38,281 nucleotides of DNA from a virus: IMG/VR virus record IMGVR_UViG_3300044629_000509, positions 1-38,281 of that record, one strand, 5' to 3'. Below are positions 1 to 38,281 of the stretch, one piece after another (position 1 is the stretch's first letter; each line of letters begins with the position of its first letter). Position numbers and translations under genes: made by a program. The notes beneath the pieces are model-generated. The model worked only from the letters and a program-made list of their open reading frames with translations. It was not told where the DNA came from and searched no databases.

Positions 1-36
1 CATCGCGCTGCGGCCCACACGACCGATGGGTTGGCA
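1..36 (+). other. attC site of cassette F, right half
   Basis: This is the right arm of an attC recombination site. It shows the stem arm CCCACAC (14-20), an L' region (21-28) and the R' core GTTGGCA (30-36), with the crossover expected between G30 and T31. Its partner arm lies at the other end of the window (38259-38281), where GTGTGGG pairs with this stem. The GGGTT context matches the other attC sites of this array. Confidence 0.8.
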
Positions 37-62
37 GGCAAAACGGTAACTACGGAGTGATG

Positions 63-749
63 ATGGCTGAGAAAGTGACAATCGGGAATTGCGAACTGTG
101 GCACGGCGACTGCCGCGAAGTGCTGCCGCAGCTTGGTGAGTTTGATTTGATTTTGACCGACCCGCCGTATGGGATCGGCTACGCCGCGCACCCGGTTAGA
201 GCAGAGAACGGCTTGCATGAAAAGATGGACTGGGACAACGCCCCCCCCCCGACCTGGCTGTTTGGCTTGATGCAGGAAAAGGCGAAGTTGATGATTGTTT
301 GGGGCGGGAATTACATGCAACTACCACCGTCGCGCGGCTGGCTTGCGTGGAGAAAACCCGACCGCGTACCAAGCGCGGCAGACTTTGAACTGGCGTGGAC
401 GAGCATGGACATGAACTCGCGCTTAATTGACCAGTCGATTGCAGCGACCAATGCGGAGCGTGTTGGACACCCAACACAGAAGCCGCTGCGCGTAATGGAA
501 TGGTGCCTGAGCTTCGCACCGAAGGCGCAAACCGTTTGCGACCCATTCATGGGCAGCGGAACGACCGGCGTGGCCTGCGCCCGGATGGGTTTGCACTTCA
601 CCGGCGTCGAGCGCGAGCGAAAATACTTTGACATAGCCTGCCGCCGAATAGAGCAAGCCTACGCACAGCCACGGCTGTTCGAGGACGCAAAAGTCGGCGC
701 TGGCGAGACGGCGGTGCAGGGCGACATGCTTTTGCCTGCCAACGCATGA
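63..749 (+). CDS. Beta-class DNA N6-adenine/N4-cytosine methyltransferase (cassette A)
   Basis: This protein would transfer a methyl group from S-adenosylmethionine to adenine N6 or cytosine N4 in DNA, and so could shield phage DNA from host restriction. It is 228 residues. The catalytic DPPY motif is near residues 33-36 and the SAM-binding FMGSGT motif near 162-167. That motif order (DPPY first) is the beta class. The region between, normally holding target recognition, is compact, so specificity cannot be guessed. ATG at 63 is chosen for the GGAG at 54-57; GTG57 and ATG60 are also in frame. The last codons lie inside attC. A run of ten C at 241-250 lies in the coding sequence and could slip. 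No restriction partner is seen. Confidence 0.88.
   Translation: MAEKVTIGNCELWHGDCREVLPQLGEFDLILTDPPYGIGYAAHPVRAENGLHEKMDWDNAPPPTWLFGLMQEKAKLMIVWGGNYMQLPPSRGWLAWRKPDRVPSAADFELAWTSMDMNSRLIDQSIAATNAERVGHPTQKPLRVMEWCLSFAPKAQTVCDPFMGSGTTGVACARMGLHFTGVERERKYFDIACRRIEQAYAQPRLFEDAKVGAGETAVQGDMLLPANA
241..250 (+). repeat. Ten-C homopolymer inside the cassette A methyltransferase gene
   Basis: Ten consecutive C bases encode part of the Asn-Ala-Pro-Pro-Pro-Thr stretch at about residues 60-65, upstream of the SAM-binding motif. Loss or gain of one base would truncate the enzyme. At the length given here the frame is open. Confidence 0.9.
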
Positions 750-806
750 ATTCACAGGCGACCAGCAGTTTTATCGCGGGGCGTCCTGTGGAATGACGGG
801 TTAGAG
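737..806 (+). other. attC site of cassette A
   Basis: R'' is TGCCAAC (737-743) and R' is GTTAGAG (800-806), with the crossover between G800 and T801. Between them is an imperfect inverted repeat (ACAGG on one arm, CCTGT on the other) around a TTTATCGC centre shared with sites B and D. R'' overlaps the end of the methyltransferase gene. Confidence 0.85.
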
Positions 807-1189
807 CGCGGTTGATACGGAGAAAGACATGGGATTTGCAGACTGGAAGAAAAGAAGTGAAGCGTGCGCAAACGTGCTGACCTACAGCATGCCGACGCGC
901 TCGAACATCCTGAGGGCGCTGCAAGCGGCGTACAAGGCCGGAGAACGCGATGGGCGCAAACAGGTTGAGGCGGTTGCGGAGAACGGCGCGAAGCTGGCGG
1001 TGCTTGTGGAGCGCGAGGCGTGCGCCAAGGTGTGCCGCGAAATTGCCATCCTGCGGCTGGATAGCGGGATTGAGCCGGGGTGCTGTGCGCAAGTGGCGGA
1101 CATGTGCAACGTGGCGATACTCAAACGCTCTAACGCCTAGCTAACCGGCGCAGGCGGCTTTATCGCCTGCGTCCGTGTTGAGCGACGGG
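801..1189 (+). mobile_element. Integron gene cassette B (small unknown protein)
   Basis: The start TTAGAGCG (after G800) is the reverse complement of CGCTCTAA in the R'' of its own attC (1127-1133). The single gene fills nearly the whole 389-bp cassette, and its stop codon lies just inside the attC site. Confidence 0.85.
829..1140 (+). CDS. Small protein of unknown function (cassette B)
   Basis: The protein has 103 residues, probably cytoplasmic, with no signal peptide or membrane segment. It is largely helical by composition, with an alanine/glutamate-rich middle (about residues 30-75). A cysteine-containing stretch around EREACAKVCR (about 62-71) resembles a motif seen in small phage proteins, from memory only. 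Four further cysteines occur, but no clean metal-binding pattern is visible. The start is set by GGAGA about eight bases upstream of the ATG. The 3' end overlaps the R'' box. I do not recognise the family. Its place between two DNA-modification genes hints at an accessory or anti-defence role, but that is inference from context alone. Confidence 0.7.
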   Translation: MGFADWKKRSEACANVLTYSMPTRSNILRALQAAYKAGERDGRKQVEAVAENGAKLAVLVEREACAKVCREIAILRLDSGIEPGCCAQVADMCNVAILKRSNA

Positions 1190-1195
1190 TTAGGT
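1128..1195 (+). other. attC site of cassette B
   Basis: R'' is CTCTAAC (1128-1134) and R' is GTTAGGT (1189-1195), with the crossover after G1189. The central stem CGCAGGCG/CGCCTGCG (1149-1156, 1164-1171) is a perfect eight-base-pair inverted repeat with a short loop containing TTTAT. This is one of the best formed attC sites in the window. Confidence 0.9.
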
Positions 1196-1871
1196 GCCGT
1201 ACTACCAGCGCCGACTTTTAAGGATAGACGATGGCCCTTGAGAACTACCAGATACGCCAGATTGACTACGCGACAGCGATGGCGGTGATTGTGCGCGAGC
1301 ACTACCTGCACCGCAAAGCCCCGTGCAGCGTGGCGTTTGGCTTGTTTCTCGGTGCGGAACTGAAGGGCGTTGTTTGCTACGGCACACCGAGCAGCGCACC
1401 GCTACGCAGCGGGATAGCAGGCCCGGAACATGCCTGCAACGTGGCCGAACTGACGCGGCTTTGGGTTTGCGACAGCGTGCCACGCAATGGCGAAAGTTTC
1501 TTGATCGGGCGCACGGTGGGTAAGGCAGGGAAAGAGATTGTGGTTTCGTTTGCCGAGATTCAGCAGGGGCATGTCGGGATCGTGTATCAGGCGACGAACT
1601 GGATTTACACAGGGCTTTCCGCGAAGCGCACGAACTGGACGATTGACGGCATTAGCAAGCACTGCCAGACCCTAGCCGACAAATACACCGCGAGCGAGAT
1701 ACGCAAAGAGTTTGGCGACAGGTTCAGTTTGCAGGACAGGCCAAGGAAACATAGGTATGTTTTTATCAACGCCAAGGGGCGGCGTAGGGCTGAGATTTTT
1801 GCAAGTTTGCGCTACCGGCCAGAGCCATACCCCAAGACACCTAACTTAAATTCTCCGACACTTGATGTCGG
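1190..1871 (+). mobile_element. Integron gene cassette C (Mom-like protein), last in the array
   Basis: The start TTAGGTG (after G1189) matches the reverse complement of CACCTAA in the R'' box (1838-1844). The cassette is the last before intI. Its own attC is very short and unlike the others (see 1839-1877). Confidence 0.75.
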
Positions 1872-1875
1872 TTAA
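1231..1875 (+). CDS. Mom-like DNA modification protein (cassette C)
   Basis: This 214-residue protein closely resembles the phage Mu Mom group. Mom converts adenine in phage DNA to a modified form that resists many restriction enzymes and has a GNAT-like acyltransferase fold. Recognisable blocks are REHYLHRKAP (22-31), ELTRLWV (73-79), PRNGESFLIGRT (84-95) and a QGHVG...NWIYTG block (112-128), in the order expected for Mom. No Com-like translational activator is seen next to it, unlike in Mu. ATG1231 follows AAGGA by about eight bases. The last residues are encoded by the attC region, so the C-terminus depends on which site follows. The Mom assignment is from recalled family motifs; the chemistry is inferred. 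Confidence 0.8.
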   Translation: MALENYQIRQIDYATAMAVIVREHYLHRKAPCSVAFGLFLGAELKGVVCYGTPSSAPLRSGIAGPEHACNVAELTRLWVCDSVPRNGESFLIGRTVGKAGKEIVVSFAEIQQGHVGIVYQATNWIYTGLSAKRTNWTIDGISKHCQTLADKYTASEIRKEFGDRFSLQDRPRKHRYVFINAKGRRRAEIFASLRYRPEPYPKTPNLNSPTLDVG

Positions 1876-1877
1876 CT
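1839..1877 (+). other. Atypical short attC at the end of the array (cassette C)
   Basis: R'' ACCTAAC (1839-1845) is complementary to the start of cassette C, so the left boundary is real. The rest is only a six-base-pair hairpin, CCGACA/TGTCGG (1855-1860, 1866-1871), and a weak R', GTTAACT (1871-1877). The site lacks the TTTATCGC centre and longer arms of the others. It may be a truncated attC or a fusion with an ancestral end sequence. Confidence 0.6.
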
Positions 1878-1905
1878 CCACCACACCACCAGGAGACCCG
1901 CGCCA

Positions 1906-2940
1906 ATGCTGACCATTACCAAACCAAACGCGACACCGGTGGCGGTATTACCCGTCGCCGCTCCAATCGCGCAGCCGCCCAAGCTGCTCGACCGCATGCG
2001 GGCCGCGATCCAGGTGCGGCACTACAGTCTGGCGACCGAGCGCACCTACATCGGATGGGTCAAGCGCTTCATTTACTTCCACCAGAGGCGGCACCCCGCC
2101 GACATGGGCGCGCCCGAAGTCGAAGCCTTCCTGTCCGCGCTCGCCACTGAACTGGACGTGTCGGCCAGCACGCAGAACCAGGCCAAGCACGCGATCCTGT
2201 TCCTCTACAAGCAAGTCCTCGGCGTCACCCTGCCCTGGCTCGACGGCATCACCAGCGCGAAGATCAACAAGCGCCTGCCCGTGGTGCTCACCGTCACCGA
2301 AACACAAGCCCTGCTGCGCCGCCTGCCGCACGACACCAACGGCCTGATCGTCCGCCTGCTCTATGGCACCGGGATGCGCATCAAGGAAGCGCTGCGACTG
2401 CGGATCAAGGACGTGGATCTGGACCGCGGCGAGATCATCGTCCGCGAAGGCAAGGGCGGCAAGGACCGCATCACCATGCTGCCGGACGCCCTGGTGCCCG
2501 AACTCACCGGACACATCGCCGAACGCCGCCGCTGGCACGACATCGATCTGGCCAGCGGACATGCCGACGTCGAACTGCCCGATGCCATCGAGCGCAAATA
2601 CCCCAAGGCCGGAGCGCAATGGGCGTGGCAGTATGTGTTTGCCGCGCCGACCTACAGCACCGACCCGCGCACCGGCGTCGTGCGGCGGCATCACTGGTGC
2701 GAGCGCAACATCCAGCGCGCAGTGCGCACCGCCACCCAGGCCGCCGGCATCAGCAAACTAGCCCATCCGCACACCCTGCGGCATTGCTTCGCCACCCACC
2801 TTCTCGAGGCCGGCTACGACATCCGCACCGTGCAGGAGCTGCTAGGCCACTCTGACGTGGCCACCACCATGATCTACACCCATGTCCTCAACAAAGGCGG
2901 GCGTGGCGTCGTCAGCCCGCTGGATCGGGTCGCGACGTGA
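1906..2940 (+). CDS. intI: Integron integrase (IntI-type tyrosine recombinase)
   Basis: This 344-residue enzyme inserts and excises gene cassettes at attC sites, binding them as folded single strands. It has an N-terminal SAM-like DNA-binding domain (about 28-105) and a catalytic domain with the tyrosine recombinase set R158, H289, R292, H315 and Y324. It also has the extra segment found in integron integrases and not in XerCD, around residues 229-254 ([11 protein letters not shown] and following). Length is typical. AGGAG at 1891-1895 lies about nine bases before the ATG. The gene lies just after the last cassette and on the same strand as the cassettes, whereas classical intI genes diverge from the array. 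Its stop overlaps the next start (TGATG). No LexA-like box is seen upstream, so expression probably comes from read-through. Confidence 0.93.
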
Positions 2941-3104
2941 TGGACTGGTTTTTTGGAAATCCGCGCATGTTCAATTACGTCATCCTCGCGCTGTACTGCG
3001 CAAATGCAGGCTGGTGGGCGTGGCATGGCAAGTGGGCCGACGTCTGCTACTGGATGTCCGCTTTCGCCATCACGGCCACGGTGACATGGGGATATAACCA
3101 CTGA
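2940..3104 (+). CDS. Small two-helix membrane protein between intI and xis
   Basis: This protein has 54 residues. ATG at 2940 overlaps the intI stop (TGATG), and its own stop overlaps the next start in the same way, so translation of intI, this gene and the excisionase-like gene looks coupled. The sequence is rich in tryptophan and tyrosine. It has two likely membrane segments, about 11-28 and 33-52, with a short charged turn (HGKWAD). No family is recognised. Possible roles such as superinfection exclusion or a small holin-like protein are guesses. Good packing on both sides is the main support that it is a real gene. Confidence 0.65.
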   Translation: MDWFFGNPRMFNYVILALYCANAGWWAWHGKWADVCYWMSAFAITATVTWGYNH

Positions 3105-3412
3105 TGCTGCTTACCCTGCCCGCCGTCGCGCTGCAATTAGGCATTTCGCGCCGCACCCTCGAGCGCGAGATCGCCGACGGCCGGGTTCCGGTCGTCATGA
3201 TTCGCGGCGCCGTCAGAATTGACGAAATCGACCTTCAGGCATACATTCAGCAGTCCCGCATCAAGAAAACCAGACCATGCCCGTCAGAAAACGCGGCGAC
3301 CGCTGGCATGTCCGCCTTCAAATCGGCGGCCAGCGCATCGAGCGCAGCCTTGGCCCGACTGCTACAAAAGCGGACGCCCTCGACTATGAGGCCCGACTCC
3401 GCCAGGACGTAG
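3104..3412 (+). CDS. Excisionase-like MerR/Xis winged-helix protein
   Basis: Residues 1-55 form a typical excisionase-type winged helix: LPAVALQLGISRRTLEREIADGRVPVVM, followed by an arginine-containing wing and DLQAYI. Such proteins bend DNA at attachment sites and steer the integrase towards excision. The 102-residue frame overlaps the integrase gene by 136 bases. The part after about residue 58 is low in structure and probably only tolerated by the overlap. Its position directly before the integrase, with a start overlapping the preceding stop, fits a xis-int pair. It could also serve as directionality factor or repressor of int expression. Confidence 0.75.
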   Translation: MLLTLPAVALQLGISRRTLEREIADGRVPVVMIRGAVRIDEIDLQAYIQQSRIKKTRPCPSENAATAGMSAFKSAASASSAALARLLQKRTPSTMRPDSART

Positions 3413-4254
3413 TCGCCGGAAAGACGGGGCGAACCGCCCCGCGCACCATGGAAGACGCCCTGGTGCGGTGGCTGCAAGGCGAAGCGGCCCAGCTCACCAG
3501 CTACAACAACTTGCTGTCGAAAGTCAGGCTGCTGCAACCTCATGCCGCCGGGAAGCGGCTTGACGCCATCGTCAGCATTGCCGAAGACGTCAAGGCAGCC
3601 GGCATCAAAGACAAACTGGCGCCGGCCACCATCAATCGCCGGTTGGCCATCCTGCGCCGTATCGCCAATCTGGCTCACGACCAATGGGGCTGGCTCGACG
3701 CGCCCCTCGGCAATCGCATCAAACTCTTGCGCGGAGAAGTCGCCCGCCACGTTTATCTGACGCCCGACCAGGTCGAAACCCTGGCCGATCATTGCGAGCA
3801 TGCCGTCGTCGCCCGGGCGATCCGCCTGTTGGCTCGCACCGGCCTTCGCGAAGGTGAGCTACTGCGCGCCAGCACGATATTCGATGGCTGCATCGTCGTT
3901 GATGACGTCGCCCCCTACAAGCCGCGCTTGGTGCCCCTGCCGGCCGATATGCAGGACATCACCCTGCCGCTGGGCATCACCTATCACACGCTACGCACCT
4001 ACTTCGAGCGCGCCCGGTTGGCCGCTGGCCTGCCGCATGTCCGCGTGCATGACCTGCGGCATACGGCCGCGAGCTGGTGGGTGCAGTCAGGCGCAAACCT
4101 CGCCGTCGTGCGGGATCTGCTCGGCCACGCCAACTTGGCCGTTACCAGCCGCTACACACACCTGGCCTCCGGCGACCTGAAACGCGCCGCGGCGGTCATG
4201 GGGCAGAATATGCTGGAACGGGGCAAAAACGGGGCAAAAACCCCGCAAACCTAG
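3277..4254 (+). CDS. int: Phage site-specific tyrosine integrase
   Basis: This 325-residue recombinase would integrate and excise the phage through the tRNA-Leu-like site just downstream. The N-terminal part (about 1-50) resembles the arm-binding beta-sheet domain of lambdoid integrases. Residues 55-135 are the core-binding domain, and the catalytic domain carries R191 (ARTGLREGELL), H258 and R261 (HDLRH), H284 (LLGHANL) and Y293 (TSRYTH). It is distinct from the IntI at 1906: it has no IntI-specific insertion. Its last codons run through copies of a GGGGCAAAAAC repeat, also found at 4378-4399. These may be arm-type binding sites and part of the attachment region. ATG3277 has only a weak ribosome binding site, consistent with coupling to the upstream gene. 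Confidence 0.93.
   Translation: MPVRKRGDRWHVRLQIGGQRIERSLGPTATKADALDYEARLRQDVVAGKTGRTAPRTMEDALVRWLQGEAAQLTSYNNLLSKVRLLQPHAAGKRLDAIVSIAEDVKAAGIKDKLAPATINRRLAILRRIANLAHDQWGWLDAPLGNRIKLLRGEVARHVYLTPDQVETLADHCEHAVVARAIRLLARTGLREGELLRASTIFDGCIVVDDVAPYKPRLVPLPADMQDITLPLGITYHTLRTYFERARLAAGLPHVRVHDLRHTAASWWVQSGANLAVVRDLLGHANLAVTSRYTHLASGDLKRAAAVMGQNMLERGKNGAKTPQT
4216..4237 (+). repeat. 22-bp direct repeat, copy 1 (candidate integrase arm site)
   Basis: It is identical to 4378-4399 and itself made of two copies of a CGGGGCAAAA unit. The two copies flank the tRNA-like core at 4274-4316 with similar spacing, as arm-type integrase sites would. This copy is inside the end of int. Confidence 0.7.
4225..4245 (-). 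terminator. Possible terminator of the leftward late operon
   Basis: Read on the minus strand, CGGGG (4245-4241) and CCCCG (4234-4230) form a stem, followed by five T. It lies downstream of the lysis genes that end at 4433. The same bases belong to the direct repeat, so this may be coincidence. Confidence 0.4.
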
Positions 4255-4273
4255 CGCTGGCGCGGTAACGCTC

Positions 4274-4316
4274 GGGATTTTAAGTCCCTTGTGTATACCA
4301 ATTTCACCACCCGGGC
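4274..4316 (-). other. 5' half of a tRNA-Leu(UAA), putative attP core
   Basis: The minus strand reads as the first 43 bases of a tRNA-Leu: acceptor GCCCGGG, a D arm with AATTGGTA, and an anticodon stem-loop with CTTAAAA between GGGA and TCCC (anticodon UAA). After this, the variable arm, T arm and 3' acceptor cannot be found, so it is not a working tRNA gene. It lies directly after int and between two 22-bp repeats, as expected for an attachment site derived from a tRNA-Leu gene. Confidence 0.75.
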
Positions 4317-4377
4317 GACTGATTTATAAAGCGTTTTTGCGACAGGCCGCGACACTTTCCGCCACCTTTGCCCCATA

Positions 4378-4399
4378 GAACGGGGCAAAAACGGGGCAA
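4378..4399 (+). repeat. 22-bp direct repeat, copy 2 (candidate integrase arm site)
   Basis: An exact copy of 4216-4237, on the other side of the tRNA-like core. An inverted copy of the GGGGCAA part (TTGCCCC, 4368-4374) lies next to it. Nothing else is seen in the 4255-4432 gap except the core. Confidence 0.7.
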
Positions 4400-4432
4400 T
4401 ATGTGGCGGGCGGTTGATCTCATGTAGCCATT

Positions 4433-4873
4433 CTACCTGCGCACCGCATCGATCACTTCGTAACAGGCGACGAGGCCGGCTCGTATATCGTCGGCGCGGG
4501 CAGCTTCGCCTGCAAGAAATCCCGCATCCGGTCTTGAAAGCTCGGCCCCGGTTCCACCCGTACAGCCAGCGCGGGCACCTTCGGGCATTCCGCTGGGGCG
4601 CTCGGAGCGGTCGCGCAGCCCGTCAAGAGCAATATCGAGATTGCGGCGAGTATCGGCCAGGCGCGCGGCCTGTTTTTTTGCGGCAGCATCGAAACCATCT
4701 TGCATCTCCTTTTCCTTGGCGCGGGCTTTAAGTAAAGAATCCGCTCGTTCCTTTTCAATCTTCGCCGCCCAGCGAACGTCGGCGGCGTTGCTTCCGTGGG
4801 CGTTCCAGTAAAAGCCATTGAACACGAATGCGATCACCACCGCCAGCATCAGCAGCATCGGGCTGGGGATCAT
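4433..4873 (-). CDS. Rz-type inner-membrane spanin subunit
   Basis: This protein links inner and outer membranes and helps disrupt the outer membrane at the last step of lysis. It is 146 residues with an N-terminal membrane anchor (about 4-23) and a long charged, helical periplasmic part with coiled-coil character (about 30-90). The start ATG overlaps the endolysin stop (ATGA). The Rz1 partner gene is embedded in another frame at 4453-4698, which is the classic Rz/Rz1 arrangement and the best support for the assignment. It is the last gene of the late operon. Confidence 0.85.
   Translation of the reverse strand: MIPSPMLLMLAVVIAFVFNGFYWNAHGSNAADVRWAAKIEKERADSLLKARAKEKEMQDGFDAAAKKQAARLADTRRNLDIALDGLRDRSERPSGMPEGARAGCTGGTGAELSRPDAGFLAGEAARADDIRAGLVACYEVIDAVRR
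4453..4698 (-). CDS. Rz1-type outer-membrane spanin lipoprotein
   Basis: This 81-residue gene lies entirely inside Rz in another frame. It has a basic N-terminus, a hydrophobic stretch and a lipobox ending LLTGC at residues 24-28, so the mature protein would be acylated at Cys28 and sorted to the outer membrane. The remainder is proline-rich, as usual for Rz1. AGGAG sits seven bases before ATG4698. It would pair with the Rz product across the periplasm. The mature chain of about 54 residues is in the usual range. Confidence 0.85.
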   Translation of the reverse strand: MVSMLPQKNRPRAWPILAAISILLLTGCATAPSAPAECPKVPALAVRVEPGPSFQDRMRDFLQAKLPAPTIYEPASSPVTK

Positions 4874-5343
4874 GCCAGCGCCTCCTCGCCCGGCAGCGGC
4901 TCGCACAGTGGCGGCTTGGTGCTGGGCACGTAGTAGCGTCGGTGCGACTTCGGCGGCACGATCTGCAAATGGACCCACGTCGGCGTCCATTGCGGGCGCT
5001 CCATCCACAACCCGATCTCGGCCAGTGATTCTTCGTTTGCCAAACACCACCGCGCCAGATCGCGCGTACCGTTGTCGCGCAGATCGATGCCCTCGCCGGT
5101 CAGGTGTTTGCTCGACGCGGCGGCGTTGCTGGTCGCTTCGTTGATGGCCTTCGGCCGCCAGCCGCTGGCGACGTGCGTGCGGGTGGTGTGGTCGAGCGCC
5201 GGGCGCACGTTGTCGGCATACGCCCAGGACAGCAGCAGATTCACGCGGCCGAGCAGTTCGGCTACGTGCCCGCGGATCGCGTCGGTCAGCTCGGCCGGGT
5301 ACTTCGCGTCCCGGCCCATGTAGTAGTCGGCGGCAATGATCAT
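4870..5343 (-). CDS. Endolysin, peptidase M15 family
   Basis: This lysis enzyme is predicted to cut peptide bonds of peptidoglycan. Of its 157 residues, the M15 metallopeptidase core is visible: SGWR (60-63), zinc ligands H80 and D87 in HLTGEGID, and H125 in TPTWVHLQ. There is no signal peptide, so export should depend on the holin encoded just upstream. GGGAG lies six bases before ATG5343. The gene overlaps its neighbours by four bases on both sides, fitting a holin-endolysin-spanin cassette. The exact bond cut (L-Ala-D-Glu or D-Ala-D-Ala) cannot be told from the sequence. Confidence 0.87.
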   Translation of the reverse strand: MIIAADYYMGRDAKYPAELTDAIRGHVAELLGRVNLLLSWAYADNVRPALDHTTRTHVASGWRPKAINEATSNAAASSKHLTGEGIDLRDNGTRDLARWCLANEESLAEIGLWMERPQWTPTWVHLQIVPPKSHRRYYVPSTKPPLCEPLPGEEALA

Positions 5344-5654
5344 TTCGCACTCCCGAATTTGTCTTCCGCCCATTTCTCTATGCGGAAAATCGCCCGGCTG
5401 CCCATGTGACCGCTGATGCCGATCAACACCGCCGACAGCAGCTTGTTGATGTCGGCAGCCTCGCATAGCCAGAAGGTGAGCAGGCCGGCAAAGCCGCTGG
5501 TAATCAGTTCGCCGACGAACTCGGTGATGTTGAATGCGCGAACCGTTCCTGCTTTCAGCTTTCGCATGAAGCTCACGGCACCACCGACACCCGCGAGGGC
5601 AATCACCCACGCATAAGTAAGCATCGAATAATTGCTCGGGTCTTTTTCAGGCAT
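5340..5654 (-). CDS. Holin, three membrane segments
   Basis: This 104-residue protein has three likely transmembrane helices (about 12-30, 47-65 and 70-88) and a charged C-terminus, the pattern of class I holins. It lies directly before the endolysin. It would form holes in the inner membrane that release the endolysin and set lysis timing. The start ATG5654 is preceded by AGAGGAA at good distance. No dual-start motif (Met-Lys-Met) is visible. The gene overlaps the endolysin start by four bases. Assignment rests on topology and position. Confidence 0.8.
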   Translation of the reverse strand: MPEKDPSNYSMLTYAWVIALAGVGGAVSFMRKLKAGTVRAFNITEFVGELITSGFAGLLTFWLCEAADINKLLSAVLIGISGHMGSRAIFRIEKWAEDKFGSAK

Positions 5655-5655
5655 G

Positions 5656-5967
5656 TCAGTTCCTCTCGATAAAATCGACAATCGGTTGCTCATGCCGGTT
5701 CGCTTCCCGGCAGTGCCCGGCTTGCAGTTTGTCGGTCAGCCAGATGATGAAGTCGGCCCACCACACGCCGCGAGCGCGCCAAGCGTGAGACGAGCAGGAC
5801 TCGCGGCCAGAGCCGTTCAGCCAGAATGCGTTGTTGAATTGATCGATGGCGCGCATCGCTTCCTTGAATCGCACCGGACTGACGAGGATGCCGAATAGCT
5901 GAAGGACATACGCCGTGACGGTCGGTATCAGGAACAGGAGGAAAAGGATGACGCCGCCGAATCTCAC
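5656..5967 (-). CDS. Small protein with one membrane segment, before holin
   Basis: This 103-residue protein has a strongly hydrophobic N-terminus (about 4-28) that could be a membrane anchor or uncleaved signal. A conserved-looking soluble part follows, with Ser/Cys and Trp-rich pieces (NGSGRESCSSHAW and ARGVWWADF). The GTG start overlaps the preceding stop (GTGA). From memory, similar proteins sit beside lysis genes in related podoviruses, but I cannot name a family. It could be a second holin or antiholin, or a lysis accessory protein; only its position supports this. Confidence 0.65.
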   Translation of the reverse strand: MRFGGVILFLLFLIPTVTAYVLQLFGILVSPVRFKEAMRAIDQFNNAFWLNGSGRESCSSHAWRARGVWWADFIIWLTDKLQAGHCREANRHEQPIVDFIERN

Positions 5968-6383
5968 GACTGAATGTCCCGAAACGCCTTGACGATCTCC
6001 GGGTCGGCGGTGGCCACAATCGCGCCGTAGGCTTGGGCGATAGCAGCGGTAAAGCTGGCATCGTCCGTCGCGGCCAGCACGGCCGGCAGCGATGTGATGT
6101 TGAGCAGCGCCACAATTGCAGCATCGCAGGCGTCCGATAGCACCGGATTGCCAGCTTTGTCGGCACGTCGCGCAACACCATTGAGGCGGTTGAGCGCGAT
6201 CTCACGACCGGCCTTTACGATCGTGAGCAAGGGTTGCGGCGACCACTCGGGCGCAGCATCGTGCGCGTCGATCGGCGTGCCTTGCGGCAGGGCTGAAGCC
6301 GCTCGCGATTCGGTCGTGTTGGCGTCGACCTGCCTGGTCACGACCTCGCAGGATGCATCGGTGTATTTCCATTTTCCGGCCAT
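5964..6383 (-). CDS. Small protein downstream of the tail fibre
   Basis: This 139-residue protein follows the tail fibre gene by nine bases. The N-terminal KWKYTDASCEVV...ESR block (about 4-27) resembles a short motif found in phage proteins next to tail fibres, from memory. The rest is alanine-rich and helical. AAGGAAAAATC before ATG6383 gives a clear start. A role in fibre assembly or as a small virion or chaperone protein is plausible but unproved. The last bases overlap the next gene. Confidence 0.65.
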   Translation of the reverse strand: MAGKWKYTDASCEVVTRQVDANTTESRAASALPQGTPIDAHDAAPEWSPQPLLTIVKAGREIALNRLNGVARRADKAGNPVLSDACDAAIVALLNITSLPAVLAATDDASFTAAIAQAYGAIVATADPEIVKAFRDIQS

Positions 6384-6392
6384 GATTTTTCC

Positions 6393-7835
6393 TTATGTCA
6401 GAGAAGTGATGCCGCCAACGACGCCATCGCCGCCGCCGCCGACCACGGACATCTTCATCGAGCCATTGCCGGTTTGAGCCGCGGTGTTGGTGATCGTGGC
6501 CTTGAAGCCGTGTGTGGCGACGTAGGCGAAGGCAATGGTGCAATTGACCAGAAAGTCAGTGCCGACCGTAGTGAACACCGGAGAATCGCCTGTCATCGCC
6601 ACTTGACGCACGGCCTTGCAAACCATGAGCGCACCGCCGGTCCCGACCGCCGCGAACTCGACCGTACAAAGCGCGACCCCATAGTCGTCGCTGAGGATGC
6701 AGGTCGCCACATCCAGCGTGGAAGATGAGCCGATATTGGCCGGCTTGGTGATTTCGGCTTCATGATGACGGGACGCATCGCCCGCATAACGCACGGCCCG
6801 CGCATCTTGTGCGCCCGTCGTGGTCAGCGTCGTGGCGGTGATCGCGGCAGGGGTCGTGCCGCCTATCGCGCCGGGGGATGCAGGATCGAACGCAGCCGAA
6901 GCGACCACCGCCGTGCCGTCAGCCTTCCAGATCGCCAGCCGCACCACGCCCGCCGGCTCGCCGATGGCGAGGATCAAGTCACCCGCTGCACAGGTGTAAG
7001 AGGCCGCGCCGGGGCAGATCAACGATGCGCCGTGGGTGATGGGCCAAGCAGCATTGGCCCGAAGGATTCGATAGGCTCCGTCTGCAAGGGTCATCCCCGT
7101 TGTCGGTGTGGTGCCAGTGACGTTCAGGGAGTGGGTCAGCGTGGCGTCGAGGTCGAGCGTTGTGGCAGAGGCGATGTCGGCGCGGACGGCTTCAAGTTGT
7201 AGAGTTATGCGGGCAGCGGCAGCGTTCGCATCGTCAAGCAGCGTCTTGGCGAATGCCGATACACCCAGCGTCGTCAAGAACGCAGACGCATCGGCATCAT
7301 CAAGCAAGGTCTCGACGAAGGCAGAGACGAGCGCCAAGTCCATGTCGGCCGGGAGTGCTCCCTCAAGCGCCGTGCCAGCCGCATTGACACGAACAACCTC
7401 GCCCGCATCCAGGCCGGACAGCTCAACCGATATGCCGCTTGTGTCGCCATCCGACAGCCGAACCGATCGATCCATTCGATCCTTCAGCCGCTGGACAAGC
7501 ATGGTCAGCTTATCGACGACGCGCTCATGGGTGGCGGAAGGAAATGGATCGTTGCGCGGGTAGGCCGTGCTTTGCAGAACATCCGGGTCGCGCAGAATGA
7601 CAAGCTTGTAGGCCGACGACAGCGAAGCGACAAGTGTCACGCTGCCGCCGGCCGCCTCTCCTGCGCCTGAAACCGTGTAATCGGTCGTCAGTGCCAGCGT
7701 CGATTCGGCGCCGGTCGCAATCGTCACCTTGATCACGGTCAGGTCGTTGTCTTCGAGGAAGTAGTACGGGAACGAGAACGGGCCAGTTGTTCCCGATCCG
7801 GTGTAGCTGATTCGGTTGGCGGTGGTTTCAAGCAT
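6393..7835 (-). CDS. Tail fibre / receptor-binding protein with T7-type N-terminus
   Basis: This 480-residue virion protein is likely to bind the host receptor. Residues 1-150 resemble the virion-attachment domain of T7 gp17: a beta-rich start (NRISYTGSGTTGPFSFPYYFL), then PRNDPFPSATHERVVDKLTM and a helical stretch. The middle contains repeated short motifs (ETLLDDADASAF, KTLLDDANAAA) likely to form a trimeric stalk. The C-terminal 150 residues are beta-rich and glycine-rich, probably the receptor-binding tip. A strong AGGAGG lies before ATG7835. No C-type lectin variable region or reverse transcriptase is present, so there is no sign of a diversity-generating element as in BPP-1. Confidence 0.85.
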   Translation of the reverse strand: MLETTANRISYTGSGTTGPFSFPYYFLEDNDLTVIKVTIATGAESTLALTTDYTVSGAGEAAGGSVTLVASLSSAYKLVILRDPDVLQSTAYPRNDPFPSATHERVVDKLTMLVQRLKDRMDRSVRLSDGDTSGISVELSGLDAGEVVRVNAAGTALEGALPADMDLALVSAFVETLLDDADASAFLTTLGVSAFAKTLLDDANAAAARITLQLEAVRADIASATTLDLDATLTHSLNVTGTTPTTGMTLADGAYRILRANAAWPITHGASLICPGAASYTCAAGDLILAIGEPAGVVRLAIWKADGTAVVASAAFDPASPGAIGGTTPAAITATTLTTTGAQDARAVRYAGDASRHHEAEITKPANIGSSSTLDVATCILSDDYGVALCTVEFAAVGTGGALMVCKAVRQVAMTGDSPVFTTVGTDFLVNCTIAFAYVATHGFKATITNTAAQTGNGSMKMSVVGGGGDGVVGGITSLT

Positions 7836-7837
7836 GG

Positions 7838-10384
7838 TTATCCTCCTGTGATGCGTGACAAATTCGGGGCGCGTTCAGGAGCAGCGTGCCCCGGCTCCCA
7901 CCAATATTCCTGATTGAATTCCCGCCTCGCGCGACTCGACATCGCCGACAAGTAGCCCGGCGAAAGCTCGTTCTGCAACTGCTGGAAAAACAGATGATCT
8001 GCCGCGCCCTTGATGTACCAGAGCGATGCGCCTGGCGTCAGGCCCTTGACCGCCTTGACCGTCTCGGCACCGATCTTCGTGTCTTTGCCCTGCGCCGCTT
8101 GAATCAGGTTGCCTTGCGTGAGCCCGATCATTTCCTCGGCAAGCCCCGCCACCGGCCCCAGCATGGCCGCCAGACCACCGCCGCCGTGCTGCGTGGCCTC
8201 GGAGTAGATGAAGTCGCCATACAGGCCCAGAGAACCGCCCTTGAAGAATGCTTGCGCCCAGAACTTCGCCGCCTTCTTTGGATCGTCCCATGGGTTCGCA
8301 TTCTTCGGATCTCGCCCGGCCAGCAGTTCGTTGATTTCGACGGCCAGCCCGCCAAGCAGGGTCGTCGAGAGCAGCAGCGGCATCAGGTACTTCGCCCTGC
8401 CGCCTGCCGTGCCGCCCTGCTCCCCACCCCATGCCCAGCCGCGCGAGGCGTGGCGTTCGATCATCGCCAGCGGGAAGGACTTGAAGAGCCAAATGCTGCG
8501 CCAGATTTCGCCGCCGAGCGTGCCGCGAGCCTGCTGGCCGTGCGTCAGCAGTTTCTCGCGCGCCCCCGGCGTGATCACGGCCATGTCGACTTCTTCCAGC
8601 ACGGAGCCGAGCAGGCGGGTTGTGGCCTGGTTGCGCAGACGGGCCGGCGTGGTGTTGTTCGCTGCGGCGATCTTCGCCAGATCAGCATCCGGAATCGCCC
8701 GCACCGCCTCCGGCGTCAGCATCGTGTCGTTGCCGCGCCAGCTTTCCAGCTTCGCCAGCTTCCACACCGCCCAATCGGTTTCGGTGACGCCCTTCGACAG
8801 AAGGATGCGATTGTCGATCGCGTCGAGCTTGGCAAAGTCGGAGGTCTTCACCAGATGCCCGATGCTGTCCATCATCGTCGCGCCGAATGCCGCCTTGCGC
8901 GCTGCGGTCATGGCCGACAGTCCGGACGCCCGAATTGTCGCCGTCGCCATCTTCGACGCGAAAGACGCGCCCAGCCCTTCCTGACCGAAGCGGCCCAGGT
9001 TCGATGCCATCACTTCACCGGCCAGCCCCATGCGCGCCAGCAGCCGGCGGTCAGCCTTGTTGGCAGGATTCAGCGCGGTCAGTTCGTTGCGAAGAATCTG
9101 CATCTCGGGCAGGTTGTTGACGTGGCCCATCAGTGCCATCGTCGCCTCGTCGGTGATCGAGGTAATCACGGCAGAGCCGAGGCGCGAGGCGACCAGCCAT
9201 GACCGCAGATCGTCGAAACCGCGTGCCATGCCCTCGTTTGCCACCGGCAGCACCTGTCCGGCCACATGATTGAACAGGCGCGTTGTCTTGCCGGCCTGCT
9301 CCCTGATCTGCTCGGGATTTCCCTTGCGCGCAGCGATAGCGTCGAGTACCGCCTGATCGCGGAACAGTTCAAAGCTGCGGTTCGGGTTCGGGCCGAAGGT
9401 TTCGACCAACGCGATCTGGTGCGCGATGCCGCGAACGTGGCCCATCATCACATCGTAGAAGCCCTGCTCGCCGTACTTGACCTGATAGGCCGTCCAGGCG
9501 TCTCCGTCCTTGAAATGGATCTGGCGCGACTCGCTGCCCCAATTGGCGCGCATCGCCGAGCCTTTGGTCTTGCCCGGCTCGATCTTGCTCATGCCGTTGC
9601 TGCTGATCGTGTCCCATGCCTTGCGCAGCACGCCTTCGAGTTCCGCGTCGTCCATCAGAGTGCCATCGGCCCGGACGTACTTGTCGCGGTTCAGCATGGG
9701 CATGATGTCCTTCACCCAGGCGTCGGCGCCGGCCTTCCAGACTTTCGACTGTGAATGATGGTGCGGCAAGCCCCAATCCTCCAGCTTCCCGATGTCGCCG
9801 CCGGCAGCGTTGAAACGCAGGCGCAGCGCCTCGGTAGTTTCCTTCCATGCCTTCGCTCCGGCTGCCGCTTCCGCGTGTCCGGTGTTCTCGCCCATCATCT
9901 CTTTAACCAGCAGGCGGATTCCGGCCATGTCCTCGACCATGCCGAACCACTTCGGATTCGTCGCCTCGAAGGTCTGCACCAGGCGCCCGATGGCCTCGTC
10001 GGCGATGGCCTTGCCCTGTGTCTCGACCGACAGCACGCGCCCGGCTGCCTTGGCATCGAACGCGACAAGCTGGTCGAGCGCCGTCAGGTTGTCGATGCCG
10101 CGCGCCTTGGCCGTTGTCAGGTAGTTCTGCACCCGGTCATGCGCCGCGATGGTGTTGGCGATGCGTTGCTTGACCTTGGCGGAATCGGCTTCGAGTCCCT
10201 TGCTGGCGATCTCGGCGGCCATCTCCATCATGGCGCGCGGGGTGACGGCTTGGCCCTGGTTGAGCAATTCCGTCCGCGCCGCCGGCATGGCCGACCTGAC
10301 GCGATCCTCGATATTCTTCAACTCGCTGGCGTTGAGCGCGCGGCCGATGGCCTGCGTCACGGCGTCTATGCACTCGGTACGCAT
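7838..10384 (-). CDS. Large internal virion / ejection protein
   Basis: This 848-residue protein occupies the place of the largest internal virion proteins of T7-like phages, which are ejected into the host to build a DNA channel. It is mostly helical with many alanines. A hydrophobic stretch around KYLMPLLLSTTLLGGLAVEI (about residue 670-690) could cross or touch a membrane. No lytic transglycosylase motif was recognised. ATG10384 overlaps the stop of the gene before (TGATG); a GTG one codon earlier is possible. Function is assigned from gene order, size and composition. Confidence 0.72.
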   Translation of the reverse strand: MRTECIDAVTQAIGRALNASELKNIEDRVRSAMPAARTELLNQGQAVTPRAMMEMAAEIASKGLEADSAKVKQRIANTIAAHDRVQNYLTTAKARGIDNLTALDQLVAFDAKAAGRVLSVETQGKAIADEAIGRLVQTFEATNPKWFGMVEDMAGIRLLVKEMMGENTGHAEAAAGAKAWKETTEALRLRFNAAGGDIGKLEDWGLPHHHSQSKVWKAGADAWVKDIMPMLNRDKYVRADGTLMDDAELEGVLRKAWDTISSNGMSKIEPGKTKGSAMRANWGSESRQIHFKDGDAWTAYQVKYGEQGFYDVMMGHVRGIAHQIALVETFGPNPNRSFELFRDQAVLDAIAARKGNPEQIREQAGKTTRLFNHVAGQVLPVANEGMARGFDDLRSWLVASRLGSAVITSITDEATMALMGHVNNLPEMQILRNELTALNPANKADRRLLARMGLAGEVMASNLGRFGQEGLGASFASKMATATIRASGLSAMTAARKAAFGATMMDSIGHLVKTSDFAKLDAIDNRILLSKGVTETDWAVWKLAKLESWRGNDTMLTPEAVRAIPDADLAKIAAANNTTPARLRNQATTRLLGSVLEEVDMAVITPGAREKLLTHGQQARGTLGGEIWRSIWLFKSFPLAMIERHASRGWAWGGEQGGTAGGRAKYLMPLLLSTTLLGGLAVEINELLAGRDPKNANPWDDPKKAAKFWAQAFFKGGSLGLYGDFIYSEATQHGGGGLAAMLGPVAGLAEEMIGLTQGNLIQAAQGKDTKIGAETVKAVKGLTPGASLWYIKGAADHLFFQQLQNELSPGYLSAMSSRARREFNQEYWWEPGHAAPERAPNLSRITGG

Positions 10385-12546
10385 CACGCAGCCCTCAGAA
10401 AGCAGGCAACCGCAGCGCGCAAGCCTGTTTCCTGCTCGCGGGCGGCGGTTTCCAGATCGGCGATGATGCCCTGCGCTTCGGCGACGGTTGTCGTCGCGTC
10501 GGCGTCGTCCAGCGGAATTACTGCGTCGGGACGGAGGGCGGTTGGTTGCTGGCCGGCGCCGGGGTCGGGCTGGCCGGCTGCTGCGTCCGGCGAGCGTTGA
10601 CCTTCTTGGCGGCTTGCAGCAGTTTGGCGGTCGTGTTCATCGAGTAGTTCCTTTACTCCCCGCATGAATCCGGCGTCATCGGACTCGAAGCGGATGGCTA
10701 GTGCCTCGACAGCATCGGGGTTGAGTTCAGCGGCCCGCGCCGTCATGGCGACATCAAGTTCATTATGGGATGAAAGTCCGGATTCCGCAAGCTCATCACC
10801 GAACGGCTTGAATGCTGCGGACTTCTGGCGCTGCTCGGCAACATCGGCCATGTACTCGACCACCTTGCGCTCGGCAGGCTTGAGCTTTTCGCCCGCCACC
10901 GCCTTGTCGATGGCCTTCTGCACCTCAGATTCCTTCAGTCCCTTGGGACGGCCCGGCCACCATTCGGCATTTGGCACCCATGCGGTGCGCGTGATTGTCT
11001 CGTTGCCGCCCGCGTCCTGCTGGCGGATCATGCGTCCGCCGACTTCGGCCCAGCCGGTTTCCGACTTCATGCGCAGCAGTTCGGCGCGGATACTCTCGTC
11101 GGCGATGCGCTGCTCGAAGGTGCGCGGCGCGGCGGGTTCGTTCCACGGATCAAGCGCCGGATCGTTCGCCGCCGTGGCGTCAACGCCGACTTTCGGGGTG
11201 GAGGTTGAATCATCAATCAGGCGCTGCAGAACTTCACCCCTTGCGTTGATCGCCTGAAGTTCGACAGGTAGGCGCTCCATCCCGCGCTGTCGCGCTGCAG
11301 CAACGCGGTGATGTCCGTCAACGATCCGCATTTCTCCATCAGCGAACACAGATACCTTGATTGGTTCGCTGAAGTTCATTTGCGCCGCAACATCATTGGC
11401 TACTGTGGCGACTTCACCGCTGTTCATGCGTTTGAGTTCGGCCACTTTGACCGTAGTCACTTCTGGTATTTTCGCGTGGTATTTTTGCCCAGCCGCGTAT
11501 TTCACTGCAGCGATTGGCGCAACTTCTGGCCGCAGAACTTCCGCGACATCGGCCTGCACCTTCGCCGCGGCTTCGTCGGGGATCATAGTCAGATCAGGCT
11601 GGCGTACCGTCACCGGGCGGCCTTCGATCAGGTCATCAATCGCCCCGGTCAGGTTCGTCACATGGGCATCGCGCGATGCCAGATCAGCCGGCAGGCCGAA
11701 GCCAGAGCGCTCCATCTTGATCTGTTCATTTTTCGTCAGCGCCGCGTCGATCTGCTCGGGGCGCAGCATGTCGGAAATCTTGGCCTTGTACTCGGCCACT
11801 GCATCGGCGCGGGCCTTCTCGCCACGAATCTGCAGGAACCGGCCACCACCGGCAAACGCTGCGCCAAGGATGGCGTCGACCGCCATCGCCTCGCCGTCCA
11901 TCGCCTTGAACTGTAGCGCCAGATCGTGCCGGCCGGCGTTCTCGTAAATCTGCGAGGTCGCGCCGCGCTGGAACACGCCTTGCGCCAGATTGATGCCGGC
12001 GCCGTACAGGACATTCACGCCCAGCCCGGTCGCGCCCAGCGTCATCGGAGCGATTACCCCGGCTGTCATCGCCGCGCCCTGCACGCCGCCGACCTTGGCC
12101 GCCGTCTGCAGGTCGACGCCCTTGTCGAGTGCGTCCATGGTTCCAGCGACCGTCTCATTGACCAGCACGCCGGGAGCGCCGAACGCGACGGCCTCGCCGC
12201 CGATCTTGATCAGGCCGTGCAGCAGTTGGCCGGCCATGCCGATTTCTTCTGGCTTTGGCGCCAGATAGCGGGAGAGCTTGTCAGCCGGCGCGACGATATG
12301 CTCGAACACCTTTTCCTGCACCTTGATCGCGTCACCGGTCAGCATGTCGAAGCTGCCGGCCACCGCGCCCAGGGCAAGGCCGGTCGTGCGTTGGGTATCG
12401 GCCAGCAGGCGGCCCACGCCCGTAACCGCACCGCGACCCATGCCGCTGAAGAATCCGGCGGGTTGACTCAGATCAATCGGATTCATCCGCGCCTGATCCA
12501 TCAGGCTCGCGCTGTCGTGATCGCCGGCCAGGTCGAAGGCGCTCAT
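10384..12546 (-). CDS. Internal virion protein with embedded ParB-like domain
   Basis: This is a 720-residue structural candidate. The first 250 residues contain long glycine/alanine-rich hydrophobic helices. Residues about 365-435 form a ParB/sulfiredoxin-like domain with the hallmark RIVDGHHRVAAARQRG (407-422). In free proteins this fold binds or cuts DNA, or hydrolyses a nucleotide. The C-terminal third is charged and low in complexity. It overlaps both neighbours by a few bases, as expected for a translationally coupled late operon. Its job could be DNA handling during ejection or an enzymatic function in the infected cell; the sequence cannot decide between these. Confidence 0.7.
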   Translation of the reverse strand: MSAFDLAGDHDSASLMDQARMNPIDLSQPAGFFSGMGRGAVTGVGRLLADTQRTTGLALGAVAGSFDMLTGDAIKVQEKVFEHIVAPADKLSRYLAPKPEEIGMAGQLLHGLIKIGGEAVAFGAPGVLVNETVAGTMDALDKGVDLQTAAKVGGVQGAAMTAGVIAPMTLGATGLGVNVLYGAGINLAQGVFQRGATSQIYENAGRHDLALQFKAMDGEAMAVDAILGAAFAGGGRFLQIRGEKARADAVAEYKAKISDMLRPEQIDAALTKNEQIKMERSGFGLPADLASRDAHVTNLTGAIDDLIEGRPVTVRQPDLTMIPDEAAAKVQADVAEVLRPEVAPIAAVKYAAGQKYHAKIPEVTTVKVAELKRMNSGEVATVANDVAAQMNFSEPIKVSVFADGEMRIVDGHHRVAAARQRGMERLPVELQAINARGEVLQRLIDDSTSTPKVGVDATAANDPALDPWNEPAAPRTFEQRIADESIRAELLRMKSETGWAEVGGRMIRQQDAGGNETITRTAWVPNAEWWPGRPKGLKESEVQKAIDKAVAGEKLKPAERKVVEYMADVAEQRQKSAAFKPFGDELAESGLSSHNELDVAMTARAAELNPDAVEALAIRFESDDAGFMRGVKELLDEHDRQTAASRQEGQRSPDAAAGQPDPGAGQQPTALRPDAVIPLDDADATTTVAEAQGIIADLETAAREQETGLRAAVACFLRAA

Positions 12547-14624
12547 TTCGGAATCCTGTTCGCAAGCCCGCTGGCGTCGTTCGGATCATTCACGCGCAGC
12601 AGTACCGGGTTGCCGTCCTTACCCAGCAGGTAGCCAGTGCCCGACTTGACCAGATAGCCGCCCTTGGTGTTCTGCAGCCGCATGCGATCCCATTGCTGCC
12701 CGACCATCGGAACGCCAGCCCGGCTGACCTCCTTGATGAATTCCCGCTGCGCCTCGCTTTTGAAGGTCGAGTCATCCATGCCCCAGGGCTTGATCACCAC
12801 GCCGCCGTTGATGTCAGCAATGCCGCCGGTTGCGCGCTGAATGGCTTCCTTCAGCATCGAATCGTTCAACTGCCCGGAGTAATCACCCTTCTGCGCGGTC
12901 AGGGCGGCATACGCGGCGCGCGTGGCCTGATAGGTGATCTGCATCGCCTCCGGGTTGCCAGCGAATGCCTCGCCGGCCATGCTGTTGAACTTCAGCCGAA
13001 TGTCGGCATCCTTGGGCATCGGGAACGTCGGCTTGCCGTCCTGACCCTTCGCGTCCTTGCCAGGGTTCAGCAGGCGCTCGCCGGCCAGCAGCAGGCCCGC
13101 GGTGCTGCCCGGGGTGAACGTCTCGTCGCTGAAGAATCCGGGGATCTTCATCGGGCGCTCGCGCGTGGCGATCATGCCCGCATAGGCGGTAACCGGAGAA
13201 TCCGGCGCGATCTGCTGCATCGTGGCGCGAAAGATTCGGTCGTCGCTGAAACCCTGCCGCATGGTCTTCAGCAGTTCGGCCTTCTTTCCTTCGGGCGCAT
13301 TGGCCAGCGCTGCGGTGATCTGCGCGGCCTCCTGCGGAAGCAATCCCTTCGGCGATACGCCGTTGCGCTGTGCCGCATCTCGAAGCGTGGGAACGCGGCT
13401 GCCAAGCGTGGCGGCCCATGTTTCAGGCTTTGACAGGTCGAGCGGCGTGACCTCGGCCCCCTCCTTCTGCTGGGCATAGGCGAGCGGCGAATCGTTCAGC
13501 AGTTTGATATTCCCCGCGACGTAGCGCTGCAACTTGCCAAGGTGCGCGATCTGCTCTTTGCTCGGCGTCGCGCCATAGCTTGCGGCCAATTCGTTAACTT
13601 GTGCGACCATCTTGTTGGGCGGCAGCAGGGAAAGCGCAGAGACTGCCTTCTGTTCCGCAACGATGCCGGCGACCGCGCCCTCGTAGACCGTGCCCTTGGC
13701 GCTCTTGGCAAAGCTGGCGAATTCCTGCGGCGGGATGTCGCGCCCGTTCTCGACGTACCACGACAGCCGGCGTTCCATCTGGTCAAGCCCGGCCAGCCGG
13801 CGACGCTCGGCAGCTTCGGACTGCACGATCAGCGTGTTCTTGAAGTTCCCGATTCGAGCCTCGGCAGCGGCCAGGCTGTTCGCCGGTACGCCGGGGAATT
13901 CGCCCTTCTGCATGCGGTCGAGCACTGCGTCGAGCGCCTTGGTCGATTTGCGCGCGGCGCCGATCTCGCCATTCAGGCCCGCCGTATCGATGGTCTGCAG
14001 CGCGCGTTCCTTCATCGCCTCCTTCTGCTTCGGCGGGATCTCCATGCCGTCGATCAGCGCCATCTGTTCGGCCAGTGCGGCCATGCGCTGCGCAGGAACA
14101 GCAAGCACCGCCTGCGCGGTCTTGTTGATGCCGGCTTCCAACGTGTTGACCCGGTTGTCGATACGGGCACCCGCCTCAAACTGCAGCGCGTCCTGCCCGA
14201 TCTGTGTCCGCAGACTGGTCAATCCCTCGTTCAGCAGCTTCTGGGTGTAGGGATTCGGACGGTCGGCCAGTGCCTGCTTGCTGTACTCGTCGAATTGCTT
14301 CAGGACGCCAGGCGTCAGGCCTGCAGCACCCGGCGGAGCGGTTTCCTTGGCCTTCAGCAGTTGCTCTGTCCAGGTCAGGCGCGCATCGGACAATACCTTG
14401 GCGGCCTCGACATGGGCATCCTCGCGCTGCTGCTTTTCAAGCGCGACTCGTTGGCGTTCGGCGTCGATCTCCTGCTGGCGCTGCATGTGCGAAGCAACCT
14501 GCATGCCGGCTGCGCCAAGATCAGACAAGGCCCCGCCGATGCCGATCTCAGGCACCGCCGAAGCGCGCGGCATGCCCCCGGATTGCGGTAATGTCTGCTG
14601 GCGGTATTGCGGAATCGACGGCAT
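12543..14624 (-). CDS. Internal virion protein, helical
   Basis: This 693-residue protein starts at ATG14624, two bases after the stop of the previous gene, with a G-rich stretch upstream. Longer in-frame extensions overlap the upstream gene and are less likely. Residues 50-330 are heavily helical and charged (QRQQEIDAERQRVALEKQQ), with coiled-coil character. The C-terminal part is mixed. It corresponds in place to the middle-sized internal core proteins of T7-like phages (gp15-like). No enzyme motif was found. Assignment rests on context. Confidence 0.7.
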   Translation of the reverse strand: MPSIPQYRQQTLPQSGGMPRASAVPEIGIGGALSDLGAAGMQVASHMQRQQEIDAERQRVALEKQQREDAHVEAAKVLSDARLTWTEQLLKAKETAPPGAAGLTPGVLKQFDEYSKQALADRPNPYTQKLLNEGLTSLRTQIGQDALQFEAGARIDNRVNTLEAGINKTAQAVLAVPAQRMAALAEQMALIDGMEIPPKQKEAMKERALQTIDTAGLNGEIGAARKSTKALDAVLDRMQKGEFPGVPANSLAAAEARIGNFKNTLIVQSEAAERRRLAGLDQMERRLSWYVENGRDIPPQEFASFAKSAKGTVYEGAVAGIVAEQKAVSALSLLPPNKMVAQVNELAASYGATPSKEQIAHLGKLQRYVAGNIKLLNDSPLAYAQQKEGAEVTPLDLSKPETWAATLGSRVPTLRDAAQRNGVSPKGLLPQEAAQITAALANAPEGKKAELLKTMRQGFSDDRIFRATMQQIAPDSPVTAYAGMIATRERPMKIPGFFSDETFTPGSTAGLLLAGERLLNPGKDAKGQDGKPTFPMPKDADIRLKFNSMAGEAFAGNPEAMQITYQATRAAYAALTAQKGDYSGQLNDSMLKEAIQRATGGIADINGGVVIKPWGMDDSTFKSEAQREFIKEVSRAGVPMVGQQWDRMRLQNTKGGYLVKSGTGYLLGKDGNPVLLRVNDPNDASGLANRIPK

Positions 14625-14625
14625 G

Positions 14626-15243
14626 TCAGCCCCCCACCAGTCGCGGTGTTGCGGTGGCAACCGGGGCATAGTTCGTATTGCGCCCCTGCCCGTAGCTGCC
14701 AGCACCGACCAGCAGCGCGCGACCGGCGCCGATGTAGCCCGATGTGCGCGCCGTGCCGACATTGCGGCGATTGGTCGCGGCGCTCACGTCCTCGATGTTC
14801 GCCTGCGAGATATAGCTCTTCGATTTCATGTCGCCCTCGTAGGCAAGATTCAGCGCGTCCAGTTCGGCCAGCGTCTGTGATTGCTCCATCAGGTCGGCAT
14901 TGCTGCCACCGAAGCCGGTTCCGGACTGCGCGATGCCTGCCCGTTGTTCGCCGAGAACTTCACGCGCCCGGCGCCGCTGTGCAGACTGCGCAGCGGCGGA
15001 CTCGGACAGCGCGGAAGTCGATTGATTGCGCGCGACCGCCGCGTTGTAGTCGTTCATTGCCGCGCTCTGCTCGTAGTTGTCGGCCGCCGTGTTGCCTTGG
15101 GAGATGGCGCCCAACACGCTAGACGCCATGCCAAGCGTCGAAAGCGCCTGCCATGCTGAAAATGCACCGCCTACGCCAATCGCCCCGGCTGTAGCGGCTG
15201 CGCCTCCTGCGGTAGCCGCTGTTCCAAAAAGCATTGCTTCCAT
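14626..15243 (-). CDS. Small internal virion protein, gp14-like
   Basis: This 205-residue protein begins with a long alanine/glycine-rich hydrophobic region (about 5-50) likely to insert in a membrane. A polar helical part follows, with the arginine-rich QSAQRRRAREVLGEQRAG (85-102) and a small glycine-rich end. The layout resembles T7 gp14, the small ejection protein that enters the outer membrane. ATG15243 overlaps the preceding stop (TGATG). Confidence 0.7.
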   Translation of the reverse strand: MEAMLFGTAATAGGAAATAGAIGVGGAFSAWQALSTLGMASSVLGAISQGNTAADNYEQSAAMNDYNAAVARNQSTSALSESAAAQSAQRRRAREVLGEQRAGIAQSGTGFGGSNADLMEQSQTLAELDALNLAYEGDMKSKSYISQANIEDVSAATNRRNVGTARTSGYIGAGRALLVGAGSYGQGRNTNYAPVATATPRLVGG

Positions 15244-15665
15244 CAGTTCCTCACCTTCGCATAGCGGATGCAGTCGCGACCGTCCGGCGTGTAGGCGCGA
15301 GCCGGGCCTTCATATTCAAATCCGAGCCGTTCGATCCACTTCCTCGCACTGCAGAATTCGGCGTCGACCACGGCTTCGATCCGGCGGAAATCGGCCACCG
15401 ACAAAAAGCGCTGTGAAGCGTTGTGAATGGCGACGAAATTGCGTTTGAGGTCGGCACCCATCAGCGCCCAGGCTTCGGCGCGGCCTTCCCACATCGGCAG
15501 CAGGCCGGCACAGACCAGCACCGTATCGCCCTCGACGGCGGCATAGGACAGCCCGTTGGCCAGATACTGTCCATAATCCGGATTGACGAACAACTGACGC
15601 ACGTGCTGCTGCCTCGGCTGCAGCAAGAGCCTGTCGAGATGGTCCGGACGGAAGGCTTCGATCAT
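15243..15665 (-). CDS. GNAT-like phage protein (T7 gp13-like)
   Basis: This 140-residue protein has the look of a small GNAT-fold acyltransferase: a central VLVCAGLLPMWEGRAEAWALMG block (about 50-71) and a C-terminal FEYEGPARAY segment typical of the last strands. In T7-like phages a member of this group (gp13) lies between the tail genes and the internal virion proteins, as here. It is needed for virion assembly there, although an acetyl-transfer role is not established. ATG15665 overlaps the stop of the nozzle gene; ATG15668 is an alternative. Whether this copy is catalytic is unknown. Confidence 0.72.
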   Translation of the reverse strand: MIEAFRPDHLDRLLLQPRQQHVRQLFVNPDYGQYLANGLSYAAVEGDTVLVCAGLLPMWEGRAEAWALMGADLKRNFVAIHNASQRFLSVADFRRIEAVVDAEFCSARKWIERLGFEYEGPARAYTPDGRDCIRYAKVRN

Positions 15666-18151
15666 CATCGCGGCTGCGTCTCCACGATGGGCATGAAGCC
15701 GACAACAGTCGCCGGCAACGGCTGGTCGTTGTAGTACATGAGATGCGCGTCGGTCGTGTATCCATCCGGCCAGGCGATGTCCTTGTCGCCGGAAAACGGC
15801 GGCAAAGGCTCGTCCATCAGGTCGTCCGCGCTGCGGAAAAGGATCTCGTCGAGATTGTCCTCGTCCGGCCCCACCGATCCGCCGACGGTGTTGTAGAGCC
15901 GTACCACGCCAGTATCGACGCGCTTGGTCTTGCCCTGTGCGGTGCCGTTCATGGCGCCAGTGTCGAGGCGCATTGACTTGATTTTCGCCGGGCACGACAG
16001 GCCCGCATGGATGTACCACGCCGGGCGCTCCAGAGTGATCGCGCCGCTCGCCACCGCGACTTGCGAATGCGGCGAACCGTCGGCCAATATGTCAAGCGTC
16101 TCGCCTTCGAGATGATCGAGTCCGCTGATGCTGCTGACTGTGATCGCCCAGCCGCTCGCGGCGATTGCCGAGGTCGAGGGGAAGGCTGCAATGATCGTCG
16201 CGTGCACCACCGTGGCCGAATTGACGGCGGTGATCTCGGCGCGCGCCGTGTGGTAAACCTCGTCGGCGTCCTGGTAGCGATAGCGGATTTCCTTGCCCAA
16301 ATCGCCGGAAACGAAGGCCGATCCTCCCGCGGTGAAGGCGACGTTTTCGGTATCGACTACCGTCGAGCCGGCTCCAGGCGTCAGCGTCTGAGCCACGGAG
16401 CCGTCATAAGTCAGCCCGGAATCAACATAGAACGCTTCGATGATGTCCTGCTCGGCATCCAGCGGCGGCTCCATGTACTCGACATAGCGCACCGTCTGGC
16501 TGTCGATGGTCCGGCGAACGATCATCCACAACTCGTCGGCGTCGGTGTCCGGGTTCGGGATGACCTCGATAGCCTCGACGATGCCACTGCCGCCGATGGG
16601 ATGCCGGTGCCAGCCGAAGCGGCGCTGATTGACATTGAGCGTGGTTGCAAACAGTTTGCCGTCGGAGCGCAGCACCCAGATGATCGAGTTCGGCTCCTGC
16701 TGGTAGGCGATAGCCGTGATGGATTTGCCCTTGGGGAACAGGTGGCGCGCCAGCACGGAGAGGTTCGTCGAGCGATAGCCCTCGGTTTCCAGCGTGTAGG
16801 CGATGTCGCGCATCTTGCGGCCGGAGCGCTGCACGAACAACACCGAGTCGCCGACCCGGGCGGGATTGACGGCGCGCGAACCATAGGACGATTCGGGCTT
16901 CGATTTGGCGTTACCCGGGCCGAATGCTTCGGTCGTCGTGATCTCGCGGATCGAGAACTCGCCGCCGGCCGTTCCTACCAGCAGAGCGTCTGCCGGCGCC
17001 AGCCATTCGATGCGGTTGACCTGGTCGCTGGTGACTTCAATGGTCAGGGCGGAGTCCTTGACCACTTCGCCGCCGTCGTCGCGATCCTTGAAGTTCTCGA
17101 AGTCGCCCGACTGGCTGAACCACAATTGCCGCGTCGAGGCGCGGGCGAACACCAGACGCTCGCGGAAGAATGTGACATGCGACGGCCAGCCGCTGGCATC
17201 CGACCACGCGCCGAATGCCCAGCGCGTCGATGGGTTGCCGGAACCGACGGCGCCGGCAGGGATGCGCGACAGCACCGTGGCGGTGGCCGATGCGCCACCC
17301 GAGGCGACGGCGGTGATCTTCGCCCAGCCGTAGCCAGGATCGAGGAACGTCCATTGCACGCCGGTATTGCCGTCGTAGATCGCGCCGCTGGTGTGCGCCG
17401 GTTGCACCGTGCCGCTGGTGGCGGTATTCACGGCCTGATAGTTGCGGCTCTCGGCGCGGCGGATGTCGTTGGCGTTGATCGACTTGCCAGCCTCCCAGAG
17501 CACCGTCGTATCGGTCGGCTTCTGTTCGAGGTAGAACAGGGTATCAATGTGGTTGGCGTTGAACGTGCCGGCAGCCGAGGCGGTCAGCGTCACATTGCCC
17601 GTGCTGGCGCTGGCGTAGACAGTAACGGTCTCGTCGGGGTCCAGATCCTCGAACGGCCCGCCGGTCGGCACGAACTCGGTCAGCGCCCACGATAGCGCCC
17701 CGCTGCGCGTGAGCTTTTGAACCGGGTAGCTCTCGTCGGTGTGTGTGATGTAGAGCACGTCGCCAGACTGAACGGAGCGCAATTGGAAGTTTCCGTCGGC
17801 GTCGAACAGGTCGGCGGCTATCCAAGGCGTCGCAACCGACAGCGGGGCGGAGCCATTCATCACAATGCCGTGATCGGTGTAGAACCGGATGTACTGGTCG
17901 CCGACCTCCAGGATGTAGGCCTGCTCGACGTTGAACTCAAAGCGCAGCGTACCGGTGCGATCGGTCGAGTCCTTGACCTCGCGCACGAAGCGCGTTCCAC
18001 CGCGACGCTCTGCTGGGCCTTCGATCAGCGGCATGAAGTTCTCGATGCTCTTGCAGCCAGCGGCGTATTCCTCAAGCTCCGAGCGTGCATCGAACAGCGG
18101 CGACAGCTCGCCGGCTGAAAACGAATTGATGAGAGGCGCGACCTTGGCCAT
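15665..18151 (-). CDS. Tail nozzle protein (tail tubular protein B, gp12-like)
   Basis: This 828-residue structural protein would form the nozzle of the short tail. Its start is diagnostic: INSFSAGELSPLFDARSELE (8-27), followed by GCKSIENFMPLIEGPAERRGGTRFV. This opening is widely shared by podovirus nozzle proteins. The rest is beta-rich with many aromatic and acidic residues, as in a propeller-like tail protein. It begins at ATG18151, overlapping the preceding tail tube gene by one base. Position between the tail tube gene and the internal virion genes agrees with T7 order. Confidence 0.85.
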   Translation of the reverse strand: MAKVAPLINSFSAGELSPLFDARSELEEYAAGCKSIENFMPLIEGPAERRGGTRFVREVKDSTDRTGTLRFEFNVEQAYILEVGDQYIRFYTDHGIVMNGSAPLSVATPWIAADLFDADGNFQLRSVQSGDVLYITHTDESYPVQKLTRSGALSWALTEFVPTGGPFEDLDPDETVTVYASASTGNVTLTASAAGTFNANHIDTLFYLEQKPTDTTVLWEAGKSINANDIRRAESRNYQAVNTATSGTVQPAHTSGAIYDGNTGVQWTFLDPGYGWAKITAVASGGASATATVLSRIPAGAVGSGNPSTRWAFGAWSDASGWPSHVTFFRERLVFARASTRQLWFSQSGDFENFKDRDDGGEVVKDSALTIEVTSDQVNRIEWLAPADALLVGTAGGEFSIREITTTEAFGPGNAKSKPESSYGSRAVNPARVGDSVLFVQRSGRKMRDIAYTLETEGYRSTNLSVLARHLFPKGKSITAIAYQQEPNSIIWVLRSDGKLFATTLNVNQRRFGWHRHPIGGSGIVEAIEVIPNPDTDADELWMIVRRTIDSQTVRYVEYMEPPLDAEQDIIEAFYVDSGLTYDGSVAQTLTPGAGSTVVDTENVAFTAGGSAFVSGDLGKEIRYRYQDADEVYHTARAEITAVNSATVVHATIIAAFPSTSAIAASGWAITVSSISGLDHLEGETLDILADGSPHSQVAVASGAITLERPAWYIHAGLSCPAKIKSMRLDTGAMNGTAQGKTKRVDTGVVRLYNTVGGSVGPDEDNLDEILFRSADDLMDEPLPPFSGDKDIAWPDGYTTDAHLMYYNDQPLPATVVGFMPIVETQPR

Positions 18152-18753
18152 CAGTGCCTCGCCAGCATCCAGGAGTCGTCCGGAATTTCTTCGGGCGGAA
18201 GTTCAATCGCATTGGCTCGAATGGCCGAGCGAATCGATTCCTTGAAGTCCTCGCGCGCCGACTCCTTCTTCGTGTTCGATTGCGTGATCGCCTCGCAAGC
18301 GTTGAACGCCAGATCGCAGGCCAGCGTTTCGCAGAAGGCAGCATCGAAGTCGCCGGTATTCGTCACGCGCGCCACATAGCGCAGATACAGCGGCGCCGTG
18401 AAGTCGGTAACGATGGTGCGCCCCTCGATCTTGTAGGGCTCGGAATCCGGCCCACCCATGGCATCGGACAGCCCAGGAACCTGCCAGATGTCGTTGACCT
18501 GCACCACGCGCAGGCAGTCGGTCGGCAACGGATACTGAAGGGCATAACCCCATGCCGGGGCATCGGAAAGCGCTTCCAGCGAAGTCCTGGTCATGGCGAA
18601 TGACCAGTTATAGGCACGCAGCAGGAAATCGCGACGCAGCGTGTAGATGGCGTTCATCTCGCGCGCTTCCTTCTGGTTGTCGGAAAGCGACGCGATACGC
18701 TTGGCGCCGAGTTTCGTCAGCGCGGAGTTGACGATTTCAACGGACGTTGCCAT
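18151..18753 (-). CDS. Tail tubular protein A / adaptor (gp11-like)
   Basis: This 200-residue protein would join portal and nozzle. It begins EIVNSALTKLGAKRIASL (6-23) and has RDFLLRAYNWSFAMTRTSLE, both typical of the podovirus adaptor family. AAGGGG seven bases upstream supports ATG18753; a longer frame begins inside the preceding gene and is rejected. It ends at the first base of the nozzle gene, and the pair is a standard tail module. Confidence 0.83.
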   Translation of the reverse strand: MATSVEIVNSALTKLGAKRIASLSDNQKEAREMNAIYTLRRDFLLRAYNWSFAMTRTSLEALSDAPAWGYALQYPLPTDCLRVVQVNDIWQVPGLSDAMGGPDSEPYKIEGRTIVTDFTAPLYLRYVARVTNTGDFDAAFCETLACDLAFNACEAITQSNTKKESAREDFKESIRSAIRANAIELPPEEIPDDSWMLARH

Positions 18754-19381
18754 TCCATACCCCTTCTGCCCAGCCGGTGGCCTCATGTGGGCGCGGCTTG
18801 CCGTGGAAGCAGACGACCTTCGCGCCTTCCGGCACGGCCTCGACTGCGTGTGTCTTGTAGGAAACGAAGGCGCCCGGATAGAGGCGCTGAAGAATGTCGA
18901 CTTCCTTGGCGAAGCGCCCCTGGTCTAGGTTTTCCAGCCAGAACTGATCCCCTTGCGGGTGGGACATCGGCTTGCCCTGCGCCTCGAACTCGTGCCAGAT
19001 CGAGGCCGTGAAGTCTCCTGGCTCCCATAGCATCACCGCCGGGCCAAGGCCTTGCGGGCGCCAGAAGTCTTGCAGTGTGGCGAACTGGCCGCCATAGCTG
19101 GCGATGTCGTCGATATTGCCGACGAGATAGGTGTCGAGATCAAGGAACAGCACGCGACCCTCGAACATCCCCGGCTTGAATAGCCTGATCTTTTCCCACC
19201 AGCCGGGCAACGCAGCCGGCTTGCAGGTCATCCCGGGATAGAGGCTTGATGCGTCATCAGTGACCACGAAGAAGCGATGTGGCAGGGTCAGGTGACGCTT
19301 GACCTGGGCGCGCAGCTTGCGGACGTACTCGGCGCCGCGGCCGAGATAGTTTCCGGTCTGGATGCAGACGACGTTCAGCAT
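18737..19381 (-). CDS. GT-A fold glycosyltransferase-like protein
   Basis: This 214-residue protein is likely a sugar transferase. A DxD-type metal and nucleotide-sugar motif lies in VLFLDLDTYLVGNIDD (about 77-92), preceded by WWEKIRLFKP, and the C-terminal CFHGKPRPHE block resembles GT8-like enzymes. GGAGG lies before ATG19381. It overlaps the GT2-like gene upstream, and both sit in a block inserted between capsid and tail genes. The target could be the virion surface, phage DNA or host lipopolysaccharide; nothing in the sequence decides. Confidence 0.7.
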   Translation of the reverse strand: MLNVVCIQTGNYLGRGAEYVRKLRAQVKRHLTLPHRFFVVTDDASSLYPGMTCKPAALPGWWEKIRLFKPGMFEGRVLFLDLDTYLVGNIDDIASYGGQFATLQDFWRPQGLGPAVMLWEPGDFTASIWHEFEAQGKPMSHPQGDQFWLENLDQGRFAKEVDILQRLYPGAFVSYKTHAVEAVPEGAKVVCFHGKPRPHEATGWAEGVWNGNVR

Positions 19382-20055
19382 GTGACCGCCTCCCATTTTT
19401 GGCGGAACAGGTCGGCATTGCGGGTAAATCCTTCGGGCTGCCAGTGAATCGTGGCGCCCGTCTTCGGATGAATCACGATCAGGTCATCACGAACTTTCCA
19501 TCGGGCGCCTGCCTTTTGCAGTCGGGAGAAAAAATCCCGGTCTTCGTAGCCGGCGCCGGCCATGTAGTCTTCATCGAACCCGCCGACACGCTCGAATAGT
19601 TCCCGGTGCAGCATGCCGAGATAACATCCGGCAGCGCCCGCCGGGAAACCCGGCCACTGCTGAATGTCGCTGCGGCAATGCCACTCCCTACGCTCAGGAC
19701 AAAAGGCCGCCGCAAGCACGTAGCCATCACGACCGAGCCGGCCGAGCTCCCATGTCATCTCATTCAGCACCGGCCAGCGGTGCAGTATTTCGACGCAGGA
19801 CAGGGCGATTACATTTCCCGATGCAGCGGCGACGCCGGCATTCCATGCACGAGATTGAGGCGTTGGCGCGTCTTTCTTCGGCAACGTCACCACCCGCAGA
19901 TTCAGCGGCAAATCCGGCGCGACGAACGGAACACGGTTGCCGTCATCGACCACCACAACCTCAAGCGCCAGGTGGGCATAGTGATCGGCAATCAAGCGCA
20001 GCGCCCTGTCGGCGGCTACTTGACGATCCCAATAGGGAAGGATCAGGGAGATCAT
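19375..20055 (-). CDS. Family 2 glycosyltransferase
   Basis: This 226-residue protein has a GT2-like nucleotide-binding start (MISLILPYWDR), then VVVVDDG (about 34-40), SRAWNAGVAAASGNVIAL (68-85) and a GGFDEDYMAGAGYEDRDF region (about 158-175). The latter is the ED-containing acceptor and catalytic block of GT2 enzymes. A usual DxD is replaced here by SCVE, which may weaken metal binding or mark a subfamily. ATG20055 overlaps the preceding stop (ATGA); GTG20067 is an alternative start. It would add a sugar to an unknown acceptor. Confidence 0.8.
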   Translation of the reverse strand: MISLILPYWDRQVAADRALRLIADHYAHLALEVVVVDDGNRVPFVAPDLPLNLRVVTLPKKDAPTPQSRAWNAGVAAASGNVIALSCVEILHRWPVLNEMTWELGRLGRDGYVLAAAFCPERREWHCRSDIQQWPGFPAGAAGCYLGMLHRELFERVGGFDEDYMAGAGYEDRDFFSRLQKAGARWKVRDDLIVIHPKTGATIHWQPEGFTRNADLFRQKWEAVTC

Positions 20056-20501
20056 GTTCTTGTCCACACCGTTGTCCAGGGGCGCAGAGCATCGAAGACC
20101 TGGGCCTTGAATCCGCCCATGTCAGCGCGTTCCCACTGGTAATACGGATGCTCGGTGTCGTGCGCCACGATCAGGTCGGTGTGATCCTTCGCCCACATCA
20201 GGCAGTCAGGACGGGAATCGCCATGCCCATCAACGAAGATCAGGTCGTACCTGTCGGCCAGTTCAAGCTCGCGCCACGCTTGCGGCCCAAGGGCTACGCG
20301 CAAATCGACGGTCGGCATTTCGGCCTTGACCCGAACCGCCCATTCCTCGCTCTGCATTTCGATGCTGGTCAAGCGACAGCGGCGGTCAATGAATCGCTTG
20401 GTGCTGAACAGCCCGCAACCGAATTCAAGGACGTCGACGATCCGCCTTTCGCGGATCAGCGCGTCGAGAACTGGCAGATGCGTTGCGGTCGGATCAAGCA
20501 C
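20052..20501 (-). CDS. Small class I SAM-dependent methyltransferase-like protein
   Basis: This 149-residue protein has a Rossmann-type SAM site: VLEFGCGLFSTKRF (about 24-37) followed by an acidic strand end (SIEMQ, 46-50), and a DLIFVDGHGDSRP motif (about 85-97). These fit methyltransferases of the FkbM or sugar-modifying kind, not DNA methyltransferases. A GTG start at 20501 is the only good one; no strong ribosome binding site is seen. Placed next to two glycosyltransferases, it may methylate the transferred sugar. The short length leaves room for little more than the core fold. Confidence 0.65.
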   Translation of the reverse strand: MLDPTATHLPVLDALIRERRIVDVLEFGCGLFSTKRFIDRRCRLTSIEMQSEEWAVRVKAEMPTVDLRVALGPQAWRELELADRYDLIFVDGHGDSRPDCLMWAKDHTDLIVAHDTEHPYYQWERADMGGFKAQVFDALRPWTTVWTRT

Positions 20502-20504
20502 GAG

Positions 20505-21020
20505 TTATGCCCCGGTTACCTGAACCGCAGGACTGAGCGGGCGATAGCGCAGGAAATGCTTCCACTTGCCGGTGGTAGAGCCAACTCCGATCACTGCACT
20601 GATCGATCCAGGATGCACAATGACCCGGTTGGAGACGTTGAGGCCGAGCGACACACCGCCAGCCGATGCGGCAATGATGGCCGGGGCGGTGGAGAGTGCC
20701 GTCGGATGCAGGCGCACCGTGGCGCCCTTGGCGGCGCTGGCGAGCGTGGCAGTAGCACCGGAAAACGTGGTCGCCGTTGCCGTGTTGTTCGGGTTCGACT
20801 TGTATTGAAGCGTTGAGGCCGTGGCGTCGTTTGCTGTCTGGCAGACCGAAATCAGTTCCTCGATCATGATCGGACCCCCGACAATGTTGAACAGAATGTC
20901 GCCGTTCACCATGACCTTCGATTGCGTTTCGACCGACCGCTCTTCGTCGTTGCCTTTTACTGCAGGATTGGCGACGACCACCCCACTCGCTGTTGCTGTT
21001 CCGTACCTCGGCGTTGCCAT
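20505..21020 (-). CDS. Virion-associated protein of unknown function
   Basis: This 171-residue protein is rich in Ala, Thr, Ser, Gly and Val with alternating hydrophobics, so likely beta-sandwich, and lacks cysteine-rich or catalytic motifs. AGGAGCGGAAC before ATG21020 gives a strong start. Composition and place among late structural genes suggest a capsid fibre, decoration or cement protein. The block FSGATATLASAAKGATVRLH and the end HFLRYRPLSPAVQVTGA resemble adhesin-like or head-fibre modules only loosely. It separates two transfer-enzyme-like genes, which could mean it is their acceptor; this is a guess. Confidence 0.62.
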   Translation of the reverse strand: MATPRYGTATASGVVVANPAVKGNDEERSVETQSKVMVNGDILFNIVGGPIMIEELISVCQTANDATASTLQYKSNPNNTATATTFSGATATLASAAKGATVRLHPTALSTAPAIIAASAGGVSLGLNVSNRVIVHPGSISAVIGVGSTTGKWKHFLRYRPLSPAVQVTGA

Positions 21021-21031
21021 GTTCCGCTCCT

Positions 21032-21616
21032 TTAGGTTTTGCAGCCTTCAATCCAGTCACGCGTCTTCCCCGACATCGACGTGACGCGCCCCTTGAAAAT
21101 GTTCCGTATTGCAGATTTCCACTCCAATTCATTCGCGCGATCGGCAAACTCGGTGCCCACCCAGGGGGGATCGAAGAAGTGGCCGTCGCCCGTCATCGGC
21201 ACGCCGGCCAGCACGATCTCGTCGTAGCCCAGCAGCAGGGCAACATAGACAGCGAACAGCCCGGACGTTCCGCCCACGGCGTCAATCGGCCAGACCGTAT
21301 CGATGCCGTCGCCGGCCTTGTGCGAGTGAATCATCGGCGGCACACCGTCGCCGTAGTTGTGGCCCAGCCGGAACTTCTTCCAGCCCGGCATATATTCCTT
21401 GTGCAGCGTGACCCAATGACGGATGCGGCCGTGAAAATGCGCGCCGACGTCATTGATCGCCATGATTTCGCCCTTCCAGGGCGTTACCTTGGCAACGTCT
21501 TCCCAGATCGTGCGGCCACCGCCGATGATCAGCAGCGGACCGGAAAACCGCCCACAGCGGGAGGGGATTTCTCCCCGCCCGCCGAGAGCGCGCCAAAGTT
21601 CTGGCAAGTCAGACAT
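21032..21616 (-). CDS. DUF115-like / sugar-transfer-associated phage protein
   Basis: This 194-residue protein has a Rossmann-like start, GPLLIIGGGRTIWEDV (about 26-41), then INDVGAHFHGRIRHWVTLH (54-72). A glycine-rich VGGTSGLFAVYVALLLGYDEIVLAGVPM region (about 114-141) follows. This order recalls the DUF115 / motility-associated glycosyl- or sialyl-transfer proteins, though the match is from memory and partial. It overlaps the preceding stop (TGATG). With the two glycosyltransferases and the small methyltransferase downstream, it suggests a dedicated sugar-modification block in the late operon. Confidence 0.6.
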   Translation of the reverse strand: MSDLPELWRALGGRGEIPSRCGRFSGPLLIIGGGRTIWEDVAKVTPWKGEIMAINDVGAHFHGRIRHWVTLHKEYMPGWKKFRLGHNYGDGVPPMIHSHKAGDGIDTVWPIDAVGGTSGLFAVYVALLLGYDEIVLAGVPMTGDGHFFDPPWVGTEFADRANELEWKSAIRNIFKGRVTSMSGKTRDWIEGCKT

Positions 21617-22128
21617 CAGGTGTTGGCGGTGTAGCGCGTGCGCAGCGAGATGGTGCCCGCGCCCGATCCGGCCGTGTCCGCCGTGAAGCAGATGTCGTAC
21701 CAGACATTCGGATCAGCCGTCAGCCCGGCGTTCTGCCAGACCTGCTGCTCGATGTCTTCGACACCCACCGCCGAGCCGCCTTCGTACATCAGTTGGGTGC
21801 CCGTCAGCGAGGCGGAAACCAGCGTGATGTTGTCGGCGTAGGCGTTGGCATCGACCACCGCGCCGCCATCAGCAGCGGTACGGTAGAGGCCCACGTCATA
21901 CACAGAGCCGGAAGTGATTGCATCGTTGAACAGCGTCAGTTCGCTGATGCGCCAGGATGAGTGAACGCGGCCGAGACGATAAACGCTGGTATCGTCATCC
22001 GCCGCGGCAATCTCGACGGTGCCAACCTGCTCGCGCAGAACCCCGCCCATCAAATACAGGGGGTTGAGTACAGCCGGCGTGGTGTCGAGGTTCGTGACCG
22101 AGTTGGTCTTGGTGTTTACGACTGCCAT
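21616..22128 (-). CDS. Probable capsid cement/decoration protein
   Basis: This 170-residue protein directly follows the major capsid gene. AAGGAGAATCAC lies before ATG22128, a strong site suited to an abundant protein. The sequence is beta-rich: short Thr/Val strands alternate with acidic loops and there is no enzymatic motif. Phages of the BPP-1 type have a jelly-roll cement protein next to the capsid gene, so this is the best guess. A small head-tail protein is the alternative. Confidence 0.68.
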   Translation of the reverse strand: MAVVNTKTNSVTNLDTTPAVLNPLYLMGGVLREQVGTVEIAAADDDTSVYRLGRVHSSWRISELTLFNDAITSGSVYDVGLYRTAADGGAVVDANAYADNITLVSASLTGTQLMYEGGSAVGVEDIEQQVWQNAGLTADPNVWYDICFTADTAGSGAGTISLRTRYTANT

Positions 22129-22164
22129 GTGATTCTCCTTTCAGTTGTTGGGTTGTGGGCTGGA

Positions 22165-23004
22165 TCAGACGTAGCTGATCTCGACCACGCCCTCGTCCTC
22201 GACACGGGTGGCGCCGATGTCCATCTCGACGAATACCTGCGTGGCGTAGTTCTTGTCGGCGCGTTCGCTGATACGAACAACCGGCTCGGAACCCACCGCC
22301 AGGACAACCGCGTTCTTGGCGTAGACATACGCCTTTAGCGCCGTTACCTTCGTGGACACGATGAACTTGAAGCCCATGAAGGTATCGATCTGGCCCTGAA
22401 CCAGCGCCTTGACGGTGTTGTAGTCCGCCGAGGTGATCTGCGTGGTGCTGAGCAGATCGGTAAGGCCAGCCGGGTTGATGGCGCACGTCAGGTTTTCCGG
22501 GTCGACGTCGGCGGCAAGCAGAATTTCCCTTGCGGAAATCAGCTTCGCCACCGTAAGCCCGGACGATGCGGACGCGATCTTTTGCGCCGACGGCAGCGCC
22601 ACCGTGGTGGCACCCGCAACGCCGGAATAGGCGTTGCCCGCCATTGCCGCGACGAGGACCGAATCCATCTTGCGACCGGCGGCCATTGCGGCGTTCATGC
22701 CGTAGGGGCTGGTCGGATCGATCAGCGTACGAACCTTGTCGGCGTTGTCGATCAAGTCGGCAAAGCGCGACGTGACCAGCGAAACGCGACGACGGCTGTG
22801 CGGCGTGTCGATCTGCGGCGTGTCGTCATGGCGCGACGTGGCGTCGACCATATCGACGGCGCCGATACGCTCGAAGAAAGCATTCTTGCCGGTGACTTGC
22901 TCCGAGCGGACAGAGCCGCGAAGCTTGGAACCCTTCTGCTGCGAGAGCATCAGGACGTTTGACTTGTACTGCTCGACCATTGCGGTCGTGATTTGGGTGC
23001 TCAT
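22165..23004 (-). CDS. Major capsid protein
   Basis: This 279-residue protein would form the icosahedral shell. It shows the podovirus capsid pattern: an N-terminal helix (AMVEQYKSNVLMLSQQKGSKL), the early loop with FFERIGAVDMVDATSRH, then RRRVSLVTSRFADLIDNADKVR and an alanine-rich spine. GGAGG eight bases before ATG23004 supports the start; the longer frame begins with an in-frame TTG and is unlikely. It follows the scaffold gene after a 185-bp gap and precedes the putative cement protein. HK97-type fold is inferred from family knowledge. Confidence 0.83.
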   Translation of the reverse strand: MSTQITTAMVEQYKSNVLMLSQQKGSKLRGSVRSEQVTGKNAFFERIGAVDMVDATSRHDDTPQIDTPHSRRRVSLVTSRFADLIDNADKVRTLIDPTSPYGMNAAMAAGRKMDSVLVAAMAGNAYSGVAGATTVALPSAQKIASASSGLTVAKLISAREILLAADVDPENLTCAINPAGLTDLLSTTQITSADYNTVKALVQGQIDTFMGFKFIVSTKVTALKAYVYAKNAVVLAVGSEPVVRISERADKNYATQVFVEMDIGATRVEDEGVVEISYV

Positions 23005-23189
23005 GGTTGAGTCCTCCAAAAAGTTAGAAATCGACTTTTCGAAGGGCCTCCCCGGTCAATCCCGGAACCACTTCTGGCCGGTAACGTCCCGGCTGTGCGG
23101 CAGTCTGTTCCTGCTGTCTCGCGGACCTGATCGGGTCAGGCTTCCCGCAGTACCGGCGCGCTCATAACGCGCCGCCCCGTCCGATCAGG
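23005..23189. other. Gap between scaffold and capsid genes, rich in inverted repeats
   Basis: No gene is seen. The segment holds several short inverted repeats: CCTGATC/GATCAGG copies (23126-23139, 23181-23210 region) and GGCGCG/CGCGCC (23155-23160, 23168-23173). None is followed by a T tract, so none is an obvious terminator. The minus strand reads into the strong GGAGG site of the capsid gene. Structured leader RNA or a capsid-gene promoter is possible. Confidence 0.5.
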
Positions 23190-24047
23190 CTATGCGGCCT
23201 CCTGATCGGGAAATGCAATCTTGTGCAAGCGCGTCCATTCCGCCTTCTTGTCGGCGTTGCCAGCCGTCAGCGCAGTAACGAATTCCTGATCCTTGCGCAG
23301 TTCCGTGATGCGTGCGCGGGCGCCCTCGACGCTCATGCCGAAGGTGCTGCTGCCCGTGTCGCCGCCGTGGAAGCGGTGTTCGCCCATAGCCTTGCCGAGT
23401 TCGGCGAACATCATCGTCGCGCGCTTCAGGCCGATGGCACGGGCCACGGATAGCGCCTCGTCATCGGACAGCCCGGCGGCGCGGCGAACGCGGCGCGAGA
23501 ACTCGATATTCTTGTCGTACTCGTCGCCCATCTCGGCCATCATGGCTTCGATGTCCTTGGTGTCGCGGACTTCAACCTGCTCGGCTTGCGCGGTCTGCTG
23601 GCCGGCGATGTACTCGTTCCACTTCCCAGCGAGTCCGGCGGCTTGGCGCTTCAGAATGCCGAGTTCGTGGAACCAGCCGGTCGCCTGCTTGAGGAAGGCG
23701 TCCGACTGACCTTCCGGCACCGTCAGGCCGTAGCCGTCCGGCGTCTCCGGCAGCCCGAGCTTCGACATCACGCCACGGAATCCCTCGACATCGGCGTCGT
23801 CCTTCGGCAGGCGCAACAGTTGATCGGCCGGCACGCCGAGCTTCTGTTCGGCGTTGCGGTACATCGGGATGATCTTCGCCAGCGCGTCCTTCTCGGGCAG
23901 CTTGGCAACGCCCATGCCGTCGAGCCAGGTCTTCACGTCGCCCTCGTAGGAGGTCGCCCAGGTGGGTTGATCTGGCACGGCAGACGCAGCGCCACCTTCG
24001 GGAATAACGGGGTCGTCGGCAACCATTACCGCATCGGCATCAGCCAT
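23190..24047 (-). CDS. Scaffolding protein
   Basis: This 285-residue acidic, helix-rich protein lies between portal and capsid genes, where T7-like phages encode their scaffold. It is low in cysteine. It begins with an acidic Met-Ala-Asp stretch, has a central region with LPETPDGYGLTVPEG (about 98-112) typical of podovirus scaffold-like proteins, and a charged C-terminal helix (KKAEWTRLHKIAFPDQ) that would contact the coat protein. It overlaps the upstream small gene by eight bases. It would be lost or degraded as the head matures. Confidence 0.8.
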   Translation of the reverse strand: MADADAVMVADDPVIPEGGAASAVPDQPTWATSYEGDVKTWLDGMGVAKLPEKDALAKIIPMYRNAEQKLGVPADQLLRLPKDDADVEGFRGVMSKLGLPETPDGYGLTVPEGQSDAFLKQATGWFHELGILKRQAAGLAGKWNEYIAGQQTAQAEQVEVRDTKDIEAMMAEMGDEYDKNIEFSRRVRRAAGLSDDEALSVARAIGLKRATMMFAELGKAMGEHRFHGGDTGSSTFGMSVEGARARITELRKDQEFVTALTAGNADKKAEWTRLHKIAFPDQEAA

Positions 24048-24345
24048 GTTCTTCTTCTCCTTGTTGATCGAGTTCGTACAGCCTGGACAGATCGGAGTCG
24101 TTCAGGTCGAGCAGCGACATGATCCGAAAATAGACTTCCTGCCGCGCAGCAGCAGCAATCGAGGCCAGCGGGTCAATCCCTTGCGGCCCGGACTTGAGTG
24201 TCGGCTTTGCGCCGTAGCAGAAGCGGCGAAGCTCGGACAGCGCACGGCCCCCGTCTTCGGTCGGCTTGCCATCTCCGCCGAGGAAGCAGGCGCGGAAGGC
24301 GTCGCGCTGGCGGGTGATCTTGCGGATGTAGTCCTGCACACTCAT
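24040..24345 (-). CDS. Small protein between portal and scaffold
   Basis: This 101-residue protein has no membrane segment; its two likely helical regions are at residues 3-20 and 60-92. Its start overlaps the portal stop (ATGA) and its stop overlaps the scaffold start, so it is fixed in the head operon. A small gene at this place is common in podoviruses of this type, but I do not recognise its function. A head assembly or connector chaperone role is possible. Confidence 0.68.
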   Translation of the reverse strand: MSVQDYIRKITRQRDAFRACFLGGDGKPTEDGGRALSELRRFCYGAKPTLKSGPQGIDPLASIAAAARQEVYFRIMSLLDLNDSDLSRLYELDQQGEEEHG

Positions 24346-25991
24346 AGCCCCATGCCTCCGAGTTGCGGAACCTGTGAAGCGGTCGCGGCAGCCTGCGCCA
24401 TGCTGTTCGCAGCATCAGCAGCAACCGGCGCCGCGGCCAACATTTGCTGCATCGCTGCGGCTTGCGCCTTCTGCTCCTTGACCTTCTTCAGCGCGTCCGG
24501 ATCGCGCAGCACCTTGGCTGGCACGCCGTTGATTTCTGCCAGTTCGCGCGGCAATGCCTCAGTGTCGAAGACGTCATAAACGCCGGGGTCGAGTTGCGCC
24601 ATCGGCGCCAGTTGTTCGAAGGTGCGCAGAATGGCGATTCCATCCTCGGAGCGCAGCAGGCGGGCAAGCGGGCTGGTGTACTCGATGTCGTAATCGCCGC
24701 CGGCTTCCAGCATCTCCTGCGGCATGTCAGGAAGAATCCCGGCCATCTGCAGGATGTCCAGTTCGCGTTCGATCACCGGGCCGAGGAATTCGGCTTGCTG
24801 GCGGCCCATCGTCGGCGCCAGCAGTTGGCCCTTCTCCTGCGCGCGCAGCATGGCTTCGGTCGCGGTGATCTGCGGTGTCTCGACGAGGATCTGAAACAGC
24901 GAGACGAGGAAGGCATCATTGACCAGCTTGCGCTTGCCATCGCTGAGTTCGTGCGCCCAGGGAAGATTCGCGCCAGTCTGCAGCGGTTTTACAAGCTCGC
25001 GGCCCTGGTCGTCGACCCCGCCGAAGTTGAGCGCACGCGGACGCATCTTGAAGCCCTGCAGCGCGCCATCTTCGAACAGCAGCAGCGGAGGATCGACGGC
25101 GAGATGACCAGCCCTGAGCGTGGTCTTCTCCATCTCGTTGAGCATCTTGATGTCGGCCAGCACCAGCATTGCCGGGCCGCGGCCATAGACCTCGCGCGGA
25201 TTGGTCGAGTAGCGGCTGACCGGGTACGGGAAGGTGCGATAGCCGCCCTCCTCAACGATCTGCCGTCCCTCGACGGACACATAGCACGAATAGAACTTCA
25301 TGCCGGCGTGATCCAGCCGGCGCGGGTCGCGCTTCTTGTTCGGCTCGACGGCATGGATGAACTCGAAGCGGCTGGCCTCGTCCTGCTTCTCGTAGGCCTC
25401 GCGAATCTTTCCGGGCAGCTTATCCAAGCCGAAGGCTTCGACGGCCTGCCGCGCCGAATACTCGAAACGCCGATGCACAGTATCGATCTTGCCGTGCATG
25501 TTCTCGCTGACGAACAACTCCGACAGGTGGATCGACTTGTAGCGGATGCCCTTGCCCGGAACGTCCTCGACCATCATGCCCATCGTGCCGAAGGCGCCGA
25601 GCGACTTGTAGCACTCGTTGGCCTGGCTGGCGAAGTTCGAGAATGGCGAGCGGCGCACCGCGAACAGGATTTCCGCCACGTCTTCCAGGTACTGTTTGAC
25701 CGAATGCACCTCGCGCAGGTTCTTGTCGGTCGTGGTCAGCTTGTGCCACTGCTGGTTGTCCGGCGTCAGCAGCGAATGGATCGCCGCCGCGAACTTCTCC
25801 AGCGCCAGCGGAGCAGTCGAGTCGAATAGCTTCTCGGTTCGCTTCTCGCCGCCGGCACGCTTGCCGGTAAAGTCGGACATCTGCGGCCACACGCGGTCGG
25901 CGACCTCCTGCCAAAGCGATTCCCAGTTCGAGCGCAAGGCCCGCATCTGGTCTTGGCGGCGGAGAATGTCGTCGGCGCGCGATTCGGCCAT
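24342..25991 (-). CDS. Portal (head-to-tail connector) protein
   Basis: This 549-residue protein would form the dodecameric ring at the packaging vertex. The start (RQDQMRALRSNWESLWQEVA) and the FDSTAPLALEKFAAAIHSLL block (about 56-75) are typical of the podovirus head-to-tail connecting family. Length is within the usual 500-560 range. The C-terminus is glutamine/alanine-rich and helical (KKVKEQKAQAAAMQQMLAAA), fitting a barrel or crown region. GGGAG seven bases before ATG25991 supports the start. It follows two small genes after the large terminase. Confidence 0.88.
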   Translation of the reverse strand: MAESRADDILRRQDQMRALRSNWESLWQEVADRVWPQMSDFTGKRAGGEKRTEKLFDSTAPLALEKFAAAIHSLLTPDNQQWHKLTTTDKNLREVHSVKQYLEDVAEILFAVRRSPFSNFASQANECYKSLGAFGTMGMMVEDVPGKGIRYKSIHLSELFVSENMHGKIDTVHRRFEYSARQAVEAFGLDKLPGKIREAYEKQDEASRFEFIHAVEPNKKRDPRRLDHAGMKFYSCYVSVEGRQIVEEGGYRTFPYPVSRYSTNPREVYGRGPAMLVLADIKMLNEMEKTTLRAGHLAVDPPLLLFEDGALQGFKMRPRALNFGGVDDQGRELVKPLQTGANLPWAHELSDGKRKLVNDAFLVSLFQILVETPQITATEAMLRAQEKGQLLAPTMGRQQAEFLGPVIERELDILQMAGILPDMPQEMLEAGGDYDIEYTSPLARLLRSEDGIAILRTFEQLAPMAQLDPGVYDVFDTEALPRELAEINGVPAKVLRDPDALKKVKEQKAQAAAMQQMLAAAPVAADAANSMAQAAATASQVPQLGGMGL

Positions 25992-25993
25992 GG

Positions 25994-26179
25994 TCAGGCT
26001 CCCTTGCTCTTGCGAGCGGCGCGCGGCTTGACGGGCGGCAGCAACAGCGGCGCGGGCGGCGTGACGACGCGGCCCGGATCAGGAATGTACCAGCCTTCCT
26101 CGGTCATCACCTTGCGCGTCAGTCGGCCCTGCGCGTTGAGTTCGCGGGCCTGTGCCATGGTCATGGGTTGATGACTCAC
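25994..26179 (-). CDS. Small proline-rich protein upstream of portal
   Basis: This protein has 61 residues, with a GTG start overlapping the preceding stop (GTGA) and an end two bases before the portal start. It begins with a helical stretch (TMAQARELNAQGRLTRKVM), then YIPDPGRVV, a proline-rich middle and a basic tail (PRAARKSKG). No family is recognised. Tight coupling to the portal gene supports that it is translated. Confidence 0.6.
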   Translation of the reverse strand: MSHQPMTMAQARELNAQGRLTRKVMTEEGWYIPDPGRVVTPPAPLLLPPVKPRAARKSKGA

Positions 26180-26400
26180 GAGCCCACCAGCGTCTTCTTG
26201 GCGATCGGCGTATTCGCTACGCCCTCGCTTCCAGTAATCACAGCAGCAGCGCGGCCACGCTTGCGCAGGTTGGCGTCCTGTGATGCCTTCTCGGCGGCCG
26301 TTCGACTGGCAGCCTGATCCATCGTCGGAACAGGCGGTGGCGGTGGCGGCGGGGCCATGGGTTGCGGCGCCTTGCTCCCACCTCCGAAAATGTTTTCCAT
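26176..26400 (-). CDS. Small glycine/proline-rich protein after large terminase
   Basis: This 74-residue protein begins MENIFGGGSKAPQP, followed by seven or more consecutive prolines and a basic helical part ending NTPIAKKTLVG. Similar short proteins with a glycine start, polyproline and a conserved end near the portal gene occur in many podoviruses, from memory, with unknown role. GAGGGA lies upstream of ATG26400. The stop overlaps the next GTG start. Confidence 0.62.
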   Translation of the reverse strand: MENIFGGGSKAPQPMAPPPPPPPVPTMDQAASRTAAEKASQDANLRKRGRAAAVITGSEGVANTPIAKKTLVGS

Positions 26401-26411
26401 GTCAGATTCCC

Positions 26412-27632
26412 TCACTCGAACATTGCGTAATCGGCATCCGCCGTTGCCGGCCGGTTGGCCAGTTGCTTCGTCGCCTTGCGTACGCCCTCGCACGCATAGC
26501 GCAGCGCGTCGATGACGTGGTTGTCTTTGTCCTTGAGCTTCGGCATTACCTGTCCGGTCAAGGCGTCAACCTCGTAGCTGTACATCGTCAGCTCGTCGAT
26601 CAGGTGTGTGCAGCGCGAATGCACCACGATGTCGAAGGATTTCAAGAACTCGACGCCCTCTTCCAGAGACTTCGCCCCCTTGATGGCGGCGTTGATCTTC
26701 GGATAGCCATGCTTGCGCATGTAGCTGATCGTCTCGGGCCGCGCACTGTCGGCGGTGATGAACCACTTGCGCGACTCGGGTACGCGATCGAACAGGTCGG
26801 GGAGCATGTCGATTTCACAGCCGACCATGTACGCCTCGTGATCGACGTAGAGCGTTCGGCCGTCGAGATGACAGCGCACCAGCACAGAGGGATCGACCGA
26901 AAAGCCCCAATCCGCACCCAGCCGGAAGGTCGCGCCGGTCGGCGCCTCGAAATCATCCACGGTCCAATTGCGGAACACGCGCGCCTCGCTGTTGCGCTGG
27001 TAGCCGCCGAGCCAGACGTGCGCGAACTTGTCCGGGTCGCGCTTCTGGTCATAGGCCACCTCGGCGAGCAGCACGTCAGGCAGCCATGGGTTATCGCGGT
27101 AATTCGCCTGAACAACGATTGCACCGGGTGGTGCACCCTCGCCTCGCAGCAATGCGTCGACAGGGTCTTTCTCGTCGTTCGGATTCCATGAGAACCACAG
27201 CTCCGATCCTTCTTTACGAATCGTCGGACGCAGCAGATCAAGGCTTCGCTGGCTCAACGTCTGCGCCTCCTCGACCCAGGCGATGTCGTAGCCTTCCAGC
27301 GACTTGATCGTGTCGGCGGTGTGATTCTGCATGCCCTGGAAGATGATCCGGCCGCCGTGCGGCGTGCCGATGTAGTCCTGCTTGATGTCGAACAACGGAC
27401 CCACACCCAGCGCCTCGATCTTTAGTTCGAGCAGTTTCTTGACCGACTGCGCCAGCGACTTCTGCACCTCGCGCACACATACCGCATCGGTTCGCACCAT
27501 GCAGCACCGCTCGATAAGCATCTCGGCAAAGAAATGAGACTTGCCAGACCCGCGGCCGCCGTGAGCGCCTTTGTAGCGCGCCGGGTTGAGCAGCGGCTTG
27601 AACGCCCGCGGCGTTTCAATGCGCAGCTTCAC
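26412..27632 (-). CDS. Large terminase subunit (packaging ATPase/nuclease)
   Basis: This 406-residue motor drives DNA into the prohead and cuts it. Walker A is GGRGSGKS (25-32), Walker B with catalytic glutamates is YDIAWVEEA (115-123), and the coupling motif is near FSWNPND (about 147-153). The nuclease part follows, with an acidic LGADWGFSVDPS segment (about 234-245) and a C-terminal KDKDNHVIDALRYA block containing a conserved Asp. It belongs to the PBSX/Terminase_3 type. The GTG start at 27632 overlaps the small terminase stop (GTGA). Confidence 0.92.
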   Translation of the reverse strand: MKLRIETPRAFKPLLNPARYKGAHGGRGSGKSHFFAEMLIERCCMVRTDAVCVREVQKSLAQSVKKLLELKIEALGVGPLFDIKQDYIGTPHGGRIIFQGMQNHTADTIKSLEGYDIAWVEEAQTLSQRSLDLLRPTIRKEGSELWFSWNPNDEKDPVDALLRGEGAPPGAIVVQANYRDNPWLPDVLLAEVAYDQKRDPDKFAHVWLGGYQRNSEARVFRNWTVDDFEAPTGATFRLGADWGFSVDPSVLVRCHLDGRTLYVDHEAYMVGCEIDMLPDLFDRVPESRKWFITADSARPETISYMRKHGYPKINAAIKGAKSLEEGVEFLKSFDIVVHSRCTHLIDELTMYSYEVDALTGQVMPKLKDKDNHVIDALRYACEGVRKATKQLANRPATADADYAMFE

Positions 27633-27886
27633 GCCTTGTCCTTCGGGTCGATGATGACGCGCTCGATACTCTCGACGCGGACAGGATTGTCCGGGTCTCC
27701 GGTCAATGTCACTGTTGATAGATCAGGGACAGACTTGCGCAGCAGAATCTCCGCCGCTTTCAGCCGAGAAGCTGACAATTCCTTGGTTTTACCAAGCGCA
27801 TGATTCTGCAAAACGTTGACGAGCTGACTCGCCTGGATTTTCGTCCTGACTTCAGCTTGGTGTTTTGCCCTCAATCTTGCCGCCAT
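27629..27886 (-). CDS. Small terminase subunit
   Basis: This 85-residue protein would recognise phage DNA for packaging. Its HTH-like N-terminal half is basic (AARLRAKHQAEVRTKIQ). A helical oligomerisation part follows (ASRLKAAEILLRKSVPDLS), then a short end VTLTGDPDNPV common in this group. GGAG five bases before ATG27886 is preferred over an upstream in-frame GTG. It is the first gene of the late operon, just after a terminator at 27896-27922, so late transcription must read through or start in this gap. Confidence 0.82.
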   Translation of the reverse strand: MAARLRAKHQAEVRTKIQASQLVNVLQNHALGKTKELSASRLKAAEILLRKSVPDLSTVTLTGDPDNPVRVESIERVIIDPKDKA

Positions 27887-27895
27887 CAACACTCC

Positions 27896-27922
27896 AAAAA
27901 AAAAAGCCCGGTCAAGCCGGGC
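27896..27922 (-). terminator. Intrinsic terminator between early and late leftward genes
   Basis: On the minus strand, GCCCGGC and its complement form a stem of seven base pairs with a three-base loop (27922-27906), followed by about ten T (27905-27896). It lies after the HTH gene and ten bases before the small terminase start. This is the place where lambda-like phages separate early from late transcription by antitermination. Confidence 0.85.
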
Positions 27923-27945
27923 GTCAAGGAGGGAGACAGGAGGTA

Positions 27946-28239
27946 TTACCCGGTTGCTGGCAGCTTTATCGCAGTTTTCCGGAATGAGGTGATACGGTTT
28001 TCCGTATGTGCATCACCAAATACAGCGCGGTATAGATTCAGCAGTGCCTCGCCGTTGGAATAGCGCGGCTCCGCCCCCTCCTTGAACCAGCCTGACAGCG
28101 TTGTCGGAGGCACGTTGATCGTCCGCGCGACTGAGGCCTGATCCCATCCAGCCGAATCAAGGTCGGTGATCAGGTCGGCCCAGACGATGTACCGCCAGGC
28201 GGCGAACTGGATCAGGGAGGCGTTTGTCAGTGTGATCAT
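27946..28239 (-). CDS. HTH protein at the early/late boundary
   Basis: This 97-residue DNA-binding protein has a Cro/CI-like helix-turn-helix at about residues 31-54 (DQASVARTINVPPTTLSGWF). Its place, last before a strong terminator and the late genes, is that of lambda Q. It could be a late-gene activator or antiterminator, or a repressor. No protease-dependent C-terminal domain of CI type is present. The start ATG28239 has a poor ribosome binding site. No other clear prophage repressor was found in the window, so this is one of three candidates with the two small DNA-binding genes near 31.5 kb. Confidence 0.7.
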   Translation of the reverse strand: MITLTNASLIQFAAWRYIVWADLITDLDSAGWDQASVARTINVPPTTLSGWFKEGAEPRYSNGEALLNLYRAVFGDAHTENRITSFRKTAIKLPATG

Positions 28240-28310
28240 TGTTGGTTTCCACCTTGCATAGACCGGCGTATCATTCCCCGCTTGCCGCTTTTCTTCAGAA
28301 AGGAATAGCC

Positions 28311-28619
28311 ATGCGATTGATCGTCCTTGCTGCCGTCGCGCTTACCGGGTGCGCCGGAGCCATGATGGAGCGCTCCAGCGAACATGCGCGCGCCATCGTT
28401 TCCGGTAAGCCGCTGGAAACCGCCGTGCAGCGCCTTGGCCTGCCGGCATCTGATCAGACACTTGCCGGGCATCGCGTCGTCGCCTGGCAGATCGGCGGGG
28501 CAAGCGGCGGCTTCGATTGCCAGCTGCGCGCCGACGTCGATAAGGGTGAAGTCATCCGCCGCTACCAGATCGAAGGTGTGCCGGATCGCTGTCTGGCCTG
28601 GTTGCGCGATCTGAAATAG
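28311..28619 (+). CDS. Small lipoprotein encoded against the leftward operon
   Basis: This 102-residue protein has a clear lipoprotein signal: MRLIVLAAVALTGC, with lipobox LTGC (11-14), so Cys14 would be acylated. The residue after it is Ala, favouring the outer membrane. The mature part is small and mixed, with two cysteines (about 73 and 95). AAAGGA lies before ATG28311. It is a lone rightward gene among leftward ones, typical of a moron expressed in the lysogen. Superinfection exclusion or host envelope change is a common role for such proteins but is not shown. A minus-strand frame across the same bases is a shadow. Confidence 0.75.
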   Translation: MRLIVLAAVALTGCAGAMMERSSEHARAIVSGKPLETAVQRLGLPASDQTLAGHRVVAWQIGGASGGFDCQLRADVDKGEVIRRYQIEGVPDRCLAWLRDLK

Positions 28620-28664
28620 GTTCATCATGTCGTGCGCGCGATGAGTCGCATTGCTGCGCCGCAT

Positions 28665-28784
28665 CTACTTCGCCCTCCAGTCGATACACCGCTCAGACCG
28701 CAAGCACCTGAACCGCAGACAGTACGGACGCCAGCCGAGGAATTTCCAGCGGCGCGAGGCGTAACGGCAGCCGGTGCAGGTCAT
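28665..28784 (-). CDS. Tiny cysteine- and arginine-rich protein
   Basis: This 39-residue protein begins with ATG overlapping the NinG stop (ATGA). It contains five cysteines: CTGC at 3-6 and others near 22, 27 and 34, with many arginines and tryptophans. It may be a small zinc-binding, nucleic-acid-binding protein. The close coupling to ninG is the main support. No family can be named. Confidence 0.5.
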   Translation of the reverse strand: MTCTGCRYASRRWKFLGWRPYCLRFRCLRSERCIDWRAK

Positions 28785-29347
28785 GCTTCAATCCCTTTCA
28801 GCTTCGCCTTGAACTCGGCTTCGATAGCCATGCAGTCTTCCCGTGTCCATTTCCTGTCGCGCTTGGCGTGTTTTACCCGTTCAAACTCGGCTTGCCCGAT
28901 CCGGGCCGGGAGTCTGGACGAGTAGTCCGATGCGTTCCCGCCCTCAAACCAGTTGCACTGGTGGCACTGCTTATGAATGTTTGCCGGGTCGTACCGAAGG
29001 GCGGACGACGCCCCTACGCTGATCCAGTGCCCAGCGTGCCATTCGCTGGCGTCGTGGGTTCCGCATGAAATGCAGGGCTGATCCTTGTCACGCGCTCGGA
29101 TGAAGGCATTGACGGCCTTCTCTGCCCGCTTCAACCAGTATTGCAGGGGCTTGAGTTCCATCAGCCGCGCCCGCGTTTCATGTTTCTGCTGGCGGTCAGC
29201 CCTGGCCTGGCGCTTTGCCGCCTCGATTCGGCCCTGCTTGACGAGGCACTCCGGGTTAAGGCAGGTCTTTTGCTCCATCCGAAACTTGATGAACGGCTGC
29301 CGGCACTGCTTGCATTTCGTGGTTTTGATGCGGTCAGGGGCGTTCAT
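28781..29347 (-). CDS. ninG: NinG/Rap-like recombination nuclease
   Basis: This 188-residue protein matches the NinG (Rap) family, structure-specific nucleases that resolve recombination intermediates in phages. It starts with a zinc-binding block (CKQC at about 12-15, then CLNPEC) and a basic helical linker. The HNH-like core reads CISCGTHDASEWHAGHW (about 96-112), followed by HKQCHQCNWFEGGN. Length fits the family. ATG29347 overlaps the ninB stop. It may work with the RecT-like and exonuclease genes at 33-35 kb. Confidence 0.87.
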   Translation of the reverse strand: MNAPDRIKTTKCKQCRQPFIKFRMEQKTCLNPECLVKQGRIEAAKRQARADRQQKHETRARLMELKPLQYWLKRAEKAVNAFIRARDKDQPCISCGTHDASEWHAGHWISVGASSALRYDPANIHKQCHQCNWFEGGNASDYSSRLPARIGQAEFERVKHAKRDRKWTREDCMAIEAEFKAKLKGIEA

Positions 29348-29754
29348 TGAAACTCCACCCCAAGATCAGTTGCGGCGTAAGCCTCAACCTGCGTCATGTA
29401 GTCAGAGAACGCGCTGACGGTCAGCTTTGTCGTGGTTTCCCGAATCTGGATGATTTCCCCGGTCGGAAGAATCGCCTCGTTCAGCGGAAGGAACATCCGG
29501 GCAAAATGCTCGTGCCAGATTTCCTTACTGTACTGCCGGCCCTCCACCCAGGAGGACTCCGAAATATCCGACAGGAGCGCCCAATAGCGGGCGTTCTGCT
29601 CGGTGTTCCGCTTGCGGTCCTCGCTGGTCACAATCACCCGCAGCGGGCGGCCCTTGTCGATCATGGCGCGAGCGTTGGACTTGATGAACGCCACCATTCC
29701 TGCCCAAACGGACGGCGATGCCAAGCGGAATTCACGGTACAGGGCGTCAGCCAT
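29344..29754 (-). CDS. ninB: NinB-like recombination mediator
   Basis: This 136-residue protein has NinB hallmarks: RPLRVIVTSEDRKRNTEQNARYWALL (about 36-61), then ILPTGEIIQIRETTTKLTVSAFSDYM near the C-terminus. Lambda NinB (Orf) helps load annealing proteins on single-stranded DNA. The length is normal. The ATG29754 start overlaps the previous small gene by eight bases. Position right before ninG and after the replication genes follows the lambda nin order. Confidence 0.87.
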   Translation of the reverse strand: MADALYREFRLASPSVWAGMVAFIKSNARAMIDKGRPLRVIVTSEDRKRNTEQNARYWALLSDISESSWVEGRQYSKEIWHEHFARMFLPLNEAILPTGEIIQIRETTTKLTVSAFSDYMTQVEAYAATDLGVEFQ

Positions 29755-29932
29755 CAACCTTGCCCGCCACATGCTGTTCCGCCGCCGCCTGGCATTCCTC
29801 GAAGCTGGCAAACTCTCCCAGCAGCTCCGTCCCGCACCACAGCCGGTAGGCGAGATGGTCATTTACGGCAAACTTGCCGACACGGTAGGGCTCGGAGATC
29901 ATCCCCATTTCTCCGCTACGCTGCCAGTTCAT
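29747..29932 (-). CDS. Small protein between P-like gene and ninB
   Basis: This 61-residue protein overlaps genes on both sides by a few bases. It has no membrane segment. The sequence includes HLAYRLWCGTELLGEFASFEECQAAAEQH (about 26-54), which looks like a compact alpha/beta fold. A similar short protein occurs in other phages as an unknown, from memory. No function is assigned. Confidence 0.6.
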   Translation of the reverse strand: MNWQRSGEMGMISEPYRVGKFAVNDHLAYRLWCGTELLGEFASFEECQAAAEQHVAGKVDG

Positions 29933-30494
29933 TCCGAGGCCTGCACTCGCGCTTTTCCCAGGCTTCGTTCATCGCTTCCGACGCCATCGAAATCTGCATC
30001 GGAGACAAGTCATCGCCGGCCAGATACCGCCGCTTCAATTCCTTGCACCAGCCGCGGTAGTCGTAAGCGGATGGCTTTGTCGCCGTCGCTTCGAGCTTCC
30101 TGGCGCGCTCGACCAGTTCTTCGGCGGATAGCTGCGGCGCCTCGATGGTCAGCGGAACGGATCCACGTTTCGCCGCCTGCCGGCACAACTCGATGAACTC
30201 GGGCAGGTTCGGCGGGTAGGGCCGCTCGTCGCACGCTTTCAGCGCCTCGCCGATCTGCTGCGCATTGAAACCGCCGAGCTTCTCCGCCCAAACGGACTTC
30301 ACTTCGGCGACGTTCGTCCCGTCCCACTGCCGACCGAACGAAGCACCGTAAAGCGCTTCAAGCCGGGAAAACAGGCGCTCAATCCACCCGCATTGCAGTT
30401 CCGGTGATAGCTGGCGCAGAGTGACGATTTCTGCCCGTGAGTTCGGCGAGGGTATTGGCGATCCCGCCTGCTCTGCTGCTTCCATTTTTCCCAT
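29916..30494 (-). CDS. Replication protein P-like helicase loader
   Basis: This 192-residue protein resembles the lambda P group: WIERLFSRLEALYGASFGRQW (about 38-58) and PYPPNLPEFIELCRQA (about 92-107) are typical blocks. It would recruit the host DnaB helicase to the phage origin. GGAG six bases before ATG30494 gives a clear start. The gene overlaps the upstream initiator-like gene by 116 bases in a different frame, unusually long, so one of the two ends may have changed. It lies directly before the nin-like genes. Confidence 0.78.
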   Translation of the reverse strand: MGKMEAAEQAGSPIPSPNSRAEIVTLRQLSPELQCGWIERLFSRLEALYGASFGRQWDGTNVAEVKSVWAEKLGGFNAQQIGEALKACDERPYPPNLPEFIELCRQAAKRGSVPLTIEAPQLSAEELVERARKLEATATKPSAYDYRGWCKELKRRYLAGDDLSPMQISMASEAMNEAWEKRECRPRNELAA

Positions 30495-31149
30495 GAGTGG
30501 CTCCTGATTTCGCGTTTTCGTTGCGAACCCAATTCCGCCAGGTGGCGGACCAGTCCAGTTTTTTTCCCTTGGCGCCGGGGAGACTTCGCCAGTAGTCGCT
30601 GAACCTTGCAGCGACAGCAGAGCAGTCGAGGTCTGGGCGCTCGACTGCGCAGAATTTCAAATCTGAATCCGATGGAGTCCAGTCAGCAGGCAAACGCGAA
30701 GCGGTTGCAGTCTCTGCTTTTGACTTTGGTTTACTCTTCTCTTCTCTTCTCTTCTCTTCTCTAGCTAACGCTCCTGTAACGGTTGCGCCGTTACATCCAT
30801 CTAAAGCCCTGTGATTAGCGACTCTCTTGGCTGTCTGCGCTCGACTTTTTGCCGTCGCGCCGTTGTGTTTTTCGAAATTTGGAAGCTCCAAACCGGAATC
30901 AGAAACGGTCAACCAACCGACTTCGATCATCGCTTGTGCGAATCCTGTAGCGCTTGCGATCCGATCAAGTAACGATGTTGTAACGCCATGCGCGTTACCG
31001 TTTGTCGTTTGTTGATCGAACCAACGCCATACGCGAAAGAGTTTCCCGACAGTCAGATCAGGGTCGTCCCACCCCATCTTCGCGGTAATGGCGAAAACTT
31101 CAGGCTTGTCTGGCGTTGCGCACTCCATCTTCAGCCATTCGCCGGCCAT
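30379..31149 (-). CDS. Replication initiator, O-like / DnaT-like
   Basis: This 256-residue protein begins with a winged-helix-like region (about 30-95: GKLFRVWRWFDQQTTNGNAHG, then a Gly-Phe-Ala-containing helix) found in phage O-like initiators and helicase-loading proteins. A low-complexity charged linker (REEKRREEKSK, about 142-152) and a DnaT-like C-terminal part (ARFSDYWRSLPGAKGKKLDWSATWRNWVRNE) follow. GGAGG seven bases before ATG31149 fixes the start. The linker is encoded by a five-base repeat, 30734-30762, able to slip and shift the frame. The phage origin may lie within this gene, as in lambda, but iterons were not identified. Confidence 0.75.
   Translation of the reverse strand: MAGEWLKMECATPDKPEVFAITAKMGWDDPDLTVGKLFRVWRWFDQQTTNGNAHGVTTSLLDRIASATGFAQAMIEVGWLTVSDSGLELPNFEKHNGATAKSRAQTAKRVANHRALDGCNGATVTGALAREEKRREEKSKPKSKAETATASRLPADWTPSDSDLKFCAVERPDLDCSAVAARFSDYWRSLPGAKGKKLDWSATWRNWVRNENAKSGATHGKNGSSRAGGIANTLAELTGRNRHSAPAITGTAMRVD
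30734..30762 (-). repeat. Five-base tandem repeat (CTCTT on plus strand) in the replication gene
   Basis: 29 bases hold 5.8 copies of CTCTT. The unit is not a multiple of three, so gain or loss of one copy shifts the frame of the replication initiator and would remove its DnaT-like end. Confidence 0.9.
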
Positions 31150-31448
31150 CAGACAGCCTCCCAAATTCTCTGCCGGCGCCCGGCAATGGTCCCCGTGGTT
31201 AGCCCGGTCGGCCGCGCCTTGGATGCCTTCTGTAAATCAGGCAAGCGCCGACAAACTGCAACCTTGTCGATCGCCAGCTTGCTTGCAATCTGCTCGGGGC
31301 TCATCGGGCCGTATTTGTGCAGCAGCGTGAGGATTTCGGCGCACTGGCCTGCGGCGAATTCGCGGACCCGGCGCGCTGCGTCCTTGCTGGTTTCCGGGTC
31401 GCTGCGCCTTGCATGTGTGAAGGCGTCGAAGTTGATGACTAACTGCAT
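31149..31448 (-). CDS. Small winged-helix protein
   Basis: This 99-residue protein starts with RRSDPETSKDAARR (about 14-27), a signature of a phage family with this opening, followed by a winged helix: ILTLLHKYGPMSPEQIASKLAIDKVAVCRRLPDL (about 39-72) and a basic end with SGR-like wing (AGRRQRIWEA). It is probably DNA-binding. It lies between the small HTH protein and the replication initiator in the leftward early operon and overlaps both by one to ten bases. A regulatory role in early transcription is likely. Confidence 0.7.
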   Translation of the reverse strand: MQLVINFDAFTHARRSDPETSKDAARRVREFAAGQCAEILTLLHKYGPMSPEQIASKLAIDKVAVCRRLPDLQKASKARPTGLTTGTIAGRRQRIWEAV

Positions 31449-31621
31449 TGGGCCGCCCCAAGTTGAGCGGCACGCTGCTTTGAAATGCCAATCTCATCGC
31501 CGATGGCTTGCCACGTCCATCCTGCCTTGCGCATAGCAACCACCAGCCGGCGGCGCTTGTTGGCCTCTTCCTTTACTTTGCGCTGATAGACGTAGCGCGG
31601 GGGGGCGGGTTTGATCTTCAT
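31439..31621 (-). CDS. Small HTH protein, first leftward early gene
   Basis: This 60-residue protein has a basic N-terminal arm (YQRKVKEEANKRRR, 12-25) and a helix-turn-helix, AMRKAGWTWQAIGDEIGISKQRAAQL (about 29-54), of the sigma-factor or resolvase type. No ribosome binding site precedes ATG31621. The predicted promoter (TTGACA at 31657-31652 and a weak -10) would place the RNA start about at the ATG, so the message may be leaderless. It could be the Cro-like or repressor-like regulator of the divergent promoters next to it. Confidence 0.68.
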   Translation of the reverse strand: MKIKPAPPRYVYQRKVKEEANKRRRLVVAMRKAGWTWQAIGDEIGISKQRAAQLGAAQCS

Positions 31622-31628
31622 GGGAAGT

Positions 31629-31702
31629 ATCATTTCACAAAGAAAAGAGATTGTCAAATAATTTTGAAAAGGTCTTGACAATGGTTCGGTAATGCGGATA
31701 AT
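31629..31702. promoter_or_regulatory. Divergent early promoter region
   Basis: Rightward: TTGACA (31675-31680), 16 bases, GATAAT (31697-31702). Leftward: TTGACA (31657-31652), 17 bases, AATGAT (31634-31629), weaker. The two -35 boxes sit in an exact eight-base inverted repeat (ATTGTCAA 31650-31657, TTGACAAT 31675-31682), a likely operator pair that could be bound by one dimer. This is the apparent centre of phage transcription control. Confidence 0.75.
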
Positions 31703-31733
31703 GAACCACATCAACACCAAAACGGAGGATGTC

Positions 31734-31856
31734 ATGGAAGCCAAAGTCAGCGCATATCTAGTGAAGATGGTTCTTCGCGCAACGGTGCAGGGCTACAAGG
31801 GTTGCTACGTGCATTTCAACAAGTCCGGCTGGACGAGTTTCCGAGGGGCGCGGTGA
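31734..31856 (+). CDS. Short first rightward early protein
   Basis: This 40-residue basic protein has its ATG eight bases after GGAGGA and its stop overlapping the next start (TGATG). It is encoded just behind the rightward promoter. The middle LRATVQGYKGCYVHFNKSGW (about 14-33) could be a small beta hairpin. It is too short for a known domain; a leader peptide or regulatory protein is possible. Confidence 0.6.
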   Translation: MEAKVSAYLVKMVLRATVQGYKGCYVHFNKSGWTSFRGAR

Positions 31857-32131
31857 TGAACAGCTATTTCAATCTAGCCGTAGCCCTCACCAGAGCCGAA
31901 GCCGCACCGACGCTGGCGCGGGTCGCGCAGAAACAGGTAGCGCTGCGCCTGATCCGCAACCGGGCACAGGAAACGTGCTGCTGCTCTGCGTATACCTTCC
32001 CTCACCGCTCCGGCTCCGGCTGGTGCCCTGGCCCGAATGTCGAGACGCAAACGCTCGACGACATCAACGCCGAAGAGCTCGCCCTATTCGATAGGGCCGA
32101 GGCGCGGGCGATAAATTCGGGAGCTTGGTGA
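31856..32131 (+). CDS. Small early protein of unknown function
   Basis: This 91-residue protein has ATG overlapping the preceding stop and its own stop overlapping the next ATG, so it lies in a tightly coupled early operon. The N-terminal half is helical and basic (TLARVAQKQVALRLIRNR, about 19-36). A cysteine cluster CCCS (about 41-44) and an acidic tail (DDINAEELALFDRAEAR) follow. It may bind metal or DNA, but no family is recognised. Confidence 0.6.
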   Translation: MNSYFNLAVALTRAEAAPTLARVAQKQVALRLIRNRAQETCCCSAYTFPHRSGSGWCPGPNVETQTLDDINAEELALFDRAEARAINSGAW

Positions 32132-32304
32132 TGAACGCACTGCGCGCCCTCTTCATTCAAATGTGCCTGTGGTGGATCGAACGGGACATTGCATTCATCC
32201 AACACCAGCGCGAACTGATGCTCGAACAGTTGACCGACGCTCGCAATCAGCGCATGGCGTGGTTGGCCGAGCTGGACGACATCTACATGGATCGGCCATG
32301 CTGA
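32131..32304 (+). CDS. Small helical early protein
   Basis: This 57-residue protein is predicted to be nearly all helix, with a hydrophobic aromatic start (LRALFIQMCLWWIERD) and a charged heptad-like part (HQRELMLEQLTDARNQRMAWLAELDDI), suggesting a coiled coil. It overlaps the genes on both sides. Unknown function; possibly a small phage protein that targets a host enzyme. Confidence 0.58.
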   Translation: MNALRALFIQMCLWWIERDIAFIQHQRELMLEQLTDARNQRMAWLAELDDIYMDRPC

Positions 32305-32504
32305 CCAAGGACGCCATCGTGTTCCTCGCCTGCTGCGTGATCGGTGTATTCGCCCTCGGCCTGGAGATCGGCAAGGACAACAAGCCGCTGCTGTGTCCGG
32401 TCGTTCCGGGTCAGCAGATCGTCAGCACCGTTGCGCCGGATGTCTGCGTGTATGCAAGCAGCTACGGCAGGGCAGTGCGCAAGGCAAAGGCGGTGAAATC
32501 GTGA
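32298..32504 (+). CDS. Small early protein with N-terminal membrane segment
   Basis: This 68-residue protein has a hydrophobic helix (IVFLACCVIGVFALGLEIG, about 7-25) and a soluble part with two cysteines and a basic end (RAVRKAKAVKS). It may be an inner-membrane protein facing the periplasm or cytoplasm. The start lies seven bases before the end of the preceding gene. No family is recognised. Confidence 0.6.
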   Translation: MLTKDAIVFLACCVIGVFALGLEIGKDNKPLLCPVVPGQQIVSTVAPDVCVYASSYGRAVRKAKAVKS

Positions 32505-32506
32505 AC

Positions 32507-32968
32507 ATGTGGCTCGAATCCATCGCCAACATCCAGCGCAAGCGTCCGCCGCCCGCCGACATCGAGGCTCTGCTGATCGGCCCGCTGTACGCCTGCAACA
32601 AGTGCGGCGAAGAGAAGACCGAGGCCGGCTACTACTTCAAACCGAATCGCCATGGCGAGTACAAGCGAGCGCCGACCTGCAAGGTCTGCGTGCTGGAAAA
32701 AGAGCGCGAGTACCGGGCCGCGACCGCAACACCGAGGCCCATGACGATTGACGAAATGATCATCGCGGCGCTATCCGTGCGCTCCATGACCGTCGCGGGC
32801 CTGTCGGAAGCGATAGGACGCCATCGCCGATCCGTAGATAAGGCGCTGGACAAACTGCTTCAAGACGGAATCGTAGAAGCCAGGGGCTACGAGATCAAGA
32901 AATATCACCCGCGAGTTACGAAGTACCGACTTACTCAATCCCGGCCAGGTGCCGGGGAAAGGAATTGA
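32507..32968 (+). CDS. Zinc-finger plus winged-helix DNA-binding protein
   Basis: This 153-residue protein has a treble-clef-like zinc site: CNKCGEEKTEAGYYF (about 30-44) and CKVC (about 58-61), a pattern common in phage HNH-like or recognition proteins. The C-terminal half is a winged helix, RSMTVAGLSEAIGRHRRSVDKALDKLLQDGIV (about 92-123) with a wing ending VTKYRLT. It is likely a regulator or recombination accessory. It precedes the RecT-like gene by one base. A GTG two codons upstream (32501) is an alternative start. Confidence 0.7.
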   Translation: MWLESIANIQRKRPPPADIEALLIGPLYACNKCGEEKTEAGYYFKPNRHGEYKRAPTCKVCVLEKEREYRAATATPRPMTIDEMIIAALSVRSMTVAGLSEAIGRHRRSVDKALDKLLQDGIVEARGYEIKKYHPRVTKYRLTQSRPGAGERN

Positions 32969-32969
32969 C

Positions 32970-33809
32970 GTGAACGCACCGGAAGTCACACAAGAAGCCG
33001 CCGCCATGCCGGCACTCGCAATGCAGCGCCCGACGTTTTCATTGGCACCACAGAATCTAACCGAGGCCATGAAGTTCGCCGAAATGATGTCGTCTTCTGA
33101 GTTGGTTCCGAAGAACTTTCGCGGCAAGCCCGGAGACGTGCTGATCGCCGTCGAAATGGGGCGCGAAGTTGGCCTTTCCCCGATGGCCGCCATCCAGAAT
33201 ATCGGCGTCATCAACGGCAAGCCGGGGCTTTATGGCGATGCCGGCAAAGCGATCCTGCTGGCCGGCGGCTGCATCATCGAAGAAGACGACATCGAAATCA
33301 TCAAGACCACTGGCCGCGCCCGCTGCAAGGTAACGCGCAAGGGGCGCCCTCCGGTAGAGCGCACCTATTCGCTAGACAACGCCAGAACGGCCGGGTTGTG
33401 GAACAAGGAAGGGCCGTGGCGAACCAATCCAGAGCGGCAAATGGCGTGGCGCGCATTTTGGTTTGCTGCCCGCGATGCCGCTGCCGATCTGCTCAAGGGT
33501 ATTGGCGGGGCCGAAGAACTGGTCGATTACACGCCGATTGAACGCGACATCACGCCAGGCGTGGCAAGCCTGCCGCCGGCCATTCCGCCCTACCCCGAAG
33601 AAGCATTCCAGCGCGTCCTTGCCAAGTGGCGCGAGTCTGGCACCAAGACGCCGGCAGAGTTCGCCGCGATGCTTTCAACGAAGGGGCAATTGAGCGAGGC
33701 ACAGCTTGCCGAAATCAACAAGCCCAAGGCCGCGCCGATTGCCGGCGACGTGATGACCGCCGAAGAGATCGCCGCCGCGCATCAGCGCGAAATGGAGGAA
33801 TCCGCATGA
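32970..33809 (+). CDS. RecT-like single-strand annealing protein
   Basis: This 279-residue protein would anneal complementary single strands in phage recombination. The block EVGLSPMAAIQNIGVINGKPGLYGDAGKAI (about 65-94) is typical of a RecT-type family often next to YqaJ exonucleases, and WRAFWFAARDAAADL is a second conserved part. GTG32970 follows AAAGGA and sits one base after the preceding stop; a longer GTG start (32949) is less likely. Its C-terminal region is alanine-rich. The stop overlaps the exonuclease start (ATGA). It is the first gene of a recombination pair that leads into the integron array. Confidence 0.8.
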   Translation: MNAPEVTQEAAAMPALAMQRPTFSLAPQNLTEAMKFAEMMSSSELVPKNFRGKPGDVLIAVEMGREVGLSPMAAIQNIGVINGKPGLYGDAGKAILLAGGCIIEEDDIEIIKTTGRARCKVTRKGRPPVERTYSLDNARTAGLWNKEGPWRTNPERQMAWRAFWFAARDAAADLLKGIGGAEELVDYTPIERDITPGVASLPPAIPPYPEEAFQRVLAKWRESGTKTPAEFAAMLSTKGQLSEAQLAEINKPKAAPIAGDVMTAEEIAAAHQREMEESA

Positions 33810-35386
33810 ACATCATCGAAGCCGCACAAGGTAGCCAGCAATGGCTGGACATTCGCGCCAAGCATTTCACCGCCAGCGAAGCGCCGGCCATGCTCGGGCT
33901 CTCGAAGTACAAGACGCGCCAAGCACTACTGCGCGAGAAGGCGACCGGCCTGACCGAAGAAGTCGACGCCAACAAGCAGCGCCTTTTTGACGCTGGGCAT
34001 GCCGCTGAAGAAGCTGCGCGCCCGTTGGCCGAAGCGTATCTGCAGGAAGACCTGTTCCCCGCCACCGGCGCCGCCGAGATTGACGGCCTTCCGCTCTTGG
34101 CCTCGTTCGACGGCCTGAACATGGAGGAAACGCTGGTATGGGAGAACAAGCTGGCCAGCGTGTCCGTTGAGGCCATGATTTCCGGTGGCGACCTGTCCGG
34201 CACGTATTGGCCACAAGTCGAGCAGCAGTTGCTTGTTTCTGGCGCCGAACGCGCGCTTTTCACCGCCTGCGACGGCGAACGAATCACGGACAAACTCTGG
34301 TACGAATCGAAGCCCGAGCGCCGCGCGCAACTGATTGCCGGCTGGAAGCAGTTTGCCGAGGATCTGGCGAATTACCAGCACGTCGAAGCCGCCCCCGTCG
34401 CCACCGCCGCCCCGATCAACGAACTCCCGGCCCTCATGGTCGAGATCACCGGCAGCGTCACCACCTCGAATCTTGATCAGTGGCGCGACATCGTTACCGA
34501 GCGTATCGCCGGGATCAATACCAATCTGCAGACCGACCAGGACTTCGCCGACGCCGATTCGATGGTGAAGTTCCTCGACGACGGCGAGAAGCGCATCGAT
34601 CTGGTCAAGTCGCAGGCCCAGGCCAACGCCGCCGACATTGATCGCGTATTCCGCGCCCTGGACGAGATCAAGGCCAGCATGCGGGCGAAGCGCCTGGAAC
34701 TCGACAAGCTGGTCACGCGTCGCAAGGAATCCATCAAGATCGAGATCATGCAGGCCGGCAAAGATCAGTTTGCCGCCCACATCGCCGGCCTCAACAAGCG
34801 GCTTGCCAAGGTGCAGATGCCGCCGCTTGCCGCCGACTTCGCCGCCGCCATCAAGGGCAAACGCAACCTCGAATCGATGCGCGGCGCCGTGGCCGATCTG
34901 GTTGCGGCCAAGAAGATCGAGAGTAACGAAATCGCCGACCGGATTCAGGCGAACCTAGTTTTGCTTGATGGTGCCAGCGAACACAACTTCCTTTTCTCTG
35001 ATCTGTCTTCACTGGTGATGAAGGCGCCCGAGTACCTGTCGCTGATCATCAAAACGCGAATCGACGAACACAAGGACGCCGAGGAAAAGCGGCGGGCCGC
35101 CGAGACGGCTCGCATTCGTGCCGAAGAAGATGCGGCGCGCGAGGCAAAGAATCAGGAATGGCGAGACGCCGGAAAAGAACCCGCCGCCCAGCCGGCCTTG
35201 AAAGAGGTAATGCAGGCAATCCCCCCTGCCCCGGTTGTCGCTGCGGCCCCTATCCATGCAACCGCCGGCACCGCGAGGCTGCACGACCTGATCGACGATG
35301 CGCTGCGCGATTTCAATGCCGGCGAGCTTCGGCAGGTTCTCGACGCAATCGACGCGATCAAGGCAGAACGCCAGGCAGCGGCATGA
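33806..35386 (+). CDS. YqaJ-type phage exonuclease with long C-terminal extension
   Basis: This protein has 526 residues. The first 200 form a YqaJ/lambda-exonuclease-like domain: GSQQWLDIRAKHFTASEAPAMLGLS (9-33), GHAAEEAARPLAEAYL, a SFDGL acidic site (about 98-102) and WENKLA (about 112-117), the D-ExK catalytic pattern. It would make single strands for the RecT-like partner. Residues 215-400 are helical and charged, resembling the DUF1351-like proteins beside phage nucleases, and the end is proline/alanine-rich. The two parts may be a fusion of two usually separate genes. It overlaps both neighbours by four bases. Confidence 0.83.
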   Translation: MNIIEAAQGSQQWLDIRAKHFTASEAPAMLGLSKYKTRQALLREKATGLTEEVDANKQRLFDAGHAAEEAARPLAEAYLQEDLFPATGAAEIDGLPLLASFDGLNMEETLVWENKLASVSVEAMISGGDLSGTYWPQVEQQLLVSGAERALFTACDGERITDKLWYESKPERRAQLIAGWKQFAEDLANYQHVEAAPVATAAPINELPALMVEITGSVTTSNLDQWRDIVTERIAGINTNLQTDQDFADADSMVKFLDDGEKRIDLVKSQAQANAADIDRVFRALDEIKASMRAKRLELDKLVTRRKESIKIEIMQAGKDQFAAHIAGLNKRLAKVQMPPLAADFAAAIKGKRNLESMRGAVADLVAAKKIESNEIADRIQANLVLLDGASEHNFLFSDLSSLVMKAPEYLSLIIKTRIDEHKDAEEKRRAAETARIRAEEDAAREAKNQEWRDAGKEPAAQPALKEVMQAIPPAPVVAAAPIHATAGTARLHDLIDDALRDFNAGELRQVLDAIDAIKAERQAAA

Positions 35387-35565
35387 CCAATCAAGGCACC
35401 GAATCCCTACTAGAACTCGCCGCCGAACTCGAAGAAGTCGCTCCGCACATTGAGGAATTCTTCGACCACAAGCGGGCGGCGAAGCTGATGCGGAAGACGG
35501 CGGGAGTGGTTCGGCGGCTTGCGCCGCTTGATCCGGAGATTGAAGTCGTCCTGGGGGAGCATTGA
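35383..35565 (+). CDS. Small acidic/basic helical protein next to the array
   Basis: This 60-residue protein has ATG overlapping the exonuclease stop (ATGA). It is helical (SLLELAAELEEVAPHIEEFF, then KRAAKLMRKTAGVVRRLAP). It is the last gene of the early recombination operon before attC0, which begins five bases after its stop. It may be a phage gene or the passenger of the cassette owning attC0, though no matching cassette start (GTTCGGC in proper context) is seen upstream. Function unknown. Confidence 0.62.
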   Translation: MTNQGTESLLELAAELEEVAPHIEEFFDHKRAAKLMRKTAGVVRRLAPLDPEIEVVLGEH

Positions 35566-35569
35566 TGAC

Positions 35570-35636
35570 GCCGAACGCAAAAGCTGTGGGGCTCGCCGGC
35601 CTTATCGGCGAGTCCCACACGAGCGACGGGTTATGA
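35570..35636 (+). other. attC0: fixed upstream boundary of the array
   Basis: R'' is GCCGAAC (35570-35576), a poor match, and R' is GTTATGA (35630-35636), with the crossover after G35630. Between them are long arms: CTGTGGGGCTCGCCG and CGGCGAGTCCCACA with a CTTAT loop. It has attC form, but no cassette to its left matches it. It may act as the landing site for new cassettes, in place of an attI. A 23-codon frame starting at 35565 runs through it and ends at the crossover. Confidence 0.75.
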
Positions 35637-35843
35637 GGCGACTTTTATGAGCCACAACTCCCAAAAAGCTGGGTGCATGCGTCGGTTTCCAGCCTCCCAC
35701 TCTTGCCACCCGCGAAGGGTGCAGTGGATGAGCGCGGCAGCTTCGGTTTGCGAAAGCCCTGCGGCCTCGCGGGCGGATCGGACTTCCTCAGGGGCGGGAT
35801 TTGCCGCAGGGCCTTTCGGCCCCCGGTTCGGATGGTTAGCCAC
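35631..35843 (-). CDS. HTH regulator, antitoxin-like (cassette D)
   Basis: This 70-residue protein has a helix-turn-helix at about 20-52 (EVRSAREAAGLSQTEAAALI, then RGWQEWEAG), the XRE-like form found in small phage regulators and in antitoxins of the HigA/MqsA type. It ends with RRMHPAFWELWL. The GTG start (35843) overlaps the stop of the gene before by eight bases, so translation is coupled. Its stop codon sits exactly on the cassette crossover (35631-35633), so the last codon depends on the left neighbour of the cassette. It probably binds the palindrome at 36114-36124 and represses its own promoter. Confidence 0.72.
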   Translation of the reverse strand: MANHPNRGPKGPAANPAPEEVRSAREAAGLSQTEAAALIHCTLRGWQEWEAGNRRMHPAFWELWLIKVAS

Positions 35844-36042
35844 GATTGGCGGGCTTGAAGGTGCCGACGGCGCGGCTGTGGCCTTTGTGCCAAAGGATCT
35901 GGCTTCCGTCCTCGGTGGTGCGAACTTCGTAGGTTCGGCTGTTGCCGTTGTATTCAGCCAGCATCGATTCAATCGAGGAAGCATATTGAACAAGTCCGCT
36001 GGTGCAGAAGAGGGCGATTTCGGTGGTGTTGGTGGTGGTCAT
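35836..36042 (-). CDS. Small unknown protein paired with the HTH protein (cassette D)
   Basis: This 68-residue protein has ATG36042 seven bases after AGGAG. The sequence is soluble and mixed alpha/beta (SGLVQYASSIESMLAEYNGNSRTYEVRTTED, about 15-45), ending WHKGHSRAVGTFKPANRG. No known toxin fold is recognised. Its order, first gene before an autoregulating HTH gene with a strong promoter, would fit a toxin-antitoxin pair or a small effector-regulator unit. This is inferred from layout only. A longer in-frame start at 36177 would precede the promoter and is rejected. Confidence 0.65.
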   Translation of the reverse strand: MTTTNTTEIALFCTSGLVQYASSIESMLAEYNGNSRTYEVRTTEDGSQILWHKGHSRAVGTFKPANRG

Positions 36043-36106
36043 TTTAGGCTCCTGCCCCTGTTTCTCCCGAGGCGCGGCGGGTTGCGATGCGCTACCCATG
36101 GACTGA

Positions 36107-36134
36107 ATTATATACGCAATGCGTGCAATGTCAA
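36107..36134 (-). promoter_or_regulatory. Consensus promoter with palindromic operator (cassette D)
   Basis: On the minus strand: TTGACA (36134-36129), 16 bases, TATAAT (36112-36107), both boxes perfect. Between them is an eleven-base palindrome, ACGCA-T-TGCGT (36124-36114), well placed for repression by the HTH protein two genes downstream. Confidence 0.85.
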
Positions 36135-36173
36135 GAACTATTTTCAACAATTTCCGAGGCGGCGACTTTCGCC

Positions 36174-36243
36174 TCATAACGACAGAGTGGAGGGGCGCGA
36201 CGCAGCTTTATCGCGGCGCGTCCCTTCGCACGACGGGTTAGAG
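36174..36243 (+). other. attC site of cassette D
   Basis: R'' is TCATAAC (36174-36180) and R' is GTTAGAG (36237-36243), with the crossover after G36237. The arms (GGGGCGCGACGC and GCGGCGCGTCCC regions) flank a CTTTATCGC centre, as in attC B and A. Confidence 0.87.
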
Positions 36244-36262
36244 GGCAACGGTACAGGACGCC

Positions 36263-36478
36263 ATGAATAAAGTGTTTTTCGGAGACTGCCGCGACACCAT
36301 GCGCGCCCTGATAGCACAGGGCGTGAAGGTGCAGATGTGCGTGACCTCGCCGCCCTACTTCGGACTGCGCTCATACATGCCGGATGGCGTGCGGCTTAAA
36401 CATGGCTTGCCGGATGCCGTTCGAGAGGCGGTTATTGCGGAGCTTGCAAGCCTTGGCGTACACCCTACTTCGGATTGA
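36263..36478 (+). CDS. N-terminal part of a split DNA methyltransferase (cassette E)
   Basis: This 71-residue fragment begins NKVFFGDCRDTMRALIAQGV (2-21) and has the catalytic TSPPYFGLRSY motif (28-38). Both match the first part of beta-class DNA N4-cytosine/N6-adenine methyltransferases. The reading frame stops at TGA36476-36478, just where the HNH endonuclease gene begins. The remaining domain is encoded at 37030-37980 in another frame. It cannot be active alone because the SAM-binding FGSGT motif is in the other part; it could work if the two chains associate. Confidence 0.82.
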   Translation: MNKVFFGDCRDTMRALIAQGVKVQMCVTSPPYFGLRSYMPDGVRLKHGLPDAVREAVIAELASLGVHPTSD

Positions 36479-36491
36479 TATATAATATGGT

Positions 36492-37073
36492 ATGCGAAAA
36501 GCAAACGGACAATTTGAAAAGGGCGGCCACTGGCGCGAGCCGAGGCCGTTTCGTGAGCGCGAGTGGTTGCTTGAAAACTATGTGGTGCGCCAGCGCAGCA
36601 CGGGAGACATTGCCGCCGAGTTCGGGACTACTGACGCAGCAATTCTGTTCTGGATGCGAAAGCACGGCATCCCGCGCCGCACGGTATCAGAAGCGCGGAG
36701 CCTCAAGCATTGGGGCGCGAGCGGCGCAGACAATCCAATGTGGAACAAGCGCGGCGAACTCAACCCGCGCTGGCTTGGTGGGGTCACTCCGGAGCGCCAA
36801 GAGTTCTACACCAGCCGAGAGTGGAAAGCCGCGTGTTCGACGGTATGGAAGCGCGACAAGGCGCGTTGTCGTCGCTGCGACATCCACCGAAACGACGCGC
36901 CCGACATGCCTTTCCATATTCACCACATCATTTCGTTCGCCGACAAAGAACTGCGCGGCGACCCATCGAACCTTGTGCTGCTCTGTGAAGCCTGCCATCA
37001 GTTCGTTCATTCACGGGGGAATCTGACTCGTGAATATCTACCAAAAGAGCCAGATACCGGCGCACCTGCTTGA
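36492..37073 (+). CDS. HNH homing endonuclease inserted in the methyltransferase gene
   Basis: This 193-residue protein has a HTH recognition part (about 37-60), a NUMOD-like stretch GADNPMWNKRGELNPRW (78-94) found in homing enzymes, and a HNH nuclease. The nuclease has a CRRC zinc pair (126-129), HIHHIISF (142-149), Asn160 and CEACH (165-169). Such enzymes cut a gene lacking the insert and are copied in by repair. It begins 14 bases after the first methyltransferase part and overlaps the second by 44 bases. The insert has no room for a group I intron core, and the frames are not continuous as an intein would require. It is therefore best seen as a free-standing insertion. Confidence 0.85.
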   Translation: MRKANGQFEKGGHWREPRPFREREWLLENYVVRQRSTGDIAAEFGTTDAAILFWMRKHGIPRRTVSEARSLKHWGASGADNPMWNKRGELNPRWLGGVTPERQEFYTSREWKAACSTVWKRDKARCRRCDIHRNDAPDMPFHIHHIISFADKELRGDPSNLVLLCEACHQFVHSRGNLTREYLPKEPDTGAPA

Positions 37074-37980
37074 GTTTTTCGAGCCGGCTGAAATTGGCCT
37101 TGAAGCGACGCCGGCTGAATTTGTGGCGGCGATGGTTGAGGTTTTCGCGCTGGTTCGGGAACTGCTGGCCGATGACGGGGTGCTGTGGCTGAACCTCGGA
37201 GACAGCTACAACGCGGCAGGCCGCACCGGACACGGCACGCGCCAAGGCTTCAAGCAGGGAACGAACCGGGCCAGCGCCGAGAAGGCCGACAACTGCCGCC
37301 CGAGCGTGGAAACGCTGAAGCCAAAAGACTTGATTGGGATCCCGTGGCGCGTAGCGCTCGCGCTACAGGCGGCAGGCTGGTACTTGCGGCAAGACATCAT
37401 TTGGCACAAGCCGAACCCGATGCCGGAGAGCGTGACCGACCGCTGCACGAAGGCGCACGAATACCTGTTTCTGTTGAGCAAGAGCGAGCGGTACTACTTC
37501 GACGCGCGGTCGATTGCGCAGCCGATAGCCGACAGCAGCAAGGAGCGCCTTGCGCAGCCGAACCTGCCGAACCAAGCGGGAAGCGACCGCGTGCCCGGCA
37601 AGACGAACGGCAACATGAAGGCGGTAGGCCCGCGCTTCGGCGGCAACAAGTACGGCGACGACGACCGCGAGGAAAGCAGGACAAAGAGCGGCAATGAATA
37701 CACCGGAGGCGATGGCCTTGCGAACCGTCGCAGCGTTTGGACGGTGCCGACCGTGCCCTACAGCGGCGCGCACTTTGCGACATTCCCGCCCGCGCTGATT
37801 GAGCCGTGCATCTTGGCCGGGAGCCGAAGCGGAGACACGGTGCTGGATTGCTTTTTCGGAAGTGGCACGACCGGCGAGGTAGCCGGGAACTTGGGGCGCA
37901 ACTGGATCGGGTGCGAGTTGAACCCGGACTACGCGCCCCTTCAACGGGCAAGGACGGCACAGCATGGCCTTGCCCTCTAA
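37030..37980 (+). CDS. C-terminal part of a split DNA methyltransferase (cassette E)
   Basis: This 316-residue frame continues the methyltransferase: EIGLEATPAEFVAAM (21-35), LADDGVLWLNLGDSY (46-60), HEYLFLLSKSERYYF (about 140-154) and the SAM-binding VLDCFFGSGTTGEV (271-284). The first ten residues are not methyltransferase-like and probably come from the insertion junction. GTG37030 is the only usable start and follows a G-rich run. The part before it (TSPPY) is at 36263-36478. The two could act as separate chains, as in other phage genes split by homing enzymes. The 3' end overlaps the R'' box of attC. Confidence 0.82.
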   Translation: MNIYQKSQIPAHLLEFFEPAEIGLEATPAEFVAAMVEVFALVRELLADDGVLWLNLGDSYNAAGRTGHGTRQGFKQGTNRASAEKADNCRPSVETLKPKDLIGIPWRVALALQAAGWYLRQDIIWHKPNPMPESVTDRCTKAHEYLFLLSKSERYYFDARSIAQPIADSSKERLAQPNLPNQAGSDRVPGKTNGNMKAVGPRFGGNKYGDDDREESRTKSGNEYTGGDGLANRRSVWTVPTVPYSGAHFATFPPALIEPCILAGSRSGDTVLDCFFGSGTTGEVAGNLGRNWIGCELNPDYAPLQRARTAQHGLAL

Positions 37981-38046
37981 CGTAAAAGTGAGCGGCCCGG
38001 AGGCGGCTTCATTGCCGGAGGGTCGCGCTCGACTGTTGGGTTGGGG
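37975..38046 (+). other. attC site of cassette E
   Basis: R'' is CTCTAAC (37975-37981) and R' is GTTGGGG (38040-38046), with the crossover after G38040, judged by the GGGTT context shared with the other sites. The arms GAGCGGCCCGGAGGC and GCCGGAGGGTCGCGCTC pair imperfectly. A second GTTGGGT at 38035-38041 matches the general core but not the cassette F end. Confidence 0.82.
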
Positions 38047-38070
38047 TGCCGACGACAACGGAGAAACAAC

Positions 38071-38271
38071 ATGAAAAAGATTGGCTGCATTGGACACGAT
38101 GGCGACTGCTGCAAGAACCGCGAGAGGGACAAGCGCGACGCGGCCAGGTATCGGTGGTGGCGGAAACACGCCAGCGACGACATGCAGTGGCATTTGTTCG
38201 GGCGCACCGTCAGCACGCCGAAGGAAATGGACGCCGAGACGGACAAGGCCATGAAGCGCCCCAACGGTTGA
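38071..38271 (+). CDS. Small cysteine-containing protein (cassette F)
   Basis: This 66-residue basic protein has GGAG ten bases before ATG38071. It starts KKIGCIGHDGDCCKNRERDK (2-21), with three cysteines and a histidine that could hold zinc. The block ARYRWWRKHASDDMQWHLFG (about 25-44) follows; from memory the ARYRW pattern is common in small phage proteins of unknown role. The stop codon lies inside attC. No function can be given. Confidence 0.7.
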   Translation: MKKIGCIGHDGDCCKNRERDKRDAARYRWWRKHASDDMQWHLFGRTVSTPKEMDAETDKAMKRPNG

Positions 38272-38281
38272 GGTGTGGGGC
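38259..38281 (+). other. attC site of cassette F, left half
   Basis: R'' is CCCCAAC (38259-38265), followed by an L'' region (GGTTGAG) and the stem arm GTGTGGG (38273-38279). The matching arm and R' are at bases 14-36 of the window. This is the key evidence for a circular sequence. Confidence 0.82.

Follow-up and report, generated by a model that had tools for sequence, protein, structure and literature searches.

Selfish nucleases that insert into genes without destroying them usually rely on introns or inteins. A third way, in which tails dock the two halves of a broken protein, was reportedly suggested by the NrdA protein of Aeromonas phage Aeh1, the tails of which are said to have been found essential for the interaction and assembly of its chains by Crona et al. 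in 2011. In the fractured genes reportedly described by Dassa et al. in 2009, a study cited in PMC12350094, gene halves carry split-intein parts around a free-standing nuclease, in some cases of the Vsr type. The Aeh1 nrdA gene is split by mobE, with its function kept, and enzymes in two chains are also encoded by the phage T4-type gene 43A/43B and by T4 gene 60/39, whether or not a nuclease gene sits at the break (PMC2988022). The assembly of such split phage chains has been called a fascinating open question of structure and function (PMC2988022). As to the genomic setting, the accessible part of one report describes phage genomes with an integron integrase, attC sites and methyltransferase cassettes (PMC9892861), while that of another describes intein, LAGLIDADG domain and ShiLan domain insertions, which move between divergent DNA methylases of actinophages (PMC9957025).

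The locus described here lies within a window corresponding to a whole virus record of 38,281 bases, and consists of a methyltransferase gene split around a free-standing endonuclease gene. Its features are the following:

36263-36478, plus strand: N chain of the methyltransferase, 71 aa, stop codon TGA at 36476-36478
36263-36376, plus strand: N-chain body, from the start to SPPYFGLRSY, catalytic motif IV; 89% amino acid identity to the intact relative L002
36377-36478, plus strand: N tail, 33 extra codons and the TGA stop, missing from intact enzymes
36371-37092, plus strand: inserted element, from DNA alignment with L002, its true ends being uncertain by a few codons
36492-37073, plus strand: free-standing HNH endonuclease gene, 193 aa; PF01844, E 5.6e-11, with the conserved HNH residues in the family alignment
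37030-37980, plus strand: C chain of the methyltransferase, GTG start; N6_N4_Mtase, E 3.4e-44
37030-37092, plus strand: C tail, about 21 extra codons opening the C chain, the first 44 nt overlapping the end of the HNH gene
37093-37980, plus strand: C-chain body, with GDSY, the target region and the AdoMet motif DCFFGSGTTG, covered by the same N6_N4_Mtase match (E 3.4e-44)

A preliminary description of this DNA claimed a split gene accompanied by a free-standing HNH enzyme; this is confirmed by the Pfam matches and by the N-HNH-C order. The claim that the frames of the two parts differ also holds, N, HNH and C occupying three different ones, and so does the start of the second part within the end of the HNH gene; the distance of 14 bases given between the first part and the HNH gene was nearly right, the HNH ATG being found 13 nt downstream of the N-chain stop. 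The order of motifs is that of beta-type N4/N6 DNA methyltransferases, the N chain supplying the SPPY motif IV, ahead of the target region, and the C chain the FGSGTT AdoMet motif, behind it. With these two motifs on separate chains, a single part alone should not be a working enzyme. As in Aeh1 nrdA, an HNH gene lies within a coding region, free-standing between two enzyme parts, with no splicing element, a complete empty site and extra tails at the break; as in the T4-type gene 43A/43B and T4 gene 60/39, a phage enzyme is encoded as two chains, and a nuclease at the break is optional. Unlike Aeh1 nrdA, for which one site is known, the present arrangement concerns another enzyme, and its tail pair was found at five sites, accompanied by one of several nucleases or by none.

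The split gene is carried by an integron cassette. The relevant features are:

1906-2940, plus strand: integron integrase gene; TIGR02249, 450 bits, cut-off 265
36171-36246, plus strand: attC-like site preceding the split-gene cassette, related at 70% to the 81-nt repeat at 729-809
36238-38040, plus strand: integron cassette with the split gene, delimited from the sequence by the complementary ends TTAGAGGGC / GCCCTCTAA
37972-38048, plus strand: attC-like site closing the cassette, identified from the sequence, with the C-chain stop codon inside

At the sequence level, the cassette thus has an attC-like site, complementary ends and an array near an integron integrase, and cleavage in the preceding site would fall between 36237 and 36238. 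Bottom-strand folding of the two flanking sites is no better than that of shuffled sequences (z -0.8 at 36171-36246 and -0.65 at 37972-38048), unlike that of other sites of the array, which fold well. Positions 38256-38281 and 1-50 form, when joined, a complete attC-like hairpin; the genome is therefore probably circular or permuted, with the cassette array running over the ends of the record. The integron integrase gene has the same orientation as the cassettes and is positioned beyond the last of them, and is followed by a second tyrosine recombinase gene (3277-4254). Neighbouring cassettes, at 57-749 and 1231-1875, have as products a second methyltransferase and a DNA modification protein of the Mom type; the genes carried by the array resemble an anti-restriction set. 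The window is recognised as a phage genome by its terminase, portal and tail genes, so that the nesting previously proposed, of an HNH gene in a cassette in an integron in a phage, was right in substance. This setting is of the published kind, with integrase, attC sites and methyltransferase cassettes as in the phage integrons of PMC9892861; unlike those described in the accessible part of that report, where no split cassette gene appears, the cassette gene is here split. Integrons in phages and working nuclease-split phage enzymes being already known, the new part is represented by the tails.

The closest intact relative found, L002, provides the empty site. Its similarity to the N chain extends over residues 1-38, and its DNA aligns with positions 36264-36370 and 37093-37506 of the window, where it has about 21 nt in place of an insert of about 722 nt. 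As this alignment ends outside the HNH gene, the insert extends beyond that gene and also takes in the first 21 or so codons of the C part and, in the N part, about codons 39-71. A search for the uninterrupted methyltransferase, proposed earlier as a means of defining the junctions, thus places the insert at about 36371-37092. Loss of much of the enzyme, which had been named as grounds for dismissing a split gene, did not emerge: N body and C body jointly span the entire intact enzyme, and intact homologues show that no part is lost.

The size of the insert bears on the question of an intron. HNH genes are frequent in group I introns, and the insert exceeds the size assumed in the preliminary description, which considered only the HNH gene when calling it too short for an intron core; the nuclease-free insert of L231 (see below), however, is only about 190 nt long and still leaves two frames. 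A self-splicing intron carrying the HNH gene and yielding one continuous enzyme appears very improbable: the insert gives no Rfam match to an intron RNA core up to E 1, only about 121 nt lie upstream and 19 nt downstream of the HNH gene, and what is conserved in the flanking codons is the protein, not the RNA. Identity with a group I or II intron was rejected on the Rfam result, in agreement with the earlier reading as a split gene rather than an intron.

The N-HNH-C order was also found in 18 other IMG/VR contigs, corresponding to about 13 distinct sequences, and in the bacterial MAG L110, with HNH identities of 40-80%, which indicates that the split arrangement is not due to chance. Contig L083, which matches the window without a difference for 4042 nt before diverging, was left out as non-independent. 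The relative frames of N, HNH and C differ from locus to locus, and no HNH relatives were found in plasmids. In L231, the gene is split at the same position (site A) and carries both tails, in two separate frames, with a 29-nt spacer without nuclease. In L093 (3173-5197), N and C lie in one frame, open across the whole HNH gene (674 codons), which could yield one chain with a nonsense middle.

Other variations were observed among these genes and their relatives. The C parts of L003 and L005 belong to near-identical split genes; the one block in which they differ precedes RNRRSVWTV and is probably the region of target recognition. In L220 (2872-4482) and L286 (from 2992), a LAGLIDADG-like domain lies seemingly in frame within the methyltransferase, after FALQ, with no obvious intein ends. 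In L104 (about 4598), L111 (about 4599) and L345/L346 (about 1929), an HNH relative is found directly upstream of a methyltransferase broken at SPPY, where a short insertion that opens with TGA (TGAC, TGAGGAT, TGATTAG) interrupts the frame after the SPPY codons. Such insertions, present in no other locus examined, may represent an altered cleavage site shielding the carrier. Programmed +1 frameshifting at small stop insertions, considered as a general idea, was dropped, because the next frame in L345 is closed as well.

Both tails are conserved, with consensus sequences of about VRLK.DLT......V..EL...GI for the N tail and IY.KSDIP.DL..FFEPAE for the C tail. Tail models have no match among about 207 intact relatives, alignments to isolate phages pass over the tails, and no Pfam family corresponds to them. 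Short-pattern scans, not exhaustive, of the virus collection, isolate phages and plasmids returned no intact gene with both tails. The most variable codon positions in both tails are the third ones, indicating that the tails are kept as protein. The N tail is predicted as strand-helix-strand in both AlphaFold2 runs (pLDDT about 54-84), at an overall confidence which is low; the input was the natural N-to-C read-through of L093, with C-tail rows misplaced in the first alignment and the second one restricted to the C part.

An insertion immediately past the catalytic motif might be expected to destroy the methyltransferase, the parts then being decaying remnants, and the presence of an HNH relative upstream of an SPPY-broken gene in L104, L111 and L345 would be in line with this. 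A dead enzyme is nonetheless improbable, since about 13 distinct site-A loci keep open, conserved reading frames for both parts, the additional tails are conserved as protein, changes fall at third positions, and starts and stops suit three tightly packed genes. Where dS is unsaturated, dN/dS is 0.09-0.46 for the N bodies and 0.15-0.29 for the C bodies, low values which argue against a dead enzyme, although part of this constraint may predate the split.

The tails are linked to the HNH gene more than to the enzyme. When similarities of tails, HNH and bodies were compared across 13 loci by Mantel tests, N-tail similarity was found to track that of HNH (r 0.78; partial r 0.77 given the C body), and less so that of the bodies (r 0.46 for the N body and 0.27 for the C body). 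The C tail, which is short, tracks HNH only moderately (r 0.49, against 0.54 for the N body and 0.11 for the C body). The same pattern may be appreciated in single loci: L003 is closer to the window than L096 in the N body (84% versus 68% identity), while L096 is closer in both the N tail (70% versus 31%) and HNH (80% versus 47%). L098 and L101 share one DNA block, about 96% identical, which starts with the codons that follow SPPYFGLR and takes in both tails as well as HNH. Beyond it, the enzymes are about 70% identical; dS is saturated for the C bodies and 0.09 for HNH. Judged from this alignment, the block shows that tails and HNH moved together, a transfer that would fit HNH homing.

Models based on the site-A tails only, with enzyme residues trimmed off, were used to search 47,070 frames. 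Outside site A, the best matches of both tails fall at the same loci, namely L240, L296/L300 and L109, with E-values of 0.001-0.016 for the N tail and of 0.001-0.003 for the C tail, except in L109, where the C-tail match is weak (E 0.5). A tail profile from all sites was too variable for scanning; a narrower one led to a further site, E. The positions are as follows:

Site A: immediately behind the catalytic motif SPPY; HNH gene, or none in L231
Site B (L240, L296, L300): between IGLEETPDC and CGRCY; HNH gene on the opposite strand
Site C (L109): between RNKRTCWKV and WTISTKPF; HNH of another type
Site D: mycobacteriophage methylases, of a different methyltransferase family; mostly without nuclease, with a Vsr-type one annotated in Seagreen
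Site E (L345/L346): between GDSY and VKPKDL, with both tails; Vsr-like gene on the opposite strand

On the whole, the tail pair occurs at five positions, in two methyltransferase families, and with several nuclease types or none.

Matches of the N-tail consensus in 50,697 phage records have weak E-values (0.6 and above), and nearly all of them are located at the extreme end of a methylase fragment from mycobacteriophages. In Ksquared, it closes with TKLRLRADLTPEQVDHVVARLREAGVEID and a stop, and the next frame opens with MRDFNVDEIPADIRPYFEEVRG, corresponding to the C tail, followed by the remainder of the enzyme. The site-A models locate the mycobacteriophage tails at the expected ends, each tail being found in 84 mycobacteriophage records, and PopTart_63 represents the intact form of the methylase. 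On the two flanks, Jebeks agrees with Malithi at 99.8 and 99.4% identity, but the Malithi spacer contains a 705-nt insert; at the corresponding place, Seagreen has an annotated Vsr-type nuclease on the minus strand. Taken with L231, this comparison shows that split and tails persist without a nuclease. The methylases of site D are the same mycobacteriophage ones in which insertions are described in PMC9957025; the accessible part of that study mentions neither split nor tails. A homologous tail pair common to several sites and nucleases was likewise not found among the open-licence papers searched.

Malithi gp54 and Fishburne gp58 (L325, L327) are annotated as plus-strand 'hypothetical proteins'; these annotations are probably misread, the Seagreen counterpart being annotated as a minus-strand Vsr-type endonuclease. 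The mycobacteriophage C part (L322, at about 2746, L325, L326, L327, L328 and L329) contains, after HPT, an insertion of 4 or 7 nt beginning with a stop (TAGAGCC, TAATGCC, TAGC), and the mycobacteriophage enzyme thus spans three frames. With this further stop and frame change, its function in mycobacteriophages is less clear.

The Vsr-type nucleases in some spacers recall the fractured genes, in which halves likewise flank a free-standing nuclease, and where a split intein is said to accompany it. Protein trans-splicing by tails acting as split intein halves is, however, the least probable of the explanations considered: tails of about 33 and 21 aa are far below the length of an intein half, have neither a conserved Cys/Ser opening the N tail nor a terminal Asn in the C tail, and correspond to no Pfam family, so that, unlike the intein parts of fractured genes, they are short and not intein-like. 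An intein identity of the tails was rejected on these grounds. L109 has complete inteins, separate from the tails. A minus-strand methyltransferase of this locus has, in addition to the tailed split, two insertions that resemble inteins.

The order of events is a separate question. According to the preliminary description, the methyltransferase was cut in two by the HNH gene; the split itself stands, but this may be the wrong order, as the tails recur with other nucleases or with none. A tailed two-gene methyltransferase might have come first, nucleases having later entered its short spacer, with the tails still docking the chains. L231 and most mycobacteriophages, split and tailed without nuclease, are in line with such an origin, as is a single tail pair shared by different nucleases on either strand, and the same uncertainty is noted in a review for phage gene 43A/43B (PMC2988022). 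We consider it rather unlikely, since five positions require five separate origins of a tailed split unless tails move, tails and HNH moved jointly in L098/L101, and deletion of the nuclease explains the nuclease-free forms equally well.

The explanation we favor, and hold to be reasonably probable from the comparisons above, is a mobile, tail-bearing insertion in a beta-type N4/N6 methyltransferase gene, with tails that would assemble a two-chain enzyme. The insertion would carry the free-standing HNH gene, its left tail closing the N chain and its right tail opening the C chain; the two tails may bind each other, or jointly complete a small alpha/beta unit. Their contact would unite the catalytic chain with the AdoMet-binding chain, so that two working chains are plausible and the insertion would be of little cost to the phage. 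Since the tails recur in other split methyltransferases, at other positions and with other nucleases, they probably hold the broken enzyme together; as they also recur with none, the HNH gene itself is likely to be a replaceable passenger, and a nuclease could be acquired, lost or swapped in the spacer. Orphan methylases of phages are thought to protect phage DNA from host restriction, and the enzyme would probably shield the phage DNA in this way.

The similarity to Aeh1 extends to the way of working only: comparison of the tails with those of Aeh1 NrdA-a and NrdA-b gave no match, and a common ancestry is unsupported by it. More tentatively, and with somewhat less than even expectation, the tail pair may be regarded as a transferable adapter for split proteins that would re-join the chains non-covalently and make up the constant part of a class of mobile elements. 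Were this so, unrelated nucleases could occupy coding sequence widely, without RNA or protein splicing. The tail pair occurs in mycobacteriophages isolated on M. smegmatis, and, if the proposal is true, the single case of the Aeh1 type would become a general mechanism, directly testable, and a possible natural and compact means to split and re-join proteins.
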